From contig NZ_CAKKNB010000001.1 of assembly GCF_918741295.1 (NCBI RefSeq), positions 124,001 to 188,000 of the forward strand: a DNA stretch of 64,000 bases, in the 5' to 3' direction. Shown one piece after another: positions 1 to 64,000 of this stretch. A program made the translations under genes and the position numbers. Numbering within the stretch: position 1 is the first letter of the stretch; every line of letters starts with the position of its first letter. Under the pieces are notes generated by a model, which saw only the letters and a list, made by a program, of their open reading frames with translations, was not told where the DNA came from and searched no databases. This stretch comes from Aquabacterium sp. CECT 9606 (GTDB lineage Bacteria > Pseudomonadota > Gammaproteobacteria > Burkholderiales > Burkholderiaceae_C).

Positions 1-8
1 CAAAGTCA

Positions 9-890
9 TCAAGTCCGCACGGCGGCCAGCATCTGCGTCACCAAGGGGTGGTGCTGCCCTCGGCGCGACCAGATGGCGTGGACCTCGTCCGACACGTCTT
101 CGCAGCGGCCGAGCAGCCGCAATCCGCGCATCATCGCCATGCCCGAGGCGCCAAACCGGCTCACCGGAAATACGCCGAGCCCACGCGCCGCAAACACCGC
201 CAGCATGGCGCTGTCTTCAAACTCACCCACGATCCGCGGACGCAGGCCCTGGGTTTCGAACCAACGATCAAGTCTGAACCGCAGCGCCGAGTGGCCGGTG
301 GGCAAGAGCATGGGCAGCCGGTCCAGCGATTGAGGGAACCCTGCGACCGCGGCCGTGCGCACGATCGCCGTGGGGCCATACCACTCGATCGGTGACTGGA
401 CCACGCGCTCACTGCTGAGCCGCAGGTTCGGGTTGTTGGGCGCGGCCTGTCCGGCCAGCACCACGTCCAGTTGGTGCAAGGCCAGTTCGGCCAGCAATTG
501 CTCGAACTCCCCCTCGTGGCACAGCAAGCGCAGCGAGGGCGTGGCCAGGATCGGTTCGAGCAAGGCGTGCGCGGCCAGCTTGGAGATCCCGTCCGAGAAG
601 CCCACCGCCAGGCGTGCCAGCTTGCCGCTGGCCGCCTCGCGCACTTCATTCGGGATCGCCTGCGCGATCTGGAAGGCCTCTTCGGCCCGCGCGAAAGCCG
701 CTTGACCCGCCTCGGTGAGCGCCACGCCCCGCCCGGCGGGCTTGAGCAGTTGGTGTCCCAGGTTCTTCTCCAGTTCGCGCACCTGGGCGCTGATGGTCTG
801 CACGGCCATGTCGAGCCGTTCCGCCGCCCGGGCGAAACCGCCTTCTTTGGTGACGACCCAGAAGTAGTACAGGTGGCGGAAATTCAACAT
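9..890 (-). CDS. LysR-family transcriptional regulator, NhaR-like
   Basis: 293-aa LysR-type regulator. The N-terminal winged helix-turn-helix (about residues 1-60) opens with LNFRHLYYFWVV, the typical opening of NhaR-type activators, and is followed by the effector-binding domain (about 90-290). It ends with the minus-strand stop at 9-11, so the gene is complete. It is transcribed divergently from a TerC-family gene at 995, and a second divergent NhaR-like/TerC pair lies at 23850-25605, so control of the adjacent transporter gene is the likely job. No good Shine-Dalgarno sequence precedes the ATG at 890. E. coli NhaR responds to Na+ and pH; the ligand here is not known. Family is secure, regulon is inference. 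Confidence 0.9.
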   Translation of the reverse strand: MLNFRHLYYFWVVTKEGGFARAAERLDMAVQTISAQVRELEKNLGHQLLKPAGRGVALTEAGQAAFARAEEAFQIAQAIPNEVREAASGKLARLAVGFSDGISKLAAHALLEPILATPSLRLLCHEGEFEQLLAELALHQLDVVLAGQAAPNNPNLRLSSERVVQSPIEWYGPTAIVRTAAVAGFPQSLDRLPMLLPTGHSALRFRLDRWFETQGLRPRIVGEFEDSAMLAVFAARGLGVFPVSRFGASGMAMMRGLRLLGRCEDVSDEVHAIWSRRGQHHPLVTQMLAAVRT

Positions 891-994
891 GGAGGGCTCA
901 CTTCGAAAAAACCGAACCAGGACTCACTCTAGCGCTGATTCCTTCGAGCCGAGAGACCACGGAACATCAGCCATCTTTCAGCACGCCTAAGCCC
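891..994. promoter_or_regulatory. Divergent NhaR-like/TerC intergenic region with LysR-type dyad
   Basis: This 104-bp gap between divergent genes holds TTCG-N7-CGAA (902-916), whose inner 13 bp fit the T-N11-A form of LysR operators. A related TTCGA..CCGA stretch lies near 942-951. The string ACTTCGAAAAAA recurs in the equivalent gap of the second NhaR-like/TerC pair (near 24679-24690). This makes it a candidate regulator site; binding is inferred. Confidence 0.45.
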
Positions 995-1993
995 ATGGAC
1001 ACCCTCTTTCAACTCCTCGCGGTCGACATTCTGGACAAGCCGGCATGGGTCTGGCTGGTCTTCTTTGGCGTTGTCGCCACATTGCTGGCTTTCGACCTGG
1101 GCGTGCTGCACAAGGACGACCACGCGATCGGCGTGCGCGAGAGCCTGTTCCTCTCTGCGGGCTACATCAGCGTCGCGCTCACGTTCGGGGCCTGGGTCTG
1201 GTGGTACCTGGGCGCCCAGAGCGGCATGGATTACTACACGGGCTTCATGATCGAGAAGTCGCTGTCGATGGACAACGTCTTCGTCATCGCGCTCATCTTC
1301 ACGTTCTTCGGGATCCCGCGGCAGTACCAGCATCGGGTGCTGTTCTGGGGCATCCTGGGCGTGATCGTGTTGCGCGCGCTGATGATCGGGCTGGGCGCCA
1401 CGCTGGTCAGCGAGTTCAGCTGGGTGCTGTACCTGTTCGGCGCCTTCCTGGTGTTCACGGGCATCAAGATGTGGCTGATGGCCGACCACGTGCCCGACAT
1501 CGCCAACAACCCGGTGCTGAAGTTCCTCAAGAAGCACATGCGCGTGACCGAGCAGCTGCATGGCAATGCATTCTGGGTGCGGCAACCGGATCCCGCGACA
1601 GGCCAGCTGGCGCGCACCGCGACGCCGCTGCTCCTGGCCCTGGTCATGATCGAGTTGGTCGACCTGGTATTCGCGGTCGATTCCGTGCCGGCCATCTTCG
1701 CGATCACGACCGACCCGTTCATCGTCTACACCAGCAACATCTTCGCGATCCTGGGCCTGCGGGCTTTGTACTTCGCACTGGCGGCGATGATCCACCGCTT
1801 CAAGTACCTCAAGTACGCGCTGGCGCTCGTGCTCGTGTTCATCGGCACGAAGATCTTCCTGGTGGGCTTCATCGGCAAGTTCCCGCCCGCCATCTCTTTG
1901 GCGGTCACCTTCGGGCTGATCGCCGGTGGCGTGCTGGTGTCGATGTGGAAGACGCGCGGGCCGTTACAGTGGCGGCATGAACACCATCAGTGA
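995..1993 (+). CDS. TerC-family integral membrane protein (Alx-like)
   Basis: 332-aa multi-pass inner-membrane protein of the TerC family. The two family repeats are visible: EKSLSMDNVFVIALIF in the first half and ELVDLVFAVDSVPAIFAIT in the second, each placing an acidic residue inside a membrane helix. Its length and the leading LDKPAWVWLVFFG segment match the long Alx-type branch rather than the short branch at 23850. Alx and relatives are linked to manganese efflux and pH response; the substrate here is inferred. It is divergent from a LysR gene, and its last 17 bases overlap the mscS start, so the two are probably co-transcribed. No yybP-ykoY-like leader is evident in the short upstream gap. 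Confidence 0.92.
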   Translation: MDTLFQLLAVDILDKPAWVWLVFFGVVATLLAFDLGVLHKDDHAIGVRESLFLSAGYISVALTFGAWVWWYLGAQSGMDYYTGFMIEKSLSMDNVFVIALIFTFFGIPRQYQHRVLFWGILGVIVLRALMIGLGATLVSEFSWVLYLFGAFLVFTGIKMWLMADHVPDIANNPVLKFLKKHMRVTEQLHGNAFWVRQPDPATGQLARTATPLLLALVMIELVDLVFAVDSVPAIFAITTDPFIVYTSNIFAILGLRALYFALAAMIHRFKYLKYALALVLVFIGTKIFLVGFIGKFPPAISLAVTFGLIAGGVLVSMWKTRGPLQWRHEHHQ

Positions 1994-3050
1994 TTGGTTG
2001 AGCCGCCACGTGGGCATCGATGCCTGGGTGGCCTCCTTGATCGCCATCGCCATTCTCACCCTGGTGCTGAATCAGCTGGCACAAGTGCTGCTGCGCCAGG
2101 CCGCGCGGTGGACGGCAAACACAGCCACCACCTGGGATGAAGCCGTGGTCAGTACCGCCCGCCGGCCCATCCTGGTGGCCATGTGGGTGGTGGGCTTGAG
2201 CTTCATGGCGCGCGTGCTGCAGCGTCATGTTGAAGAGCCTTTCCTGGCCGAGGTGCAGACACTGCGCGATGTGGCGCTGATCGCCTGTGGGGTGTGGTTC
2301 CTGTTGCGCTTCATTGGCAAAGCCAGTCGCCATGTCATTGCCGCCCGCCTGGCGCGTGGTGAAGAGGTGGATGGCACCACGATTGACGCTCTGGGCAAGC
2401 TGGCGCGCCTGATCACCCTGGTGGTGGCCGTGCTCATGATGGCGCAAACGCTGGGCTTCCACATCACCGGGCTCTTGGCCCTGGGTGGCGTGGGTGGCAT
2501 CGCGGTGGGCTTTGCGGCCAAGGACATCCTGGCCAACTTCTTCGGTGGCCTGACCATCTACCTGGACCGCCCCTTCAGCGTGGGCGACTGGATCCGCTCG
2601 CCCGACAAGAGCATCGAAGGCACGGTGGAGTACATCAGCTGGCGCCACACCCGCGTGCGTGCTTTCAACAAGAACCCGATCTACGTGCCCAACTCGTTGT
2701 TCACCAACATCGTGGTGGAAAACCCCTCGCGCATGAGCCACCGGCGCATCAAGGAGACCATCGGCCTGCGCTATGACGACATCAACCTCGTGGCGCCCAT
2801 CGTGGCCGACATCCGGGCCATGCTGGCTGCGCACCCGGACATCGACGCCACGCAGACCCTGATCGTCAATTTCACCCAGTTCGGGCCGTCTTCGCTGGAT
2901 GTGATGGTTTATGCCTTCACCAAAACCGTGGTCTGGGTGGCTTACCAGGAAGTCAAGCAAGACGTGCTGTTGAAGATCGGGAAGATCGTGGCGCAGCACG
3001 GTGCCGAGATCGCCTTTCCCACGCAGACGCTGCATTTTCCCCAGCCTTGA
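1977..3050 (+). CDS. MscS-family mechanosensitive ion channel
   Basis: 357-aa small-conductance mechanosensitive channel. The first half has several hydrophobic segments. The pore-lining helix and beta-domain signature follow around residues 175-205 (GGVGGIAVGFAAKDILANFF, then the GLTIYLDRPFSVGDWI region). A reading frame is open from 1926, but the ATG at 1977 gives a normal MscS N-terminus and overlaps the terC-family gene by 17 bp, suggesting translational coupling. The channel relieves turgor in the inner membrane on osmotic downshock. The family call is secure. Confidence 0.92.
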   Translation: MNTISDWLSRHVGIDAWVASLIAIAILTLVLNQLAQVLLRQAARWTANTATTWDEAVVSTARRPILVAMWVVGLSFMARVLQRHVEEPFLAEVQTLRDVALIACGVWFLLRFIGKASRHVIAARLARGEEVDGTTIDALGKLARLITLVVAVLMMAQTLGFHITGLLALGGVGGIAVGFAAKDILANFFGGLTIYLDRPFSVGDWIRSPDKSIEGTVEYISWRHTRVRAFNKNPIYVPNSLFTNIVVENPSRMSHRRIKETIGLRYDDINLVAPIVADIRAMLAAHPDIDATQTLIVNFTQFGPSSLDVMVYAFTKTVVWVAYQEVKQDVLLKIGKIVAQHGAEIAFPTQTLHFPQP

Positions 3051-3088
3051 TCGGCGCTCCGCACTCCCTTGGGGTGGCACACATGTTG

Positions 3089-3136
3089 CTGGTATACAAG
3101 CTGGTACATCAACGGTGCATCAAGCCGGTGCAAGGA
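3089..3136 (+). promoter_or_regulatory. Tandem 11-12 bp repeats upstream of the nitrogen cluster
   Basis: Three to four near-direct repeats sit just before the first gene of the cluster: TGGTATACAA (3090-3099), TGGTACATCAA (3102-3112), CGGTGCATCAA (3113-3123) and a weaker CCGGTGCAAGG. TGGTATAC resembles the half-site of GntR/FadR-type operators (TnGTnnnACnA), and a GntR/FCD regulator closes the cluster at 16023. The last copy abuts the Shine-Dalgarno of the binding-protein gene. Operator function is inferred. Confidence 0.4.
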
Positions 3137-3144
3137 GAAAACGC

Positions 3145-4263
3145 ATGTCGCTGGATCATTGGAATCGTCGTTCCTGGCTCAAGACGGTGGGTGCCACCGG
3201 AGCTGGAGTGGCCATGGCGGGCTGGTCTGACCTGGTGCTGGCGCAAAAGCCCATCACCATCGGCATGATCTATGTGGGCCCCAAGGACGACTTTGGCTAC
3301 AACCAGTCGCACTACGAAGCGGCCTCCGAGATCAAGAAGATGCCTGGCATCAAGATCGTGGGCGAAGAGAATGTGCCCGAGACCCAGGCCGTGCAAAAGA
3401 CCATGCAGGGCATGATCTCGCAAGACGGCGCCACGCTGCTCTTCCCCACCTCCTTCGGTTACTTCAACCCCCACATCCTCGACGTCGCCAAGAAGAACCC
3501 CGACGTGCGCTTCGCCCACTGCGGCGGCATGTGGGACGCGGCCAAGCACCCCAAGAACGTGGGCAGCTTCTTCGGCTACATCGACGAAGCCCAATACCTG
3601 AACGGCGTGATCGCCGGCCACGCCACCAAGTCCAAGAAGATCGGTTTCGTGGCGGCCAAGCCCATCCCCCAAGTGCTGCGCAACATCAACGCCTTCACGC
3701 TGGGCGCGCGCTCGGTGCACCCCGATATCACCTGCTCGGTCATCTTCACGGGTGACTGGTCCATGCCGGTGAAAGAGGCCGAGGCCACCAACAGCCTGGC
3801 CGACCAGGGCGTGGACGTGTTCACCATGCACGTCGATGGCCCCAAAGTCATCGTCGAAACGGCCGCCAAGCGCGGCAAGTTCGTGTGCGGTTACCACGCC
3901 TCGCAAGCCAAGCTGGCGCCACAGGCCTACTTGACGGGCGCCGAGTGGAACTGGGTCACGCCTTACAAGCAGATCGTCGATGCCGCGCGCACCGGCAAGC
4001 CGCATCCCAACTTCCTGCGCGGTGGTTTGAAGGAAGCCTTTGTGAAGACCTCGCCTTACGGCCCTGCTGTGAGCGAAGGCGCGCGCAAGAACGCCGACGC
4101 CATCAAGGCCCTGATGCTGAAGGACGAGTTCGAGATCTTCAAGGGCGAGATCAAGGACAACACTGGCAAGGTCGTGGTGCCCAAGGGCACGACCATCAAG
4201 CAGATCGACCCGGTGCTGGAAGGCATGAACTACCTGGTCGAAGGCGTCATCGGCAAGGTCTGA
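3145..4263 (+). CDS. BMP-family ABC transporter substrate-binding protein
   Basis: 372-aa periplasmic binding protein of the Bmp/PnrA/Med family. It begins with a Tat-type signal (NRRSWLKTVGATGAGVAMAG, cleavage likely after VLAQ near residue 33), then the Bmp domain (TIGMIYVGPKDDFGYNQ through the C-terminal VEGVIGKV). The frame opens at 3001, but the ATG at 3145 follows AAGGAGA at 3132-3138 and gives the signal peptide, so it is chosen. It is the first gene of a plus-strand cluster whose enzymes hydrolyse biuret, allophanate and probably formamide. Known Bmp proteins bind nucleosides or other small ligands; a urea-type ligand is inferred from neighbours. Its permeases follow directly, but its ATPase is seven genes away (11420). 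Confidence 0.9.
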   Translation: MSLDHWNRRSWLKTVGATGAGVAMAGWSDLVLAQKPITIGMIYVGPKDDFGYNQSHYEAASEIKKMPGIKIVGEENVPETQAVQKTMQGMISQDGATLLFPTSFGYFNPHILDVAKKNPDVRFAHCGGMWDAAKHPKNVGSFFGYIDEAQYLNGVIAGHATKSKKIGFVAAKPIPQVLRNINAFTLGARSVHPDITCSVIFTGDWSMPVKEAEATNSLADQGVDVFTMHVDGPKVIVETAAKRGKFVCGYHASQAKLAPQAYLTGAEWNWVTPYKQIVDAARTGKPHPNFLRGGLKEAFVKTSPYGPAVSEGARKNADAIKALMLKDEFEIFKGEIKDNTGKVVVPKGTTIKQIDPVLEGMNYLVEGVIGKV

Positions 4264-4275
4264 CCGGGAGTTCAC

Positions 4276-5367
4276 ATGAGCGGTTCCTCATCAACGGCGT
4301 CGGCTTTGGAAAGCATTGCCTTGCCCATCCTGGCGCTGGCGGGTGCGGTGCTGCTGTTTGGCGGCTTTGTGTGGCTGGGCGGCACCTCGCCCACCGAGAC
4401 CTGGGTGCTGCTGTTCAAGGGCGCGTTTGGCGATGCCTTCTCTTGGCAGAACACCTTACAGCGCTCGGCGCCCTTGATGTTGACCGCCTTGTGCGTGACG
4501 ATTCCGCAGCGCGCGGGGTTGATGGTGATTGGTGGTGAGGGCGCCTTGGTGCTGGGTGGGCTGGCCTGTGCCGGCTTGCCTTACCTGATTGCGCCGCCGG
4601 CTTCTGCCGTGGGCACCGTGATGGTGTTGCTGGCGGGCGCGGTGGCGGGGGCTGTCTGGATCGGCATCGTGGGCGCTTTGCGGCAATACCGCGGTGTCAA
4701 TGAAACCATCAGCTCCTTGTTGATGGGTTACCTGGCGGTGGCACTGTTCAAGCACTTCGTGGAAGGGCCCATGCGCGACCCGAGCAGCTTGAACAAGCCT
4801 TCGACTTTGCCGCTGGACCCGGCCATCCTGCTGGGCTCCATCCCCGGTTATGAGGTGCATTGGGGCTTGGCCTGGGGGGTGGGCTGTTGCGTGATTGCGG
4901 GCTTCTGGCTGTATGGATCGACGCACGGTTTTGCCACGCGGGTGGTGGGCGGCAATGCCCGGGCCGCGCGCCTGGTGGGCTTGCCCAGCCACCGCCTGGT
5001 GATCACGGCCTGTGCCTTGGGTGGCGCTTGTGCGGGCCTGGCGGGCGCCATCGAGGTGGCGGCGGTGCACACCAATGCCAATGCCTCGTTGATTGCCGGC
5101 CTGGGCTACACGGGCATCCTGGTGTCTTTCGTGGCGCGGCACAACCCCTGGGCCGTGATCCCTGTGGCCATCTTGTTTGGCGGCTTTGGCTCGGCGGGCA
5201 GCTTGCTGCAACGCCGCCTGGATTTGCCCGATGCCTCGGTGCTGGTGCTGCAGGGCTTTGCCTTCGTCATGATCCTGGCCAGCGAGGCCTTGCGCGGTCG
5301 CCTGGGTGAGCTGCTGGCCCGCCGCCCTGGCATCTCGGCCAACAACCTGTCGCAGGTGCCCGCATGA
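4276..5367 (+). CDS. ABC transporter permease (BMP/ribose-type, first)
   Basis: 363-aa permease of the BPD_transp_2 family with about nine hydrophobic segments and the family core NETISSLLMGYLAVALFKHF followed later by LGYTGILVSFVARHNPWAVI. GGGAG precedes the ATG. The stop codon overlaps the next permease start (ATGA at 5364-5367). It pairs with the second permease to form the inner-membrane channel for the Bmp-family binding protein. Substrate is unknown; a ureide or amide is inferred from the operon. Confidence 0.9.
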   Translation: MSGSSSTASALESIALPILALAGAVLLFGGFVWLGGTSPTETWVLLFKGAFGDAFSWQNTLQRSAPLMLTALCVTIPQRAGLMVIGGEGALVLGGLACAGLPYLIAPPASAVGTVMVLLAGAVAGAVWIGIVGALRQYRGVNETISSLLMGYLAVALFKHFVEGPMRDPSSLNKPSTLPLDPAILLGSIPGYEVHWGLAWGVGCCVIAGFWLYGSTHGFATRVVGGNARAARLVGLPSHRLVITACALGGACAGLAGAIEVAAVHTNANASLIAGLGYTGILVSFVARHNPWAVIPVAILFGGFGSAGSLLQRRLDLPDASVLVLQGFAFVMILASEALRGRLGELLARRPGISANNLSQVPA

Positions 5368-6287
5368 GTGAATCCTCCATCTGGTTCGACGTGATCATCG
5401 CGGTGCTGGGTGGCGCGATCCGCGTGGGCACGCCCTTCTTGTTCGTGAGTCTGGGCGAGTGCCTGACCGAAAAATCAGGCCGCATCAACCTGGGCCTCGA
5501 AGGCGTGCTGGTGCTGTCGGCCATGGCCGGCTTCGGGGGAAGCTACCTCACGGGCTCGCCTTGGTTGGGTGTGTTGGCCGCGGGTTGTGCGGGCGCCTTG
5601 CTGGCCTTGTTGCACGGCTTGCTGTGCTCGCTCAAAGGCGTGAACGACATCGCCACCGGCATCGCTTTGATGTTGCTGGGCGCGGGCCTGGCCTTCTACC
5701 TGGGCAAGGGCTTGATCCAGCCGCAAGCCGCGCAGATCCCTTCGATTGATCTGGGCGGTTGGAGCGATTCGCAGCAGGTGCAGGCCGCCTTGCGCATCAA
5801 TGCCTTGTTCCCCGTTGGTGTGGCCTTGGCGGGCTTGATGGCCTGGGCCATGGCGAACACACGCTGGGGCTTGATCGTGCGCATGGCGGGTGACAGCAGC
5901 GATGCATCGCGGGCACTGGGCTACTCGGTCAATACGGTGCGCGTGTTGGCCACTATGGCGGGCGGCTTCATCGCGGGCTTGGGGGGTGCTTCACTGTCCT
6001 TGTATTACCCGGGCAGTTGGAACGAAGGCCTGTCCAGCGGGCAGGGCCTGATCGCGGTGGCCCTGGTGATCTACGCGGGCTGGCAACCCATCAAGTGCTT
6101 GTGGGCCGCCTTGCTGTTCGGTGGCGCGGGCGCCTTGGGGCCGGCCTTGCAATCGGTGGGCATCAGCGCGGGCTACCACCTGTTCAACGCCATGCCTTAT
6201 GCCTTGACCTTGCTGATCCTGATCTGGACCTGCTCGCCCAAGCGATCACTGCAAGGCGCCCCGATGGAATTGAACGTGTCACGTTGA
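5364..6287 (+). CDS. ABC transporter permease (BMP/ribose-type, second)
   Basis: 307-aa inner-membrane permease and partner of the preceding gene. It shows the early SLGECLTEKSGRINLGLEGV motif that is characteristic of the second permease in Bmp-type transporters, then GVNDIATGIALMLLGAG. Translation is probably coupled to the upstream permease through the 4-bp ATGA overlap. Hydrophobic segments run through most of the protein. The formamidase gene follows after 16 bp. Confidence 0.9.
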   Translation: MSESSIWFDVIIAVLGGAIRVGTPFLFVSLGECLTEKSGRINLGLEGVLVLSAMAGFGGSYLTGSPWLGVLAAGCAGALLALLHGLLCSLKGVNDIATGIALMLLGAGLAFYLGKGLIQPQAAQIPSIDLGGWSDSQQVQAALRINALFPVGVALAGLMAWAMANTRWGLIVRMAGDSSDASRALGYSVNTVRVLATMAGGFIAGLGGASLSLYYPGSWNEGLSSGQGLIAVALVIYAGWQPIKCLWAALLFGGAGALGPALQSVGISAGYHLFNAMPYALTLLILIWTCSPKRSLQGAPMELNVSR

Positions 6288-6303
6288 CGAGAAGGAGCAC
6301 AGC

Positions 6304-7353
6304 ATGAGCGGACTCAGTGGACTCAACAAATCGCCCAACGGCGTGGTCGTGGGCCTGGTGCAATTGCAGTTGCCGGTGGTCGAGACCCCGGCGCAACTGG
6401 CCTCACAAACACAGCGCGTGGTCGACATGGTGGGCAAGGCGCGGCGCAGCTACCCGGGCATGGACCTGGTGGTGTTCCCCGAGTACTCGCTGCATGGCCT
6501 GTCGATGAGCACGGCGCCCGAGTTGATGGTGACGCTGGATGGCCCCGAGGTGGCGGCCCTGCGCGCGGCCTGCATTGCACACAAGATCTGGGGCTGCTTC
6601 TCGATCATGGAACACAACCCGCACGGCATGCCCTACAACACAGGCCTGATCTTTGACGACCAGGGCGCGCTCAAGCTGTATTACCGCAAGTTCCACCCCT
6701 GGGTGCCGGTGGAGCCCTGGGAGCCCGGCAACATGGGCATCCCCGTCATCGATGGGCCCAAGGGCCTCAAGCTGTCGTTGATCATCTGCCACGACGGCAT
6801 GTTCCCCGAGATGGCGCGCGAGTGTGCCTACAAGGGTGCCGAGCTGATGATCCGCACAGCGGGCTACACCGCACCGGTGCGCCACGCGTGGCGCATCACC
6901 AACCAGGCCAATGCCTTCCAGAACCTGATGATGACGGCCAGCGTGTGCCTGTGCGGCAGCGACGGCACGTTTGATTCCATGGGCGAGGCCATGGTCTGCC
7001 ATTTCGATGGCACGGTGGCCGTGCAAGGCGGTGGCCGGCCCGACGAGATCGTCTGCGCCGAGATCCGCCCCGACCTGATCCGCGAGGCCCGCCTGAACTG
7101 GGGTGTCGAGAACAACATCTACCAGCTTTACCGCCGTGGTTATGCGGCCGTGAAGGGCGGGGCGCAAGACTGCCCCTACACCTTCATGCAGGACATGGTG
7201 TCGGGCCAATACGCGTTGCCGTGGGACGGCGAGGTCGTGGTCACCGACGGCACCTCGTGTGGCATTCCCGAGCCCACGCGTGAGTTCCAGGGCAACGAGC
7301 CCAACCTGCTGGACACCAGCACGCCAGCGTCTTTGTTCAAGGAGGCCGCATGA
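6304..7353 (+). CDS. Formamidase-like aliphatic amidase (nitrilase superfamily)
   Basis: 349-aa cytoplasmic amidase of the AmiE/AmiF branch. The catalytic triad is complete: Glu60 (VVFPEYS), Lys129 (YYRKFHPW) and Cys162 (IICHDGM). The stretch after the lysine, [13 protein letters not shown], resembles formamidases (PW.P.EPW.PG) more than acetamidases, so formamide -> formate + NH3 is the best guess. AAGGAG precedes the ATG, and the stop overlaps biuH by 4 bp (ATGA). Its place between transporter permeases and a biuret hydrolase indicates nitrogen scavenging from small amides. The natural substrate could be another short amide or ureide. Confidence 0.85.
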
Positions 7354-8045
7354 GCTTGACCATCGAATCCAAACCCTACGCCTGGCCCTTTGATGGCGAT
7401 CTGCAGGCCTCGAACACCGCGCTCATCATCATTGATATGCAGACCGATTTCTGCGGCGTGGGTGGCTATGTGGACAAGATGGGCTACGACCTGTCGATGA
7501 CGCGCGCGCCCATCGAGCCGATCAAGAAGCTGCTCGATGCCTCGCGCAAGGCCGGCATCCTGGTGATCCACACGCGTGAAGGCCACCGCCCCGACTTGAC
7601 CGACCTGCCGGCCAACAAGCGCTGGCGCTCGCGCCAGATTGGCACCAATGGCGTGGGCATTGGCGACGTGGGCCCGTGCGGCCGCATCCTGGTGCGCGGC
7701 GAGCCCGGCTGGGACATCATCCCCGAGCTCTACCCCATCGCGGGCGAGCCCATCATCGACAAGCCGGGCAAGGGCTGCTTCTGCGCCACCGACCTGGAGA
7801 TGCTGCTGCACACCCAGGGCATCAAGAACATCATCCTGACCGGCATCACCACCGACGTGTGCGTGCACACCACCATGCGCGAGGCCAATGACCGTGGCTT
7901 CGAGTGCGTGATCCTGACCGACTGCACCGGTGCCACCGATCCCGCCAACCACGCGGCCGCCTTCAACATGGTGTTGATGCAGGGCGGGGTGTTTGGCACG
8001 GTGTCAGATTCTGGTGCGGTGATCAAGGCGTTGGAGACTTTGTGA
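7350..8045 (+). CDS. biuH: Biuret amidohydrolase (isochorismatase-like hydrolase)
   Basis: 231-aa cysteine hydrolase of the isochorismatase fold. The triad is Asp29 ([10 protein letters not shown]), Lys138 (IIDKPGKG) and Cys171 ([20 protein letters not shown]). Long stretches match biuret hydrolases as I remember them, notably [27 protein letters not shown] and [13 protein letters not shown]. The reaction is biuret + H2O -> allophanate + NH3; allophanate would then go to AtzF (13767). The start overlaps the formamidase stop. The last codons, IKALETL-stop, are duplicated as IKALETP-stop at 8402-8425, beyond a repeat element. Confidence in the exact substrate is good but rests on motif memory. 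Confidence 0.82.
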
Positions 8046-8085
8046 TGGCGCATTCTTTGCGTGCCGATCGCCTTGGGGTGGCTGC

Positions 8086-8175
8086 GTGGGGTGGGTGGCC
8101 AACTGCGCTCGTGTCCCCCGGCCGGGCTGCGCCCGACCTCCTCCTTTACCTCGCTACGTTGGCCACCCACCCCAC
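8086..8175 (-). repeat. Hairpin repeat unit L1
   Basis: Outer stem of 18 perfectly paired bases: 8086-8103 with 8158-8175. Inner hairpin CGGGC (8123-8127) with GCCCG (8131-8135), loop TGC. Conserved core on the plus strand is TGCGCTCGTGTCCCCCG on the left and CTCCTCCTTTACCTCGCT on the right. It is in opposite orientation to unit R1. Confidence 0.85.
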
Positions 8176-8209
8176 TTCGCTGGCGGCGATGGTGGTGGCG
8201 TGCCGCCAT

Positions 8210-8239
8210 GTGGGGTTGATCGCTCGCGATCAACCCCAC
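8210..8239. repeat. Central palindrome of locus 1
   Basis: 14-bp perfect inverted repeat, 8210-8223 with 8226-8239, separated by two bases. It contains GTTGATCGC/GCGATCAAC. It sits between the two inverted units; locus 2 has different palindromes in the same place. Confidence 0.85.
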
Positions 8240-8263
8240 CCTCACGCAAGCGCTCTGAGGATG

Positions 8264-8359
8264 GGGCGGGCGGGGTGTGCGGCGAAGCGAGGTAAAGGAG
8301 GAGGAATGGGCCAAGCCCATTCCGGGGGACACGAGCGCAGCCGTGCACCCCGCTTGCCC
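8264..8359 (+). repeat. Hairpin repeat unit R1
   Basis: Outer stem 8264-8283 with 8340-8359: 20 positions, 16 Watson-Crick and 4 G-T pairs as read on the plus strand, with no true mismatch. Inner hairpin is 9 bp, GGAATGGGC (8303-8311) with GCCCATTCC (8315-8323). Conserved core is GAAGCGAGGTAAAGGAGGAG before and CGGGGGACACGAGCGCA after the inner hairpin. The AAAGGAGGAGG is a near-ideal Shine-Dalgarno sequence. Confidence 0.85.
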
Positions 8360-8425
8360 TGTCCGTTCGCGCCCAACCACCACCCATCATCTTCGTCCCT
8401 CATCAAAGCATTGGAGACGCCGTGA
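8306..8425 (+). CDS. Short ORF (39 codons) starting in repeat R1 and ending on the transporter start codon
   Basis: ATG at 8306 lies 3 bases after AAAGGAGGAGG (8293-8303). The frame runs 39 codons and ends at TGA 8423-8425, which overlaps the GTG start (8422) of the next gene. Its last seven codons read IKALETP, a copy of the end of biuH (IKALETL). The ATG falls inside the 9-bp inner hairpin. It may act as a translated leader that couples ribosomes into the binding-protein gene, or it may be a chance relic. No function is assigned to the peptide itself. Confidence 0.35.
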   Translation: MGQAHSGGHERSRAPRLPCPFAPNHHPSSSSLIKALETP

Positions 8426-9423
8426 GTTCATCTTTGTCGAATAAGCCCGGTCGCCGGCAGTTTCTGCAAGCTGGTGCGGCGTCCGTCGCCGTGGGGGCGG
8501 GCCTGATGTCAGCGCCTACCATCGCCAGCGACGACAAGATCCTCATCGGCTACTGGCCCATCGCCTCGGGCTTGCCGCTGTACACCGCGCTGGAACGCGG
8601 CTTCTTCAAGGAGGCCGGGCTGAACGTGGAGGGGGTGAAGTTCGCCAGTGCCCAACAGGTGGCCGAGGCCATGATCGCGGGCCGCACGCATGGTTCGGCC
8701 AACGGCACGGCCTCGGCCGCGCTGGGCCTGGCCGAGATCGTCTCGCCGGGCTTGTACAAGATCATTTGTTCCAACCCCTCCAACCACAAGTTGATCCTTG
8801 ACCAGTTCGTGGTGCCCAAGGACAGCCCGATCAAATCGATCGCCGAGCTCAAGGGCAAGCGCGTGGCCTCGGGGCCGGGCATCCAGAACGTCACCCTGGC
8901 CAAGATCATCCTGGAGAAGAATGGCATCGTGGACCCCAAGGTGATCGAGTTGCCGATCGGCCAGCATGTGCCCGCGTTGGCAGCTGACCAGCTTGATGCC
9001 GTCTACACGCTGGAGCCCACAGGCACCGCGGGCCGCCTCAAGGGCCTGACCCGCGTGCTGGAAAACGGTGTGATCTCCAAGTATGTGCTGGGCGCGGCCG
9101 ATGCGCCCTGGTTTGGTGGCTCGGCCAGCGTCACCACCAGCCTTTTGAAGGACCGCCCGGACGCGGCCAAAAAGTACATCGCCGCCTATGTGCGGGCGGT
9201 CGACTTCGTGCGCAAGAACCCGCTTGAGGTGCGCAAGCACCTGGATGGCTTTACCTCGATCGACCCCTCGCTGGTCAACGAGGTGCCGCTGGCCGGCTTC
9301 ACGCTCTACAACGAATTCACGGCCTCGGACCTGGGCTACTTCCAGAAGTTCTTCGACGTGTTCACCGAGCGCAAGATCTTCTCGCGCGCTGTGCCGGTCA
9401 AGCCCCTCATCTACACAGGTTGA
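8422..9423 (+). CDS. TauA/NMT1-type ABC transporter substrate-binding protein
   Basis: 333-aa periplasmic binding protein of the NMT1/ThiY/TauA (SsuA) class. It starts with GTG at 8422, preceded by GGAG at 8413-8416, and carries a Tat-like signal (GRRQFLQAGAASVAVGAGLM). The mature part begins DDKILIGYWPIASGLPLYTALERGFF, typical of this class, and continues through IAELKGKRVASGPG. The start codon overlaps the stop of a short ORF upstream. It feeds the permease and ATPase at 9429 and 10615. Such transporters carry sulfonates, nitrate, pyrimidine precursors or other small anions; the ligand here is unknown and probably nitrogenous. Confidence 0.9.
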   Translation: MSSSLSNKPGRRQFLQAGAASVAVGAGLMSAPTIASDDKILIGYWPIASGLPLYTALERGFFKEAGLNVEGVKFASAQQVAEAMIAGRTHGSANGTASAALGLAEIVSPGLYKIICSNPSNHKLILDQFVVPKDSPIKSIAELKGKRVASGPGIQNVTLAKIILEKNGIVDPKVIELPIGQHVPALAADQLDAVYTLEPTGTAGRLKGLTRVLENGVISKYVLGAADAPWFGGSASVTTSLLKDRPDAAKKYIAAYVRAVDFVRKNPLEVRKHLDGFTSIDPSLVNEVPLAGFTLYNEFTASDLGYFQKFFDVFTERKIFSRAVPVKPLIYTG

Positions 9424-9428
9424 ACGCG

Positions 9429-10208
9429 ATGATCCCAAAACAGCTCGACCGCTTGTTCGATGCGCGCCTATTGCCCCTGATCGGGCCGCTGCTGCTGTTC
9501 GCGCTGTGGCAACTGGTGATTGCCGCGCAGTGGGTCAAGCCGGTGTTGCTGCCACCACCGGGTGAGACCTTGCTGCACCTGTGGGACAGTGTTTGGAGTG
9601 GTGCCATCAAGGCCGATTTCCTGGCCACCTTGTGGCGCACTTTGGCGGCCTTCGGCATCGCGGTGGCCATTGGGGTGCCACTGGGGGTGATGCTGGGCAG
9701 TTCGGTCAACGCTTACCGCAGTGTCGAGTTCCTGATCGACTTCTTCCGCTCCACGCCTTCGTCGGCCCTGATCCCATTGTTCCTGCTGATCTTTGGCATC
9801 ACCGATGCGAACAAGATTGCCATCGCGGCTTTTGCGGCGGTGTTGCTGGTGTTGTTCAACAGCGCGTATGGGGTGATGAACGCGAAGAAGACGCGGGTGA
9901 TGGCGGCGCAAATCATGGGCGTGTCGCGCTGGCATGTGTTCAAGGATGTGATGCTGATGGAGAGCCTGGCGCAGACCTTCGTGGGCTTGCGCACGGGGGT
10001 GTCGATGTCGCTGGTCATCGTGATCGTGGCGGAGATGTTCATTGGCTCGGAGACGGGCTTGGGGCATCGGATCATTGATGCGCAGCAGGTGTTCAATGTG
10101 AAGGACATGTACACGTCCATCTTGATCACGGGGGCGTTGGGCTATCTGCTGAATCTGATGTTTTTGTTGATTGAGACGAAGGTTGTGCATTGGAGTGGCA
10201 AGGCATGA
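9429..10208 (+). CDS. TauC/SsuC-type ABC transporter permease
   Basis: 259-aa inner-membrane permease of the BPD_transp_1 family, with the EAA-type loop recognisable as AAQIMGVSRWHVFKDVMLM (about residues 160-180). A TTG at 9420 is possible, but the ATG at 9429 is preferred. It is nearly contiguous with the binding-protein gene. It is separated from its ATPase by 406 bp of repeat locus 2, which is unusual for a transporter operon. Confidence 0.88.
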   Translation: MIPKQLDRLFDARLLPLIGPLLLFALWQLVIAAQWVKPVLLPPPGETLLHLWDSVWSGAIKADFLATLWRTLAAFGIAVAIGVPLGVMLGSSVNAYRSVEFLIDFFRSTPSSALIPLFLLIFGITDANKIAIAAFAAVLLVLFNSAYGVMNAKKTRVMAAQIMGVSRWHVFKDVMLMESLAQTFVGLRTGVSMSLVIVIVAEMFIGSETGLGHRIIDAQQVFNVKDMYTSILITGALGYLLNLMFLLIETKVVHWSGKA

Positions 10209-10239
10209 AAGGCTTGGTGTTGCCGTCGCTTGGGGTTGG

Positions 10240-10341
10240 GACAGAGCGAGGCGGGTGGACAGCTGCGCTCATGTCCCCCGCCCAGGCTGCGCCTGGTCTC
10301 CTCCTTTACTTCGCTCCGCTGTCCACCCGCCTCGCTCTGTC
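10240..10341 (-). repeat. Hairpin repeat unit L2
   Basis: Outer stem of 24 perfectly paired bases: 10240-10263 with 10318-10341, different in sequence from L1 beyond the shared GGGTGG. Inner hairpin CCAGGC (10282-10287) with GCCTGG (10291-10296), loop TGC. Core matches L1: TGCGCTCATGTCCCCCG and CTCCTCCTTTACTTCGCT. Confidence 0.85.
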
Positions 10342-10359
10342 TGGCGGCGCTCTGGCAAA

Positions 10360-10378
10360 GCCTTCGCTTCGCGAAGGC
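10360..10378. repeat. Central hairpin of locus 2 (first)
   Basis: GCCTTCGC (10360-10367) pairs with GCGAAGGC (10371-10378), loop TTC: 8 bp perfect. Confidence 0.7.
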
Positions 10379-10380
10379 CT

Positions 10381-10416
10381 GGGGATGGGCGACGGCGAAT
10401 GCCGCCGCCCATCCCC
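10381..10416. repeat. Central hairpin of locus 2 (second)
   Basis: GGGGATGGGCG (10381-10391) pairs with CGCCCATCCCC (10406-10416), and an inner CGGC/GCCG adds four more pairs across single unpaired bases. This makes a long stable hairpin between the two repeat units. Confidence 0.75.
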
Positions 10417-10444
10417 CTCTCTCCACCAACGTGGTGAAAGAAGC

Positions 10445-10536
10445 GGGCAGTGGGGTGCACGGCGAAGCGAAGTAAAGGAGGAGGTCGGGCGAAGCCCGGC
10501 CGGGGGACATGAGCGCAGCCGTGCGCCCCACTGCCC
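10445..10536 (+). repeat. Hairpin repeat unit R2
   Basis: Outer stem 10445-10463 with 10518-10536: 19 positions, all Watson-Crick except one T-G pair on the plus strand. Inner hairpin CGGGC (10486-10490) with GCCCG (10494-10498), loop GAA. Core GAAGCGAAGTAAAGGAGGAG and CGGGGGACATGAGCGCA, as in R1. Confidence 0.85.
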
Positions 10537-10614
10537 ACTTCGGTTTCACCGCACTCTCCCCCACCACGCAACAACCTCCCACCAGCACCCCAGGCCATCA
10601 AAGAGGATCACCCC

Positions 10615-11418
10615 ATGAGCGCCGTTCTCCAATCCGATGAGCCCGTGGCCATGCCCACCACCTCCCGCCCTCATGTCACAGTGCGTGGCTTGAGCAAGTC
10701 CTTTGCGGGCAAGCCGCTGTACACCGACTTCAACCTCGACTTGCCCCGCAACAAGATCGTGTCGATCTTCGGCCCCAATGGCTGCGGCAAGTCCACCTTG
10801 ATGAACATGATCGCTGGCCTAATCCCGTTGGACAAAGGCGAGATCCTGTTCGATGGCAAGACGCTGAAAGAAACCAAAATCGGCTACGTGTTCCAGAACT
10901 ACCGCGATGCGCTGTTCCCCTGGATCACAGCGCGCGACAACATCGCCTACCCCCTGCGCCGCCACGGCATGAAAGAAGCCGAGGTGCAGGCACGTGTGGA
11001 CGAACTGGTCAAGCTGTTCGAGATCCGCTTCGACCTGGCACGCTACCCGTATGAGCTGTCAGGTGGCCAGATGCAGACGGTGTGCATCATGCGCGCCCTG
11101 GCCCCCAACCCCGAGGTCATGTTCCTGGACGAGCCTTTCTCGGCGCTCGACTTCGAGATGACCCTGTTCATCCGCGAGAAGCTGCAAGAAGCTCACCTGG
11201 CCACGGGCGTCAGTATGATCATCGTCTCGCACGATCTGGAAGACGCCGTCTTCCTGGCCGACGAGATCCTGCTGCTCACACGCCGGCCCACCAGCATCGC
11301 CGAGATCGTGCCGTTCAGACTGCCGCGGCCTCGCCACCCAGAGTCGGTCTCCGACCCCGAGTTCGTGCGCGTCAAGGCCCATACGCTGGAAGTCTTCCGG
11401 CGTGAGATGAAAGCCTGA
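10615..11418 (+). CDS. TauB/SsuB-type ABC transporter ATP-binding protein
   Basis: 267-aa ATPase with Walker A GPNGCGKST (about residues 59-67), Q-loop VFQNYRDALFPW, signature LSGGQMQ, Walker B VMFLDEPFSALD and switch histidine IVSHD. AGAGGA precedes the ATG. It energises the binding protein/permease pair at 8422 and 9429. One base separates its stop from the next ATPase gene, so the two transporters' ATPases are co-translated units in one operon. Confidence 0.92.
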   Translation: MSAVLQSDEPVAMPTTSRPHVTVRGLSKSFAGKPLYTDFNLDLPRNKIVSIFGPNGCGKSTLMNMIAGLIPLDKGEILFDGKTLKETKIGYVFQNYRDALFPWITARDNIAYPLRRHGMKEAEVQARVDELVKLFEIRFDLARYPYELSGGQMQTVCIMRALAPNPEVMFLDEPFSALDFEMTLFIREKLQEAHLATGVSMIIVSHDLEDAVFLADEILLLTRRPTSIAEIVPFRLPRPRHPESVSDPEFVRVKAHTLEVFRREMKA

Positions 11419-11419
11419 C

Positions 11420-13072
11420 ATGACCGCCCCCCTCGACCCCGTCCCTCCCAAGACCGGCGCATTGGCGCTGTCCACCTACAAGCTGACCAAGCGCTTTGGC
11501 AGCTTCACCGCGATGGACGGGGTGTCCATCGACGTGCGGCCCGGCACCGTGCATGCACTGCTGGGCGAGAACGGCGCGGGCAAGAGCACCCTGGTCAAGG
11601 CCGTGGTTGGCTACCACCAGCCTGAAGAAGGCTCGGTGCTGATCGATGGCCGCGAGCACGCCATCACCTCCCCAGTGGTGGCCCGCGACCTGGGCATCGG
11701 CATGGTCTACCAGCACTTCACCGTGGTGCCCGGCATGACGGTGGCCGAGAACCTGCTGCTGGCGCGCGGCACGCTGCCCTCCATCATCCCCTGGCACAAG
11801 GTGCGCCAGGAACTCAAGGCCTTCTTGGACACCACGCCCTTCAAGCTCGACCTGGACGCGCGGCCCATGGACCTGTCGGCGGGCGAGAAGCAAAAGCTGG
11901 AGATCCTCAAGCAGCTCTACCTCAAGCCACGCCTGCTAATCCTGGACGAGCCCACCTCGGTGCTCACGCCGCAAGAGGCCGACGAGGTGCTGGGCCTCTT
12001 GCGTGATCGTGCGCATGCAGGCGAGGTCTCTATCATCATGATCACCCACAAGTTCCGCGAGGTGATGGAGATTGCCGACGACGTGAGCGTGCTGCACCGG
12101 GGCCGCCTGGTCGGCAGCCACCGCGTGGCCGACACCAACCCCGCGTTGCTGGGCGCCGAGATGGTCGGTGAAAGCCATGTCCGCAAAGCCCCCAGCAAGG
12201 CTGCCGATGATGTGATCGACATGGTCCCCGAAGCTGTGCTGGACGAGGTGGTCTCCACCGCGCCGCTGCACCGCGTGCTGCTCAACCCCACCGCGCCCCT
12301 GCGCCTGGAGGTTGACCAGCTCGACGTGCAAGGTGATCGGGGTGAGCGTGCCGTGCACCAACTCAGCTTGAAGGTGCGCGCTGGCGAGATCCTGGGCATC
12401 GCTGGTGTCTCAGGCAATGGCCAGCGCGAGTTGATGGAATCCCTGGTGGGCCAGCGCGACCGCGAATCCGGCCAGGTGAAGATCGCCAATGAATTGTACG
12501 AAGCGCGTCGCGAACAAAACCAGCGCCTCAATGTGCGCAGCCTGCCCGAAGAACCCTTGCGCAATGCCTGTGTGGGCGACTTGAGCGTGGCCTTGAACAT
12601 TGGCCTGCGCCGATTTGACCAGGCCCCGGCGGCCCGCGGTGGCTGGATCCGTGGCGGTGTCTTGCGCGATCAGGCGCGCCAGTTGATTGCCGAGTACCGC
12701 GTCAAGACCCAAGGCGAAAACGCGCCGATCAAATCGCTGTCGGGCGGCAATGTGCAGCGCGCCGTGCTGGCCCGCGAGCTCGATGGCCAGGTCGATGTGC
12801 TGCTGGTGTCCAACCCGGTGTTCGGTCTGGACTTCGCTGCCGTGGCCGAGATCCACTCGCGCATCATGGGCGTGCGCAACCAAGGCGGCGCCGTGCTGCT
12901 GGTCAGCGAAGATCTCGATGAGTTGCTGAAACTGGCCGACCGCATCGTGGTGATGAGCGAAGGCCGCATCGTTCACGAATGCCAGGCCCAGGATGCCGAC
13001 CGCCGCGTGCTGGGCGCCTTCATGGGCGGTGGCCACCACGAAGCATCCACCCCTTTGGAGCAAGCCGCATGA
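11420..13072 (+). CDS. BMP-type ABC transporter ATPase (two fused ATPase domains)
   Basis: 550-aa double ATPase of the sugar/nucleoside type. The first domain has Walker [13 protein letters not shown] (about residues 49-60) and [12 protein letters not shown]. The second has the degenerate Walker [13 protein letters not shown] and signature [12 protein letters not shown], as usual for this family. It should energise the Bmp-type permeases at 4276-6287, from which it is separated by an amidase, biuH and an entire second transporter. The stop overlaps the next start (ATGA). Confidence 0.92.
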
Positions 13073-13752
13073 GCGCCGAACCCGTTTTGCTGAAAGTGCC
13101 CGCGCAGCCTTTCGAGTACAGCTTCAGCATGGCGCACACGGCCTTGCTCATCATCGACATGCAGCGCGACTTCATCGAGCCGGGCGGCTTTGGTGAAACG
13201 CTGGGCAATGACGTGTCGCTGCTGGCCGCGATCGTGCCCACCGTCAAGCGTGTGTTGGAAGCATGGCGCGCCAGCGGCGGCTGCGTCATCCACACCCGCG
13301 AAGGGCACCTGCCTGACCTGTCCGACTGCCCGCCCGCCAAACGCCTGCGTGGCGCGCCCAAGCTGCGCATTGGCGACGAGGGCCCGATGGGCCGCATCCT
13401 GATCCAGGGTGAGCCCGGCCACGCCATCATCCCCGAGCTGGCCCCGATCGATGGCGAAGTCGTGATCGACAAGCCCGGCAAGGGTGCCTTCTACGGCACC
13501 GGCCTGGGCGAGGTGCTTGAAGCACGCGGCATCACCCACCTCATCGTGATGGGCGTGACCACCGAAGTCTGCGTGCAGACCACCATGCGCGAAGCGAACG
13601 ACCGCGGTTACGACTGCCTGCTGGTCGAAGACGGCACCGAAAGTTATTTCCCCGCGTTCAAGGAAGCCGCCTTGGCCATGATCCGCGCGCAAGGCGCCAT
13701 CGTGGGCTGGACGGCGCCCAGCGCATCCCTGTTGGCGGTCTTGCCCACCTGA
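13069..13752 (+). CDS. Isochorismatase-like cysteine hydrolase (second), possible triuret or ureide hydrolase
   Basis: 227-aa hydrolase paralogous to biuH but clearly diverged. The triad is Asp30 ([10 protein letters not shown]), Lys135 (VIDKPGKG) and Cys168 ([20 protein letters not shown]). It lacks the [17 protein letters not shown] and WDIIPELYP stretches of biuH and has [17 protein letters not shown] and [10 protein letters not shown] instead, so a related but different substrate is likely. The ATG at 13069 overlaps the upstream stop (ATGA); an earlier in-frame start at 12979 lies inside the ATPase gene. Triuret hydrolase (TrtA) belongs to this fold and makes the biuret precursor, so it is a reasonable candidate; this is inference. 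Confidence 0.82.
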
Positions 13753-13766
13753 TCGATCTTGTTGCC

Positions 13767-15620
13767 ATGTCCATTCCCCACACCATCTCGGGCTTGTTGA
13801 CTGCCTACCGCGAAGGCGCCCTGACGCCCGCGCAGGTGTTCGCCCGCTTCCTCACCGCGCCACCCGCCACGCCGGAGGATCCCGCCTGGATTCACCGCGC
13901 ACCGGCCGACTTCATCCAGGCGCAACTGGACGCCCTGGCCGGCCAAAGCCCCGCGACCCTGCCTTTGTTCGGCATCCCCTTTGGCGTCAAGGACAACATC
14001 GACGTCGCCGGCCTGCCCACCACCGCCGCCTGCCCGGCCTTTGCCTACATGCCGAAGCAATCGGCCACCGTGGTGCAGCGCTTGATGGCGGCAGGCGCCA
14101 TCGTGGTCGGCAAGACCAACCTCGACCAGTTCGCCACCGGCCTGGTCGGCGCCCGCTCGCCCTATGGCGTGCCCACCTCCACCTTCAGTGATGAACACGT
14201 CAGCGGCGGTTCCAGCTCAGGCTCGGCGGTGGTGGTGGCGCGTGGTGAAGTGGCCTTTGCCTTGGGCACCGACACGGCAGGCTCGGGGCGCGTGCCCGCG
14301 GGCTTCAACAACCTGGTGGGCATCAAACCCACGCCGGGCCTGGTGCCCACGGGCGGGGTCGTGCCGGCGTGCAAGTCGCTGGATTGCGTGTCGATCTTCG
14401 CGCTCACCGCGTCCGATGGCGCACGCGTGTTGGCCGTGGTGGAAGGGCCGCAAGCGGGCGAACCTGTCTTCAACCAGGTGAACTTGCAGGCACCGCGCCT
14501 GCCCGCCAAGCTGCGCGTGGGCGTGCCCATGGCGCCCGAGTTCTTTGGCGATGCCGAGTACGCAGGCGCCTTTGACCGGGCCCAGGCGCAATGGGCCGGC
14601 TTGCGCGATGTCGATGGTCAACCTTGGCCTGTTGAGCTGGTGCCTGTGGACCTGAGCCCCTTCATGGCCGTGGCGCGCCTGTTGTACGAAGGCCCGTGGG
14701 TAGCAGAGCGTTACGCGGCCATCAGCGATTTCATCGCATCGCACGCCGATGACATCAATCCCGTGGTGCGCGGCATCATCGAGGGCGCCCGCCAGCACGA
14801 TGCGGTGTCGGCCTTCAAGGGCCAGTACCGCTTGCGCGAGCTGGCCCAGGCCACCTTGCCCACTTGGCAACACATCGATGTGCTGATGGTGCCCACGGCC
14901 CCCACCATGCCCACGCTGGCCAGCGTGCAGGCCGACCCGGTGGTCCGCAACAGCCAGCTGGGCACCTACACCAACTTTGTCAACCTGCTGGGCCTGGCGG
15001 CGCTGGCCTTGCCCAGCGGCTTCACGGCCAGAGGCCTGCCTTTCGGCATCACCCTGATCGCACCCGGCGGCAGCGACGCGGCCCTGCTCGATCTGGGCGC
15101 CCTGTGGCAACAGGCCCTGGCCTGCAGCACCACCACCCCTTTGGGCCACGCCCTGAACGCACCCACCGATGCCGAGCTGACGTGGCCTTGCGGCGTGCAA
15201 GCCCTGGCTGCGCCCACGCTGATGGTGTCTGTCGTGGGCGCGCACCTGAGCGGCATGCCCCTGCACAATCAACTCACCGAGCGCCAGGCCAGGTTGGTGT
15301 CCAGCACCCGCACGGCCCCGCACTACCGCTTGTTCGCCTTGCCGGGCACCGTGCCGCCCAAGCCCGGCCTGGTCCGCGTCTCGGCCGATGCACCACCCGC
15401 TGAAGGTCACGCCATCGCGGTCGAGGTTTACGCGATGCCGCAATCCAGCGTCGGTTCTTTTCTGGCCTTGATCCCACCACCACTGGGCCTGGGATCGGTC
15501 GAGCTGGAAGATGGCAGTTGGGTCAAGGGCTTCATCTGTGAGCCCTGTGGCCTGCTTGGCGCCGAAGACATCAGCCAGCACGGCGGCTGGCGCGCCTACA
15601 TGAACAGGAAAACCGCATGA
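13767..15620 (+). CDS. atzF: Allophanate hydrolase
   Basis: 617-aa amidase-signature enzyme: allophanate + H2O -> 2 NH3 + 2 CO2. The Ser-cisSer-Lys triad is visible as Lys75 (FGVKDNIDVAG), Ser149 (HVSGGSSSGSA) and Ser173 (TDTAGSGRVPAG). The C-terminal domain (about residues 460-617) has the allophanate-hydrolase-specific GAHLSGMPLHNQL, SVGSFLALIPPPLGLGSVEL and SWVKGFICEP stretches. The length is typical of bacterial AtzF. No urea carboxylase gene is in the window, so its allophanate probably comes from biuret. The stop overlaps the next gene (ATGA at 15617-15620). Confidence 0.93.
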   Translation: MSIPHTISGLLTAYREGALTPAQVFARFLTAPPATPEDPAWIHRAPADFIQAQLDALAGQSPATLPLFGIPFGVKDNIDVAGLPTTAACPAFAYMPKQSATVVQRLMAAGAIVVGKTNLDQFATGLVGARSPYGVPTSTFSDEHVSGGSSSGSAVVVARGEVAFALGTDTAGSGRVPAGFNNLVGIKPTPGLVPTGGVVPACKSLDCVSIFALTASDGARVLAVVEGPQAGEPVFNQVNLQAPRLPAKLRVGVPMAPEFFGDAEYAGAFDRAQAQWAGLRDVDGQPWPVELVPVDLSPFMAVARLLYEGPWVAERYAAISDFIASHADDINPVVRGIIEGARQHDAVSAFKGQYRLRELAQATLPTWQHIDVLMVPTAPTMPTLASVQADPVVRNSQLGTYTNFVNLLGLAALALPSGFTARGLPFGITLIAPGGSDAALLDLGALWQQALACSTTTPLGHALNAPTDAELTWPCGVQALAAPTLMVSVVGAHLSGMPLHNQLTERQARLVSSTRTAPHYRLFALPGTVPPKPGLVRVSADAPPAEGHAIAVEVYAMPQSSVGSFLALIPPPLGLGSVELEDGSWVKGFICEPCGLLGAEDISQHGGWRAYMNRKTA

Positions 15621-16018
15621 CCCTGTCGACCAGCCACCTCAACCACCCCGAGGTGCTGCAAGAAGTCACCGCCATCTTCTTGCGTTATGAGGATGCCCTG
15701 GTGGCCAACGACGTGGAGGCGCTCAACGCGTACTTCTGGGCCAGCCCCTGCGTGACCCGCTATGGCATTGGCGACAAGCAACTGGGCCACGAGGCGTTGG
15801 TGGCCTACCGCCAGACCGTGCCGCCGCCCGATTACACTCGCCAGCTTCACGAAGTCCGCATCACGGCCTTTGGACCCGACATGGCCGTGGCCATGACCGA
15901 GTTCACGCGCAGTGACACCACCTTGCGCGGCTTTCAGACGCAGACCTGGGTGCGGTTCTCGGATGGTTGGAAGATCGTCTCGGCCCACGTCAGCATGATC
16001 CCTTTCACGCCTGGATGA
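15617..16018 (+). CDS. AtzH/HpxZ-like DUF3225 protein (NTF2 fold)
   Basis: 133-aa protein of the DUF3225 family, which includes AtzH of the cyanuric acid operon and HpxZ of oxalurate breakdown. Published work on Pseudomonas sp. ADP AtzH proposes that it converts the AtzE product 1,3-dicarboxyurea to allophanate and needs Tyr22 and Arg46. Here Tyr24 (LRYEDA) and Arg48 (VTRYGIG) have the same 24-residue spacing, so the active site appears kept. The gene overlaps atzF by 4 bp. No atzG or atzE is present, so the source of its substrate is open. Confidence 0.85.
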   Translation: MTLSTSHLNHPEVLQEVTAIFLRYEDALVANDVEALNAYFWASPCVTRYGIGDKQLGHEALVAYRQTVPPPDYTRQLHEVRITAFGPDMAVAMTEFTRSDTTLRGFQTQTWVRFSDGWKIVSAHVSMIPFTPG

Positions 16019-16022
16019 AACT

Positions 16023-16715
16023 GTGAGCTTGATCGCGCCGCCCTTCAACACCTCGTCGCCAGCCACACTGGCCGAGCGGGCCTACGCGCAGATCAAGCAA
16101 CTCATCTTCGACTTCGTGCTGCTGCCGGGTGACCGCTTCTCGGAAAGCGACATGGCCGGCCGCGTGCAGGTCAGCCGCACACCTTTGCGCCAGGCTTTGC
16201 AACGCTTGCAAAGCGAAGGCTTCCTGCAGGTGTTTCCCAAAAGCGGCTGGCAGGTCGAGCCGCTCAACTTCGAGGTGTTCGACCAGCTTTATGATTTCCG
16301 CGTGCTGATGGAAACCCATGCCGTGGCCAAGCTGTGCGAGGCCGAAGACCGCCCCATCCTCAAGACTTTGGCCGATGCCTGGTTGGTCAAGGCAGATGAA
16401 CGCCACCCGGTCACCAGCATGGTCGACATGCTGGACGAGGCTTTTCACTCATCGCTGGTGCACGCCACCGGCAATGCCGAGATGGCACGTGTGCACGACG
16501 ACATCACCGAGCGCATCCGCATCATCCGGCGCCTGGATTTCACAAAACCAGCCCGGGTGGAGGCCACCTACCAAGAGCACGCGCGCATCATCCGCGCCAT
16601 CACGCAAAGGCGCAGTGACGAAGCCCAGCGCCTGCTGCGCGCCCACATCGAGCAAAGCAAGCTGGAGGTGCGGCACATCACGCTGGACATGCTCTACCAG
16701 GCCCGCCGCAGCTGA
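16023..16715 (+). CDS. GntR-family regulator, FCD (FadR-like) subgroup
   Basis: 230-aa regulator that starts with GTG. The winged helix covers about residues 16-85 (ERAYAQIKQLIFDF, SRTPLRQALQRLQSEGF). The all-helical FCD ligand domain follows, with likely metal/ligand histidines in EAFHSSLVHATGN, YQEHARIIRAI and RAHIEQSK. It is the last gene of the nitrogen cluster, 4 bp after the AtzH-like gene, and is the obvious candidate to control it through the repeats at 3089-3136. It converges on the FAD-oxidase gene with a 2-bp gap. Confidence 0.9.
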   Translation: MSLIAPPFNTSSPATLAERAYAQIKQLIFDFVLLPGDRFSESDMAGRVQVSRTPLRQALQRLQSEGFLQVFPKSGWQVEPLNFEVFDQLYDFRVLMETHAVAKLCEAEDRPILKTLADAWLVKADERHPVTSMVDMLDEAFHSSLVHATGNAEMARVHDDITERIRIIRRLDFTKPARVEATYQEHARIIRAITQRRSDEAQRLLRAHIEQSKLEVRHITLDMLYQARRS

Positions 16716-16717
16716 GC

Positions 16718-18196
16718 TTACAAGCGAGGCAGGTCGCGCAAGGCGGTGGTCAGGGCGCTGGACTTGACCACGCCGCGCAACTCGCCGCAGCGCGCCAGCA
16801 TGGGGATCGCCTTGCCCGGGTTGAGCAGGCCTTGCGGATCGAATGCGGCCTTGAAGGCCAGCATCTGCGCGCGTTCCGCATCGCTGAACTGCACGCACAT
16901 GGCGCCCAGCTTTTCAACGCCCACGCCGTGTTCACCCGTGATGGTGCCGCCCAGCGCCACGGCCGTGCACAGGATGTCGTTGCCAAAGGCCTCGGCGCGT
17001 TTCAGCTGGTCCGGGTCATTGGCATCGAACAGGATCAAGGGGTGCAGGTTGCCATCGCCTGCGTGGAAGACGTTGACGCAGCGCAGCCCGTGGGTGACGG
17101 CCATCGCGCTGATGGCGTGCAGCATCTCGGCCAGGCAGCGGCGCGGGATGGAGGCATCCATGCACAGGTAGTCGGGGCTGATGCGGCCCGTGGCCGGAAA
17201 GGCGTTCTTGCGGCCGCTCCAGAAGCGCAATCGCTGCGCTTCGTTCTGGCTGCAATCGATGCGCGTGGCGCCCGCGTACTGCAGCACGGCGGTCAGGCGC
17301 GCGATCTCTTCGTCCACTTCTTCCTGGGTGCCATCGCTTTCAACCAGCAGGATGGCGGCGGCGTTCAGGTCGTAGCCCGCGCGCACGAAGTCTTCCACGG
17401 CCACCGTCATGGGGCCGTCCATCATCTCCAGTCCAGCGGGGATCAGGCCGGCGCCGATGATGGCGGCCACGGCGTCACCGGCCTTGCCGACCTCGTCGAA
17501 GCTGGCCAACAGGCAGCAGGCCACTTGTGGTTTGGGCAGCAGGCGCACGGTCACTTCGGTGGCCACGCCCAGCAAGCCTTCGCTGCCGATGAAAGCGGCC
17601 AGCAGGTCCAGGCCTGCGCAATCCAGGGCTTCGCTGCCCAGTTCAAGCAACTCGCCTTCCACCGTGAAGCCGCGCACGCGCAGCACGTTGTGCACCGTCA
17701 GGCCGTATTTCAGGCAGTGCACGCCGCCAGCGTTCTCGGCCACGTTGCCGCCAATGGTGCAGGCGATCTGGCTGCTGGGGTCGGGCGCGTAATACAGGCC
17801 GTGCGGTGCGGCCGCTTCGCTGATCGCCAGGTTGCGCACGCCGCATTGGACGATGGCGGTGCGGGCCAGGGGGTCGACATGAACGATGCTGGTCAGGCGT
17901 GCCAGCGACAGCGTCACGCCCAGGTCGTCGGGCAAGGCGCCACCCGACAGGCCGGTGCCAGCGCCGCGTGCCACCACGGGCACTTTCAGGGCATGGCAGG
18001 CTTTCAACACCGCACCCACTTCTTCGTGGGTCTCGGGCATGGCCACGGCCAGGGGGCGTTGTCGGTAGGCGCTCAGACCATCGCATTCAAAAGGGGCGAC
18101 GGCTTCGTCGTGCCAGAGCACGCTGCGCGCGGGCAGCACGCGGTGCAAAGCGGCGACCACGTCGCGCTGGCGTTGGGTGCGTTGGGTGGTGTCCAT
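16718..18196 (-). CDS. FAD-linked oxidase of the GlcD/D-lactate dehydrogenase type
   Basis: 492-aa flavoprotein. The FAD-binding N-terminal half shows VPVVARGAGTGLSGGALP and GGNVAENAGGVHCLKYG. The FAD-oxidase C-terminal domain ends with GEHGVGVEKL and LLNPGKAIP. The length and motifs match glycolate oxidase subunit GlcD or D-lactate dehydrogenase, oxidising a 2-hydroxy acid to the 2-oxo acid. No glcE or glcF lies beside it, so it is either a single-subunit enzyme or its partners are elsewhere. The ATG at 18196 is preferred over a GTG at 18205. It may be the last gene of the phaM-FIST transcript. Confidence 0.86.
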   Translation of the reverse strand: MDTTQRTQRQRDVVAALHRVLPARSVLWHDEAVAPFECDGLSAYRQRPLAVAMPETHEEVGAVLKACHALKVPVVARGAGTGLSGGALPDDLGVTLSLARLTSIVHVDPLARTAIVQCGVRNLAISEAAAPHGLYYAPDPSSQIACTIGGNVAENAGGVHCLKYGLTVHNVLRVRGFTVEGELLELGSEALDCAGLDLLAAFIGSEGLLGVATEVTVRLLPKPQVACCLLASFDEVGKAGDAVAAIIGAGLIPAGLEMMDGPMTVAVEDFVRAGYDLNAAAILLVESDGTQEEVDEEIARLTAVLQYAGATRIDCSQNEAQRLRFWSGRKNAFPATGRISPDYLCMDASIPRRCLAEMLHAISAMAVTHGLRCVNVFHAGDGNLHPLILFDANDPDQLKRAEAFGNDILCTAVALGGTITGEHGVGVEKLGAMCVQFSDAERAQMLAFKAAFDPQGLLNPGKAIPMLARCGELRGVVKSSALTTALRDLPRL

Positions 18197-18215
18197 CGCC
18201 CCCACTGTAAGGCAC

Positions 18216-18638
18216 TCAGGCGATCAGCAGCTCCGGGATGCGCCCCAACATGAGTTGGTCGCGGCTGTCGATGGCCAAGGTGGCGCCGTGGCCTTCAAAG
18301 CGGTAGTGGCGGCCGGTGACCGAAGAACGCACGCTCAAGTTGCCGCCGCCCAGGTACTTGGCGCTGAGTTGCGTGGTGCGGCGCGCGGTGGGCGCTGGTG
18401 CGCTGTGGCCGGCCGTGGAGTGGCAGGTGGTGGCGCGCGCTGCCGGCTCGGCGGCGTGGCCGCTGCTCAGGGCCGTGCGCCGCACGGTGGTGGTGATCTT
18501 GTGCGTGCCCAGGGCAGGGCGGGCCCATGACACCGTCGACAATGGCACGGCCGCACGCTGTTCTGGCTCGGCGTCGTCCGACAGGGACTTGGTGTTGAAG
18601 GGGATGGGTTGGGTCTTGGTGTAAACGCGAGCAATCAT
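18216..18638 (-). CDS. Conserved hypothetical protein
   Basis: 140-aa protein that I do not recognise. AAAGGA sits 7 bases before the ATG, which supports a real gene. The first two thirds are Ala/Thr/Ser-rich and look disordered. The last 50 residues form a compact block (AKYLGGGNLSVRSSVTGRHY, then a segment ending in RIPELLI) that reads like a small beta domain with the pattern V-x-G-x-x-Y-R-F followed by D-x-R-D. It lies between a FIST-domain gene and the FAD oxidase on the same strand. Confidence 0.6.
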   Translation of the reverse strand: MIARVYTKTQPIPFNTKSLSDDAEPEQRAAVPLSTVSWARPALGTHKITTTVRRTALSSGHAAEPAARATTCHSTAGHSAPAPTARRTTQLSAKYLGGGNLSVRSSVTGRHYRFEGHGATLAIDSRDQLMLGRIPELLIA

Positions 18639-18714
18639 GGCGACATCCTTTGGAGTGAATGGCCCAACGCGGCCGACAGGCGGCAGTGTGCTCGGATGGT
18701 CTTGCGGTGCCTAT

Positions 18715-18741
18715 CCCCTTGGGTGGGGAACCCAAAAGGGG
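18715..18741 (-). terminator. Hairpin downstream of the FIST gene
   Basis: CCCCTTGGGT (18715-18724) pairs with ACCC-AA-AAGGGG (18730-18741) with a two-base bulge and a short loop. It lies just after the FIST stop on the minus strand. There is no clear T-run, so it may be a pause or processing hairpin rather than a full terminator. Confidence 0.45.
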
Positions 18742-18749
18742 GTGTCTGC

Positions 18750-20012
18750 TCAGGCCCAGACGGTCAGGACGCCCGTGTAGCCATACAGGTGGTGGCGCGC
18801 GATCTCGCCGCCCGCGAACATGCCGACCAGGGGGATGTCGCCCAGCGCGTGCTGGATGATCTGCATCTCGGCATTCGGGCCGCCAAAATGCGGGCCGCCC
18901 CGGCCAGCGCAACTGATGTAGATGGCGCCGGCAGGCGTGCGGCTGGGGCCGTCTTGCGGGTCGAACTCTTCGCGGATTTCGGCGCAGGCGCGCACCAGAT
19001 CGCGCCGGGCGGCGGTGACATTGCGCTGGCAAAACGCCAACTGCATGCCAACCTCGACCAGGTCGCTCACCGCCACGCCCTGGCGCTGTGGGTCCAGGCC
19101 CACCAGATGGCGAACGCGCGTGTCGGCGCCAAAGGTGTGCCTGTGTTCCAACAGGTCGCTGGCCGTGTCGGTCAGGCCCGCCAGCGTGGCACGCACCTTG
19201 GGCAGGGCCTCGCGCGGCAGGCCGTTGGCCGTCACCGAGGCGGTCAGGTTCAGGTCGCGCAACAGGCAGTTCAAGGCGGGTTCGCCGTCCAGCGCATAGA
19301 CCACGTTGCGCTCGGCGGCGGTGATCTGGCGGGCCTGGCCAATGGGCTGGCAGCCCTGGGTCACGCGCGAGACCAGGTGCACGCGGTCTGAAAACGCCAC
19401 GCCCGATACACCGCCCGACCACACGCCCTGGGCTTGCTCGCCGTGCTCGGCCAAGGGGTCCAGCGCCAGGTGCAGACTGCGTGTGCGCCCGGTGCTCAGG
19501 CCACCGAACAGGTAGCCCGTGCGGGTTCTGGCCGCCAACTCCGTGATCAGCTCTTGCAGGTCCGGGGTGTGGGCATCGGCATGCACCTGCGCCACATGCG
19601 GCACGAAGCCCACGCCGGAGGACATCGACAAGGCCGTCAAGCCCACGCGGGGCAGGGAGGGCAAAGGTTGCTGGCCCGAGTACACCCGGAAGTCTTCGCT
19701 GGGCAAGGTGGACACCATCACCGCCAGGGCGGGCTCGTCGATGTATTCCACGCCGCTGGCCAGCACACCCAGGCCCACGCCGCCCACCCAGGCCACGCCG
19801 GGCAAGCGCTCACGCAGGCCGTGCAGGATGATTTCGGCGTGGGGTGCCAGCGCCTCGGTCAGGTAACACCAGCCCAAGGTGGCGCCCATGGTGGCGGCAC
19901 CCTGCGACTCCAGCTGCGCCCACACCAGCGACAGGGCCAGGTCCGCCTGCGGGTGCGTGGCGTGCGCGTGCAAGAAGCGCGGCGCCATGGTCAAGGTGGA
20001 AGCAGCAGGCAT
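18750..20012 (-). CDS. FIST-domain signal transduction protein
   Basis: 420-aa protein with FIST N and FIST C domains, a presumed small-ligand sensory module. The N-terminal part begins RFLHAHATHPQADLALSLVW. The C-terminal family signature is clear: YISCAGRGGPHFGGPNAEMQ followed by IPLVGMFAGGEIARHHLYGY. No output domain is attached, so it should act through a partner. It starts 9 bp after phaM on the same strand and is likely co-transcribed with it. Links between FIST proteins and amino-acid sensing are predictions for the family, not shown here. Confidence 0.88.
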   Translation of the reverse strand: MPAASTLTMAPRFLHAHATHPQADLALSLVWAQLESQGAATMGATLGWCYLTEALAPHAEIILHGLRERLPGVAWVGGVGLGVLASGVEYIDEPALAVMVSTLPSEDFRVYSGQQPLPSLPRVGLTALSMSSGVGFVPHVAQVHADAHTPDLQELITELAARTRTGYLFGGLSTGRTRSLHLALDPLAEHGEQAQGVWSGGVSGVAFSDRVHLVSRVTQGCQPIGQARQITAAERNVVYALDGEPALNCLLRDLNLTASVTANGLPREALPKVRATLAGLTDTASDLLEHRHTFGADTRVRHLVGLDPQRQGVAVSDLVEVGMQLAFCQRNVTAARRDLVRACAEIREEFDPQDGPSRTPAGAIYISCAGRGGPHFGGPNAEMQIIQHALGDIPLVGMFAGGEIARHHLYGYTGVLTVWA

Positions 20013-20021
20013 GGGGGCCGA

Positions 20022-20762
20022 TCAATCCGACGAGCCACTGTCGGTGGACCGTGGGCGAACACTGGCGGCCGAGGTCTTGCGGGTCGGCCGTGATGTGGTT
20101 TTGACCGCCACCTTGGCGGTGCGCGTGGACTTGCTGACCGGGGGCGGCGAGGCAGGTTCCTTGGCGGCAACCGTGGGCGCGCTCGCCGCCGCTTCCATGC
20201 CCTGAGCGCTGGCCTGGGCCACTTGCACGGCCTGACTGGCGAGGTTGCTGAACTGCTGGGTCAGGGTGTCCCACCAACGCAGCGGGTTCACGGCGGGCTG
20301 CTCAGCCGCCTCGTCGGCGGTGTCGGCTGCTGAAGAGGCGGCGGCTTCTGGTTGCGCGGCAGGCGCTTCGGTGGGCGTGGCGGTGGTACGTGCCTTGAGG
20401 GACTCGCGCACCGCGTCCATCGACACGTTCATGCCACGCAGCGTGGACAAGGTCATGCGCTGCACTTCAAGGCCCTGGATCGTCATGCCGATCAGGCGGG
20501 AGTTCTGCTCCAGCCAGAATTGCACGGTTTTCAAATCCTGGATGCGCTTGTCCAGCTCCTCGGGATCGAGGGTGGGCAGGCTCCAGGGTGTGGCGCTTTT
20601 GCCACCCATGCCCTGGGCGGCTTGCAGATTGGGCAGCGCGCTGCCGGCGGCTTTCATCCAGTCCTGGAAGAACGACATGCCGGCCCCCAGCCCGCCAAAA
20701 GCCGACGCGGCATCGCCACCGGACGCGTTGCTGGGATCGGGACTGGTCGGGCGGGTAGGCAT
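20022..20762 (-). CDS. phaM: PhaM-type polyhydroxyalkanoate granule regulator
   Basis: 246-aa protein matching PhaM. The conserved helical core is DPEELDKRIQDLKTVQFWLE then NSRLIGMTIQGLEVQRMTLS (about residues 70-120). The Ala/Pro-rich linker and Lys/Arg/Ser-rich tail (KSTRTAKVAVKTTSRPTRKT) are of the type that lets PhaM bind DNA. In Cupriavidus, PhaM activates PHA synthase and ties granules to the nucleoid. The ATG at 20762 has AGGAG upstream; an earlier start at 20834 would overlap the divergent phoD start, so it is rejected. The divergent gap to phoD is only 66 bp. Confidence 0.85.
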   Translation of the reverse strand: MPTRPTSPDPSNASGGDAASAFGGLGAGMSFFQDWMKAAGSALPNLQAAQGMGGKSATPWSLPTLDPEELDKRIQDLKTVQFWLEQNSRLIGMTIQGLEVQRMTLSTLRGMNVSMDAVRESLKARTTATPTEAPAAQPEAAASSAADTADEAAEQPAVNPLRWWDTLTQQFSNLASQAVQVAQASAQGMEAAASAPTVAAKEPASPPPVSKSTRTAKVAVKTTSRPTRKTSAASVRPRSTDSGSSD

Positions 20763-20828
20763 GGGCAGGGCTCCTGAAGCGATCGGCAGTCCATTGTGCC
20801 CCCAAGCCACCGCATAATCACCAGCTTC

Positions 20829-22421
20829 ATGCAACGCCGAGAACTCCTACGCCACCTCAGTCGAACCGCCGCTGCACTGGCGTGGCAGCAGATGTTCTCG
20901 CCGTTGGCGATGGCGCAGGCTCCCACGCTCGACAACTGGCGTGAAAGCGCCGAGGTCTTCACCCTGGGCGTGGCCAGTGGCGAGCCCCGGCCTAACTCGG
21001 TGGTGCTGTGGACCCGCCTGGCCCCCAAGCCCGAACGGGCCGATGGCGGCATGCCCCCGCAAAGCGTGGCGGTGCAATGGCAGGTGGCCAGCGACTCGCG
21101 CTTTGACCAGGTCGTTCGCCAGGGCGCTGAGCTGGCCGAAGCCACCCGCGCGCACAGCGTCCATGTCGAGGTGTCGGGTTTGCTGCCTGGCCGCGAATAC
21201 TTCTACCGCTTCCAGGTGGCGGGCCAGGTCAGCACGATTGGCCGCACACGCACCGCCCCCGACCCCAACGAAGCGACCCCGCGCTTGCGCATCGCGCTGG
21301 CATCGTGCCAACACTTCGAGGCGGGGTATTTCGGTGTGCACCGCGACATCGCCGCCAGTGATGTGGACCTGGTGCTGTTCGTGGGCGACTACTTCTACGA
21401 GAACCAGTTGCCCGGCTACCTGCGCGTGCGCCAGCACACGCACCAGTTCCCGCGCGACAAGGCCAAGTTCACCTTGGCGCACTACCGCCAGCACCATGCC
21501 GCCTACCGGCAAGAGGCCGACCTGCGTGCCTGCCACGCCGCCCACCCCTGGCTGATGGTGTGGGACGACCACGATGTGCTCAACGACTACGCCGGCCTGA
21601 CCGAGCCCGACGATGACTTGAAACAAGCGCAGTTCGTCAAACTGCGCACGGCCGCCTACCAAGCGTATTTCGAGCACATGCCCATCTCGCCCAAGCGTGC
21701 GCCGGTGGATGCCAGCATGCGCATGCACGACCGCTACGAGTGGGGCCAACTGGCCGAGTTGTGGACCTTGGACACGCGCCAGTTCCGCAGCGAGCACGTG
21801 TGCAGCACCTGGCGAGGGCCGCGCAATGGCCGCATGCTGTGGCGTTGCCCGGCCGCGTTGAAGCCCGAGCGCAGCATGCTGGGCCAGGACCAGGAACTTT
21901 GGTTGGCCGATGGCCTGGCCACCAGCACGCGCGCCTGGAAGTTCATCGTTCAGAGCACCCAGATCAGTCCCTCCGGTTTGACCGGGCGCTTTGGCAAGCT
22001 CCTGTATGGCGATGGTTGGGATGCCTTCCCGGCCGCGCGCGAGCGCCTCATGGCCGCCATCGCCCAGCCCCGCGTGCCCGATGTGATCTGCCTGAGCGGC
22101 GATGTGCACCGCCACGTGGCTGCCAACCTGCGCCTGCAGCCGTCCGACCTGCAATCGCCCATCGTCGCCAGTGAAATCGTCACCTCGTCGATCACCAGCC
22201 CGGGCTTGAGCGAACTCATCTCGCAGTGGATGAAAGCCGTCAACCCCGACCTGCTGCACCTGCGCAGCGATGAGCGCGGCTTTGTGCTGCTGGACGTGAC
22301 GCCGCGGCAGGTGGCGTGCGAGTTCCTGGCCACCCCCCACCCCGTGCGTGCCGATTCGCGCCTGCACACGCAGGCCCGCTATGTGATTGACCGGGGTGTG
22401 CCCGGGCCACGCAAAGTCTGA
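20829..22421 (+). CDS. phoD: Alkaline phosphatase D (PhoD-like), Tat-exported
   Basis: 530-aa phosphodiesterase/phosphatase of the PhoD family. A twin-arginine signal (MQRRELLRHLSRTAAALAW) is followed by the PhoD N-terminal domain (FTLGVASGEPRPNSVVLWTR). The metal site is visible in LASCQHFEAGYFG, LFVGDYFYEN, WDDHDVLNDYAG and CLSGDVHRH. It acts outside the cytoplasm on phosphate esters. The start at 20829 is chosen over 20796 because it places the RR motif at residue 3-4. A TetR gene follows after 20 bp. Confidence 0.92.
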   Translation: MQRRELLRHLSRTAAALAWQQMFSPLAMAQAPTLDNWRESAEVFTLGVASGEPRPNSVVLWTRLAPKPERADGGMPPQSVAVQWQVASDSRFDQVVRQGAELAEATRAHSVHVEVSGLLPGREYFYRFQVAGQVSTIGRTRTAPDPNEATPRLRIALASCQHFEAGYFGVHRDIAASDVDLVLFVGDYFYENQLPGYLRVRQHTHQFPRDKAKFTLAHYRQHHAAYRQEADLRACHAAHPWLMVWDDHDVLNDYAGLTEPDDDLKQAQFVKLRTAAYQAYFEHMPISPKRAPVDASMRMHDRYEWGQLAELWTLDTRQFRSEHVCSTWRGPRNGRMLWRCPAALKPERSMLGQDQELWLADGLATSTRAWKFIVQSTQISPSGLTGRFGKLLYGDGWDAFPAARERLMAAIAQPRVPDVICLSGDVHRHVAANLRLQPSDLQSPIVASEIVTSSITSPGLSELISQWMKAVNPDLLHLRSDERGFVLLDVTPRQVACEFLATPHPVRADSRLHTQARYVIDRGVPGPRKV

Positions 22422-22441
22422 GCCTGCCTACAATCTGCGGC

Positions 22442-23059
22442 ATGGCCAACCCCAAAGTCTCGTTCAAGCAGCAGGTGCTCAAGGCGCGCGAAGAAGCCAT
22501 CGTGGTTTCGGTCAACCGCTTGCTGGCCGACAAGGGCTTTGACCTGATGACCATGGACGAGGTGGCCGCGGATGTGGGCATCGCCAAGGCCAGCCTGTAC
22601 AAACACTTCGCCTCGAAAGAAGCCCTGGCCGCAGCGGCCATGAACCGCATCCTGCGCCGGTCGATGGACTACCTGACCGAGCTTGAACAGCAGCCAGGCC
22701 CCACCGATCCGGTCGAGCGCTTGAAGGCGGTGGCGCGCTGGACCATGGAAGTGCAACTGGCGGGCGAGATGCCCTCCTTGCCCGCGCAGAACTCCACCTT
22801 GCGCGCCGAGCTGATGGCCGATGCCGACTACATGAACCTGTTGATGGCCGTGAGCGAAAAGCTGGGTGAATGGATCGTGCAAGGGCAGGCCGATGGCCAG
22901 CTCAGCCAGAACCTGCCACCCGAGGTGATCCTGTACACGCTGTTTGCCCGCGCCTGCGACCCCGTGCTGGGCGTGCTCAAAGCCGGTGGCCATGCGCACG
23001 ATCAGATCATCGCGTGGTTGATCGAGAGCTGCTTTTCGGGGCTGGCCAGGCGCCCATGA
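22442..23059 (+). CDS. TetR-family transcriptional regulator
   Basis: 205-aa regulator. The N-terminal TetR helix-turn-helix is about residues 20-60 (MTMDEVAADVGIAKASLYKHF). The ligand domain carries no motif I recognise. It sits 20 bp downstream of phoD on the same strand, so the two may share a transcript. A strong bidirectional hairpin follows its stop. Confidence 0.88.
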   Translation: MANPKVSFKQQVLKAREEAIVVSVNRLLADKGFDLMTMDEVAADVGIAKASLYKHFASKEALAAAAMNRILRRSMDYLTELEQQPGPTDPVERLKAVARWTMEVQLAGEMPSLPAQNSTLRAELMADADYMNLLMAVSEKLGEWIVQGQADGQLSQNLPPEVILYTLFARACDPVLGVLKAGGHAHDQIIAWLIESCFSGLARRP

Positions 23060-23084
23060 AAAAAGCCGGGGCAGGCCCCGGCTT
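23058..23084 (-). terminator. Rho-independent terminator (BI-1 gene; probably bidirectional)
   Basis: AAGCCGGGG (23063-23071) pairs with CCCCGGCTT (23076-23084), loop CAGG. Read on the minus strand, the stem is followed by a run of T, the classic form for the BI-1 gene ending at 23112. On the plus strand it lies immediately after the TetR stop and may serve that gene too. Confidence 0.85.
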
Positions 23085-23111
23085 GTGCTTCAACGCCTGA
23101 AGACGTTCAAG

Positions 23112-23810
23112 TTATTCGTCGCGGCCACCAAAGATGCCCAACAGTGCCAGCAGCGACTGGAACACGTTGTAGATGCTCAGGTAGACACCCAGGGTGGCGG
23201 TGATGTAGTTGGTTTCATACCCATCTTGCACGCGCTTGAGGTCGTGCAGGATGAAGGCCGAAAAGATGCCGATCGAGATCACCGACAGCGTGATCATCAG
23301 GGCGCTCGACTGGATGAAGATGTTGGCGATGCCGGCCACCAGCAACATGATCATGCCGATGAACAGGAACTTGCCCATCGAGCTCAGGTCACGCTTGATG
23401 ATGGTGGACAGCGACGCCATGCCCAGGAAGATTGCGCCGGTACCCGCAAAAGCCGTCATCACCAGGCTGGCGCCATTGGCCAGCCCCAGCACGGTGCCGA
23501 TCAGGCGAGCCAGCATCAGGCCCATGAAGAAAGTGAAGGCCAGCAGCACGGGCACGCCGGCCGAGGAATTCTTCGTTTTCTCGATCGCGAACATGAAGCC
23601 GAAAGCACCGGCCAGGAACACGATGGCGCCCACGCCCGGGGTCATCATGCTGGCGATGCCCGAGGCCACGCCCAGCCAAGCGCCCAACACGGTTGGGATC
23701 ATCGACAACGCCAGCAGGGCATAGGTGTTGCGCAACACGCGGTTGCGCTGGGCGGCAGTGGTGCCAAATGCACTGAAGCCGTCCTGGTTGGTTTGCAAAG
23801 ATTGATTCAT
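23112..23810 (-). CDS. Bax inhibitor-1/YccA family membrane protein
   Basis: 232-aa protein with about seven membrane helices (LRNTYALLALSMIPTVLGAW near the start; later FAFTFFMG-like and IFLGMASLSTI segments) and the C-terminal charged end typical of BI-1 proteins (YNVFQSLLALLGIFGGRDE). Bacterial homologues YccA/YbhL modulate membrane proteolysis or act as ion channels. GGAGG precedes the ATG. It is probably a single-gene transcript ending at the hairpin 23058-23084. Confidence 0.9.
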   Translation of the reverse strand: MNQSLQTNQDGFSAFGTTAAQRNRVLRNTYALLALSMIPTVLGAWLGVASGIASMMTPGVGAIVFLAGAFGFMFAIEKTKNSSAGVPVLLAFTFFMGLMLARLIGTVLGLANGASLVMTAFAGTGAIFLGMASLSTIIKRDLSSMGKFLFIGMIMLLVAGIANIFIQSSALMITLSVISIGIFSAFILHDLKRVQDGYETNYITATLGVYLSIYNVFQSLLALLGIFGGRDE

Positions 23811-23849
23811 GGTGAATCCTCCGGTGGAAAAATAAAAGGTTGGCAGGGA

Positions 23850-24602
23850 TCAGGCGGCCGGCTTGGCCAGCTGGCGCTTGTTGCGGGCACGGATGTTCAG
23901 GGCTTCAACCCCGAGCGAGAAGGCCATCGCGGCATACAGGTAACCCTTGGGCACATGGACATCGAAGGCTTCGGCGGTGAGGGCCATGCCCACCATCACG
24001 AGGAAAGCCAGGGCCAGCACCTTGACCGATGGGTGGCGGTCAACGAAATCGCCGATGGGCTTGGCCGCGATCATCATCACGCCGACAGCGCAGATCACAG
24101 CCGCCACCATCACACCGATCTCGTCGACCATACCGACTGCCGTGATGACCGAGTCCAGCGAGAACACGATGTCGATCACAGCGATTTGTCCGATGATGGA
24201 CCACATCATCTTTTTACCTGCCGCGGCCAGTGCCACTGCATCGGTGGCCGGCGGGCCGTCTTGTTCACGGGCCTCGACCTCGACGAAGATCTCGTGCGAG
24301 GCCTTGTACAGCAGGAACAAACCACCCAGCAGCAGCACGATGTCGCGCCCGCTGATGCTGTTGCCCGCCACGTTGAACAACTCGGCGGTCAGGCCCATCA
24401 CCCAACTCAGCGAGAACAGCAAGGCCAGGCGCGAGACCATCGCGAAACCCAGGCCCAGGCGCCGGGCCTGGTCGCGCTGCTCGGGCGGCAGGCGCCCCAC
24501 CAGGATCGAAATGAAGATGATGTTGTCCACGCCCAGGACGATCTCCAGGGCGGTGAGCATCGCAAAAGCGATCCAGAGGTTGGGGTCGAGAAGGAATTCC
24601 AC
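23850..24602 (-). CDS. TerC-family membrane protein (short form)
   Basis: 250-aa TerC protein with the repeats ALEIVLGVDNIIFISILVGR (N-terminal) and IAVIDIVFSLDSVITAVGMV (C-terminal), each with an acidic residue in a membrane helix. It starts with GTG and ends with a KRQLAKPAA tail. It is divergent from a NhaR-like regulator at 24700, as the longer TerC gene at 995 is from the regulator at 9-890. Proteins of this family are linked to metal-ion efflux or metalation of exported enzymes; the ion here is unknown. Confidence 0.9.
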   Translation of the reverse strand: MEFLLDPNLWIAFAMLTALEIVLGVDNIIFISILVGRLPPEQRDQARRLGLGFAMVSRLALLFSLSWVMGLTAELFNVAGNSISGRDIVLLLGGLFLLYKASHEIFVEVEAREQDGPPATDAVALAAAGKKMMWSIIGQIAVIDIVFSLDSVITAVGMVDEIGVMVAAVICAVGVMMIAAKPIGDFVDRHPSVKVLALAFLVMVGMALTAEAFDVHVPKGYLYAAMAFSLGVEALNIRARNKRQLAKPAA

Positions 24603-24699
24603 GATTGGGTGAAAGTTGAGCGAGCCTTGAATCTAGCGGTGTTGATACTTCGCGTAAAGTCGAATTTTCTGAAGCATTACTTCGAAAAAATCGCAGGAT
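24603..24699. promoter_or_regulatory. Divergent TerC/NhaR-like intergenic region
   Basis: 97-bp AT-richer gap with repeated TTCG/CGAA half-sites: ACTTCGCGTAAAGTCGAA (near 24648-24665) and ACTTCGAAAAAATCG (24679-24693). The second shares ACTTCGAAAAAA with the gap of the other NhaR-like/TerC pair at 900-911. These are likely LysR operator half-sites, by inference. Confidence 0.4.
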
Positions 24700-25605
24700 A
24701 TGAATTTCAAGCACCTTTACTACTTCTGGGCCACGGCCAAATCCGGCGGTGTCATGAAGGCGGGCGAGCAGTTGCATACCACGCCCCAAACCTTGTCCGG
24801 TCAGATCAAGTTGCTGGAAGCGCAGTTGGGGTGCGCCTTGTTCCACAAGGTGGGGCGCCGGCTGGAGTTGACCACCGAGGGGCGCGTGGCACTGGGCTAC
24901 GCCGAGCAGATCTTTGCCCTTGGCGCCGAACTGGAAGCGGCCGTGGGCCGGGCCCGCAGCGGCCAGACGGTGCTGGATTTTCGGGTGGGCATTGCCGATT
25001 CGGTGCCCAAAGCCATCGCCTACCGCTTGCTGGAGCCTGCCTTGGGTTTGGCCGAGCCGGTGCGCCTGATCTGTCACGAGGGCGATTTCCACAACCTGCT
25101 GGGGCAGATCGCGGTGCACCGCTTGGACCTGGTGATCGCCGACGAACCCATGGACAAGCAGGTCAGCGTCAAAGCCTTCAGCCACGCGCTGGGCACGACG
25201 GCCATGAGTTTTTTCGCCACCCCGGTGTTGAAGGCAAAACTGGAGCTGGGCGGGCGCGCTTTTCCGCAGTGTCTGGACGGTGCCCCGATGCTGCTGCAGG
25301 GCGCGGCGTCCGCCATGCGGCAGCGTCTGGACGTGTGGCTGGCCGAAAACCAGCTGCATCCCCGTGCCATCGGCGAGTTTGATGATGCGGCGTTGATGAA
25401 AGCGTTTGGGGGCGAAGGGCGCGGCGTGTTCATGGCCCCTACCGTGCTGGAGGACGAAACCTGTGCGCAGCATGGGGTGCAGGTGCTGGGCCGCACGTCC
25501 GAGCTGGTGGAGGAGTTCTACGCCATCTCGGTGGAGAGGCGGATCACGCATCCTTGCGTGGTGGCCATCACCCAATCGGCCAGAGAGGCCTTGTTTGGCG
25601 CGTAA
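24700..25605 (+). CDS. LysR-family transcriptional regulator, NhaR-like
   Basis: 301-aa regulator opening MNFKHLYYFWATAKSGGVMK, the NhaR hallmark, with the winged helix over residues 1-60 and the effector domain after about 90. It is a clear paralogue of the regulator at 9-890 (shared LYYFW opening, VRLICHEGDF and DDAALMKAF-like segments), and like it faces a TerC gene. The Shine-Dalgarno is weak (AGG 3 bases before ATG). It converges on the GGDEF gene. Confidence 0.9.
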   Translation: MNFKHLYYFWATAKSGGVMKAGEQLHTTPQTLSGQIKLLEAQLGCALFHKVGRRLELTTEGRVALGYAEQIFALGAELEAAVGRARSGQTVLDFRVGIADSVPKAIAYRLLEPALGLAEPVRLICHEGDFHNLLGQIAVHRLDLVIADEPMDKQVSVKAFSHALGTTAMSFFATPVLKAKLELGGRAFPQCLDGAPMLLQGAASAMRQRLDVWLAENQLHPRAIGEFDDAALMKAFGGEGRGVFMAPTVLEDETCAQHGVQVLGRTSELVEEFYAISVERRITHPCVVAITQSAREALFGA

Positions 25606-25617
25606 TTGGCCAACGGG

Positions 25618-26367
25618 TCAATCAAAAAAAGCGAACCCGGATTTGCTTTCCTTGGCCCGGTACATCGCGTCTTCCGCACGCTCCAGCATCACCTGGGTGG
25701 TGGTGCCATGGGCCGGGCTGATGGCGATGCCGATGCTGGGCCGCACGCTGATCTCCTGCGTGCCGATCCTGAACGGCACCGAGACCACGTCCAGCAGCTT
25801 GCGGGCCAGTCGGCCCAACTGAGCAGCGTCCATCGGGCTGGCGGGCAGGCAAGCAAAGTCGTCGTCGCCCAGGCGGCTCACCATGTCACCGGCGCGCACT
25901 GTTCGGCTCAGGCGCGCGCCCACCAGCCGGAGCACTTCGTCGCCAGTGCCCAATCCGTGAGCATCGTTGATCGCCTTGAAGCCATCCAGATCCAGGTGCA
26001 GCACCGCCAGCGTGCTGCGCTCGGCCTGGGCGTGCAGCAAAGCCTGGTCCAACAGATTGCGGAAGAAACTGCGGTTGGGCAGCGAGGTCAGCCCGTCATG
26101 CAACGCCGCGCGGCGGGCCTGGCGTTCAGGGCTGGGCGGGCTGATCGCTTGGTCTGGCCGATACCATTCGCGCAAGGCTGTAGCGCGCAGTTGCTCGAAG
26201 GCCTCCAGGCATTCGAGCAGGTTGTCTTGAAGCGGCAGCCGGTCGGCCAGGCTGTCGATGGTTTTCTTCAGCCTGGCCTGGACGGCGCGAAACAGGATGT
26301 CCCAATCGTCCGCCTCGACGCGGTCAGCGTGGGCATTCAACAAGGTCTCGGGCAAAATTGGGATCAT
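25618..26367 (-). CDS. Degenerate GGDEF-domain protein
   Basis: 249-aa protein with a helical N-terminal region (1-85) and a GGDEF domain (about 90-249). The nucleotide-binding features HDGLTSLPNR, LHLDLDGFKAIND and GDEVLRLVGARL are present. The signature at residues 167-171 is GDDDF instead of GGDEF, while the inhibitory-site motif RAGD (158-161) is intact at the right five-residue distance. That combination suggests a weak cyclase or a c-di-GMP receptor. The ATG at 26367 is chosen because frame further upstream runs antisense through the Crp gene. It is divergent from a Crp/Fnr regulator. Confidence 0.85.
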   Translation of the reverse strand: MIPILPETLLNAHADRVEADDWDILFRAVQARLKKTIDSLADRLPLQDNLLECLEAFEQLRATALREWYRPDQAISPPSPERQARRAALHDGLTSLPNRSFFRNLLDQALLHAQAERSTLAVLHLDLDGFKAINDAHGLGTGDEVLRLVGARLSRTVRAGDMVSRLGDDDFACLPASPMDAAQLGRLARKLLDVVSVPFRIGTQEISVRPSIGIAISPAHGTTTQVMLERAEDAMYRAKESKSGFAFFD

Positions 26368-26435
26368 CGGGGCCCGCTCCGGGAATAAATCCAGTGAAAC
26401 ATTCGCGACAATGTAGGCAGAGTGCAGCTTGGTCC

Positions 26436-26453
26436 ATGTGTCATTTGACACAT
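26436..26453. promoter_or_regulatory. 18-bp perfect dyad, probable Crp/Fnr-type operator
   Basis: ATGTGTCATTTGACACAT is a perfect inverted repeat. Its TGTGT-N6-ACACA layout has the same spacing as CRP sites (TGTGA-N6-TCACA). It lies 20 bp before the Crp/Fnr gene and 69 bp before the divergent GGDEF gene, so autoregulation and joint control are likely. Confidence 0.65.
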
Positions 26454-26472
26454 CAAAACTGGATGAAATCAC

Positions 26473-27210
26473 ATGCTTGAAGTGCCATGCGCGAGTTGCC
26501 CGCTGAAACCTTTGCCGCTGTTCATCCAGCAGACGCCCGAGGAGCATGCCCTGGTGCAGTCCCTCAAAAAACGCGAGCTGGTTTTGAAGGCGGACGAAAC
26601 GCTGATCCATGAGGGTCAGGTCGATGCGCCACTCTTCACCTTGCTGCAAGGCTGGGCCTTTCGCTACAAGACCTTGAGCGATGGCCGGCGCCAGATACTC
26701 ACTTTTTTGTTGCCCGGCGATTTCATCGGGGTGCAGCAGAAGATGGGTGATGCCGCGGCCCATGGCGTCGACACCCTGACCGATGCCGTCTTCTGTGTCT
26801 TTCAGCGCGACGCACTGTGGGAGCTGCACCGCCGCTCGCCCACCATGGGTTTCAACATCACCTGGTTGACGGCCCACGAAGAATCCCTGGTCGACGACAC
26901 CTTGCTGTCGGTCGGCCGGCGCAGCGCCGAAGAGCGCATCGCGATGCTGTTGATCCTGCTCTTCAAGCGGGCGGCCGCCCTTCAGGCCGATGCGGGCGCC
27001 GAGGGTGTGCGCTTTCCCTTGACGCAGCAGCACATTGCCGACGGCCTGGGCCTGTCGCTGGTGCACACCAACAAAACCTTGCGCAAGCTGGAGCGCCGCG
27101 GCCTGCACCGCATTGCCGATGGGCGGCTGTACATGCGTGACGTGAAAGCCTTGGCGCGCTTGGCCGATTTGTACGGAGACGGGCGGCCACCGCAGCGGCC
27201 CCTGGTTTAG
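26473..27210 (+). CDS. Crp/Fnr-family transcriptional regulator
   Basis: 245-aa regulator with a cyclic-nucleotide-type beta barrel (about 30-140, with LPGDFIGVQQ) and a C-terminal winged helix (LTQQHIADGLGLSLVHTNKT). The N-terminal CASCPLKPLPLF keeps only two of the four FNR cysteines (Cys6, Cys9; plus Cys108 in the barrel), so a 4Fe-4S sensor of the FNR type is unlikely. The cAMP-binding residues of CRP are not evident. It is divergent from the GGDEF gene, with a perfect dyad between them. Confidence 0.9.
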   Translation: MLEVPCASCPLKPLPLFIQQTPEEHALVQSLKKRELVLKADETLIHEGQVDAPLFTLLQGWAFRYKTLSDGRRQILTFLLPGDFIGVQQKMGDAAAHGVDTLTDAVFCVFQRDALWELHRRSPTMGFNITWLTAHEESLVDDTLLSVGRRSAEERIAMLLILLFKRAAALQADAGAEGVRFPLTQQHIADGLGLSLVHTNKTLRKLERRGLHRIADGRLYMRDVKALARLADLYGDGRPPQRPLV

Positions 27211-27211
27211 A

Positions 27212-27769
27212 TCAGGCCCGCAACCGGCTGTGCGCCGGCACGCTGGCCAGCAAAAATTCCATCTGGTCGGCCAGGATGCGACGGCCGCGCAAGATCATGT
27301 CTTCGTGCAGGCTGGGCACATAGGGCAGGTAATAGAGTTGCCAGCCCAGTTCATTGAGTGTGCGGTTGCCCTTGCGGCCATTGCAGTTGCGGCAAGCGGT
27401 GATGCAGTTCTTCCAGGAATCGATGCCACCGCGCGAGGTGGGCACGATGTGCTCGCGGGTGAGGTCGTCGAGCTGGAAGCGGTGGCCGCAGTAAGCGCAG
27501 ACCTGGCGGTCGCGGGCGAAGAGCTTGGGGTTGGACAAGGCCGGCTCCTGGCGCCAGGCCCGGCTGGGGACGCTGCCATGCACCGCGATGATCGGGTGCA
27601 GTTCGAGGCGCGATTGCAGGCCGGTGCGCCGCTGCACGCCGCCGCGCAACACCATGCAAGGCTCGCCCAGTGTCCAGGCGACACCGTCACTGGCATACAA
27701 AACCGCCGCTTCCTTGGCCGACAGCCAAGCCTGCGGGCGGCCTGACACGTCAAGTTGCAGCACGTCCAT
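27212..27769 (-). CDS. HNH endonuclease family protein
   Basis: 185-aa protein with a zinc-finger HNH core: CAYCGHRF, REHIVPTSRGG and CRNCNGRKGNRT (two CxxC pairs around the His-Asn fold). The N-terminal 85 residues resemble the domain common to chromosomal HNH proteins of this type (LQLDVSGRPQAWLSAKEAAV). The reading frame opens at 27895, but the ATG at 27769 has GGAGAGG just upstream. It converges with the Crp gene at a 1-bp gap. A role in DNA repair or defence is possible but not shown. Confidence 0.88.
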   Translation of the reverse strand: MDVLQLDVSGRPQAWLSAKEAAVLYASDGVAWTLGEPCMVLRGGVQRRTGLQSRLELHPIIAVHGSVPSRAWRQEPALSNPKLFARDRQVCAYCGHRFQLDDLTREHIVPTSRGGIDSWKNCITACRNCNGRKGNRTLNELGWQLYYLPYVPSLHEDMILRGRRILADQMEFLLASVPAHSRLRA

Positions 27770-27965
27770 ACAGCCTCTCCACAAAGTCTCCAAAGGGGGA
27801 TTGCTACCTACAGGATAGCGCAAAGATCGCGACACTTTGGCGACAGAACCGGGCCCAAAGCGCCTGAAAACCAAGGGTCGACCCAATCTGCACAACGCGA
27901 TTGTCTAAAAATCCTCAAAAAAAGTTGAACGGAACGCACACATACCGCTTTGTTTTCTGCAAAAT

Positions 27966-27982
27966 AGCACGATCGTTCGTTT
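27966..27982. promoter_or_regulatory. Palindromic motif upstream of TetR gene
   Basis: ACGATCGT (27969-27976), followed by TCGTTTT, lies 24 bp before the likely TTG start of the TetR regulator. It may be the regulator's own operator. I do not find the same site in front of the acyl-CoA dehydrogenase gene. Confidence 0.35.
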
Positions 27983-27999
27983 TATTCCCGGGAGCCTCC

Positions 28000-28743
28000 T
28001 TGTCTGAATCCCTGCACCTCGACGCCAAGCAGACCGCCGACGCGGCGCGCGAGCGTGGGCGCGGCAGTCAAGGTGTGGCCAAGGGCCAGCAAACGCGCGC
28101 CACCATCCTGGAGGCCGCACTGAACCTGGCCTCGCAGATGGGCATCGAGGGCCTGTCGATCGGCGCGCTGGCCGAAGTCACCGGGATGAGCAAGTCGGGC
28201 GTGTTCGCCCACTTCGGCTCGCGCGAAGAACTCCAGATCTCCGTCATCCGCGAATACCACGAGCGTTTTTCCGCCGAGGTCTTCCTGCCCGCCATCCGCG
28301 AAGAGCGCGGCCTGCCCCGCTTGCGCGCCATGTTCGAGGGCTGGGTGGCCATGGTCGCCACTGAAATCGATTCAGGTTGCATCTACATCAGCGGTGCGGT
28401 TGAATTTGACGACCGCCCTGGTCCGGTGCGCGACGCCCTGGCCGGCATGGTGCTGACCTGGCACGGCGCGCTCGACAAGGCGATCCGCATGGCCATGGAC
28501 ATGGGCCACCTGCGCGAAGACACCGACCCGATGCAAATGTTGTTCGAGATCCATGGCCTGATCCTGTCGCTCCACCACGATGCGCGTTTTTTGCGCTCGA
28601 AGGGGGCAGAGGACCGGGCCCGCGCGGCGTTCGAGCGCGTCGTCCAGTTCTATGCACTGGGCGCGCCATCGACACCGTCTGGAATGGTGGCGTCTGACGC
28701 TGCCAAAGCCGGGTTTGCTTCGGCACCCCTGGCAGCCGTTTGA
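28000..28743 (+). CDS. TetR-family transcriptional regulator (fatty-acid gene neighbour)
   Basis: 247-aa regulator. The helix-turn-helix is about residues 30-75 (IGALAEVTGMSKSGVFAHFG), followed by a C-terminal ligand domain of the YxaF/TetR_C type (GCIYISGAVEFDDRPGPVRD). Frame is open from 27901, but the TTG at 28000 follows GGGAG and avoids placing the palindrome inside the gene. It lies 85 bp upstream of the beta-oxidation genes on the same strand and is probably their repressor. Confidence 0.82.
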   Translation: MSESLHLDAKQTADAARERGRGSQGVAKGQQTRATILEAALNLASQMGIEGLSIGALAEVTGMSKSGVFAHFGSREELQISVIREYHERFSAEVFLPAIREERGLPRLRAMFEGWVAMVATEIDSGCIYISGAVEFDDRPGPVRDALAGMVLTWHGALDKAIRMAMDMGHLREDTDPMQMLFEIHGLILSLHHDARFLRSKGAEDRARAAFERVVQFYALGAPSTPSGMVASDAAKAGFASAPLAAV

Positions 28744-28828
28744 CCCCGTCCCACCCTGAAATCACCCATTTAAAAGTGTGATCAGGTCTTTCTCATTAAC
28801 CGTGTTTTTGTGACCGAGGAGCTCCACG

Positions 28829-30619
28829 ATGCCTACTTACAACCCCCCACTGCGCGACATGCAGTTCGTGATTCATGAGCTGCTGGGCGCGGTTGATGAA
28901 TTGAAGAAGATCCCCGCTTACGCCGATCTGGACGCCGACACGGTCAATGCCGTGCTCGAAGAAGGCGGCAAGTTCGCCTCCAAGGTGCTGGCCCCGCTGA
29001 ACCTGGTGGGCGACGTGCAAGGCTGCGTGCTGGACAAGGCCACGCACGAAGTCAAGACCGCCGACGGCTTCAAGGAAGCCTACAAGACCTACACCGAAAA
29101 TGGTTGGTCCGGCCTGAGCGCTGATCCCGAGTGGGGCGGCCAAGGCATGCCTCAGTTGGTGAACCAGGCCGTGTACGAAATGATGAACTCGGCCAACCAG
29201 GCCTGGACCATGTACCCCGGCCTGAGCCACGGCGCGCACGCTGCCCTGGAAGCCCATGGCACTGACGAGCAAAAGAAGATCTACCTGCCCAAGCTGACCA
29301 GCGGCGAGTGGACCGGCACGATGTGCCTGACCGAACCCCATTGCGGCACCGACCTGGGCCTGTTGCGCACCAAGGCCGAGCCCCAGGCCGACGGCACCTA
29401 CAAGATCACCGGCGCCAAGATCTTCATCTCGGCTGGTGAACACGACATGGCCGACAACATCGTCCACCTGGTGCTGGCCCGCCTGCCTGATGCGCCCGAA
29501 GGCTCGAAGGGCATCTCGCTGTTCGTGGTGCCCAAGTTCAACGTGAACGCCGATGGCTCGATCGGTTCGCGCAATGGCATCTTCTGCGCCGGCCTGGAGC
29601 ACAAGATGGGCATCCATGGCAACGCCACGGCCCAGATCGTGCTGGAAAACGCCGTCGGCACCCTGGTGGGCAAGCCCCACCGCGGCCTGCCCGCCATGTT
29701 CGTGATGATGAACGGCGCGCGCCTTGGCGTGGGCAACCAGTCCCTGGGCCTGACGCAAGTCGCTTATGAGAACGCCGTGGCCTACGCCAAGGACCGCGTG
29801 CAGATGCGTGCCCTGTCGGGCCCCAAGCGCCCTGATCTGGCCGCCGATCCCATCATCGTGCACCCCGATGTGCGCAAAATGCTGTTGACCGCGCGTGCTT
29901 ACGCCGAAGGCGCCCGCGCCCTGGTGTACTACACCGCCATCGAACTCGACAAGTCGCACAACCACCCCGATGAAGCCGTCCGCAAGGAATCGGACGACAT
30001 CGTGGCCTTGCTGACCCCAATCGTCAAAGCCTTCATCACCGACAACGCTTTTGAAGCAACGGTGCATTGCCAACAGGTGTATGGCGGCCACGGTTTCATC
30101 CACGAGTGGGGCATGGAGCAGTTCGTGCGCGACGCCCGCATCAACATGATCTACGAAGGCACGAACACCGTGCAATCGCTGGACTTGCTGGGCCGCAAGG
30201 TGCTGGGCGACGCTGGCGCCAAGCTGACCAAGTTCGGCAAGCTGGTGTCTTCCTTCGTGAAGGAAAACGCCGACAACGAAGCCATGCAAGAGTTCACTGG
30301 CCCGCTGGGCGAGCTGGGCAAGAAGGTGCAAGCCTTCACGATGGAAATCGGCATGAAGGGCATGCAGAACCCCGATGAAGTGGGCGCTGCCGCGGTGGAT
30401 TACCTGCGCGTGGTCGGCCACCTGGTGTATTCGTACTTCTTCGCCCGCATGGCCAAGATCGCGCTGGAAAAGCAAGGCTCGGGCGACAAGTTCTACATCG
30501 CCAAGCTGGCCACCGCCCGCTTCTACTTCGCCAAGCTGATGCCTGAAGTCGAAACCCTGATGATCACGGCCAAGGCCGGTCTGAAGCCCCTGACGGAAAT
30601 GGACGAAGCCCTGTTCTAA
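28829..30619 (+). CDS. Acyl-CoA dehydrogenase
   Basis: 596-aa FAD enzyme for the first step of beta-oxidation. The N-terminal, middle and C-terminal ACAD domains are followed by an extra C-terminal domain found in the 600-residue class. Visible motifs are GMCLTEPHCGTDLG, the FAD segment ITGAKIFIS, and the catalytic glutamate region MIYEGTNTVQSLDLLGRK. GAGGAG precedes the ATG. It heads an operon with the bifunctional enzyme and thiolase. Confidence 0.93.
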   Translation: MPTYNPPLRDMQFVIHELLGAVDELKKIPAYADLDADTVNAVLEEGGKFASKVLAPLNLVGDVQGCVLDKATHEVKTADGFKEAYKTYTENGWSGLSADPEWGGQGMPQLVNQAVYEMMNSANQAWTMYPGLSHGAHAALEAHGTDEQKKIYLPKLTSGEWTGTMCLTEPHCGTDLGLLRTKAEPQADGTYKITGAKIFISAGEHDMADNIVHLVLARLPDAPEGSKGISLFVVPKFNVNADGSIGSRNGIFCAGLEHKMGIHGNATAQIVLENAVGTLVGKPHRGLPAMFVMMNGARLGVGNQSLGLTQVAYENAVAYAKDRVQMRALSGPKRPDLAADPIIVHPDVRKMLLTARAYAEGARALVYYTAIELDKSHNHPDEAVRKESDDIVALLTPIVKAFITDNAFEATVHCQQVYGGHGFIHEWGMEQFVRDARINMIYEGTNTVQSLDLLGRKVLGDAGAKLTKFGKLVSSFVKENADNEAMQEFTGPLGELGKKVQAFTMEIGMKGMQNPDEVGAAAVDYLRVVGHLVYSYFFARMAKIALEKQGSGDKFYIAKLATARFYFAKLMPEVETLMITAKAGLKPLTEMDEALF

Positions 30620-30708
30620 TCAACAGGCTTTGCGGGGAAGCGGTGTTTTCAAGCCGCTTCCTCTTTCACCATCTCCACATCCACAGAGTGTTCCGCTAGG
30701 AGAGAACA

Positions 30709-33108
30709 ATGAGTCGATTCAATGTCCGCAAGGTCGCCGTGCTCGGCGCCGGCGTGATGGGCGCGCAGATCGCCGCCCATCTGGTCAATTGCAAGGTGCC
30801 GGTCGTGCTGTTCGACCTGCCCGCCAAGGAAGGTCCCAAGAACGGGATCGTCACCAAGGCCGTCGAAGGCCTGAAGAAGCTGAAGCCCTCGCCCCTGGGC
30901 GTGACCGACGATGCCGTCCTGATCCAGCAAGCCAACTACGAAGAGCACCTCGAAGAGCTGCGCGGTTGCGACCTGATCATCGAAGCCATCGCCGAGCGCC
31001 TGGACTGGAAGGAAGATCTGTACAAGAAGATCGCGCCTTTCGTCAATGACCACGCGATCCTGGCCACCAACACGTCGGGTCTGTCGATCACGGCCATGGC
31101 CAACGTGTTGCCAGAACAGCTGCGTTCGCGCTTCCTGGGCATCCACTTCTTCAACCCTCCGCGCTACATGTACCTGGTCGAGCTGATCCCGACCTCGTAC
31201 ACCAATGCCGTGGTGGTTGACCAGCTCGAAGCCTTCGTGACCACTGCGGTGGGCAAGGGCGTCGTGCGCTGCGAAGACAGCCCCAACTTCATCGCCAACC
31301 GCGTGGGCGTGGCCGGCCTGTTGTTCACCATGATCGAAGTGAAGAACTTCGGCCTGGGCTACGACATCGTCGACGACCTGACCGGCAAGCGCATGGGCCG
31401 TGCTTCTTCGGGCACCTACCGCACCTGTGACGTGGTCGGCATCGACACGATGGCCCACGTGATCAAGACGCTGCAAAACGGCTGCGCCAGCGATCCTTTC
31501 GCCGCCGCCTTCGCCACGCCTGCCGATGTGCAAGCGCTGCTGGACAAGGGCAACTTTGGCCAGAAGACCAAGGCCGGCTTCTTCAAGAAGGATGGCAAGG
31601 TCATCACGCAATTCGACGTGAAGACCGGCGAGTACGTGCCTGCTGGCAACAAGGCCGACAAGGAAGTCACCGACATCCTGCGCAAGCCCGCCGCCGAGCG
31701 CTTGAAGGCCCTGCGCGAGTCGAGCAACCCGCAAGCCCAGTTCATCTGGGCGATGCTGCGCAACGGCTTCCACTACGCCGCCGTGACCGGTGAAAGCATC
31801 GCCGACACCTGCCGCGACGTGGACCTGGCCCTGCGCTGGGGCTACGGCATGAAGCAAGGCCCTTTCGAGATCTGGCAGGAAGCCGGCTGGAAGCAAGTGG
31901 CCGAGTGGGTCAAGGCCGACATCGACGCTGGCAAGGCCATCACCAAGACGCCGCTGCCCGCCTGGGTGTTCGACGGCCGTGACGGCGTGCACACGCCCGA
32001 AGGCTCGTGGAGCCCCGCCAAGAAGACCTACGTGCCGCAACGCAAGCTGCCCGTGTACGACCGCCAGTTCTTCCGCGAAGACGTGCTGGGTTCGGGCACC
32101 AAGTCGGCCGACACGGCTGGCAAGACGCTGCATGAAGACGCCGCCATCCGCCTGTGGACGTTGGACGACGAAGTGGTCATCGCCTCGATCAAGTCGAAGA
32201 TGCACACCATCTCCGCCGAAGTCACCGGTGGTCTGGCCAAGGGCCTGCAACTGGCCGAAGAAAGCTACAAGGGCCTGGTGATCTGGTCGCAAGACGGCCC
32301 GTTCTCGGCCGGCGCCGACCTGCAATCGATGATGCCCGCCTTCATGTCGGGTGGCGGCAAGGCCATTGCCCCCTTCGAGAAGCAACTGCAGGACTTCATG
32401 CTGAGCCTGCGCTACAGCAACGTGCCTTCCGTGGCGGCCGTTCACGGCCTGGCCCTGGGTGGCGGTTGCGAACTGGCTGTGCACGCGTCCAAGCGCGTCG
32501 CTGCCATGGAAAGCTATGTGGGTCTGGTCGAAGTCGGCGTGGGTTTGATCCCTGGCGGCGGTGGCCTGGCTTACCTGGCCCGCCGCGCGGCCGAGCTGCT
32601 GGAGCCGTCCAAGGGCGTGTCCGGCCAGATCGGTGGCGACCTGATCGGTTTCATCAAGGAAGCCTTCCAGGCGGCCGCGATGGCCAAGGTGGCCACCTCG
32701 GCCATCGAAGCCAAGAAGTACGGCTACCTGATCGACGGCGACGTGATCGTCCCCAACAAGGACGAGCTGCTCTACGTGGCGATCGCCCAGGTCAAGGCCA
32801 TGTACGAGTCGGGCTACCGTGCCCCGGCCAAGCGTACCTTCCCGGTCGCCGGCCGCAACGTCAAGGCCACGCTGCAATCCTCGCTGATCAACATGCGTGA
32901 CGGCGGCTTCATCAGCGCCCACGACTACCTGATCAGCTCGGCCATCGCCGACGTGCTGACCGGCGGTGACGTCGACTACGGCACGCAAGTGACCGAGGAA
33001 TACCTGCACGCCCTGGAGCGCAAGCACTTCTGCTCGCTGCTGGACAACCCCAAGACGCAAGAGCGCATCATGGGCATGCTGTCCACCGGCAAGCCCGTCC
33101 GCAACTGA
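30709..33108 (+). CDS. 3-hydroxyacyl-CoA dehydrogenase / enoyl-CoA hydratase (FadN-like)
   Basis: 799-aa fusion. The N-terminal NAD-binding hydroxyacyl-CoA dehydrogenase has VAVLGAGVMGAQIAAHL and the catalytic HFFNPPRYM. The enoyl-CoA hydratase domain comes last, with GPFSAGADLQSM and GLALGGGCELAVHASKR. This domain order (dehydrogenase first) is that of FadN, not E. coli FadB. It carries out hydration and NAD-dependent oxidation of enoyl-CoA. AGGAG precedes the ATG. The thiolase follows 17 bp later. Confidence 0.93.
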   Translation: MSRFNVRKVAVLGAGVMGAQIAAHLVNCKVPVVLFDLPAKEGPKNGIVTKAVEGLKKLKPSPLGVTDDAVLIQQANYEEHLEELRGCDLIIEAIAERLDWKEDLYKKIAPFVNDHAILATNTSGLSITAMANVLPEQLRSRFLGIHFFNPPRYMYLVELIPTSYTNAVVVDQLEAFVTTAVGKGVVRCEDSPNFIANRVGVAGLLFTMIEVKNFGLGYDIVDDLTGKRMGRASSGTYRTCDVVGIDTMAHVIKTLQNGCASDPFAAAFATPADVQALLDKGNFGQKTKAGFFKKDGKVITQFDVKTGEYVPAGNKADKEVTDILRKPAAERLKALRESSNPQAQFIWAMLRNGFHYAAVTGESIADTCRDVDLALRWGYGMKQGPFEIWQEAGWKQVAEWVKADIDAGKAITKTPLPAWVFDGRDGVHTPEGSWSPAKKTYVPQRKLPVYDRQFFREDVLGSGTKSADTAGKTLHEDAAIRLWTLDDEVVIASIKSKMHTISAEVTGGLAKGLQLAEESYKGLVIWSQDGPFSAGADLQSMMPAFMSGGGKAIAPFEKQLQDFMLSLRYSNVPSVAAVHGLALGGGCELAVHASKRVAAMESYVGLVEVGVGLIPGGGGLAYLARRAAELLEPSKGVSGQIGGDLIGFIKEAFQAAAMAKVATSAIEAKKYGYLIDGDVIVPNKDELLYVAIAQVKAMYESGYRAPAKRTFPVAGRNVKATLQSSLINMRDGGFISAHDYLISSAIADVLTGGDVDYGTQVTEEYLHALERKHFCSLLDNPKTQERIMGMLSTGKPVRN

Positions 33109-33125
33109 TCGATCGGAGCATCCAA

Positions 33126-34337
33126 ATGACTCAACTTCGTGACGCCTACATCGTCGCCGCCACCCGCACCCCGATCGGCAAGTCTGGTCGTGGCGTGTTC
33201 AAGAACACCCGTCCGGACGACCTGCTGGTGGCCGTGATCAAGAGCGCGCTGTCGCAAGTGCCCTCGCTCGACCCCGCTGCCATCGAAGACGCCATCATTG
33301 GCTGCGCGATGCCCGAGGCCGAGCAAGGCATGAACGTGGCCAAGATCGCCGTGCTGCTGTCGGGCTTGCCCAAGACCGTGGCCGGTGCCACCGTCAACCG
33401 TTTCTGCGCCGCTGGCATCACCGCCATCTCCATGGCCGCCGACCGCATCCGCGTGGGTGAGGCCGAGGTCATGATCGCTGGTGGTGTCGAGTCGATGTCG
33501 ATGGTGCCGATGGGCGGCAACAAGCCGTCCTTCAACCCCGAGATCGTCAACAACGACGAGAACGTGGGCATCGCCTACGGCATGGGCATGACCGCCGAGA
33601 AGGTGGCCGAGCAGTGGAAGGTGACCCGCGAAGAGCAGGACGCTTTCGCGGTCGAATCTCACCGCCGTGCCGTGGCCGCTCAGCAAGCCGGCTTCTTCAA
33701 GGCCGAGACCACCCCAATCGAAATCGAAGTGCGCACACCCAACCTGGAAACGGGCGAAGTGACGATCACCAAGAAGACGATCTCGCAAGACGAAGGTGCG
33801 CGCCCCGACACCAGTCTGGAAGGCCTGGCCAAGCTGCGCCCCGTGTTCGCCGCCAAGGGCAGCGTCACGGCCGGCAACAGCTCGCAAACGTCTGACGGCG
33901 CTGGCTGCCTGATCCTGGCTTCGAAAGAAGCCTGCGAGAAGTATGGTCTGAAGCCCCTGGCCCGTTTCGTGAGCTTCGCGGTCAAGGGCGTGCCGCCCGA
34001 GATCATGGGCATCGGCCCGATCGAAGCGATCCCGCTGGCCCTGAAGTACGCAGGCCTGAAGGCTTCCGATCTGGACTGGATCGAGCTGAACGAAGCCTTT
34101 GCTGCGCAATCGCTGGCCGTGCTGAAGGACCTGGACGCCAAGGGCCACGTGCTCGACCGCGCCAAGGTCAACCCCATGGGCGGCGCGATCGCCCTGGGCC
34201 ACCCGTTGGGCGCCACCGGTGCCATCCGCGCTGCGACCGTGGTTCACGGCCTGCAACGCACGGGCGGCAAGTACGGCATGGTGACGATGTGCATCGGCAC
34301 CGGCCAAGGTGCTGCCGGCATCATCGAACGCCTGTGA
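33126..34337 (+). CDS. Acetyl-CoA acyltransferase (thiolase)
   Basis: 403-aa thiolase: 3-ketoacyl-CoA + CoA -> acyl-CoA + acetyl-CoA. The nucleophile is Cys94 (NRFCAAGITAI). The other active-site blocks are NEAFAAQSLAV, GHPLGATGA and CIGTGQGAAG near the C-terminus. It is the third enzyme of the beta-oxidation operon. A strong hairpin begins 33 bp after the stop. Confidence 0.93.
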   Translation: MTQLRDAYIVAATRTPIGKSGRGVFKNTRPDDLLVAVIKSALSQVPSLDPAAIEDAIIGCAMPEAEQGMNVAKIAVLLSGLPKTVAGATVNRFCAAGITAISMAADRIRVGEAEVMIAGGVESMSMVPMGGNKPSFNPEIVNNDENVGIAYGMGMTAEKVAEQWKVTREEQDAFAVESHRRAVAAQQAGFFKAETTPIEIEVRTPNLETGEVTITKKTISQDEGARPDTSLEGLAKLRPVFAAKGSVTAGNSSQTSDGAGCLILASKEACEKYGLKPLARFVSFAVKGVPPEIMGIGPIEAIPLALKYAGLKASDLDWIELNEAFAAQSLAVLKDLDAKGHVLDRAKVNPMGGAIALGHPLGATGAIRAATVVHGLQRTGGKYGMVTMCIGTGQGAAGIIERL

Positions 34338-34370
34338 TCCTTGCCTGGTTCACCGTCGTTTGACGCTGTT

Positions 34371-34400
34371 GAAAAAGCCCGCCACCGTGCGGGCTTTTTC
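34371..34400 (+). terminator. Rho-independent terminator after thiolase
   Basis: GAAAAAGCCCGC (34371-34382) pairs with GCGGGCTTTTTC (34389-34400), loop CACCGT: a 12-bp perfect stem with A and T runs on either side. It ends the beta-oxidation operon. The next start codon (34407) is only 6 bases beyond it. Confidence 0.9.
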
Positions 34401-34406
34401 TTGGAG

Positions 34407-35285
34407 ATGGATGTTTTGGAATCCTTGAGCATCACCACCGATGATGGCCAGACCCTGGCCGCGCAGCACTTCCGGCCGCAGGGCGTGCTGGCGCGCCGTG
34501 CCGTGATCATCGCGACGGCGCTGGGGGTGCCTCAATCGTTTTACCAACGCTACGCGCTGTGGCTGGTGCAGCAAGGTTGCGTGGTCTACACCTTTGATTG
34601 GCGTGGCATGTACCAGTCGGCGCCGGCCAGCCTGCGCGGTTACCGCGCCAAGCTGAGCGACTGGGCCCTGCACGATGCGCCTGCCGTGATGAACACCGTG
34701 GCGCAACGCCATCCCGATCTACCGATCAGCTGGTTCGGCCACAGCATGGGCGGCATCCTGTATGGCTTGATGCCGCAGCACCCGCGCATCGACCACGTGA
34801 CGACCCTGGCCAGTGGCAGTGGTTACGGCGCGCACCTGGCGCGGCCGCTGCGTTACGTCATCAGCGTTTTCTGGCACGTGATGGTGCCGCTGAGCGTGGC
34901 GCGCCATGGCTACTTCGCGGGCCGCCGCATGAAGGCCGTGGGCGATGTGCCGCGCGGCGTGGTGGCGCAGTGGAAGCGCTGGAGCCAGCACCCTGATTTT
35001 GTGCTGAGCGATGGCGAGCATGCGCGCCAGGCTTATGCGCGCGTGACGCAGCCCATCACGGCCGTGATGATCGACGACGATGTGTTCGCCAGCCACGAAG
35101 GCGTGCGGGCGCAGCATGCGCATTACCGCAACGCGCCGGTCACGCATGTACTGGTCAAGCCGAAGGACCATGGTGTGCGCGCCATCGGGCATTTCAATTT
35201 CTTCCATGCCCGCACGGGCGCCAAGGTCTGGGCCTTGAGCCGTGAATGGCTGGGCCTGGCCGACGCGCGGGCGGGAGCCCATTGA
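34407..35285 (+). CDS. Alpha/beta hydrolase (first of a tandem pair)
   Basis: 292-aa serine-hydrolase-fold protein. The nucleophile elbow is GHSMGG (SWFGHSMGGILYG, about residue 112-117) and a likely catalytic histidine is in AIGHFNFFH. It resembles the YheT/serine aminopeptidase type of acyl hydrolase; the substrate is unknown. The ATG at 34407 directly follows TTGGAG and lies 6 bp after a terminator stem; a TTG at 34416 has better Shine-Dalgarno spacing. It is a paralogue of the next gene, which it overlaps by one base. Confidence 0.82.
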   Translation: MDVLESLSITTDDGQTLAAQHFRPQGVLARRAVIIATALGVPQSFYQRYALWLVQQGCVVYTFDWRGMYQSAPASLRGYRAKLSDWALHDAPAVMNTVAQRHPDLPISWFGHSMGGILYGLMPQHPRIDHVTTLASGSGYGAHLARPLRYVISVFWHVMVPLSVARHGYFAGRRMKAVGDVPRGVVAQWKRWSQHPDFVLSDGEHARQAYARVTQPITAVMIDDDVFASHEGVRAQHAHYRNAPVTHVLVKPKDHGVRAIGHFNFFHARTGAKVWALSREWLGLADARAGAH

Positions 35286-36133
35286 TGGCCGAAGAAACAC
35301 TGCGCCTGGTCACCCAGGATGGCCGCACTCTGGTGGCGCGGGCCTACCAACCCGAAGGCCCGGTGCGGCGCGCCGTGCTCCTGTCATCGGCCATGGGCGT
35401 GCCGCAGGTTTTCTACCGGCCGTTTGCCACCTGGCTGGCCCAGCAGGGCATCGCGGTCCTGACCTTTGATTGCCGGGGCATGGGTGAGTCCGCGCCCGCG
35501 TCTTGGCGAGGCTATGTGGCCAGCATCACCGACTGGGTCAAGCAGGATCACCCTGCCGCGCTGGCCGAGGTGCTGCTGCGCTGGCCCGGTGTGCCGCGCA
35601 CCTACCTGGGCCACAGCCTGGGCGGCCAGATCTTTGGCTGGCTGGACGGCCATGAACATTTCGACCGCATGGTGACCGTGGCCAGCGGCAGTGGCTACTG
35701 GCGCTACAACGCCCCGCAGTTGCGCTATTCGGTGCACCTGCTGTGGTGGTTCCTGGCGCCCGTGGCCGTGACCTTGTTCGGTCACTTTCCGGGCGAGCGC
35801 ATCGGTGTGCTGGGCACCATCCCCAAACAGGCGATGTGGCAGTGGCGCCGCTGGTGCCTGCATCCTGATTACATCGCGGCCGAGGGCAACGAATTGCGTG
35901 CCCGTTATGCGCAGGTGCGCACGCCCATCACCGCCGCCTTGATGGAGGACGACGAGCTGATCAGCCCCGAGGGCGTTCGCCGCCTCTACCGCTTGTACCC
36001 CAACGCGCCAACGCGCTTTGAATCCTTGCAGCCGCATGCCCATGGCCTCAAGCGCCTGGGCCATTTCGGCTTGTTCAAACCCCAGGCGGCGACCGCGCTG
36101 TGGCCTTTGGCCCTGACGTGGATCGCCGACTGA
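35285..36133 (+). CDS. Alpha/beta hydrolase (second of a tandem pair)
   Basis: 282-aa paralogue of the preceding protein. They share VPQ.FY, the TFD.RGM..SAPAS.RGY block, GHS.GG, TVASGSGY and the C-terminal GHF.. histidine. The nucleophile elbow is GHSLGGQIFG. The ATG at 35285 overlaps the upstream stop (TGATG), so the pair is translationally coupled; the frame also opens earlier at 35246 inside its neighbour. Its place between thiolase and enoyl-CoA hydratase suggests lipid or acyl-ester turnover. Confidence 0.85.
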   Translation: MAEETLRLVTQDGRTLVARAYQPEGPVRRAVLLSSAMGVPQVFYRPFATWLAQQGIAVLTFDCRGMGESAPASWRGYVASITDWVKQDHPAALAEVLLRWPGVPRTYLGHSLGGQIFGWLDGHEHFDRMVTVASGSGYWRYNAPQLRYSVHLLWWFLAPVAVTLFGHFPGERIGVLGTIPKQAMWQWRRWCLHPDYIAAEGNELRARYAQVRTPITAALMEDDELISPEGVRRLYRLYPNAPTRFESLQPHAHGLKRLGHFGLFKPQAATALWPLALTWIAD

Positions 36134-36166
36134 CCCTTGCCCCTCTCTCACACTAGGAGACCCCTC

Positions 36167-36946
36167 ATGACCGAAGCCCAAGCCATCCTGGCCCATGTCG
36201 AAGCTGGCGTGCTGACGCTGACCTTCAACCGCCTGGACAAGAAGAACGCCATCACCACTGCCATGTACACCTCCTTGGCCGATGCCCTGGTCGAGGCCTC
36301 TACCGACAGTGCCGTGCGCGTCGTGGTGATCCAAGGCCACGAGCAGATCTTCACTGCAGGCAACGACCTGGCCGACTTCAGGAACAACCCGCCATCGACC
36401 GACGCGGACAAGCCCGTGCCGGTGTTCCGCTTCCTGGAAGCTCTGCGCACCTTTCCCAAGCCCGTGGTGGCGGCCGTCTGCGGCCCCGCGGTGGGCATTG
36501 GCACGACCCTGCTGCTGCACTGCGACCTGGTCTATGCGGGTGACAACGCGGCCTTCAGCCTGCCCTTCGTGAACCTGGGCCTGTGCCCTGAAGCCGGTGC
36601 CAGCCTGCTGCTGCCGGCCCTGGTGGGCTACCCGCGCGCCGCTGAAAAGCTGTTACTCGGTGAAGCCTTTTATGCCGAAGAAGCCGTGGACATGGGCCTG
36701 GTCAACCGCATCCTGCCGCCCCACGAAGTGGCGGGTTACGCCCAAGCCCAGGCCTTGAAGCTGGCGGCCAAGCCGACTGAATCACTGCGCATCACCAAGG
36801 CGCTGATGAAGCAGGCGCACCCCAGCTTGCCCTCGGTGATGCAGCAGGAGTTCAAGCACTTTGGCGAGTTGCTGCGCGGGCCGGCCGCCAAGGAGGCCAT
36901 CAGCGCGGTGATGGAAAAGCGCCGGCCCGACTTCTCGAAGCTGTGA
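36167..36946 (+). CDS. Enoyl-CoA hydratase/isomerase family protein
   Basis: 259-aa crotonase-fold enzyme. The oxyanion-hole segments are IFTAGNDLADF and AAVCGPAVGIGTTLLLHCD. The acidic position around NLGLCPEAGASLLLP fits the family, though the exact reaction (hydratase or isomerase) cannot be set. CTAGGAGA precedes the ATG at 36167; the frame also opens at 36137. It follows the hydrolase pair by 33 bp and ends the plus-strand fatty-acid block. Confidence 0.9.
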   Translation: MTEAQAILAHVEAGVLTLTFNRLDKKNAITTAMYTSLADALVEASTDSAVRVVVIQGHEQIFTAGNDLADFRNNPPSTDADKPVPVFRFLEALRTFPKPVVAAVCGPAVGIGTTLLLHCDLVYAGDNAAFSLPFVNLGLCPEAGASLLLPALVGYPRAAEKLLLGEAFYAEEAVDMGLVNRILPPHEVAGYAQAQALKLAAKPTESLRITKALMKQAHPSLPSVMQQEFKHFGELLRGPAAKEAISAVMEKRRPDFSKL

Positions 36947-37000
36947 CGAGCGAGGGGGAGGAGGGGCCAAACAGGGCGCCCTCCCGTTCTTGTTGCTTAT

Positions 37001-38542
37001 TCAGTTCGTGCTTAGGGCAATGCTCGGCACGACGGGCACATTGAGCGACTGCCACAGGTAAACAGGCTGGGCGCCAACTACTACAGTGTACGGGTTCGTG
37101 GCACTGAACCATGCCGCATTGCTGGGGTCGGTCACACAGGGGCTATTGCGCACATCGGCCACCGCATAGCCCTGGCCCATGCTCGGCGAGCGAACCTTGA
37201 CGTTCAGTGCCGTGCCCGAGGAACTCCACAGTGCGGTCACGCGGTGGTTGTTGACCCTGTCGATGTACTGCACGGCATACAGGCCGCTTTGCAGAACGGT
37301 ATTGCTACCTGCTACCAAGGTGAATGTGGCCTGTGTGGCATCGGTCACTGGTGCGGCCAAGCACGCCATCGCTTTGTAAGCCATCTTGGGCAGGTTGTTT
37401 GGCGCCACGGTCACCAGGCCGAAGTGGTGCTGGATATTGTCTGCACTGGTGCCGTCATCGCCCAGGTCATACAGCCACAAGCCACGGATGAACGGCAGGG
37501 TACGCGCCAGCAAAGTAAAGCGTGTGCTGAACAGCAGTTGGTCCAGTTCGGTACGGCCCGCGTTGGTCGGCAGGCCGGTTTCCGTGATGAACCAGGGGCG
37601 CTCCACATAGCCTGGGTAGGTTTTGACTTGTGCATAGGCATTGTTGAGCAGCACGAACTGTCGCTCGCTGTTTTGCACCTTCCAGTCGTAAAGGTGGATG
37701 CCCAAACCATCAATGTCGTTCATGCCCCCAGCAGCCATGAATTCCTGTAGCCAGGTCCGGTCGAGCTGGTCAGGATAGCCCTGCACCCACCAAGCTGGGC
37801 GATCGCCCATGCCTTGTGAAATCAGCTTGATGTCCGTGCGGGCTTTGTCGACCTTGATGTGCTGGCTGACTTTACGCAAGAAGGCCGCATAGCTTGTGCC
37901 TGAGCGGTTCTTGGCGCATTGGTTCCAGTCGTCGATCTCGCCCGGGCTGGAGGCGGCGGTGGGGTAAGACAGGTGGTCCTTGCAGACCCGTGCGCCCAGG
38001 TTCCACTCATTCCAGATTTCAAGCCATTTGGTCTTGCCTGCTTCAACCGGCACGTCATGGCTCAGTACAAAATCCACGTAGCCGTTGAACGAGGTGGTGA
38101 GGCCGTTCATGGTGGTGGGGTTGGTGAGATCTCGGGTTGCCAAGTTGGTGCTGGCCGGGTCGAAGCCTGAGCGCACGGGATGGTTGTAGGCAAGCACTTG
38201 TAGTCGGTCCATGCGGCCACGTATGTCCGTGTCAGCGAAAATTTGGCCGAGTGCATTGAGGCCCAGGTCGGGGCCGCCAGGAAATACTTGCCAGGCGCCG
38301 GTGTTGTACTGGACCCAGTTCCAGTCATAGCCGTCGCGGTAGCTGTTGAATCCCAAGCCCAGCAGCAGACTCTTGTAGGTCTGGGGCGAGTTGAAATACA
38401 AGGCGTTGCCAGCGTGCGTAGCGTGGGCGTTGATGCCGAGGCGGAATGCTTCAGCAGCCTGTGCAGTGGTTGAGCTGAACACGCAAAGCGCGCTCAGCGC
38501 CGCATACAGTGTTGTGACTTTGAGATGGTGTTTTTTCAACAT
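37001..38542 (-). CDS. Secreted glycoside-hydrolase-like TIM-barrel protein
   Basis: 513-aa protein with a Sec signal peptide (residues 1-30, ...STTAQAA) and a barrel resembling clan GH-A enzymes such as GH39. The acid/base Glu179 lies in LEIWNEWN and a likely nucleophile Glu321 in WFITETGLPT. The last 120 residues look like a beta-rich accessory domain. No precise substrate can be named. The gene is visibly poorer in G+C, with less biased third positions than its neighbours, suggesting transfer. It is flanked by an unrelated protease gene and has repeats in its upstream region. Confidence 0.75.
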   Translation of the reverse strand: MLKKHHLKVTTLYAALSALCVFSSTTAQAAEAFRLGINAHATHAGNALYFNSPQTYKSLLLGLGFNSYRDGYDWNWVQYNTGAWQVFPGGPDLGLNALGQIFADTDIRGRMDRLQVLAYNHPVRSGFDPASTNLATRDLTNPTTMNGLTTSFNGYVDFVLSHDVPVEAGKTKWLEIWNEWNLGARVCKDHLSYPTAASSPGEIDDWNQCAKNRSGTSYAAFLRKVSQHIKVDKARTDIKLISQGMGDRPAWWVQGYPDQLDRTWLQEFMAAGGMNDIDGLGIHLYDWKVQNSERQFVLLNNAYAQVKTYPGYVERPWFITETGLPTNAGRTELDQLLFSTRFTLLARTLPFIRGLWLYDLGDDGTSADNIQHHFGLVTVAPNNLPKMAYKAMACLAAPVTDATQATFTLVAGSNTVLQSGLYAVQYIDRVNNHRVTALWSSSGTALNVKVRSPSMGQGYAVADVRNSPCVTDPSNAAWFSATNPYTVVVGAQPVYLWQSLNVPVVPSIALSTN

Positions 38543-38640
38543 GATAGGGTTCCAGTCTGAGTTTTTGATGACCCTCCGAACCTGCTGCTTTGAAGAGCAG
38601 ATGGGAGAGCAGCGAACCCTATCAAAGACCCTATCAAACC
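38542..38640 (-). promoter_or_regulatory. Direct and inverted repeats upstream of the glycosidase-like gene
   Basis: ACCCTATCAAA occurs twice with a 12-bp period (38616-38626 and 38628-38638). An inverted copy, TGATAGGGTT, lies at the start codon (38542-38551). The spaced inverted pair (38542-38551 with 38615-38624) could bind a dimeric regulator that loops or covers the promoter. Confidence 0.5.
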
Positions 38641-38676
38641 TTAAGAGGTATTACAGGTTGATGCACTGATGCAGTG

Positions 38677-39699
38677 TCAGCGCTTGACCACACCCACGCT
38701 GTACTGGCCGGTGCCTGAGCTTCGGTCGTAGTGCCGCACCTGCACGAAGTAGTCGCCGGCCATCAGGGGCGTCGAGATGCGTGGGTTCAGGCCGTAGCCG
38801 CTGTCATCGTCCTCGTCGATCAGGGCCGTGGCGCTGTGGGGCCCGAACAGCTTGAGGTAGACATCGGTCTGGCCGCGCGTCTCGATCACGTAGACGCCCT
38901 CGGTGTCGGCGTGGAAGCGGAAGAGGTCTTCCTCGCCGGGCTGGCCAATGCGGGCCTGGACGCGGGGTGCGCCCACGGTCAAGGCCGTGGCGCCGGGCAG
39001 ACCTGGGTTGGACTTGGGGTACATCTTGGCCCCGGCCACGAACTCCCTGTCCAGTGATGACAGCACGTCGTTGGCGTGCGTGGCCACGCCATTGGTCGTC
39101 CACTCGGCCGGGAAGGCGTACAGCATGATCGAATCGGGGTCGAACGCGGTGCCGTTGATCTGATCGACCGAGTACTTGAAGAACACGTTGTGGCGCGTGG
39201 TCTCGGCGTCCCAGAAGTTGGGTGGGCCGGCCAGGGCTTTCAGCACGGCGGCTTCGTTCCACTGGATGCCGCCGGCCGGGCTGGAGTGCTCGTGCGCCAG
39301 GCCGATGGCGTGGCCGAACTCGTGCGCGGCGGTGCCACCGTCCAGAAAGCCGAGGTTCATGGTGGCCTGGTTGAAGGGCACGCTACGCGCATCGGTGCCC
39401 ACGTTGGACCAGGCGCCATCGTTGTCGTCGAAGGTGATGCGCAACTCGGCCTGGGGCGCATTGTTGAAGTCGAACTTGAGGTTGCACACGTCGGACCACC
39501 ACGCGGCCTGCTCGCGCGCCTTGGCCTGTTGCGAGCTGGTGCCGCCCATGAACCGAACCTGCAGCGTGGAGCCGTTCACCCAGCTTTTACCCTTGGGGTT
39601 GATGGCACGCATGCGCCCGCCAGCGCCGGCCATCATCAGGCGGGGGCGCAGCAGGTCACGGGGAAGGATGTGGTCAAAGCAGCATTTGGGTGCGGGCAT
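38677..39699 (-). CDS. Zinc metalloprotease (M12/metzincin-like) with C-terminal PPC-like domain
   Basis: 340-aa protein. The metzincin motif HEFGHAIGLAH runs from His126 (His126, Glu127, His130, His136), with a Met-turn further on (SIMLYAFP). The C-terminal 100 residues (DLFRFHADTEGVYVIET to the end) resemble a bacterial pre-peptidase C-terminal domain. No signal peptide is visible at the N-terminus (MPAPKCCFDHILPRDLLRPR), which is odd for this class, so it may be cytoplasmic or exported by a non-Sec route. No adjacent secretion genes are seen. Confidence 0.85.
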   Translation of the reverse strand: MPAPKCCFDHILPRDLLRPRLMMAGAGGRMRAINPKGKSWVNGSTLQVRFMGGTSSQQAKAREQAAWWSDVCNLKFDFNNAPQAELRITFDDNDGAWSNVGTDARSVPFNQATMNLGFLDGGTAAHEFGHAIGLAHEHSSPAGGIQWNEAAVLKALAGPPNFWDAETTRHNVFFKYSVDQINGTAFDPDSIMLYAFPAEWTTNGVATHANDVLSSLDREFVAGAKMYPKSNPGLPGATALTVGAPRVQARIGQPGEEDLFRFHADTEGVYVIETRGQTDVYLKLFGPHSATALIDEDDDSGYGLNPRISTPLMAGDYFVQVRHYDRSSGTGQYSVGVVKR

Positions 39700-39817
39700 G
39701 ATGGACTCCTGAGCTGAAGACGAAAGGGGGCAAAACGATCGGCTTCAGCATAGGAGTCTGGATGGGGGCTGCCATCCCTAATTTGCAGGGCTCATGGGCT
39801 CATGCCCGTCCGCTCAC

Positions 39818-40474
39818 TCACCAGTGAACCACGCCGTAGACGCCCATGGCACACACGCTCATCAACACCAGGGCGGCGGTGCGCACCGGCGCGCTATCAT
39901 TGGCGGGCAGGGCGTCGCCCTCCACAGCCTGGTCGCCCGTGATCATGGGTGTGACCAGGTCGCGCTTCTTGAGCACGCGGTGGAGGGCGATGGCCACCAG
40001 ATGCAGTCCGACCAGGCCATAGATGAGCTTGCTGGTGACCTGGGCGTGCAGCCAGCTGATCTGGTCTGACAGGTCCTTGTCGATGAAATGAGCGAGCGGG
40101 CCTTCGCTGGCGATGTCGTCGTTGGTGAAGAGGCCCGAGCCGGCCTGCAGCAGGATCACCGCCAGCATGGCCAGCACCGACAGGCCCCCCAAGGGGTTGT
40201 GGCCTGAACTGTGGTGCGAACCCGCGCGACCACGCAGGTAGGCCACGATGGTGGCGGGCGAGCGCAGGAAGCTGGCAAAGCGTGCATACCGCGGCCCGAT
40301 CAGGCCCCACAGCACCCGGAACAGCACCAGCGCCAGGGCCGCGTAGCCGAAGCGGAAGTGCCAGTCCATGGCCGAGCCGCCCAGGTACTGGGTGATGAAG
40401 GCGCCTGCGATGATCACCACCAAGGCCCAGTGGAAGACTCGCGTGGGCAGGTCCCACACCCTGATCGTTTTCAT
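39818..40474 (-). CDS. Cytochrome b561-type membrane protein
   Basis: 218-aa di-haem membrane cytochrome of the Ni,Fe-hydrogenase/b561 type. The opening IRVWDLPTRVFHWALV and later WHFRFGYAALALVLFRV supply haem-ligating histidines, with further ones near LHAQVTSKLIYGLVGLHLV. Four hydrophobic helices are evident, with an extra C-terminal one (VRTAALVLMSVCAMGVYGVV). The frame opens farther upstream, but the ATG at 40474 has GAGGAAA before it. It probably passes electrons between the quinone pool and the c-type cytochromes encoded just upstream. Confidence 0.88.
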   Translation of the reverse strand: MKTIRVWDLPTRVFHWALVVIIAGAFITQYLGGSAMDWHFRFGYAALALVLFRVLWGLIGPRYARFASFLRSPATIVAYLRGRAGSHHSSGHNPLGGLSVLAMLAVILLQAGSGLFTNDDIASEGPLAHFIDKDLSDQISWLHAQVTSKLIYGLVGLHLVAIALHRVLKKRDLVTPMITGDQAVEGDALPANDSAPVRTAALVLMSVCAMGVYGVVHW

Positions 40475-40484
40475 GGCGGTTTCC

Positions 40485-40931
40485 TCAGCGGTTGCGGTAG
40501 CCGTCGTGGCAGGCCTTGCAGGTTTGCGCCAGGGCGTTGAAGGCGGTCTTGAACGCGTTGGCATCGCCAGAGCGCGCGGCGCCCGACAGCTTGGCCGCCG
40601 TGCCTTGCCACTGGTCGCTGTGGGTCTTGAACTGGGCGGCGTCCTGCCAGACCTCGGGCTTGGCCTTGGAGGGGGCCATGTCCGACCCCGGCGGGAAAGC
40701 GCCAGCCAGTTGCCGGGACAGCAGCTCGATGAGGACGGCATTGGCCTCGGCGGCGGCCCTGTCGAAAGCCACTTCGCCCTTGGCCATGGCACCCGCGCGC
40801 TGCACATGCGTGCTCAGCACATGGAAGCCGGCCTGGCGGTACTTCACCGCGTCGTTCAGGCGCGCGAACTGGGCTTGGGCGGACAAAGGCAGGGCCAGCA
40901 GCACGGTCATCAGCAAAGAGGCGCAGCGCAT
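40485..40931 (-). CDS. Cytochrome c' (class II c-type cytochrome)
   Basis: 148-aa periplasmic protein with a signal peptide (to about residue 20, ...LPLSAQAQ), a four-helix body and a C-terminal CKACH haem site (residues 138-142), which is the class II arrangement. The ATG at 40931 with GAGGA upstream is preferred to a TTG at 40937. It lies 10 bp before the b561 gene; b561/c' pairs are common and form a small electron-transfer unit. Confidence 0.92.
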   Translation of the reverse strand: MRCASLLMTVLLALPLSAQAQFARLNDAVKYRQAGFHVLSTHVQRAGAMAKGEVAFDRAAAEANAVLIELLSRQLAGAFPPGSDMAPSKAKPEVWQDAAQFKTHSDQWQGTAAKLSGAARSGDANAFKTAFNALAQTCKACHDGYRNR

Positions 40932-40946
40932 GTTCAAAGTCCTCGC

Positions 40947-41978
40947 TTACTTGAGGGTGCGGGGCGCTTGCGTGCGCTCCCATTCGACAGCGGCATCGAC
41001 GAATTTTTCAAAGGCCCCGCCTTTCTCCAGCAAGGTTTTTTCCATGGCCGGGTCGAGCGTTTTTTCGATGCCTTGCTCGTCCAGCGGCATCTTGCGTTCG
41101 CGCACTGATTTCAAAACGCGGTGGATTTCGCCCGAGGCGTGGGCCGGAGATTGCAGCAGCACCAGGCGCTTCATCTTCTCCGGGTTGTTGGGCACGTGGC
41201 AGTTCAGGCATTGCGAATCGCGCAGCGAGGTCGCGAACTCGCGGTAGGACTTGTCCAGTTGCGCCTTGTAGGGGTTGTCTTCGCGGTACAGGCCATCGAA
41301 CAAGGTGACGGCGGGCTGCGTTTTACCCTGGGCATCGGTCCACAGCCATTTCCCATCGAAAGCCGGCAGGGTGGCTTTGTCCACCACGTGGCCTTCGGCC
41401 GGGTTACCCCGGTTTGAAAACTGGGCGAAACGAATAAAACCGGTTCGAGGGTCCATCCATAAATACAAAGAGCGGGCGTTTTCATACATATCCCACTTAT
41501 TGGCATCGTGCCAGAATGGATAAGGAAATTGCCCGGGTTGCAAACGGTTTCTGAAACCCACCCCCAAGGTGGCCAGAAACAATTTCTCGCGTTCTACATA
41601 AGTGATCTTGTATTTGCCGTCGAACATGAACAACGGTATATAAAGGCCGGTCAATATGCTCGGGTCAAATTCGGTCAGGTGGGTTTCTTTCAGGGGTAAC
41701 TCGGCGTCTTTCTGGCGCCCCCACAAAACCACTGGTTTGACCATGGCTTGCTTGAGCAACGAGTCGGTGAACAGGGCTTGGCGGCACTGGTCAAACGCAC
41801 TTTGGCTGGAGGGATCCGCCAAAGGGCAAAGTTGTTTCAGCTGATTCGTGAGTTTTTCAACGGTTTTTTCAATGTGCAATGGTGTGGGTATGTCGGCCGC
41901 CTTGGCGATTTGGCCGTAACTCGCGAATACCACCGTCAAAGCGGTGATTTTGCACAGATGATTCAATACTGCTTTCAC
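40947..41978 (-). CDS. Unknown secreted mono-haem c-type protein
   Basis: 343-aa protein that I do not recognise. A signal peptide (to about residue 28, ...YGQIAKAA) precedes a large domain with no familiar motif. A single haem-binding CLNCH at residues 257-261 follows, then a helical tail. Possible distal haem ligands (Met, His) are many. It is the first gene of a minus-strand operon with cytochrome c' and b561. Its first half is visibly richer in A+T than the window. It may be an oxidoreductase or a haem sensor. Confidence 0.78.
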   Translation of the reverse strand: MKAVLNHLCKITALTVVFASYGQIAKAADIPTPLHIEKTVEKLTNQLKQLCPLADPSSQSAFDQCRQALFTDSLLKQAMVKPVVLWGRQKDAELPLKETHLTEFDPSILTGLYIPLFMFDGKYKITYVEREKLFLATLGVGFRNRLQPGQFPYPFWHDANKWDMYENARSLYLWMDPRTGFIRFAQFSNRGNPAEGHVVDKATLPAFDGKWLWTDAQGKTQPAVTLFDGLYREDNPYKAQLDKSYREFATSLRDSQCLNCHVPNNPEKMKRLVLLQSPAHASGEIHRVLKSVRERKMPLDEQGIEKTLDPAMEKTLLEKGGAFEKFVDAAVEWERTQAPRTLK

Positions 41979-42176
41979 AACAACTCCTTGGTTGAAAACA
42001 GTCTAGCCACGTCCAAAAAGGTGCGCGAGTTTATTACTCATGTAACTGAATGTTGGTTTGTGCAACACCGGTGAGCTGCGTGATTTCATGCCACCGGCGC
42101 TTGACCACGCCTGATTTGAATAGCGCAAACTCGGATGCAGGGCCATTTGTGCCAGTTACCGTCGCCGAAGGGGATT

Positions 42177-43010
42177 ATGAAAAAGCAGGAACTGAAAGTG
42201 GCGGTGTTCACCTCACAGCAGCGAGACATGCGGGTGATCGGCATCGTGCTCACCCACCTCAAAAGCGCCAAATACACCTTCAGCGTGGCCGACCGCACGC
42301 CCTCGGCCGTGGTGGATGTGGCCCTGGTGGATGACAGCGACCCCGAGATGCGCAAGCGCCTGGCAATGGTGCTGGCGAGCAAACCGGGGCTGCCGGTGGT
42401 GCACCTGGTGGCCGAGGTGGGCCAGGCCGGTGCCCAGTGCGAACTCTTGTCCAGCCAATTGATGATGCAGCTGCTGCCTACCCTGGAGCGTTTGCTGCTC
42501 AGCCTGGCCAACCAGCCGCCTGCCGCGCCAGCCGCTTCGTCCACCAGCACGGTGACGACGCTGCCCCCCACGCGCAACCGCCTGCGGGCCCTGGTGGTGG
42601 ACGACAGCCAGACGGTTCGCACGCAGCTGGCCAACGTCATGTCCAACATCGGCATGGCCTGTGACATCGCCGATGGCGCCAAGGCCGCGCTGGCCCAACT
42701 GGCCAACCGGCAATACGACCTGATCTACGTCGACGTGATGATGCCCGACATGGATGGCTACACGCTGACCCGCGAGATCAAGCGCGACCGCAGCAACAAG
42801 GCGCCCGTGATCATCCTGACCAGCCAGTCCTCGCCCTTCGACCGGGCACGTGGCGCGCTGGCCGGTTGCGACATCTTCCTCACCAAGCCGGTGGGCCTCA
42901 AGCAGTTTTATGCCGCCACCACCAAGGCCCTGCGCAAGTCCATGGCCGTGGACGACCTGAGCGGCTGGATCACCGATCCGACGCAGGCCAAGGCCCGGGC
43001 ACACGCCTGA
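42177..43010 (+). CDS. Response regulator with N-terminal receiver-like domain
   Basis: 277-aa protein. The C-terminal receiver domain (about 135-260) has VDDSQTVR, phosphoacceptor Asp186 (YVDVMMPDMDGY) and the lysine in LTKPVG. The N-terminal 110 residues (KVAVFTSQQRDMRVIGIVL..., VALVDDSDPEMRKRL) look like a diverged receiver fold without a clear phosphoacceptor. A Pro/Ala/Ser/Thr linker joins them. AAGGGG precedes the ATG. As the first gene of a Pil-Chp cluster it takes the place of PilG but is twice its length. Confidence 0.85.
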   Translation: MKKQELKVAVFTSQQRDMRVIGIVLTHLKSAKYTFSVADRTPSAVVDVALVDDSDPEMRKRLAMVLASKPGLPVVHLVAEVGQAGAQCELLSSQLMMQLLPTLERLLLSLANQPPAAPAASSTSTVTTLPPTRNRLRALVVDDSQTVRTQLANVMSNIGMACDIADGAKAALAQLANRQYDLIYVDVMMPDMDGYTLTREIKRDRSNKAPVIILTSQSSPFDRARGALAGCDIFLTKPVGLKQFYAATTKALRKSMAVDDLSGWITDPTQAKARAHA

Positions 43011-43041
43011 GCCATCCCATCATTCAATCCGGAGATCTGGC

Positions 43042-43407
43042 ATGACCGCCAACAAAGCCCTTGTCGTTGATGACTCGTCCACCGACCTGTCGAATTTGAA
43101 AACCATCCTGCAGGACGCGGGCTGGTTGGTGAACACCGCCAGCAATGGCATGCAGGCCCTGGAGCGCGCCAAGAACGACCGCCCGAGCATCATCTTCCTG
43201 GACATCGTGATGCCGCAGCTGGACGGCTACGGCACCAGCCGCGCGCTGGCCGACGACCCCGCCACCAAAGGCATCCCGGTGGTCTTCGTGTCGACCAAGA
43301 ACACGCGCGCCGACCAGGTGTGGGCCAAGGCCCAGGGCGGCAAGATGTTGATTGGCAAACCCTTCAGCGCCGACCAGATCGTCGACGCGCTGAAGTTCGC
43401 GGCCTGA
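43042..43407 (+). CDS. pilH: CheY-like response regulator (PilH-like)
   Basis: 121-aa single receiver domain. It has the acidic pair ALVVDDSSTDL, phosphoacceptor Asp54 (IIFLDIVMPQLDGY), switch Ser/Thr (VFVSTKNTRADQVW) and lysine (IGKPFS). The VFVSTKN..ADQVWA.AQG..LIGKPF pattern is that of PilH, which counters PilG signalling to the twitching motors. It lies between the larger regulator and the CheW gene. Confidence 0.88.
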   Translation: MTANKALVVDDSSTDLSNLKTILQDAGWLVNTASNGMQALERAKNDRPSIIFLDIVMPQLDGYGTSRALADDPATKGIPVVFVSTKNTRADQVWAKAQGGKMLIGKPFSADQIVDALKFAA

Positions 43408-43420
43408 GCGGAACCGCCCC

Positions 43421-43930
43421 ATGGACATCGCTGCTCTGGCGCGTGGTGTGGCCCCTGCCGCGGGCGAGTTGCGTTACGGCTTTCGGGTCGCGGGCTTGCA
43501 ATTGGTGCCGGCCGCGCGCGTGCTGACCGAGATGATCGCCGAAGCGAAGATCTTCCCGGTGCCCAAATCGGCCTCGGCGCTGGCGGGCGTGACCAATCTG
43601 CGCGGCACCATCGTGCCCTTGCTGGACCGCCGCGAGGTTCGACGGGGCAGCCCTGACATCCGGCCCTTTCAACACCGCGTGCTGGTGTTCGACCGTGAAG
43701 AGCAACGTGTGGGCCTGTTGCTGGACGCCGCCCCCGAACTGCTGAGCCTGGTGCCTGCCCCTGAAGAACTCCAGCGCCCTGCCAGCAAGCTCGGCGCCTA
43801 CCTGGTTCGGGCCTGGGCGCAAGCCGACCAGCCCGGCCAGATCTGGTGGGAGTTCAACCACCGGGCCGCTTTTGAATCCCTGGCGCGCGGCGCCCAACCC
43901 GCATCCATCCAAGAAGAGGTACTTTCATGA
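43421..43930 (+). CDS. pilI: CheW-like adaptor (PilI-like)
   Basis: 169-aa CheW-fold protein (LRYGFRVAGLQLVPAARVLTE..., GVTNLRGTIVPLLDRREV). It couples the PilJ receptor to the CheA-type kinase. The order regulator-PilH-PilI-PilJ-kinase is that of Pil-Chp systems. Its stop overlaps the pilJ start by 4 bp. Confidence 0.88.
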   Translation: MDIAALARGVAPAAGELRYGFRVAGLQLVPAARVLTEMIAEAKIFPVPKSASALAGVTNLRGTIVPLLDRREVRRGSPDIRPFQHRVLVFDREEQRVGLLLDAAPELLSLVPAPEELQRPASKLGAYLVRAWAQADQPGQIWWEFNHRAAFESLARGAQPASIQEEVLS

Positions 43931-45741
43931 AACTCAACATCCGTCAAAAGCTGTTGCTCGGCTTTGCGCTGCTGCTGTCCGCCCTGTTCGCGGTGGGTGG
44001 CTATGCCATCGTGCAGCTCAACCAGCTGGAACAGACGATCCGGATGACGCAGGGCAAGGAAGCGCTGTTAGGCCGTGCCAATTCGGCGCTTTGGAGTTTG
44101 CGTTACAGCCTGCCGCAGTACCTGGCTCTGGAAGACCAGGCCGCGCGCCAGAAGATCATCGACGAGCAGCCCGGGCTGTGGAAGGTGGTGGAGGACAACC
44201 TCAAGAGCTATGGCGAAAGCCAGGGCCTGTCTGGCGAAGAGCGCGCGCAGCACAAGGCCCTGGTGGGCAGTTTCCCCGCCTACAAGGTGCACCGCACCGA
44301 GTGGTTCAAGCTGGTCGTGAACAACCAGTTTGAAGAAGCCGCCGCCTGGCGCAAGAAATACACCACGCCCACGGGCGCGGCCACCATCAAGGCCTTTGGC
44401 AAGTTGTTGGAAACCACGGTGAAGAACGACGCGATCAAGCGCGAGATGCAGTTCCAGGAAATCGCCGTGGCCAAGCAGTGGATGGCGGGCATCGCCGGTG
44501 CCGCCGCGCTGGTGGGCTTGTTCGCCGCCTTCTTCGTGGTGCGCTCGCTGATGCTGCCGATCAACAAGCTGCTGGGCGCGCTGGCCAAGCTCACCGCTGG
44601 CGACTACACCGCACGCGCTGATCTGAAGAGCAAGGACGAACTGGGCCGACTGGGTTCCGCCCTGGACCGCTTGCTGGACGAACGCCTGGAAGGCCTGAGC
44701 CAACAGGCCAAGGAGAGCGAGCAGATCAGCAACTCCGTGGTGGAGATCATGCAGGCCATGGGCCAGGTCGCCACCACCAAGGACCTGTCGATCCAGGTGC
44801 CCGTGACCGAGGACGTGACCGGCGCCATTGGCGATGCCATGAACATGCTGACCAGCGAAACCGCCAAGGTGCTGAACAACGTGAGCGACGTGTCGCACCA
44901 CGTGTCGCGCGCCACCATGGCCGTCAAGCAAAGCACGGACACCGCGATGGCCTCGGCCGCGCAAGGCCAGAGCGAGGTCGAATCGGCCGCCCGCGAATTG
45001 TCGCAAGCCGCCTTGACGCTGACCGACATGGCCCAGATGGCTACCAAGGCCAACGAGTCGGCCGAAGCCGCCGTGCGCACCACGCGCCAGGCCCTGGCCA
45101 CGGTGGACAAGACCGTGCTGGGCATCAACGAATCGCGCGATTTGATCCGCGAAACGGAGAAACGCATCAAGCGCCTGGGTGAGCGCTCGCAAGAGATCAC
45201 TCAGGTCGTGGGCCTGATCAACTCCATCGCCGAGCGCACCGGCATCCTGGCGCTGAACGCCTCCATGCAGGCCACGGCCGCCGGGGATGCAGGACGCGGC
45301 TTCGCCATCGTGGCCGATGAGGTGAAGCGCATGTCGGAAAACGCGCGTGAAGCTACGCGTGAGATCTCGACGCTGGTGCTGTCCATCCAATCGGAAACGT
45401 CGGAGACGGTGCTGGCCATGAACAACGCCATCACCCGGGTGGTGGACGTGTCCCGCCTGGCCGACCAGGCCGGCTCGGAGATGAAGGGCACGCAGCAGGC
45501 CACCGATGCGCTGGCCTTCAGTGTGCGCGGCATTGCCGCCGCGTCGATCGAGCAGGCACGCTCTGGTCAGACGCTGCAGGCGCGCGCGCTGACCATCCAG
45601 CAGACCAGCCGCGACACGACCAAGCAGCTCACGCAGCAAAACGAGGTGACCAACAAGCTGGTGGGTTACGCCCAGGCCCTGGTGCGCGAGGTGGCGGTGT
45701 TCAAGCTGCCGCGCCGCCTGGTGGCCGCCGAGCAGTCCTGA
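43927..45741 (+). CDS. pilJ: Methyl-accepting chemotaxis protein (PilJ-like)
   Basis: 604-aa receptor with membrane helices at about 9-30 and 178-200, a periplasmic region between, a HAMP domain, and a long cytoplasmic signalling coiled coil. The tip reads TGILALNASMQATAAGDAGR, the PilJ variant of the usual receptor hairpin sequence. It senses surface contact or pili in the inner membrane and controls the kinase encoded next. The start overlaps pilI. Confidence 0.9.
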   Translation: MKLNIRQKLLLGFALLLSALFAVGGYAIVQLNQLEQTIRMTQGKEALLGRANSALWSLRYSLPQYLALEDQAARQKIIDEQPGLWKVVEDNLKSYGESQGLSGEERAQHKALVGSFPAYKVHRTEWFKLVVNNQFEEAAAWRKKYTTPTGAATIKAFGKLLETTVKNDAIKREMQFQEIAVAKQWMAGIAGAAALVGLFAAFFVVRSLMLPINKLLGALAKLTAGDYTARADLKSKDELGRLGSALDRLLDERLEGLSQQAKESEQISNSVVEIMQAMGQVATTKDLSIQVPVTEDVTGAIGDAMNMLTSETAKVLNNVSDVSHHVSRATMAVKQSTDTAMASAAQGQSEVESAARELSQAALTLTDMAQMATKANESAEAAVRTTRQALATVDKTVLGINESRDLIRETEKRIKRLGERSQEITQVVGLINSIAERTGILALNASMQATAAGDAGRGFAIVADEVKRMSENAREATREISTLVLSIQSETSETVLAMNNAITRVVDVSRLADQAGSEMKGTQQATDALAFSVRGIAAASIEQARSGQTLQARALTIQQTSRDTTKQLTQQNEVTNKLVGYAQALVREVAVFKLPRRLVAAEQS

Positions 45742-45780
45742 TCCACGCCGCCCCCAGTCCCTTCGCCGGAGCACCCCTTG

Positions 45781-48700
45781 ATGACCGCCACCCACTTGCG
45801 TGAAGCCCTGGAGCCGCTCTTGTTCGAGCTGTTCGATCAGGCGGCCCAACTGCAGGACGAAGGCAATGTGCCTTGCCTGCGGGCTTACCTGCAACGGGTG
45901 ACGGCCTTGCAGCTGGCGGCCAAGCAGCACCAGTTGTTGGGCCTGAGCTATGTGGGCATGCTGGTGGAAAGCGGCCTGACCAAGCTGATCACCTTGGACC
46001 GTCTGGTGGCGCCCGAAGAGTGCGACGCATTGGCCGCGTGGCCGGCCTTGGTGCTGGGTGAGCTGATGAGCCCGGCGATGGACGAGGCCGCGCCGTGGGC
46101 CGTGCTGCATGCCTTGCGCAGCCAGCCCTGGTTCCCCGCGATCTCGGCGGCCAATGTGGCCTTGATTGAGCGGCGCCTGGCCGAGGATGCGGGCAAGCTG
46201 GCGCAAGCCGAGGAAGAGCCTGTGCACATCGCGGCGGAACTGGTGGCCGAGCCTGAGCCCCAGTCCGAAGCCGAGCCCGAGGCTGCGCAAGACACCGATC
46301 CCGACATGCTCATGGTCGACGAAGTCGAGCTGGAGGATGGCGATGAGTTTGGGCCAGAGATGGACTCCGACACGATCTTCGACATCGGCATTGGTGAAGC
46401 ACAAGCCGCAGCCGCCCCGGCCGTGACGGCGGAAGAGCTGGCCATGCTCAGCGATGCCCTGGTCGCCCTGCAAGCCGACCTGGCCACCCTGGTCGCGCCA
46501 GGCCTGGCCCCGGCCGAGCGCGACGGCCTGTTCGAGAACCACCTCGAGCAACTGCACAACCTGGTCAACGCCGCCAACCTGCTGGGCTTGGCCGGTTTCC
46601 AGCAAGTGCTGGAAGTGATCCTGATCAACACCGCGGCCATGCAAGCCGAACCCGAGGCCCTGAGCGACCAGCTCTGCACGGCCTTGCAAGCCTGGCCCAC
46701 CCTGGCCATGGCGCATTTGCAAGCCCCCGGCGAGCCCGCGCCCGCGCAAGCCCTGGCCGAGTGCGTGGCTGGCGCCGAATGGCCTTACCCGGCCGACACC
46801 GACAGCTTGCCCGAGTGGATCAGCGCGATGACCGCGGTGAGCGTGGTGCGCGCGCGTCCCTCGCAAGACCGCCCCGTGAAGGCCTTGCCCGAGCACATGG
46901 ACCTGAGCGTGCCGGCCGACATCGACCGCAAGGTATTGGACAGCCTGCTGGTGGAGTTGCCACCGCATGCGCAAGAGTTCTCCGCCTTGGTGCAACGCCT
47001 GTCGCAAGGTGGCACGCTGGATGACATGGACCAGGCCCGCCGCGTGGCCCACACCCTCAAGGGTGCGGCCAATACCGTGGGCATCAAGGGCGTGGCCAAC
47101 CTCACCCATGCGCTCGAAGACATCCTGGTGGCCTTTGGCCGCGAAGAGCGTTTGCCCACCTGTGAACTGGTGGACATGCTGCTGGAGGCATCCGACTGCC
47201 TGGAGGCCATGAGCGAAGCGTTGGTGGCCAATGCTGGCACACCGCCTGAAAGCCTGGCCGTGCACCAGAAGGTGCTGGACTGGGCGAACCGCATCGACCG
47301 CGATGGCCTGCCTGCGGACCAGGCTGAGCTCATCGACAGCGTCGAGCCGGTGACCAGCGTCCCCATGGCGCCCACCACGCCGACACCGGCCCAAGAAGAC
47401 ATCCCTCTTGCCAGCAACGCCCCCGCTGCAGAAGAAGACGCCCAAGCCGAAACCTACCTGCGCGTGCCCGCCTCCCTCATCGACTCATTGCTCAAGCTGG
47501 CGGGCGAGAACAGCATCGTCACCTCGCAGATCCAGGACCGCGTCACGCGCCTGAGCGACAACATCAACGCGCTTCGCACCGGTTCGCGCCAGTTTGGCCA
47601 GCTCTCGGCCGAGCTGGAACAACTGGTGGACGTGCGCGGCCTGGCCATGCTGGGCGGCCACACCGGCGAGCTGGACGCGCTGGAGATGGACCAGTACAAC
47701 GAGCTGCACATGCTGTCACGGCGCATCGTGGAGTCGGGCGCCGACAGCCGCGAGTTCTCACGATCGTTCGAACGCGAACTGGCCAGCATGCGTGACCTGA
47801 TGGCCGAGAAGGAACGCCTGCAGCTGGAGATTCAGCGCAGCATCCAGCGCACCCGCATGGTCGAGGTGGCTTCAATCTCGCCCCGCCTGCAACGCACCGT
47901 GCGCCAGGCCGCCCGCGTGCTCAACCGCTCGGTGGACCTGCGCATCCAGGGCGAGGCCACCATGGTCGACACCCAGTTGCTCGACCGCATCATCGACCCC
48001 CTGATGCACCTGCTGCGCAACGCCGTGGACCATGGCATCGAATCGCCCGACGTGCGCGAGACCCTGGGCAAGCCCGCCACCGGCACCATCACCTTGAGCT
48101 TCAGCACCGAAGGCAACAATGTGGCCGTGCGTTGCGAGGACGACGGCTGTGGCCTGGACCTGGGTGCCATTCGCCACCGTGCCTTGTCGCGCGGCCTGAT
48201 CGCGCCAGACGCCGCGCTGTCCGATGCCCAGGTGATGCGCCTGATCGTGCTGCCCGGCTTCTCGACCCGCGAGCAGACCACGCAGCTGTCGGGCCGGGGC
48301 ATTGGCATGGACGTGGTGCAGCGCGCCGTGGTGGACCTGCGCGGCACGCTGGACATGGATTCGCAATCCGGCCAGGGCTCGCGCTTCGACCTGCACTTCC
48401 CGGTGCGCATGAGCACCATCCAGGTCATGCTCAGCCGCTCTGAACACCACCTGTTGGGCATCTCGGTGCGCGGTGTCGAGCAGATCCTGCCTGCCCGCGA
48501 AGAAGTCGGCATCGATGCGCAAGGCGGCCTGAGCTATGCACTGCAAGGCGAACAACTGAATGCCATCCGCCTTGAAAAACTGATGGGCCTGCCGCACGAG
48601 GCGCTCAAGCAAGCCGGGGTGATGGAAGTGGCCATGATCGTGCGCGACGAGTTCCGCCAACGCCTGGCCATCATCGTGCCGGAGCTGAGCGACGCGCGCA

Positions 48701-49248
48701 CCGTGGTCGTCAAGCCCTTCAACCCCATGATGCCGCATGCCCTGGGCATCGACGGCGCCACGGTGCTGGGCGATGGCTCGGTGGCCACGGTGATTGACCT
48801 GCCCGATTTGCTGCGAGATTTCACCGCCGGCCAGATGCCCGGGGTGGACGACGCGGTGGTGACTTCACGCCACAAACTGCCGCTGTGCCTGGTGGTGGAC
48901 GATTCGGTCAGCGTGCGCCGCACCATGGAGCAACTGATGCAGGACTCGGGCTACGAAGTGGTCACCGCGCGCGATGGGGTCGATGCCCTGGGCGCCGTGC
49001 AGTTGCGGGCCCCCGACATCGTGCTGGTCGACCTGGAAATGCCCCGCATGAATGGCTTGGAGCTGACCAACGCCCTGCGCAACCGCAGTGCCACCAAGGC
49101 CACCCCGGTGGTGATGATCACCTCGCGCTTCACCGACAAGCATCGGCAGTTGGCCAATGACGCGGGGGTCAATGCCTTCCTGACCAAACCCTACTCGGAA
49201 GACCTGCTGCTCAACACCATCGATGGGCTGTTGCGCAGCGCCGCGTGA
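45781..49248 (+). CDS. chpA: Hybrid CheA-type kinase (ChpA/PilL-like)
   Basis: 1155-aa kinase, much shorter than Pseudomonas ChpA. N-terminal regions resemble FimL/Hpt-like helical domains. One clear Hpt site is ARRVAHTLKGAANTVG (about residues 420-435). Then come the dimerisation helix, an ATPase core with LLRNAVDHGIESPDVR and LSGRGIGMDVVQRAV, a CheW-like domain, and a C-terminal receiver (VVDDSVSVRR, phosphoacceptor in IVLVDLEMPRMNG, lysine in LTKPYS). GGAG precedes the ATG at 45781. It phosphorylates the PilG/PilH-type regulators. Confidence 0.9.
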   Translation: MTATHLREALEPLLFELFDQAAQLQDEGNVPCLRAYLQRVTALQLAAKQHQLLGLSYVGMLVESGLTKLITLDRLVAPEECDALAAWPALVLGELMSPAMDEAAPWAVLHALRSQPWFPAISAANVALIERRLAEDAGKLAQAEEEPVHIAAELVAEPEPQSEAEPEAAQDTDPDMLMVDEVELEDGDEFGPEMDSDTIFDIGIGEAQAAAAPAVTAEELAMLSDALVALQADLATLVAPGLAPAERDGLFENHLEQLHNLVNAANLLGLAGFQQVLEVILINTAAMQAEPEALSDQLCTALQAWPTLAMAHLQAPGEPAPAQALAECVAGAEWPYPADTDSLPEWISAMTAVSVVRARPSQDRPVKALPEHMDLSVPADIDRKVLDSLLVELPPHAQEFSALVQRLSQGGTLDDMDQARRVAHTLKGAANTVGIKGVANLTHALEDILVAFGREERLPTCELVDMLLEASDCLEAMSEALVANAGTPPESLAVHQKVLDWANRIDRDGLPADQAELIDSVEPVTSVPMAPTTPTPAQEDIPLASNAPAAEEDAQAETYLRVPASLIDSLLKLAGENSIVTSQIQDRVTRLSDNINALRTGSRQFGQLSAELEQLVDVRGLAMLGGHTGELDALEMDQYNELHMLSRRIVESGADSREFSRSFERELASMRDLMAEKERLQLEIQRSIQRTRMVEVASISPRLQRTVRQAARVLNRSVDLRIQGEATMVDTQLLDRIIDPLMHLLRNAVDHGIESPDVRETLGKPATGTITLSFSTEGNNVAVRCEDDGCGLDLGAIRHRALSRGLIAPDAALSDAQVMRLIVLPGFSTREQTTQLSGRGIGMDVVQRAVVDLRGTLDMDSQSGQGSRFDLHFPVRMSTIQVMLSRSEHHLLGISVRGVEQILPAREEVGIDAQGGLSYALQGEQLNAIRLEKLMGLPHEALKQAGVMEVAMIVRDEFRQRLAIIVPELSDARTVVVKPFNPMMPHALGIDGATVLGDGSVATVIDLPDLLRDFTAGQMPGVDDAVVTSRHKLPLCLVVDDSVSVRRTMEQLMQDSGYEVVTARDGVDALGAVQLRAPDIVLVDLEMPRMNGLELTNALRNRSATKATPVVMITSRFTDKHRQLANDAGVNAFLTKPYSEDLLLNTIDGLLRSAA

Positions 49249-49302
49249 GCCCGGGTTTCCGGCGCGGGCCGGGGCCTGCGCGCAGCAGGTATTCTCTAGG
49301 GC

Positions 49303-51009
49303 ATGTACGCCAAATTCTTCGGACTGAAGCACGAGCCCTTCTCGATCGCCCCTGACCCGCGCTACCTGTTCATGAGCGACCGGCACCGCGAGGCGCTGGC
49401 CCACCTGCTGTATGGCGTGGGCGGTGGGGGCGGTTTCGTGCTGCTGACGGGTGAAATCGGCGCCGGCAAGACCACGGTATGCCGCTGCTTCCTGGAGCAG
49501 ATCCCTCGGCGCTGCAACGTGGCCTACATCTTCAACCCCAAGTTGACGGTGCAGGAGCTGCTCAAGTCGGTGTGCGACGAGTTCCGCATCCCCTACCAGC
49601 ACCAGGGCCCGGGGGTGGAGACGGTCAAGGACTACCTCGACCCGCTCAACGAGTTCCTGCTCAAGACCCACGCGGTCGGCCAGAACAACGTGCTCATCAT
49701 CGACGAGGCGCAGAACCTGTCGCCCGACGTGCTGGAGCAATTGCGCCTGCTGACCAACCTGGAGACCAGCGAGCGCAAGCTGCTGCAGATCATCCTGATC
49801 GGCCAACCCGAGTTGCGCACCATGCTGGCCCAGCCCGAGCTGGAGCAACTGGCGCAGCGCGTGATCGCGCGCTTCCACCTGGATGCCTTGTCCGAGGCCG
49901 AGACGGCGCAGTACATCCGGCACCGCCTGGCGGTGGCCGGCCTGGCCCGGGGCAAGTTGTTCGACAGCCAGGCCGTGGAGCGCGTGCACCAGTTGTCGCG
50001 CGGCATTCCACGCCGCATCAACCTGCTGTGCGATCGGGCCTTGCTGGGCGCTTATGCCGAAGGCAAAAGCCGCGTCGACCGCGAGATCGTGGACAAGGCC
50101 GCCAGCGAAGTGTTCGACATCACCCGGGTGCTGGCGCCCGCCCATGCCGCGGCAGGGCGCATGCCGGCCTGGGGCTGGGGCCTGGTGGCCAGCACGACGG
50201 TGCTGGGCTTGGCGGGCATGGGCGGCGTGGCCTGGTGGCAGCACCGCGCCCATCCCGGCCCCGAACCGGTGGTGGCCAAGGCCGCATCGGTGCCCTTGGC
50301 GGCGTCTCGCCCGGTCACCACGGTGGCCACCGCGAGCCAGGCATCTCCCACGGCGGCGCCTTCTGCGCCCATCGTGGTGGCAGCGCCGGTGCTGAAGGCC
50401 AGCGCGGAGATCGCCTCGCTGTTCAGCACCAAACAGTTCAACGAGCGCAAAGCCTGGCTGGAGCTGGCGCCATTGTGGAAGCTGCCCCTGGCCGAGGGCG
50501 ACCCGTGCACCCAGGCCCAGCAAGCCCATGTGCATTGCTTTCGCAGCAGCCGCGGCCTGGGGCTGATCCGCCAGCTGGACCGCCCTGGCATCCTCACGCT
50601 GAACGACGAAAGCGGCCGCGCCACCTATGCCTTGCTGACCGCCTTGAACAACGACAGCGCGACCTTGAGCATGGCCGGCGTGTCCAAGACCGTGCCGGTC
50701 AGTGCTTTGCTGAAGGTGTGGCGAGGTGATTTCGCGACCTTCTGGCGGGCGCCTCCGGGCTACCTGCAATCCATCGTGGATGGCAATGTGGGCCCGCTGG
50801 TCGACGGCCTGGCCACCCGGCTGGCCATTGCGCAAGGTGAGCCCGTGACCGCCGAAAAACGCACCTACGACGCGGCCCTCAAAGCCAAGGTGGCCGCTTT
50901 CCAGCAGGCCCAGGGTTTGAGGCCAGACGGTGTGGCGGGGCCCACCACTTTCATGCAGCTCAATCGCGTCACGGGTGTGGATGAGCCACGCCTGCGGGCG
51001 GGGGGATAA
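49303..51009 (+). CDS. gspA: General secretion pathway protein A (ExeA-like ATPase)
   Basis: 568-aa protein. The cytoplasmic AAA ATPase has Walker A GEIGAGKT (50-57) and Walker B VLIIDEAQNLSPD. A membrane helix follows at about 286-306. The periplasmic part has a C39-peptidase-like domain (HCFRSSRGLGLIRQLDRPG) and a C-terminal peptidoglycan-binding repeat (VAAFQQAQGLRPDGVAGPTT). With GspB it helps insert the type II secretin through peptidoglycan. The rest of a type II secretion operon is not in this window. Confidence 0.9.
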   Translation: MYAKFFGLKHEPFSIAPDPRYLFMSDRHREALAHLLYGVGGGGGFVLLTGEIGAGKTTVCRCFLEQIPRRCNVAYIFNPKLTVQELLKSVCDEFRIPYQHQGPGVETVKDYLDPLNEFLLKTHAVGQNNVLIIDEAQNLSPDVLEQLRLLTNLETSERKLLQIILIGQPELRTMLAQPELEQLAQRVIARFHLDALSEAETAQYIRHRLAVAGLARGKLFDSQAVERVHQLSRGIPRRINLLCDRALLGAYAEGKSRVDREIVDKAASEVFDITRVLAPAHAAAGRMPAWGWGLVASTTVLGLAGMGGVAWWQHRAHPGPEPVVAKAASVPLAASRPVTTVATASQASPTAAPSAPIVVAAPVLKASAEIASLFSTKQFNERKAWLELAPLWKLPLAEGDPCTQAQQAHVHCFRSSRGLGLIRQLDRPGILTLNDESGRATYALLTALNNDSATLSMAGVSKTVPVSALLKVWRGDFATFWRAPPGYLQSIVDGNVGPLVDGLATRLAIAQGEPVTAEKRTYDAALKAKVAAFQQAQGLRPDGVAGPTTFMQLNRVTGVDEPRLRAGG

Positions 51010-51012
51010 GCG

Positions 51013-51753
51013 ATGTCTTACATACTTGATGCACTCAGGCGTGCCGATTCGGAGCGCGAACGCGGCACCGTGCCGAGCATCCATTCACCGCCGGTGCCCC
51101 CGGTGGTTGATGATCCCAAGCCACGGCGTGGTGGCCAGTCGCAGGTGCTGGTGGCCGTCATCGTGGTCTTGCTGCTGGCCCTGGCGGGTCTGCTGGCCTG
51201 GCACCTGATGAGTGGCAAAGCGCCGGCCCCGGTGGCCGTGAGCGAGCCTGCCGCTGTGGTGGCGCAGTCGCCCGAGCCACAGCCAGGGCCGCAACCCGCA
51301 CCGCAGCCTGAACCACCACCCGTGCAGGCCGCGCCCACGCCATCTCCCGTGCCGGTGACACCCCGGCCGCAGGTGACGGCGCCGGTGTCGCCACCACCCC
51401 AGGTTCAAGCGCAAACCCAGGCCGCCGCGCCCATCCTGTCCGTGCCTCCGCGACCCGTCCCCGCCGCGCGTGCCATCACCGCCGCCCCGGTGCCTGCGCC
51501 CACCGCCACGTCCGAGGCCGACAACCGCCTCTACGCCTTCAGCGAGCTGCCCGCCAACATCCAGCGCGATCTGCCCAAGCTGGTGATCGGGGGCGCGATG
51601 TACTCGGAGACCCCGGCCAACCGCATGCTCATCATCAACAGCCAGGTCTTCCACGAAGGTGACAAACTCACCCCGGACCTGGTGCTGCAAGAGATCAGGC
51701 TCAAATCGGCGGTGCTGAAATACAAAGGCTACCGTTACGGCGTCAACTACTGA
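51013..51753 (+). CDS. gspB: General secretion pathway protein B
   Basis: 246-aa partner of GspA, 3 bp downstream. It starts MSYILDALRRADSERERG, the GspB hallmark, then a single membrane helix (about 47-67) and a long Pro/Ala/Gln-rich periplasmic linker. The C-terminal GspB domain (ANIQRDLPKLVIGGAMYSET, GVNY end) follows. It acts with GspA in assembly of the type II secretion outer-membrane pore. Confidence 0.9.
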   Translation: MSYILDALRRADSERERGTVPSIHSPPVPPVVDDPKPRRGGQSQVLVAVIVVLLLALAGLLAWHLMSGKAPAPVAVSEPAAVVAQSPEPQPGPQPAPQPEPPPVQAAPTPSPVPVTPRPQVTAPVSPPPQVQAQTQAAAPILSVPPRPVPAARAITAAPVPAPTATSEADNRLYAFSELPANIQRDLPKLVIGGAMYSETPANRMLIINSQVFHEGDKLTPDLVLQEIRLKSAVLKYKGYRYGVNY

Positions 51754-51776
51754 CCTTTGGCCAAGCGCCCTCCACC

Positions 51777-53216
51777 ATGAAAAACCTCCAGGCAGACGTC
51801 GCGATCATTGGCTTTGGCACGGCGGGCATGGGGGCGTACCGCGCGGCCCGTGACCACACCGACCGCGTCGTCGTCATCCAGGCCGGCCCCTTTGGCACCA
51901 CCTGCGCGCGCGTGGGCTGCATGCCCAGCAAACTGCTGATCGCGGCGGCGGACAGCGCCCATGCCATTGCGCAGGCGCCCCTGTTCGGCGTGCACTCGGG
52001 CCCCGTGAAGGTGGATGGCGCCGCGGTGATGCAGCGGGTGCGCTCGGAGCGCGACCGCTTCGTGGGCTTCGTGCTGGACACCGTCAACGATTGGCCCGCC
52101 GAGCAGCGTGTGCTGGGCCACGCCCGTTTCACCTCGCCCCACGAATTGATGGTGGACGACCACACCCTTGTCACCGCGCAGCGCTTGGTCATCGCCACCG
52201 GCTCGTCGCCGACGGTTCCGCCGGGCTGGCGCGAGGCCCTGGGCGACAGGCTCGTCACCAACGATGATGTGTTCGAGTGGACCACCTTGCCCCAGTCCCT
52301 GGCCGTGGTGGGCGCTGGCGTGATCGGCCTGGAATTGGCGCAGGCCCTGTCGCGGCTGGGCGTGCGCGTCAAGCTGTTCAGCAAGGGCACCAAGCTGGGG
52401 CCCCTGACCGACCCCGAGGTCAGCGCCCAGGCCTTCACCATCCTGTCGGCCGAGATGGCCGTGGTCGCGCCCGCCGAGGTGCTCACCGTCAGCCGCCAGG
52501 GCGACCAGGCCCAGCTCACTTACCGCGTGGACGGGGCCGAGCACACCGAAGTGTTCGAGCAGGTCCTGGTGGCGGCGGGCCGGCAGCCCAACCTGGCCAG
52601 CCTGGACCTGGCCGCGGCGGGCATCGCAGTCAACGACCGGGGGATGCCGGCCTTTGATTTGGAGACCGGCCAGATCGGCGACAGCCACGTGTTCATCGCC
52701 GGTGACGCCCACAATGCCCACCCCTTGCTGCACGAGGCCGCTGACGACGGCAAGATCGCGGGTGACAACGCCGGGCGATTTCCGGACGTGCGGGTGCACC
52801 CGCGCCGCGCCGCCCTCGGGGTGGTGTTCACCGATCCGCAAATGATGCTCGCGGGTGCCAGCTTCAAGGCCTTGAAGGCCTCGGGCCAGGAGTTCGAAGT
52901 GGGCGCCGTCAACTTTGACGACCAGGGCCGCAGCCGCGTGATGGGACAAAACAGGGGCTTGCTGCGGGTGTATGGCGAGCGGCACACGGGCCGCTTCCTG
53001 GGCGCCGAGATGATGGGCCCTGCCGCCGAGCACATCGGGCACCTGCTGTCGTGGGCTGCACAGCACCAGTTGACGGTGCAGCAGATGCTGGACAGCCCGT
53101 TCTACCACCCGGTGGTCGAGGAAGGCGTGCGCACCGCCTTGCGCGAACTGAATCGGCACCTGCGCATGGGGCCTCGCCCGGTGGCCCGCTGCCTGGACTG
53201 CGGCCCCGGCGCGTGA
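51777..53216 (+). CDS. Dihydrolipoamide dehydrogenase-like flavin disulfide oxidoreductase
   Basis: 479-aa class I pyridine nucleotide-disulfide oxidoreductase. It has an FAD-binding GFGTAGMGAYRAARD, a redox-active disulfide in GTTCARVGCMPSK (Cys-x4-Cys), an NAD-binding AVVGAGVIGLELAQAL and the second FAD motif HVFIAGDAHNAHP. The C-terminal catalytic His-x4-Glu region reads FYHPVVEEGVRTAL. No 2-oxoacid dehydrogenase genes are nearby, so it may be a stand-alone reductase of the Lpd/mercuric reductase class. The substrate is unknown. Confidence 0.88.
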   Translation: MKNLQADVAIIGFGTAGMGAYRAARDHTDRVVVIQAGPFGTTCARVGCMPSKLLIAAADSAHAIAQAPLFGVHSGPVKVDGAAVMQRVRSERDRFVGFVLDTVNDWPAEQRVLGHARFTSPHELMVDDHTLVTAQRLVIATGSSPTVPPGWREALGDRLVTNDDVFEWTTLPQSLAVVGAGVIGLELAQALSRLGVRVKLFSKGTKLGPLTDPEVSAQAFTILSAEMAVVAPAEVLTVSRQGDQAQLTYRVDGAEHTEVFEQVLVAAGRQPNLASLDLAAAGIAVNDRGMPAFDLETGQIGDSHVFIAGDAHNAHPLLHEAADDGKIAGDNAGRFPDVRVHPRRAALGVVFTDPQMMLAGASFKALKASGQEFEVGAVNFDDQGRSRVMGQNRGLLRVYGERHTGRFLGAEMMGPAAEHIGHLLSWAAQHQLTVQQMLDSPFYHPVVEEGVRTALRELNRHLRMGPRPVARCLDCGPGA

Positions 53217-53306
53217 AGAGACCTTGCTGCGGTAAAAAGTCGCGCTTCTCCGGCGCAATGTCACCTACGATAGCCCCACAAAAACGAACGGATGAGGACC
53301 GACCAG

Positions 53307-55214
53307 ATGAAGGTCTCCGAGTCGAATGTTGAGGGGCTTGCCAACCGCCAACGCCAGTTTCTGACGCCCCATCGGCGCGAGTCCTGGCAGCCCTATGTCG
53401 CGTTCGTGGCGCTGTCACTGGTGGTGATCAGCCTGTTGGCCACGCTGGCGGTGACCAGCGTCAATGTGTTGGGCGCCTTGCGCGCCTATGTGGGCGGCGA
53501 AAGCCTGTGGTCCAAGGCCCGCAGCGACGCGGTTCAGCACTTGCGTGATTTCGCGGTCAAGCGCAACCCGGCCGATTTCGCGGCTTTCGAGCAGGCGCTG
53601 GAGCTGCCCAAGGGCGACCAGACGGCGCGTGAGGAAATGCTGCGCGACGACCCCGATCTGGCCGTGGTGCGCCAGGGCCTGATCGCGGGCGGCAACCACC
53701 CGGACGACGTCGAAGGCATGATCACGCTGTTTCGCCGCTTTGGTGATCAGCCTGCCCTGCAGGATGCGCTGGCCGCCTGGACCCAGGGCGATGCCTTGTT
53801 GGCCAAACTGCGGGTGGAGGGCCAGCGGCTGCGCCACCACCTGCATCCACCCACCGACGGGGTGATGGTGCTGGCCTCGCTCGAAGAGGTGCGCGAGCTC
53901 AACAGTGAATTGCTGCAGGCTGAAAAGCGCTTCAGCGCCAGCCTGGCCGAGGTCTCGCGCCTGACCGAGAAAATCTTGATCGGCAGCACCTTGGCGGCCG
54001 CCGTGGTGCTGGCATTGGGCAGCCTGCTGCTGGTGCGGCACGCCTTGCGGCGCCAGGCTGCGCACCGGCATGCCTTGGTGTCGGCCAATGAGCCGTGGGT
54101 GCTGGCGGCCTTCGCGGCCGAACTGGGCATGTTCGAGATGGTCGTTGATTCGGACCAGATCACCCTGGATGCCAAAGCCGCCGCCTTGTATGGCGTGGGG
54201 TCGACTGCGATGTCGATGCCGCTCGCGGTACTGCGAGACCTGGTCTTGCCCGACGACATGCCTGCCATGCAGGCGGACATCGCTGCCGCCACGCGCTCCG
54301 GCGTGCCTTTCAAGACCACCTACCGGCTTCGCCGGCCCGATGGCGTGGTGCGCTACTTTGAGTCGACCGGCCAGCAGATCGAAGGAAAGACGCGCAGCCA
54401 ACGGCGCCTGGTGGGCGTGATGCGCGACGTCACCGATGAGCGGATGCGGGCCGAGCGGGCCATGCAGCGTGATGCGGCCGAGCACGTGGCCCAGTCGCAG
54501 CGCGATTTCCTGTCGCGCTTGAGCCATGAGCTGCGCACACCTTTGAACGCCATCCTGGGCTTCGCGCAACTGCTCTTGCTGGACCGCGCCAATGCCCTGA
54601 ACCCGGCGCAGGCCCAGCGCGTCAACATGATGCTGGAGGCGGGCCAGCAATTGCTGGGCATGGTCGAGGATGTGCTCGACTTGACCAAGGTTGAGGCGGG
54701 TGAGATCGCCATCGCCTTGCAGCCGGTGGAACTGGCACCGCTGTGGCGCTCTACCGCAACGATGATCGAAGGTGTGCGTGAGCGCCATGGCGTGACCTTC
54801 ATCGACCGCCTGCCAGCGCAAGCCCTGTGGGCCAGCGCCGATCCTCAGCGCCTGGCGCAGGTGTTCATCAATTTGCTGACCAATGCGTGCAAATACAACC
54901 ACCCGGGTGGTCACGTCGTGGTCGAGGGCTGGGCCGAGGAATCCAACGTGGTGCTGGAGTTGTCGGACGATGGCATCGGCATGTCACCCGAAGACGTGGC
55001 GCAGTTGTTCCAGCCTTTCAAGCGCCTGGCACCAATGGCGGAAAGCATCGAGGGCACAGGCCTGGGCCTGTACATCGTCAAGCAGCTGGTCGAGCGCATG
55101 GAGGGCAGCATCCAGGTGCACAGCGAAAGCGGACAAGGTTCCCGCTTCACGCTCAGGTTGCCCATGGCCTCGCCGCCAATGCCAGCGCCTGTGACAACCC
55201 CTGCGACGGTCTGA
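53307..55214 (+). CDS. Membrane sensor histidine kinase
   Basis: 635-aa kinase. Membrane helices lie at about 30-52 and 222-243, enclosing a periplasmic helical sensor region of about 170 residues. A PAS domain (about 260-385) precedes the HisKA block (SHELRTPLNAILGFAQLLLL) and the HATPase domain (NLLTNACKYN, GIGMSPEDVAQLF, GTGLGLYIVKQL). The ATG at 53307 has AGGA upstream and is preferred to 53292. No cognate response regulator is adjacent, so its partner is elsewhere. Confidence 0.88.
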   Translation: MKVSESNVEGLANRQRQFLTPHRRESWQPYVAFVALSLVVISLLATLAVTSVNVLGALRAYVGGESLWSKARSDAVQHLRDFAVKRNPADFAAFEQALELPKGDQTAREEMLRDDPDLAVVRQGLIAGGNHPDDVEGMITLFRRFGDQPALQDALAAWTQGDALLAKLRVEGQRLRHHLHPPTDGVMVLASLEEVRELNSELLQAEKRFSASLAEVSRLTEKILIGSTLAAAVVLALGSLLLVRHALRRQAAHRHALVSANEPWVLAAFAAELGMFEMVVDSDQITLDAKAAALYGVGSTAMSMPLAVLRDLVLPDDMPAMQADIAAATRSGVPFKTTYRLRRPDGVVRYFESTGQQIEGKTRSQRRLVGVMRDVTDERMRAERAMQRDAAEHVAQSQRDFLSRLSHELRTPLNAILGFAQLLLLDRANALNPAQAQRVNMMLEAGQQLLGMVEDVLDLTKVEAGEIAIALQPVELAPLWRSTATMIEGVRERHGVTFIDRLPAQALWASADPQRLAQVFINLLTNACKYNHPGGHVVVEGWAEESNVVLELSDDGIGMSPEDVAQLFQPFKRLAPMAESIEGTGLGLYIVKQLVERMEGSIQVHSESGQGSRFTLRLPMASPPMPAPVTTPATV

Positions 55215-55259
55215 CGTCAGCCGGCTTGCAATCCCGGGCAGCGCCCCCACTTGACACCC

Positions 55260-56405
55260 ATGCCCTTGTCCTTGCTGTCCCTTCTGGTTCACGCCTACGT
55301 GGCTTGGCGTCTGGTGCCTGCCATGCCCGGCCCCGCGTGGGTACCGGCCCTGTTGGGGGCGGTGTTGGCGGTCTCGGCACTGGTCTTGCCGTGGGGGATG
55401 ATGGCGCGCAGGGTCAGGCACCCGACCTGGTCCGATGCACTGGCTTGGGCTGGCCTGCTGTTCATGGGTCTGTTTTCGTCGCTGCTGGTGCTGACGGTGT
55501 TGCGCGATGTGGCCTTGCTGTTGGCGGCCGGCGTGCAAATGCTGTGGCCCGCTGGGGTGCGCATGGCGGCTTTGCGAAGCCAGTCTGCCGTGGTGGTGCC
55601 GGTGGTGGCTGGCCTTGTCACGCTGTGGGGTCTGTTCAACGCACGGCGCCGCGCGGCGGTGGTGAGGGTGGACGTGCCCATCGTTGGCTTGCCCGTGTCA
55701 CTGCATGGTTTCACCATCGCGCAGATCAGCGATGTCCACGTCGGGCCCACGATCAAAGGGCCGTATCTGCAGGCCATTGTTCACGCGGTCAATGGCCTGC
55801 AGGCTGACCTGGTGGCGGTGACCGGTGACCTGGTCGATGGCTCGGTGCGTGATCTGGCGCCGCACGTGGCGCCGCTCGCCAAGTTGGCTTCCAGGCACGG
55901 CACCTACTTTGTCACCGGCAACCACGAGTACTACTCGGGCGCGCACGCCTGGGTGGCGGAGTTGCGGCGCCTGGGGATCACGGTGTTGATGAACGAACAC
56001 GTGGTCTTGCGCCACGGGCCCTTGGCGCTGCAGGCCGAGTTGGTGCTGGCTGGCGTGGCTGATCATGGTGCCCACCACTTCGACCCGACCCACCGCAGTG
56101 ATCCGCACGCCGCCTTGGCGGGGGCGCCTGCATCTGCGGTGGTCAAGATCCTGCTGGCCCACCAACCGCGCTCGGCCGAAGCGGCGGCCAAGGCGGGCTT
56201 TGACCTGCAGTTGTCCGGGCACACCCATGGCGGCCAGTTCTGGCCGTGGAACCTGTTCGTGCCATTGCAGCAGCCCTTCACCGCCGGCCTGCACCGCTGG
56301 CAGGAGTTGTGGGTCTACACCAGCCGGGGCACCGGTTATTGGGGGCCGCCCAAGCGTTTTGGTGCGCCGTCCGAGATCACGCACCTGCGCCTCGTGCCGG
56401 CCTGA
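55260..56405 (+). CDS. Membrane metallophosphoesterase (YkuE-like)
   Basis: 381-aa protein with three or four N-terminal membrane helices (about 1-125) and a calcineurin-type phosphoesterase domain. The metal ligands are visible as IAQISDVHVGP, VAVTGDLVDG, FVTGNHEYYSG, LLAHQP and LSGHTHGGQFWP. It probably acts on phosphate esters at the membrane, as relatives act on lipid or peptidoglycan-linked substrates. The ATG at 55260 is preferred to TTG at 55251. Confidence 0.9.
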   Translation: MPLSLLSLLVHAYVAWRLVPAMPGPAWVPALLGAVLAVSALVLPWGMMARRVRHPTWSDALAWAGLLFMGLFSSLLVLTVLRDVALLLAAGVQMLWPAGVRMAALRSQSAVVVPVVAGLVTLWGLFNARRRAAVVRVDVPIVGLPVSLHGFTIAQISDVHVGPTIKGPYLQAIVHAVNGLQADLVAVTGDLVDGSVRDLAPHVAPLAKLASRHGTYFVTGNHEYYSGAHAWVAELRRLGITVLMNEHVVLRHGPLALQAELVLAGVADHGAHHFDPTHRSDPHAALAGAPASAVVKILLAHQPRSAEAAAKAGFDLQLSGHTHGGQFWPWNLFVPLQQPFTAGLHRWQELWVYTSRGTGYWGPPKRFGAPSEITHLRLVPA

Positions 56406-56426
56406 TGGCATCAAAGGTGCCGCGGC

Positions 56427-57740
56427 TCATGAGGCACGCCACAGGCGCAGCCCTTCGATTCCCGTGAACAGGGCCAGGCTCCATCCAAACACCGGCAAGG
56501 CCAGGCTCAAAGCCCCGGCCAGCGGCAGCAACCACCACCAGGTTCGGGGCGGCAATTGGCGCAAGGTTTGCCGGTTGACCTGGGGTGCGGCCAAGCCACC
56601 ACGCGGGCGACGGTGCCACCACATCATCAGGCCCGACACCACCGAGAACACGGCGGCCAGCGCGGTCAGGATGAGCAGCACCTGGTTCCACCAGCCGAAT
56701 TCTCCCCGGTGAAACGGGATGCCCACGGCAGTGGCTTTGGACAGGGCAGGCAATTGATCCCAGCCACTGCGGAACAAGGTCTGGCCCGAGTAGGCGTCCA
56801 CCAGACTCGCGAACCTTTTGCCGGGCTGCGATCGGTCGAAGTTCTCCGCGCGCCACAGGCCGTCGACGCCGTTGGGCGGGGTCAACTGAAGGGCGATGTC
56901 GGGCGACTGGGCGCGCACCCTGTCGTGAATTTCTTGCCAGCTCAAGGGCGAGCTGCCGGCCAAAGGCTGCGATCGAAGGCCCTGGGGTGCCTTGGGCGTG
57001 CCTTGGCCCAGCGCCTGTTGGGCGGCGCGGAAGTTGTCGCCGCTGTGCTGTGCCCAGGTCAGGCCGGTGACCAGCACGGTGAAAGTCACCAGCCCCAAGG
57101 CGATGGCGATGCTGGCATGCAGGTCACGCCAGGTGAGGCGCTTGGACACGCCCCGGCGTGGCCAGAAGGCACGCCAGCCAGGGCCGCCCTGCGCTTGCGG
57201 CTTGGGCCACCACAAGGCCAGGCCGGTGGCGAACAGCACCAGCATCCAGCTGGCGCCCAGCTCGATCAGCCAACGCCAGCCGTCGCCTTGCAGCGCGCTG
57301 GAATGCAGTTTCTTGGACCAGGTCTTGAAGCGTTGCAACTCGGGCAATTGGCCCAGCACCTGTGCGGTGTAGGGGTTGACGTAGACGATGCTGCCGGTGG
57401 GCAGGCCGTGGTCGTGCTCACCTTTGGTCTGGTGGTGGGCATGGGCTGCTTGAAGGTAGACCTGTGTGCTGTCGGTGGCGGTGTGGGCTGGCACCACGTA
57501 ACGCAAGGCCTCGTGCGGGTGATCGGCCGTGGCGGCGGCCACTTGCTGGTCCAGGGGCTTGGGCGCCGTCCCATTGGCAGGCACGGTGACCTGGTCCAGG
57601 TCGGCGTACAGCCGGGCCTCGATCTGAGGTGACAGCGCGTAGAGCAGGCCGGTCAGCGCGGCAAAGACGACGATGGGTGCGCTGATCAAGCCGGCCCAGA
57701 AGTGGATGCGCCAGAACAGGCGGCGGAGTGTGTGGTTCAT
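56427..57740 (-). CDS. PepSY-associated transmembrane protein
   Basis: 437-aa inner-membrane protein of the PepSY_TM family. The first helix RLFWRIHFWAGLISAPIVVF is followed by a PepSY-like periplasmic segment, three further helices (near 165-185, 215-235, 355-375) and a C-terminal one. Family members are often siderophore- or metal-uptake-linked reductases, found beside TonB receptors. Here it starts 13 bp after the receptor gene on the same strand. It probably helps to reduce or release the metal brought in by the receptor. Confidence 0.88.
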   Translation of the reverse strand: MNHTLRRLFWRIHFWAGLISAPIVVFAALTGLLYALSPQIEARLYADLDQVTVPANGTAPKPLDQQVAAATADHPHEALRYVVPAHTATDSTQVYLQAAHAHHQTKGEHDHGLPTGSIVYVNPYTAQVLGQLPELQRFKTWSKKLHSSALQGDGWRWLIELGASWMLVLFATGLALWWPKPQAQGGPGWRAFWPRRGVSKRLTWRDLHASIAIALGLVTFTVLVTGLTWAQHSGDNFRAAQQALGQGTPKAPQGLRSQPLAGSSPLSWQEIHDRVRAQSPDIALQLTPPNGVDGLWRAENFDRSQPGKRFASLVDAYSGQTLFRSGWDQLPALSKATAVGIPFHRGEFGWWNQVLLILTALAAVFSVVSGLMMWWHRRPRGGLAAPQVNRQTLRQLPPRTWWWLLPLAGALSLALPVFGWSLALFTGIEGLRLWRAS

Positions 57741-57753
57741 GGTCTATGCGTGC

Positions 57754-60108
57754 TCAAAGCTTGAAGCGAAGTTCGGCGAACAGCGTGCGCCCGGGGTAGG
57801 GGTGCGATTGGTAGGCTCGGGCATCCAGCGCATTGTTCACGCCCAGGGCCAGCTCCAATTGCCGTGTCATCTGGTGGCTGCCGCGCAGGTCCAGCTGGTT
57901 GACGCTGGAAACGCCGCCGTACACATGGGGGTTGATGTCGAGGTTGTAGACATCGTTGTAGGCGCGGCCTTCGTGGCGGTAGCCGGCGCTGAAGCGCCAA
58001 TCGGCGTTGAGCTGGTAGCCAGCCTGCACAGTGGCCCGCTCTTTGGGCACGCGCAACCACCACTTGCCGACCGACGTCGGGTCCTTGGCATTGGCCGCGA
58101 CCTTGGCATGGGTGAAGGCCAGGGTGGTGTCCAGTGACAGGCCACGGATGAACAGGTCTTGCGCTTGCCACGCGAACTCGATGCCCGAGGTCTTGACGCG
58201 GTCCACGTTTTGAACGCAGGTGTAGTTCAAGGCCACGGTGTTGGTCTTGCACACTGTGGCGTCGGTGGTGCTCTGCCGCAAGATGGCGTCTTTCACGTCC
58301 TCGTGGAACAGCGACACGCGCAGGCGTTGCGCATCCCAGGTTTTTTCGGCGCTCAATTCGACCGCGTCCGATGTTTCGGCTCGGAGGTCGGGGTCGGAAA
58401 AAGTGCGCGCCGTGGATGTGACCGTGCCGTTGTACAGCTCTTCAACATTGGGGAAGCGCACGCCGCGTCCGGCGCTGAGCTTGAGGATCAGGTCGTCGCG
58501 CACGCTCCAGGCCAGGGCGGCCTTGGGCGAGTGGCCGCGCAAGGTGCGTCGGGGGTAGACCTCGGCTTGGTTGAGGGCGAACTGGCGGCCATCCAAGGCG
58601 CGGAACTGCTCTTCGCGCCAGCCGAGGGTCAGCTTCAGGTCGTCTTGCAGGCGCCAGGCGTCTTGGGCATACAAGGCGATCACTTCGGTCTTGCCCCGGT
58701 AGTACTGGCTCAAGGTGCCTTCGCCCTGTCGCCAGTTGGTGGTGTCTGCCACCGTGTTGTCCAGCTTGTAAGCATTGCGGTGCAGGCCGAAGGCCAGGGC
58801 GTGGCGCCCATCGGTCCAGTCACCGGCGCTGGGCGTCCAGGTGCCTTGCACCTCGAAGGTGTTCCAGCCGGTGCCATCGCGGCGGGTCAGGGTGCCAGAG
58901 CTGCCACCGCTGCTGAGTGCCACTGGGTCTGGCTGGCTGGCCTGGCGCGCTTCATCGTTCAGGATGCGGTAGTCGGAGATCACCATCGAGCCGTTCCAGC
59001 CGCTGGCATTGCGCGTCTTCACCGTGGCACCGAGTTGCTGGTGGGATTCGTCACGGGTGGAGGGGGCGAATGAAGAATCGACGATCCTGAAGATGTTGCC
59101 GTTGTGGCTGACGTCGCCCTTCCAGACGGGGTCGCCGTTGGCATCGCGCAAAAACGTGACGTTGCGGGTCTTTGATTGGTTGCCCCACCAAGAGGCCATC
59201 ACGCTGCCTTCCACCGTGGGCGTGAAGCGATAGCCCGCCCGCAGGTTCACCGTGTCTTGTACCGTTTGATCGATGGCCCCGGCATTGGCGCCGAAGATGG
59301 CGCGTTTCAGGCCTTTGGGGTCGGTGTCGTAGACCACGCCGGTCACGGGGGTCACGGCGGTTGGCGAAGGATTGGTGGGTGGGACGAACACGCCGCTGGC
59401 GTTGGCCAACCCAGTGCCATACTGCATCGGCTGCGAGGTCGAATCCTGGTGGTTCACATCACCGCTGAACCACAGGCCCGTGTCCAGCCTTTGTCCCAAA
59501 TGCAGTGACATCTGCTGGGCGTCGTAGTGGTCCTTGTGCCCATACTGGTCAAAGCTTTGGCGGGCCGCGATCACCCGCCCCGAAACCTCCAGGCCCTTGG
59601 GCGCGCGCTGGCTCACAGCCACGGTGGTGCCCATCGAGTTGCCCGGCAGCAATGCCGAATAGGGCCCGTAGAGCATGTCCACGCGTTCGATCGCTTCGGG
59701 CGAGATCATGTTCCAGCGCGGCGCGTCAAAGCGGCCCAGGAAGTTCGAGATCAGGTAGCCATCCAGGTAGACCAGCGCGCGCGAAGGCTGCAGGGTGCCG
59801 AAGCTGCGGCCGGCCACCAGGGCATTGCGGTCGCCGATGTAGCGCTTGCGCACGGTGGTGTTGGGCTGGTATTGCAGCGCGTCTTCCGGATTGACCAGAT
59901 TCTGGTCGCGCAGTTGATCGAAGGTTTTAGTGGCGGTGGATCCCGGCAAACCGGCGGGCAGGCCGCTGCGGGCGGTGCCTTTCGATCCAGTGACGACCAC
60001 AGGGGCCAGTTCGTTATCGGTGGCCACGCCTTGGGCGTGGGCGAGGGGCAGGCAGGTGGCGGCGCAGGCCAGCGCCAAAGCGTGCAATCGCACGTGGAAC
60101 GGAAACAT
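57754..60108 (-). CDS. TonB-dependent outer-membrane receptor
   Basis: 784-aa receptor with a signal peptide (MFPFHVRLHALALACAATCL..AHAQG), a plug domain (APVVVTGSKGTARSG, IERVDMLYGPYSALLPGNSM) and a 22-strand beta barrel ending in the outer-membrane signature ...YPGRTLFAELRFKL. The ligand cannot be read from sequence. Adjacent PepSY and DUF2946 genes suggest a metal or metal chelate, with copper or iron most likely. Confidence 0.9.
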   Translation of the reverse strand: MFPFHVRLHALALACAATCLPLAHAQGVATDNELAPVVVTGSKGTARSGLPAGLPGSTATKTFDQLRDQNLVNPEDALQYQPNTTVRKRYIGDRNALVAGRSFGTLQPSRALVYLDGYLISNFLGRFDAPRWNMISPEAIERVDMLYGPYSALLPGNSMGTTVAVSQRAPKGLEVSGRVIAARQSFDQYGHKDHYDAQQMSLHLGQRLDTGLWFSGDVNHQDSTSQPMQYGTGLANASGVFVPPTNPSPTAVTPVTGVVYDTDPKGLKRAIFGANAGAIDQTVQDTVNLRAGYRFTPTVEGSVMASWWGNQSKTRNVTFLRDANGDPVWKGDVSHNGNIFRIVDSSFAPSTRDESHQQLGATVKTRNASGWNGSMVISDYRILNDEARQASQPDPVALSSGGSSGTLTRRDGTGWNTFEVQGTWTPSAGDWTDGRHALAFGLHRNAYKLDNTVADTTNWRQGEGTLSQYYRGKTEVIALYAQDAWRLQDDLKLTLGWREEQFRALDGRQFALNQAEVYPRRTLRGHSPKAALAWSVRDDLILKLSAGRGVRFPNVEELYNGTVTSTARTFSDPDLRAETSDAVELSAEKTWDAQRLRVSLFHEDVKDAILRQSTTDATVCKTNTVALNYTCVQNVDRVKTSGIEFAWQAQDLFIRGLSLDTTLAFTHAKVAANAKDPTSVGKWWLRVPKERATVQAGYQLNADWRFSAGYRHEGRAYNDVYNLDINPHVYGGVSSVNQLDLRGSHQMTRQLELALGVNNALDARAYQSHPYPGRTLFAELRFKL

Positions 60109-60169
60109 GTTTGAAACTCCAGGTCGGATCGGGTCGCCCAGCCAAAGCCGGGCGGTGCTCAGGGGCGGA

Positions 60170-60574
60170 TCAGACTGAAGTGGGCGGTGCGCGTGCTTGC
60201 GGTGGTGCCCACGCGAACAGGCTGCGTGGGGCGTGCAGGAAAAGGAAGGGCAGCTCGTCGGTGAGCGGCGTGGCCATGGCCATCACCGGCGGCGGTGCTG
60301 GCAGCATGGCGGCATCGTGCCCCTGCACCAGGCAGAAAGGGCAGTGCTCACCAGCATGCTCGCCACTGGGCAGGCTGCCATTGGCATCGGCCCGGTCAGA
60401 GGTGGTCATGGCGATCAGCTTGTTGCCCGTGCTGGAACACACCTCGACCCAGGTGATGGGCGCATGCGACCAGGCCCGCACGCCATGGGACACCGTGGGC
60501 GCGAGCGCGCCCAGCAGGATCGCGCAAAGAGCGATCCAGGCAGTCCAGCGGCGGTGAAGGCGTGAGAAGACCAT
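60170..60574 (-). CDS. DUF2946 family protein
   Basis: 134-aa protein with an N-terminal membrane helix (RRWTAWIALCAILLGALAPT) and the family motif EHCPFCLVQGHD, whose HCxxC could bind a metal. DUF2946 proteins commonly sit next to TonB receptors of copper or cobalt type. The frame opens at 60721, but the ATG at 60574 precedes the helix. It lies between the dioxygenase and receptor genes on the same strand. Confidence 0.82.
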   Translation of the reverse strand: MVFSRLHRRWTAWIALCAILLGALAPTVSHGVRAWSHAPITWVEVCSSTGNKLIAMTTSDRADANGSLPSGEHAGEHCPFCLVQGHDAAMLPAPPPVMAMATPLTDELPFLFLHAPRSLFAWAPPQARAPPTSV

Positions 60575-60579
60575 GGGCC

Positions 60580-61323
60580 TCAAGTGTACGTGCTGGGGCC
60601 CTGGAAGCCGTCGGCGCGGTAGGTCAGCACCAGGGTGTCCCGCCAGCCGTGTTCGCCCAAGGGCTGGATGGGGGTGGATTCGTGGATCACGCGGGCGTCG
60701 TCCAGCAGCAGCACGCTCCACGGCTCGTTCAAGGTGAAACGCACGCCGTGCGGGCCATCGGCTTCGAAGACACGTGTTTCACCCCCCTTGACCTGGTGGC
60801 GCCCGACCATCACGACCGCCACGAAATCCACGCCATCGCGGTGGGCGCCCTCAGGGGTGGGGCGGCCGATGCCGCCAGCGGTGTCCACGCGGAACTGGTG
60901 CGCCTCAATGAACCACCGGGCGACCGGCTTGGTGGCATTGAACTGCTGGCCCAGCAAGGTCAACAAATGGCGCCAGGCGGGATGTTGGCTGAGCTCGGCG
61001 TCGACGGGTTCGAACCAGCGTTCAAAGCCGCCGTGCAGCGCGTTATAGGTCACGGGTTGCCAGTGGGCGCGGTGAGGAGCCTGGGTCAGCGTGCCGTCAA
61101 TGTTGTCCAGCACATAGCAGCTGTGGCGGCGAAAGCGGTAGTGGCCGCCATCGCGCAAGTGGGTGTCGGCAGGCAGCTGGTTCCAGGTGGCGCGCAAGGG
61201 CTCCAGCTCGGGCTCGCTCACGTTCAAGGCGGGCAGCAGGTCGGCGGGGCTCAGCAAGGCCCAGCCTTGGCTTTGCAATTGGGCGGGCAGTTCCGCAGGA
61301 GAGGTGGGCTTGACGGCGTTCAT
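60580..61323 (-). CDS. 2-oxoglutarate/Fe(II) dioxygenase family protein (2OG-Fe_Oxy_2 type)
   Basis: 247-aa protein resembling the PF10014 dioxygenases, which include amino-acid hydroxylases. The iron ligands are probably His and Asp in GAHRDGVDFV and a distal His in ARVIHESTPI; the 2OG-binding arginine may be in GWRDTLVLTYR. The substrate is unknown. The ATG at 61323 is chosen over 61431. It is the first gene of the TonB-receptor block and lies 34 bp after fdhD. Confidence 0.8.
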   Translation of the reverse strand: MNAVKPTSPAELPAQLQSQGWALLSPADLLPALNVSEPELEPLRATWNQLPADTHLRDGGHYRFRRHSCYVLDNIDGTLTQAPHRAHWQPVTYNALHGGFERWFEPVDAELSQHPAWRHLLTLLGQQFNATKPVARWFIEAHQFRVDTAGGIGRPTPEGAHRDGVDFVAVVMVGRHQVKGGETRVFEADGPHGVRFTLNEPWSVLLLDDARVIHESTPIQPLGEHGWRDTLVLTYRADGFQGPSTYT

Positions 61324-61357
61324 GCGCCAATGGTCGCATGTTTGCGAGGGGCTCAGC

Positions 61358-62182
61358 TCAGGCAAAGGCGCTGAAGCGCTCGTCGCGGCACCAGGCCCAC
61401 AGGCGCAACTGGCCTGCTTGCGCTGCATCAATGGCCAGCGAGGTGGGCGCCGACACGGTGGCCAGCAAGGGCACGCCCGCGCGGATGCATTTGTGCACCA
61501 ACTCGTGGCTCGCGCGGCTGGTCATCAGCACCCAGCCTTCGTCGATGGCTGCGCCAGACCGCGCCAGGTGGCCCAGCAGTTTGTCGAGCGCGTTGTGCCG
61601 GCCGACGTCTTCGAACACTTGCCGCAACTGTCCTTGTGGTGAGACCCAGGCGGCCGCGTGCAGAGCGCCGGTCAAGGCGTTGAGGACTTGCCGGCCGGGC
61701 AGTTCAAGCAAGGCTGCGTGCACGGCACACTGGGCTTGGACATCGTTGGTGCGCCACTCCGTGAGCCAGTCCGGGACGGACCAGTTGGCCGGCCGGGCGG
61801 GTGCCTGTGCCCATTGCTGCAAGCTCTCCATGCCGCACACACCGCAACCCGTGCGCCCCGACATCTGGCGGCGGCGCTCTTGAAGCTTTGCAAAACTGCG
61901 CGTGGCCACTTCAAGCCGCACTTCCCAACCCAGCGAGGTGTGCACCACGTCAATGCCATAGCACTGAGCCACCTCGTCCAACAGGCCTTCGCTCAGCGCA
62001 AAGCCCAGGCCCAGCTCGGCCAGGTTCAAAGGCGTGGCCATCATCACCACGTGCGACACACCATTGAACAGCAAGGCCACGGGGGCCTCCACGGCCACGG
62101 CTTCGTCGCCTGCCGTGGTGGCCGCATCCGGGCCGAACCGCAGCACTGGCCGCTCACACCAGCCGGACTTGCTCAAGCTCAT
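61358..62182 (-). CDS. fdhD: Formate dehydrogenase accessory sulfurtransferase FdhD
   Basis: 274-aa FdhD protein. The two catalytic cysteines are in RTGCGVCGME, and the family blocks FEDVGRHNALDKLLG and MTSRASHELVHKC are clear. It transfers sulfur to the molybdenum cofactor, which formate dehydrogenases need for activity. Its ATG overlaps the stop of the molybdopterin oxidoreductase upstream (ATGA at 62179-62182), tying the two functionally. Confidence 0.93.
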   Translation of the reverse strand: MSLSKSGWCERPVLRFGPDAATTAGDEAVAVEAPVALLFNGVSHVVMMATPLNLAELGLGFALSEGLLDEVAQCYGIDVVHTSLGWEVRLEVATRSFAKLQERRRQMSGRTGCGVCGMESLQQWAQAPARPANWSVPDWLTEWRTNDVQAQCAVHAALLELPGRQVLNALTGALHAAAWVSPQGQLRQVFEDVGRHNALDKLLGHLARSGAAIDEGWVLMTSRASHELVHKCIRAGVPLLATVSAPTSLAIDAAQAGQLRLWAWCRDERFSAFA

Positions 62183-64000
62183 GCGCGCGGGCCTGGCTGT
62201 GCCGGGCTTTCAGGCAGGCCGCAGTGGTCGGCGGGTTCGCCCACTGGGGCCTGGCTGGCCGTGAGCCGCACCGGGATGTACTTGGAGGTGGGCGTGCCCG
62301 CGCCTTCGGCCACGCTGTGCAGTGGTACCAGCGGGTTGGTCTCGGGGTAGTAGGCGGCCAGGCAGCCGCGGGGGATGTCATAGGCCACCAGCTTGAACTG
62401 CGGCGCGCTGCGGTCAATGCCATCGTCGCTGATGGTGTGCAGATCAACCCAGTCACCCGCCTTGAAGCCCAGGGCCTGGAGGTCATCGGCATGGATGAAG
62501 ACCACGCGGCGTTGCCCCCACACGCCCCGGTAGCGGTCGTCCAGGCCATACAGCGTGGTGTTGTACTGGTCGTGCGAGCGCATGGTGGCCAGCGTGAACA
62601 CCGTGGCCATCGGGTTTTGCCGGCGGGAACGGTGCACCACGGTGTCTTGTGAAATGGGGTGGGCATGGAACTGGGCCTTGCCCGATGCCGTGGCCCACAC
62701 GCGTTCACTGGCGGTGTTGCGCAAACGGAAACCGCCGGGTGTGCGCACGCGTTGGTTGAAGCCCGCAAACTCATCCAGCGTGGCCTCGATGCGTTCGCGG
62801 ATGCGGTCGTAGTCTTCCACCATCCATTGCCAGCGTTGCCGGCTGCCCAACGTGGCCTCGGCCAGGCGGGCCACGATGGCCGGCTCGGACAGCAGGTGCT
62901 CGCTGGCCGGGGCATTGGTGCCATGCGACAGGTGAACCATGCTCATCGAGTCTTCCACCGTCACGCTTTGCGGCCCACCGGTTTGCTCGTCGGCCTCGGT
63001 GCGGCCCAGGCAGGGCAGGATCAGCGCGGCGCGGCCATGCACCACGTGGCTGCGGTTCAGTTTGGTGGACACCTGCACGGTCAGCTCGCAGCGGCGCAGC
63101 GCGGCCCAGGTGCGCGGCGTGTCGGGCGTGGCGGCCGCGAAGTTGCCGCCCATGCCAAAGAAGACCTTGGCGCGGCCATCGGCCATGGCCGCGATGGTTT
63201 CGACCGTGTCAAAGCCCTGCGCGCGCGGTGGCTTGAAGCCCAGCACCTGCTCCATGCGGTCGAGGAAAGCCGCGCTGGGTTTTTCATAAATGCCCATGGT
63301 GCGGTCACCCTGCACATTGCTGTGGCCACGCACCGGGCAGGCCCCCGCGCCCGGCTTGCCGATGTGCCCGCCCACCAGCAAGAGGTTGCTCAGCATCTGG
63401 ATGGTGCCCACGGCGTGAGGGTGCTGGGTGATGCCCATGCCCCAACACACGATGAGGCTTTTGGCACGGCGCACCACGTTTGCCGCCTCAAGCAGCTGGC
63501 CGCGGCTCAAGCCGGATTCGCGTTCGATCAAGGCCCAGTCCTCGGCCCGCAGGTCGGTGACCAAGGTGCCAAAGCCGGTGGTGTGCTCGGCGATGAAGGC
63601 ATGGTCCAGCACCGGCGGTGTGCCGTACAGGCGCGCTTCGTCATCCCAGGTCAGCAACTGCTTGAGCAGGCCCTTGACCACGGCCAGGTCGCCCCCGATG
63701 CGCGGCTGGTAGTACTGCGAACTGATGCGCGTGGAGCCGCCGGTCGTCATCTCGATCGCGCTTTGCGGATCGGCGAAGCGCTCAAGGCCCCGCTCGCGCA
63801 AGGGGTTGAAGCTGACGATGCGAGCACCGCGCTTGGACGCTGCGCGCAACTCGGCCAGCATGCGTGGGTGGTTGGTGCCCGGGTTCTGGCCGAAGATGAG
63901 GATGGTGTCGGCCAGCGTGAAGTCGTCCAGCGTGACCGTGCCCTTGCCCACGCCGATGCTGCCTTTCAAGCCCACGCCGCTGGGCTCGTGGCACATGTTG
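62179..64000 (-). CDS. FdhF/YdeP-family molybdopterin oxidoreductase (partial)
   Basis: About 607 residues of a molybdopterin enzyme; the N-terminus lies beyond the window edge at 64000. Visible parts are MCHEPSGVGLKGSIGVGKGT, IFGQNPGTNHPRM, GHSNVQGDRTMG, and the molydop-binding C-terminal domain (TVFTLATMRSHDQYNTTLYG). These match the FdhF/YdeP family (single-subunit formate-dehydrogenase-like enzymes), probably oxidising formate. The coupled fdhD gene supports this. The formamidase at 6304 would also make formate, but the genes are 56 kb apart. Confidence 0.88.
   Translation of the reverse strand, partial: NMCHEPSGVGLKGSIGVGKGTVTLDDFTLADTILIFGQNPGTNHPRMLAELRAASKRGARIVSFNPLRERGLERFADPQSAIEMTTGGSTRISSQYYQPRIGGDLAVVKGLLKQLLTWDDEARLYGTPPVLDHAFIAEHTTGFGTLVTDLRAEDWALIERESGLSRGQLLEAANVVRRAKSLIVCWGMGITQHPHAVGTIQMLSNLLLVGGHIGKPGAGACPVRGHSNVQGDRTMGIYEKPSAAFLDRMEQVLGFKPPRAQGFDTVETIAAMADGRAKVFFGMGGNFAAATPDTPRTWAALRRCELTVQVSTKLNRSHVVHGRAALILPCLGRTEADEQTGGPQSVTVEDSMSMVHLSHGTNAPASEHLLSEPAIVARLAEATLGSRQRWQWMVEDYDRIRERIEATLDEFAGFNQRVRTPGGFRLRNTASERVWATASGKAQFHAHPISQDTVVHRSRRQNPMATVFTLATMRSHDQYNTTLYGLDDRYRGVWGQRRVVFIHADDLQALGFKAGDWVDLHTISDDGIDRSAPQFKLVAYDIPRGCLAAYYPETNPLVPLHSVAEGAGTPTSKYIPVRLTASQAPVGEPADHCGLPESPAQPGPRA

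Follow-up and report, generated by a model that had tools for sequence, protein, structure and literature searches.

The window analysed here is a stretch of 64,000 nucleotides from Aquabacterium sp. CECT 9606, and its nitrogen cluster contains two pairs of hairpin-forming repeat units, doublets 1 and 2. Between the doublets lie a binding protein gene and a transport permease gene, which are context and stand outside the repeat. All four units were confirmed, both in the sequence and with a covariance model, where the original prediction had placed them, and the stem lengths and inner hairpins that it described were correct by eye. The features are as follows, in window coordinates, where P1 is the outer stem, P2 a short inner helix and P3 the inner hairpin.

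8080..8181, minus strand: unit A, left half of doublet 1 (model E 2.5e-21; fold z -6.73); P1 8086-8103 with 8158-8175; P3 8120-8137, loop C(GCA)G on the minus strand, read from the sequence
8138..8155, minus strand: 5' core of unit A (P2 side plus GGAGG), exact core match
8210..8239, no strand assigned: spacer hairpin between A and B, inverted repeat with 14 perfect pairs
8260..8363, plus strand: unit B, right half of doublet 1 (model E 2.5e-23; fold z -7.78); P1 8260-8283 with 8340-8363; P3 8304-8323, loop C(CAA)G
8286..8303, plus strand: 5' core of unit B, exact core match
8422-9423, plus strand: NMT1/THI5-like binding protein gene (Pfam PF09084)
9420-10208, plus strand: transport permease gene (Pfam PF00528)
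10240..10341, minus strand: unit C, left half of doublet 2 (model E 2.7e-24, training-set member; fold z -9.06); P1 10240-10263 with 10318-10341; P3 10280-10297, loop C(GCA)G on the minus strand
10298..10315, minus strand: 5' core of unit C, exact core match
10381..10416, no strand assigned: spacer hairpin between C and D, inverted repeat
10440..10541, plus strand: unit D, right half of doublet 2 (model E 5.4e-24, training-set member; fold z -8.69); P1 10440-10463 with 10518-10541, one pair broken; P3 10484-10501, loop C(GAA)G
10466..10483, plus strand: 5' core of unit D, exact core match

Searching the window with the covariance model up to E = 1 yielded no match beyond these four units (E values 2.7e-24 to 2.5e-21, with C and D in the training set), and the 18-nt core did not occur in any of 100 shuffles of the window. 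The core-strand folds of all four units were far better than those of shuffled sequences (z -6.7 to -9.1), with none of 200 shuffles as good for any unit. The earlier statement that the plus-oriented units have only G-T exceptions to pairing holds within the limits then drawn, and the longer model stem of unit D adds one non-standard pair. Of the spacer hairpins, that between A and B was absent from the alignment with the one relative compared, which is without doublet 1, and that between C and D has different arm sequences with the pairing kept in two genomes of the same genus, as judged by eye from alignments. Three terminator-like sites were found in 8000-10650, compared with a shuffle mean of 1.9, and none lies within a unit.

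Fold, covariation and purine core

The module consists of P1 (about 23 pairs), P2, a purine core and P3, and the model that describes it has 104 positions. P2 is formed by tandem G.A/A.G in some units and by Watson-Crick pairs in others. That the structure is under selection, as had been proposed from four units, was supported by covariation, which was measured against shuffled and slid-partner controls in place of R-scape. In 48 diverged units, a set selected for paired outer arms, 32 of 35 pairs showed double changes, 88.2% of cells were paired (57.7% in shuffles, and no more than 39.8% when the partners were slid), and the covariation score of 0.765, compared with 0.187 for shuffled data, was reached by none of 500 shuffles. 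In a 53-unit set with no arm-pairing filter, 90.6% of outer-stem cells were paired against 54.1% in shuffles (largest of 500, 58.4%), and double Watson-Crick changes occurred at all 23 outer pairs. Copies that lose their pairing freely, the outcome expected to speak against structural selection, were not seen, as at least 70% of the 23 outer pairs were retained in 282 of 293 units, a pool with many related copies whose counts are not independent. The module folds as a single strand with covarying stems, and the strand whose pairing is preserved is the core strand, on which G.T outnumbers A.C by 89 to 14, by 115 to 20 in the unfiltered set and, among units found largely through model searches, by 67 to 7.

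The purine core, GGAGG opposite GGGGG (GG-A-GG/GG-G-GG), hardly varies, and where it does, its positions mostly change together. Among 195 distinct units, position 40.73 is A.G in 178, swapped to G.A in 11 and never G.G, and position 39.74 is G.G in 188 and A-T in six; at 30.81 and 31.80, G.A/A.G change together to G-C and A-T. As most loci were retrieved by their 5' core, part of the core conservation is ascertained; eight G residues were invariant in 143 of 143 units, and also in 12 of 12 mates outside the retrieval set. The core is nearly identical across several families. A two-tier G-quadruplex was considered and rejected, because A39-T74 replaces G39.G74 in six units of one family; this swap speaks for direct antiparallel contact, and a quadruplex may still form elsewhere. 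Translation initiation at the core was rejected as well. Its AAGGAGG resembles a ribosome-binding site, and the start codon is not conserved because the T of the frequent ACATG pairs with A32 and changes together with it, giving ACG and ATT forms.

Distribution, doublets and gene context

Among 299 genomes searched from the host's family, the core pattern detected the repeat in at least 93, and a single genome can contain as many as 113 model matches; the repeat also occurs in two other families of Burkholderiales and one further family of the same class. In the whole 5.1-Mb host genome, all four copies found lie in the nitrogen cluster, to which the original prediction had confined the repeat. 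This stands for the host genome and does not extend to the family, as in other genomes the repeat adjoins genes of many kinds, and the proposed link to nitrogen genes was not supported. The recurring neighbours, counted with no background comparison, are what we take to be catabolic and transport genes, and no recurrent mobile gene appeared among the neighbour-gene clusters listed.

Neighbouring units formed inverted doublets (-,+) in 108 of 110 cases. The repeat prefers the 3' ends of genes: of 293 units, 249 lie in tandem or convergent gaps, 8 in divergent gaps, 2 within genes and 34 at locus edges, with convergent gaps holding 83 of the 293 units compared with 22 of 230 element-free gaps, and divergent gaps 8 of 293 compared with 76 of 230. 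It is also dispersed, with the same site occupied, empty or (partly) deleted in different genomes. Copies of 262 bp occur throughout Variovorax genomes and carry the tips GTTCAGGGCG/CGCCCTGAAC, which are alike in the Variovorax form only. No transposition event or mobilising protein was seen. The one wide pair examined as a candidate autonomous copy (1335 bp) encloses a non-transposase reading frame, which we take to resemble an Mrr-type endonuclease. Searches of phage records with the repeat gave no matches at E 1e-5; relaxing the limit to E 10 brought in five weak matches.

Comparison with known families

The repeat apparently represents a family of small mobile repeats that has not been described before and that occurs in Burkholderiales and in a small number of related bacteria. 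A known RNA family was ruled out, as no Rfam model matched the window at gathering score and matches below that score were chance-like, nearly all of them to microRNA models; this supports the earlier view that the structure belongs to no named family. MITEs, ERIC/RU and Correia/NEMIS elements are short, non-coding, dispersed and foldable like the repeat, and their stem sequence is conserved. In contrast, the stems of the repeat covary; no target site duplication was found, though the compared sites were not clean enough, and no cognate insertion sequence was identified. Integron attC sites, RSF1010 ssiA/ssiB, IS200/IS605 ends and phage N4 promoters each act as one folded DNA strand recognised largely by shape, and the RSF1010 ssi sites occupy opposite strands. 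The repeat would resemble these sites in this respect; the sequence comparison covered plasmid and phage records, searched with the repeat itself, and the protein comparison covered Y1_Tnp.

With REP/BIME and REPIN elements the repeat shares extragenic palindromes, mostly in tandem or convergent gaps, as well as inverted doublets, a location at 3' gene ends, intragenomic dispersal and a proposed recognition of single-stranded DNA. It fails REP/REPIN membership on other grounds. A REP is a palindrome of 20-50 nt (PMC8266576; PMC3733652), whereas the unit measures about 104 nt and has a free outer stem. A REP also carries GTAG/CGTC unpaired at the foot of the hairpin; 143 units have no such conserved columns, GTAG being present in some units of A5 (GTAGAGG). 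The conserved purine internal loop is a further difference.

Folded strand and origin of the doublet

Action in plus-strand RNA had been proposed for the window units. As an RNA reading of the family, the doublet would be a bidirectional 3'-UTR element, in which the last unit met by transcription from either side is sense and folds in the transcript to stabilise, process or end it. The rarity of doublets in divergent gaps and their enrichment in convergent gaps fit this reading, as does the (-,+) order, by which the last unit is sense from each direction, and a shared carboxylase site, where the intact unit is sense, suggests a retained host role. However, own-strand pairing is kept about equally well in antisense and sense units, with G.T:A.C at 194:29 in 88 sense units and 166:35 in 78 antisense units of tandem gaps, and solo units have no direction bias (9 sense, 11 antisense). 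The P3 loops are not of the GNRA/UUCG type, C(TTCG)G occurring once in 160 distinct P3. Among the 118 triloops of that set, 85 are C(GNA)G and none C(TNC)G, compared with 10 C(GNA)G on either strand among 84 triloops of control hairpins taken under a stricter stem rule. GNA and GNNA loops closed by G-C pairs are very stable DNA mini-hairpins (PMC4686876); predicted triloop energies were uninformative, with all 64 loops scored alike. No T run follows the window units, unlike in an intrinsic terminator, where one follows the G+C-rich hairpin. On the other side, tandem G.A and a bias towards G.T are found in RNA too, and nothing prevents GNA loops from forming there. As the own-strand G.T bias persists in antisense units, solo units are directionless and the loops are of DNA type, the mRNA reading is weakened, and we consider it unlikely.

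Inverted doublets, the extragenic 3' location, dispersal and solo copies fit what the REP literature describes (PMC3733652, PMC3116915), and would suit a true REPIN, a REP doublet mobilised by a RAYT/TnpAREP tyrosine transposase. We regard this as highly improbable, as the two inverted REPs of a REPIN pair into one hairpin and the mates of the repeat show no such mutual pairing (P1 identity 0.489, compared with 0.525 for random units; in 52 doublets, 46.2% pairing across mates versus 95.3% within units), and GTAG or CGTC is not conserved. Y1_Tnp, searched for as the mobiliser, showed no association with the repeat across the 299 genomes, with hits in 68 of 93 carriers and 154 of 206 others by a hand count in which carriers are undercounted. 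Ten of 20 carriers searched had no hit, nine of these known negative earlier, while nine newly searched carriers gave a hit in eight and none in one (G539); the copy-rich genomes G539, G276, G143 and G011, with 113, 37, 29 and 22 model matches, are without a Y1_Tnp hit. Least probable of all is that the repeat has no function and that templated mutation or gene conversion keeps the arms alike, producing covariation without selection. Related copies within a genome can differ in their entire P3, and so can copies at orthologous sites; at one site, six of seven genomes show a joint loss of 4 nt from the two sides of P2. Such a process may well add to the diversity. Simple arm copying does not produce a bias of G.T over A.C, however, and neither the concerted noncanonical changes (40.73, 30.81, 31.80) nor a near-identical core in several families is explained by it.

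We favor, at somewhat better than even confidence, a doublet that is a non-autonomous REP-like mobile element acting via single-stranded DNA. Its stems vary freely yet re-pair round the purine core, and the probable reason is that some factor recognises one DNA strand in its folded form. The doublet would be a mobile repeat of two modules on opposite strands, each folding as a single strand with a free P1, a short P2, the purine core and a free P3, usually with a C(GNA)G loop. The folded molecule would not be mRNA but single-stranded DNA, made accessible by processes such as replication, repair or transfer; a putative factor would recognise the core, with the stems as scaffold, and that factor or single-stranded intermediates may spread the doublet. 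Tentatively, and at less than even confidence, the modules could form a natural family of single-stranded DNA folds that selection maintains across families of bacteria. Each would hold a noncanonical purine helix (G.G, A.G, G.G) with a freely varying duplex on either side and act as a chromosomal "DNA aptamer", either spread by a dedicated binding partner or read by it as a signal specific to one strand.

The usual definition of a small bacterial repeat rests on its sequence. In this family the stem sequence is nearly free and conservation lies in the structure, extending even to noncanonical pairs that change in concert. Covariation and a G.T bias alone are no proof of RNA. If the folded strand is DNA, the covariation is evidence for a functional single-stranded DNA fold and points to an undiscovered enzyme or binding protein. 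The 3' ends of genes would be mostly harmless places for such an element, where some copies could be retained for long. One site was retained long-term in seven genomes, which suggests a host role beyond pure mobility.

Structure and covariation of the repeat units

All four hairpin units of the original prediction were recovered at their places in the window. They form two doublets whose mates lie on opposite strands.

8080-8181, minus strand: unit A, doublet 1
8260-8363, plus strand: unit B, doublet 1
10240-10341, minus strand: unit C, doublet 2
10440-10541, plus strand: unit D, doublet 2

Each unit comprises an outer stem (P1), a short helix (P2), a purine core and an inner hairpin (P3). 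The window contains four copies of the 18-nt core, its shuffles none (0 of 100), and the whole genome (5,135,025 bases) likewise four with up to two mismatches; a covariance model trained on 48 units returned the same four units alone, both in the window and, at E ≤ 0.001, in the genome. On its own core strand (the strand carrying the core), each window unit folds with a z of -6.7 to -9.1. No Rfam model matched the window at gathering score, and nearly all weaker matches were to microRNA models. The unit family is, with near certainty, real, structured and dispersed.

Alignment A1 consists of 48 units chosen out of 131 of 293, with an outer-arm score of at least 24 (passed by 280/293), a P3 of 14-24 nt and variable parts at most 62% alike. 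RNAalifold on A1 gave 32 pairs, 30 with double changes, and the outer stem occupies one register (92.8% paired versus at most 48.1% for 24 other registers). For a 35-pair structure that we specified, 88.2% of cells in A1 were paired versus 57.7% after shuffling, with a covariation score of 0.765 versus 0.187, a value reached in 0/500 shuffles. Because A1 had been filtered for pairing, the outer-stem test was repeated on 53 units chosen without a pairing filter, which were 90.6% paired versus 54.1% shuffled (500-shuffle maximum 58.4%), with double Watson-Crick changes in 23/23 outer pairs. The proposed check on covariation was run here by shuffles, for the covariation score in A1 and for outer-stem pairing in the unfiltered set.

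By alignment column, P2 runs G28-C83, C29-G82, then G.A and A.G (38/48 and 39/48 units) or Watson-Crick pairs, and last A32-T79, which also occurs as G-C and C-G. Core contacts were counted in the 195 distinct units of A4 and A5, the latter being 52 distinct units located mainly by the model, in genomes some of which were first met by pattern.

Core contacts in 195 distinct units (alignment columns)
38.75: GG 194, GC 1
39.74: GG 188, AT 6, AG 1
40.73: AG 178, GA 11, CG 4, AA 2
41.72: GG 194, GA 1
42.71: GG 194, AG 1

This conservation is partly ascertained, since the 5' core served to fetch most loci; all eight core G residues are present in 12/12 mates that played no part in retrieval.

Distribution, persistence and gene context

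The core (at most one mismatch) is present in 93/299 genomes of the host's family, a lower bound because the model finds copies in 4/11 pattern-negative genomes (22 in G011, 5 in G097, 2 in G053, 1 in G062). A reversed control pattern gave none among these genomes and, with two mismatches, one match, in G285. In single genomes the model gave 113 matches in G539, 91 in G285, 37 in G276, 30 in G204 and 29 in G143; Aquabacterium genomes hold 4 (the window's), 5 (G159), 3 (G241) and 0 (G033). A strict two-core pattern matched 12/300 genomes of the order (four in the host's family, six in family f13, two in f21). Under stricter filters, the model matched 3/143 genomes of the class and 4/200 of the phylum; every match beyond the host's family fell in the single family f63. 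Carriers among the matches listed include at least Variovorax, Hydrogenophaga, Rhodoferax, Rubrivivax, Ramlibacter, Aquabacterium and one Stagnimonas bin.

The Variovorax doublet measures ~262 bp, with tips GTTCAGGGCG/CGCCCTGAAC. In relatives, one G285 site is variously occupied, empty, shortened by internal deletion or left with the tips alone, and two further sites showed occupied, empty and reduced states. Of the Variovorax element, short palindromic relics at L274 (G339), L279 (G340), L236 and L237 keep no more than the outer tips, which suggests that internal deletion is frequent. G241 has doublet 2 and lacks doublet 1. In G159, a doublet resembling number 2 lies directly 3' of the isochorismatase gene, and both transport genes are absent from that place; by eye, its right unit's P3 resembles that of unit B and its left unit resembles C (L077 ~2918-3222), a mixed likeness that suggests exchange between doublets. 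By eye, the last residues of the isochorismatase gene (IKALET) are present on either side of doublet 1 (8014-8045 and 8403-8425); the second copy is diverged and may be what remains of a deleted gene copy or of the insertion.

Seven genomes share a doublet at one site, with differing P3, in a gap (L027 included) between what we take to be two acyl-CoA carboxylase genes; in 6/7, the P2 of one unit is 4 nt shorter on each side. With genes called by a home-made finder, tandem gaps hold 166 of the 293 units, convergent gaps 83 and divergent gaps 8; a further 34 sit at locus edges and 2 fall inside genes. Gaps of 100 bp or more that carry no element number 132 tandem, 22 convergent and 76 divergent. 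Catabolic and transport genes, presumably including carboxylase and dioxygenase-like genes, recurrently adjoin units (for example L027, L029, L132, L150, L154, L195, L242, L020, L106, L141 and L162), as a raw observation. Two units at L062 1677-3141 (G280), oriented as usual, lie 1335 bp apart and enclose a reading frame, uncalled by the gene finder, that we take to resemble an Mrr-type endonuclease.

The folding strand and molecule

The core strand very likely folds. Non-Watson-Crick outer pairs on it were more often G.T than A.C in A1 (89 versus 14), the unfiltered set (115 versus 20), A5 (67 versus 7) and all 293 units (622 versus 109), many of which are related copies. In tandem gaps the G.T:A.C ratio was 194:29 in 88 sense units and 166:35 in 78 antisense units, and this similar bias means that the strand keeping its pairing in antisense units is not the flanking genes' mRNA; in the antisense L027 unit, A.C on the mRNA strand is, by eye, G.T on its own. 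Solo units number 39; of the 20 in tandem gaps, 9 are sense and 11 antisense.

The 160 distinct P3 include 118 triloops, and C-G closes 112; C(GNA)G accounts for 85/118 triloops, C(TNC)G for 0/118, and one P3 carries C(TTCG)G. Control hairpins outside the elements had C(GNA)G on either strand in 10/84 triloops, their stems of at least 6 pairs (versus 2 for P3) making the sets differently picked. In A5, C(GNA)G made up 15/22 triloops among 36 distinct P3, with 13/52 units omitted as their core did not match the search expression. A GNA or GNNA loop closed by a G-C pair makes a DNA mini-hairpin unusually stable, according to PMC4686876; the folding energy tables used do not reflect a GNA preference. 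The G.T bias of antisense units, the unbiased solo orientation and the C(GNA)G loops together favour ssDNA, short of proof, and the folded molecule is more likely ssDNA than RNA.

Comparison with REP elements and look-alikes

The family behaves like a REP-type repeat, yet fails several of the REP and REPIN features tested. In REPINs, according to PMC3116915, the hairpin spans the doublet, with compensatory changes across it. In 52 doublets of the present family with longer P3, 95.3% of cells paired within units and 46.2% across mates. P1 likeness was no higher between mates (0.489, 108 doublets) than between random units (0.525). The REP transposase Y1_Tnp showed no association with the repeat, matching by hand count in 68/93 carriers and 154/206 others. 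It was absent from 10 of 20 carriers, nine of these being known negatives from the family sample; of nine newly searched carriers, eight had it and G539 (113 unit matches) did not. Overall 222/299 family genomes have a Y1_Tnp match, mostly a single one among the genomes listed, with the repeat present or absent. The element is not described in the covered parts of PMC3733652, PMC8266576, PMC2817692 and PMC2267715, and we call it undescribed in the sense that no description was found among the open-licence papers listed, where core-string matches were unrelated.

On Sphingobium and Roseomonas plasmids (L295 361-480 and L296 361-480), hairpins adjoining IS21-type genes recall the architecture of the units: they combine an outer stem with flanks rich in purines and an inner C(GTA)G hairpin. 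The matches behind this resemblance are weak (E 0.1).
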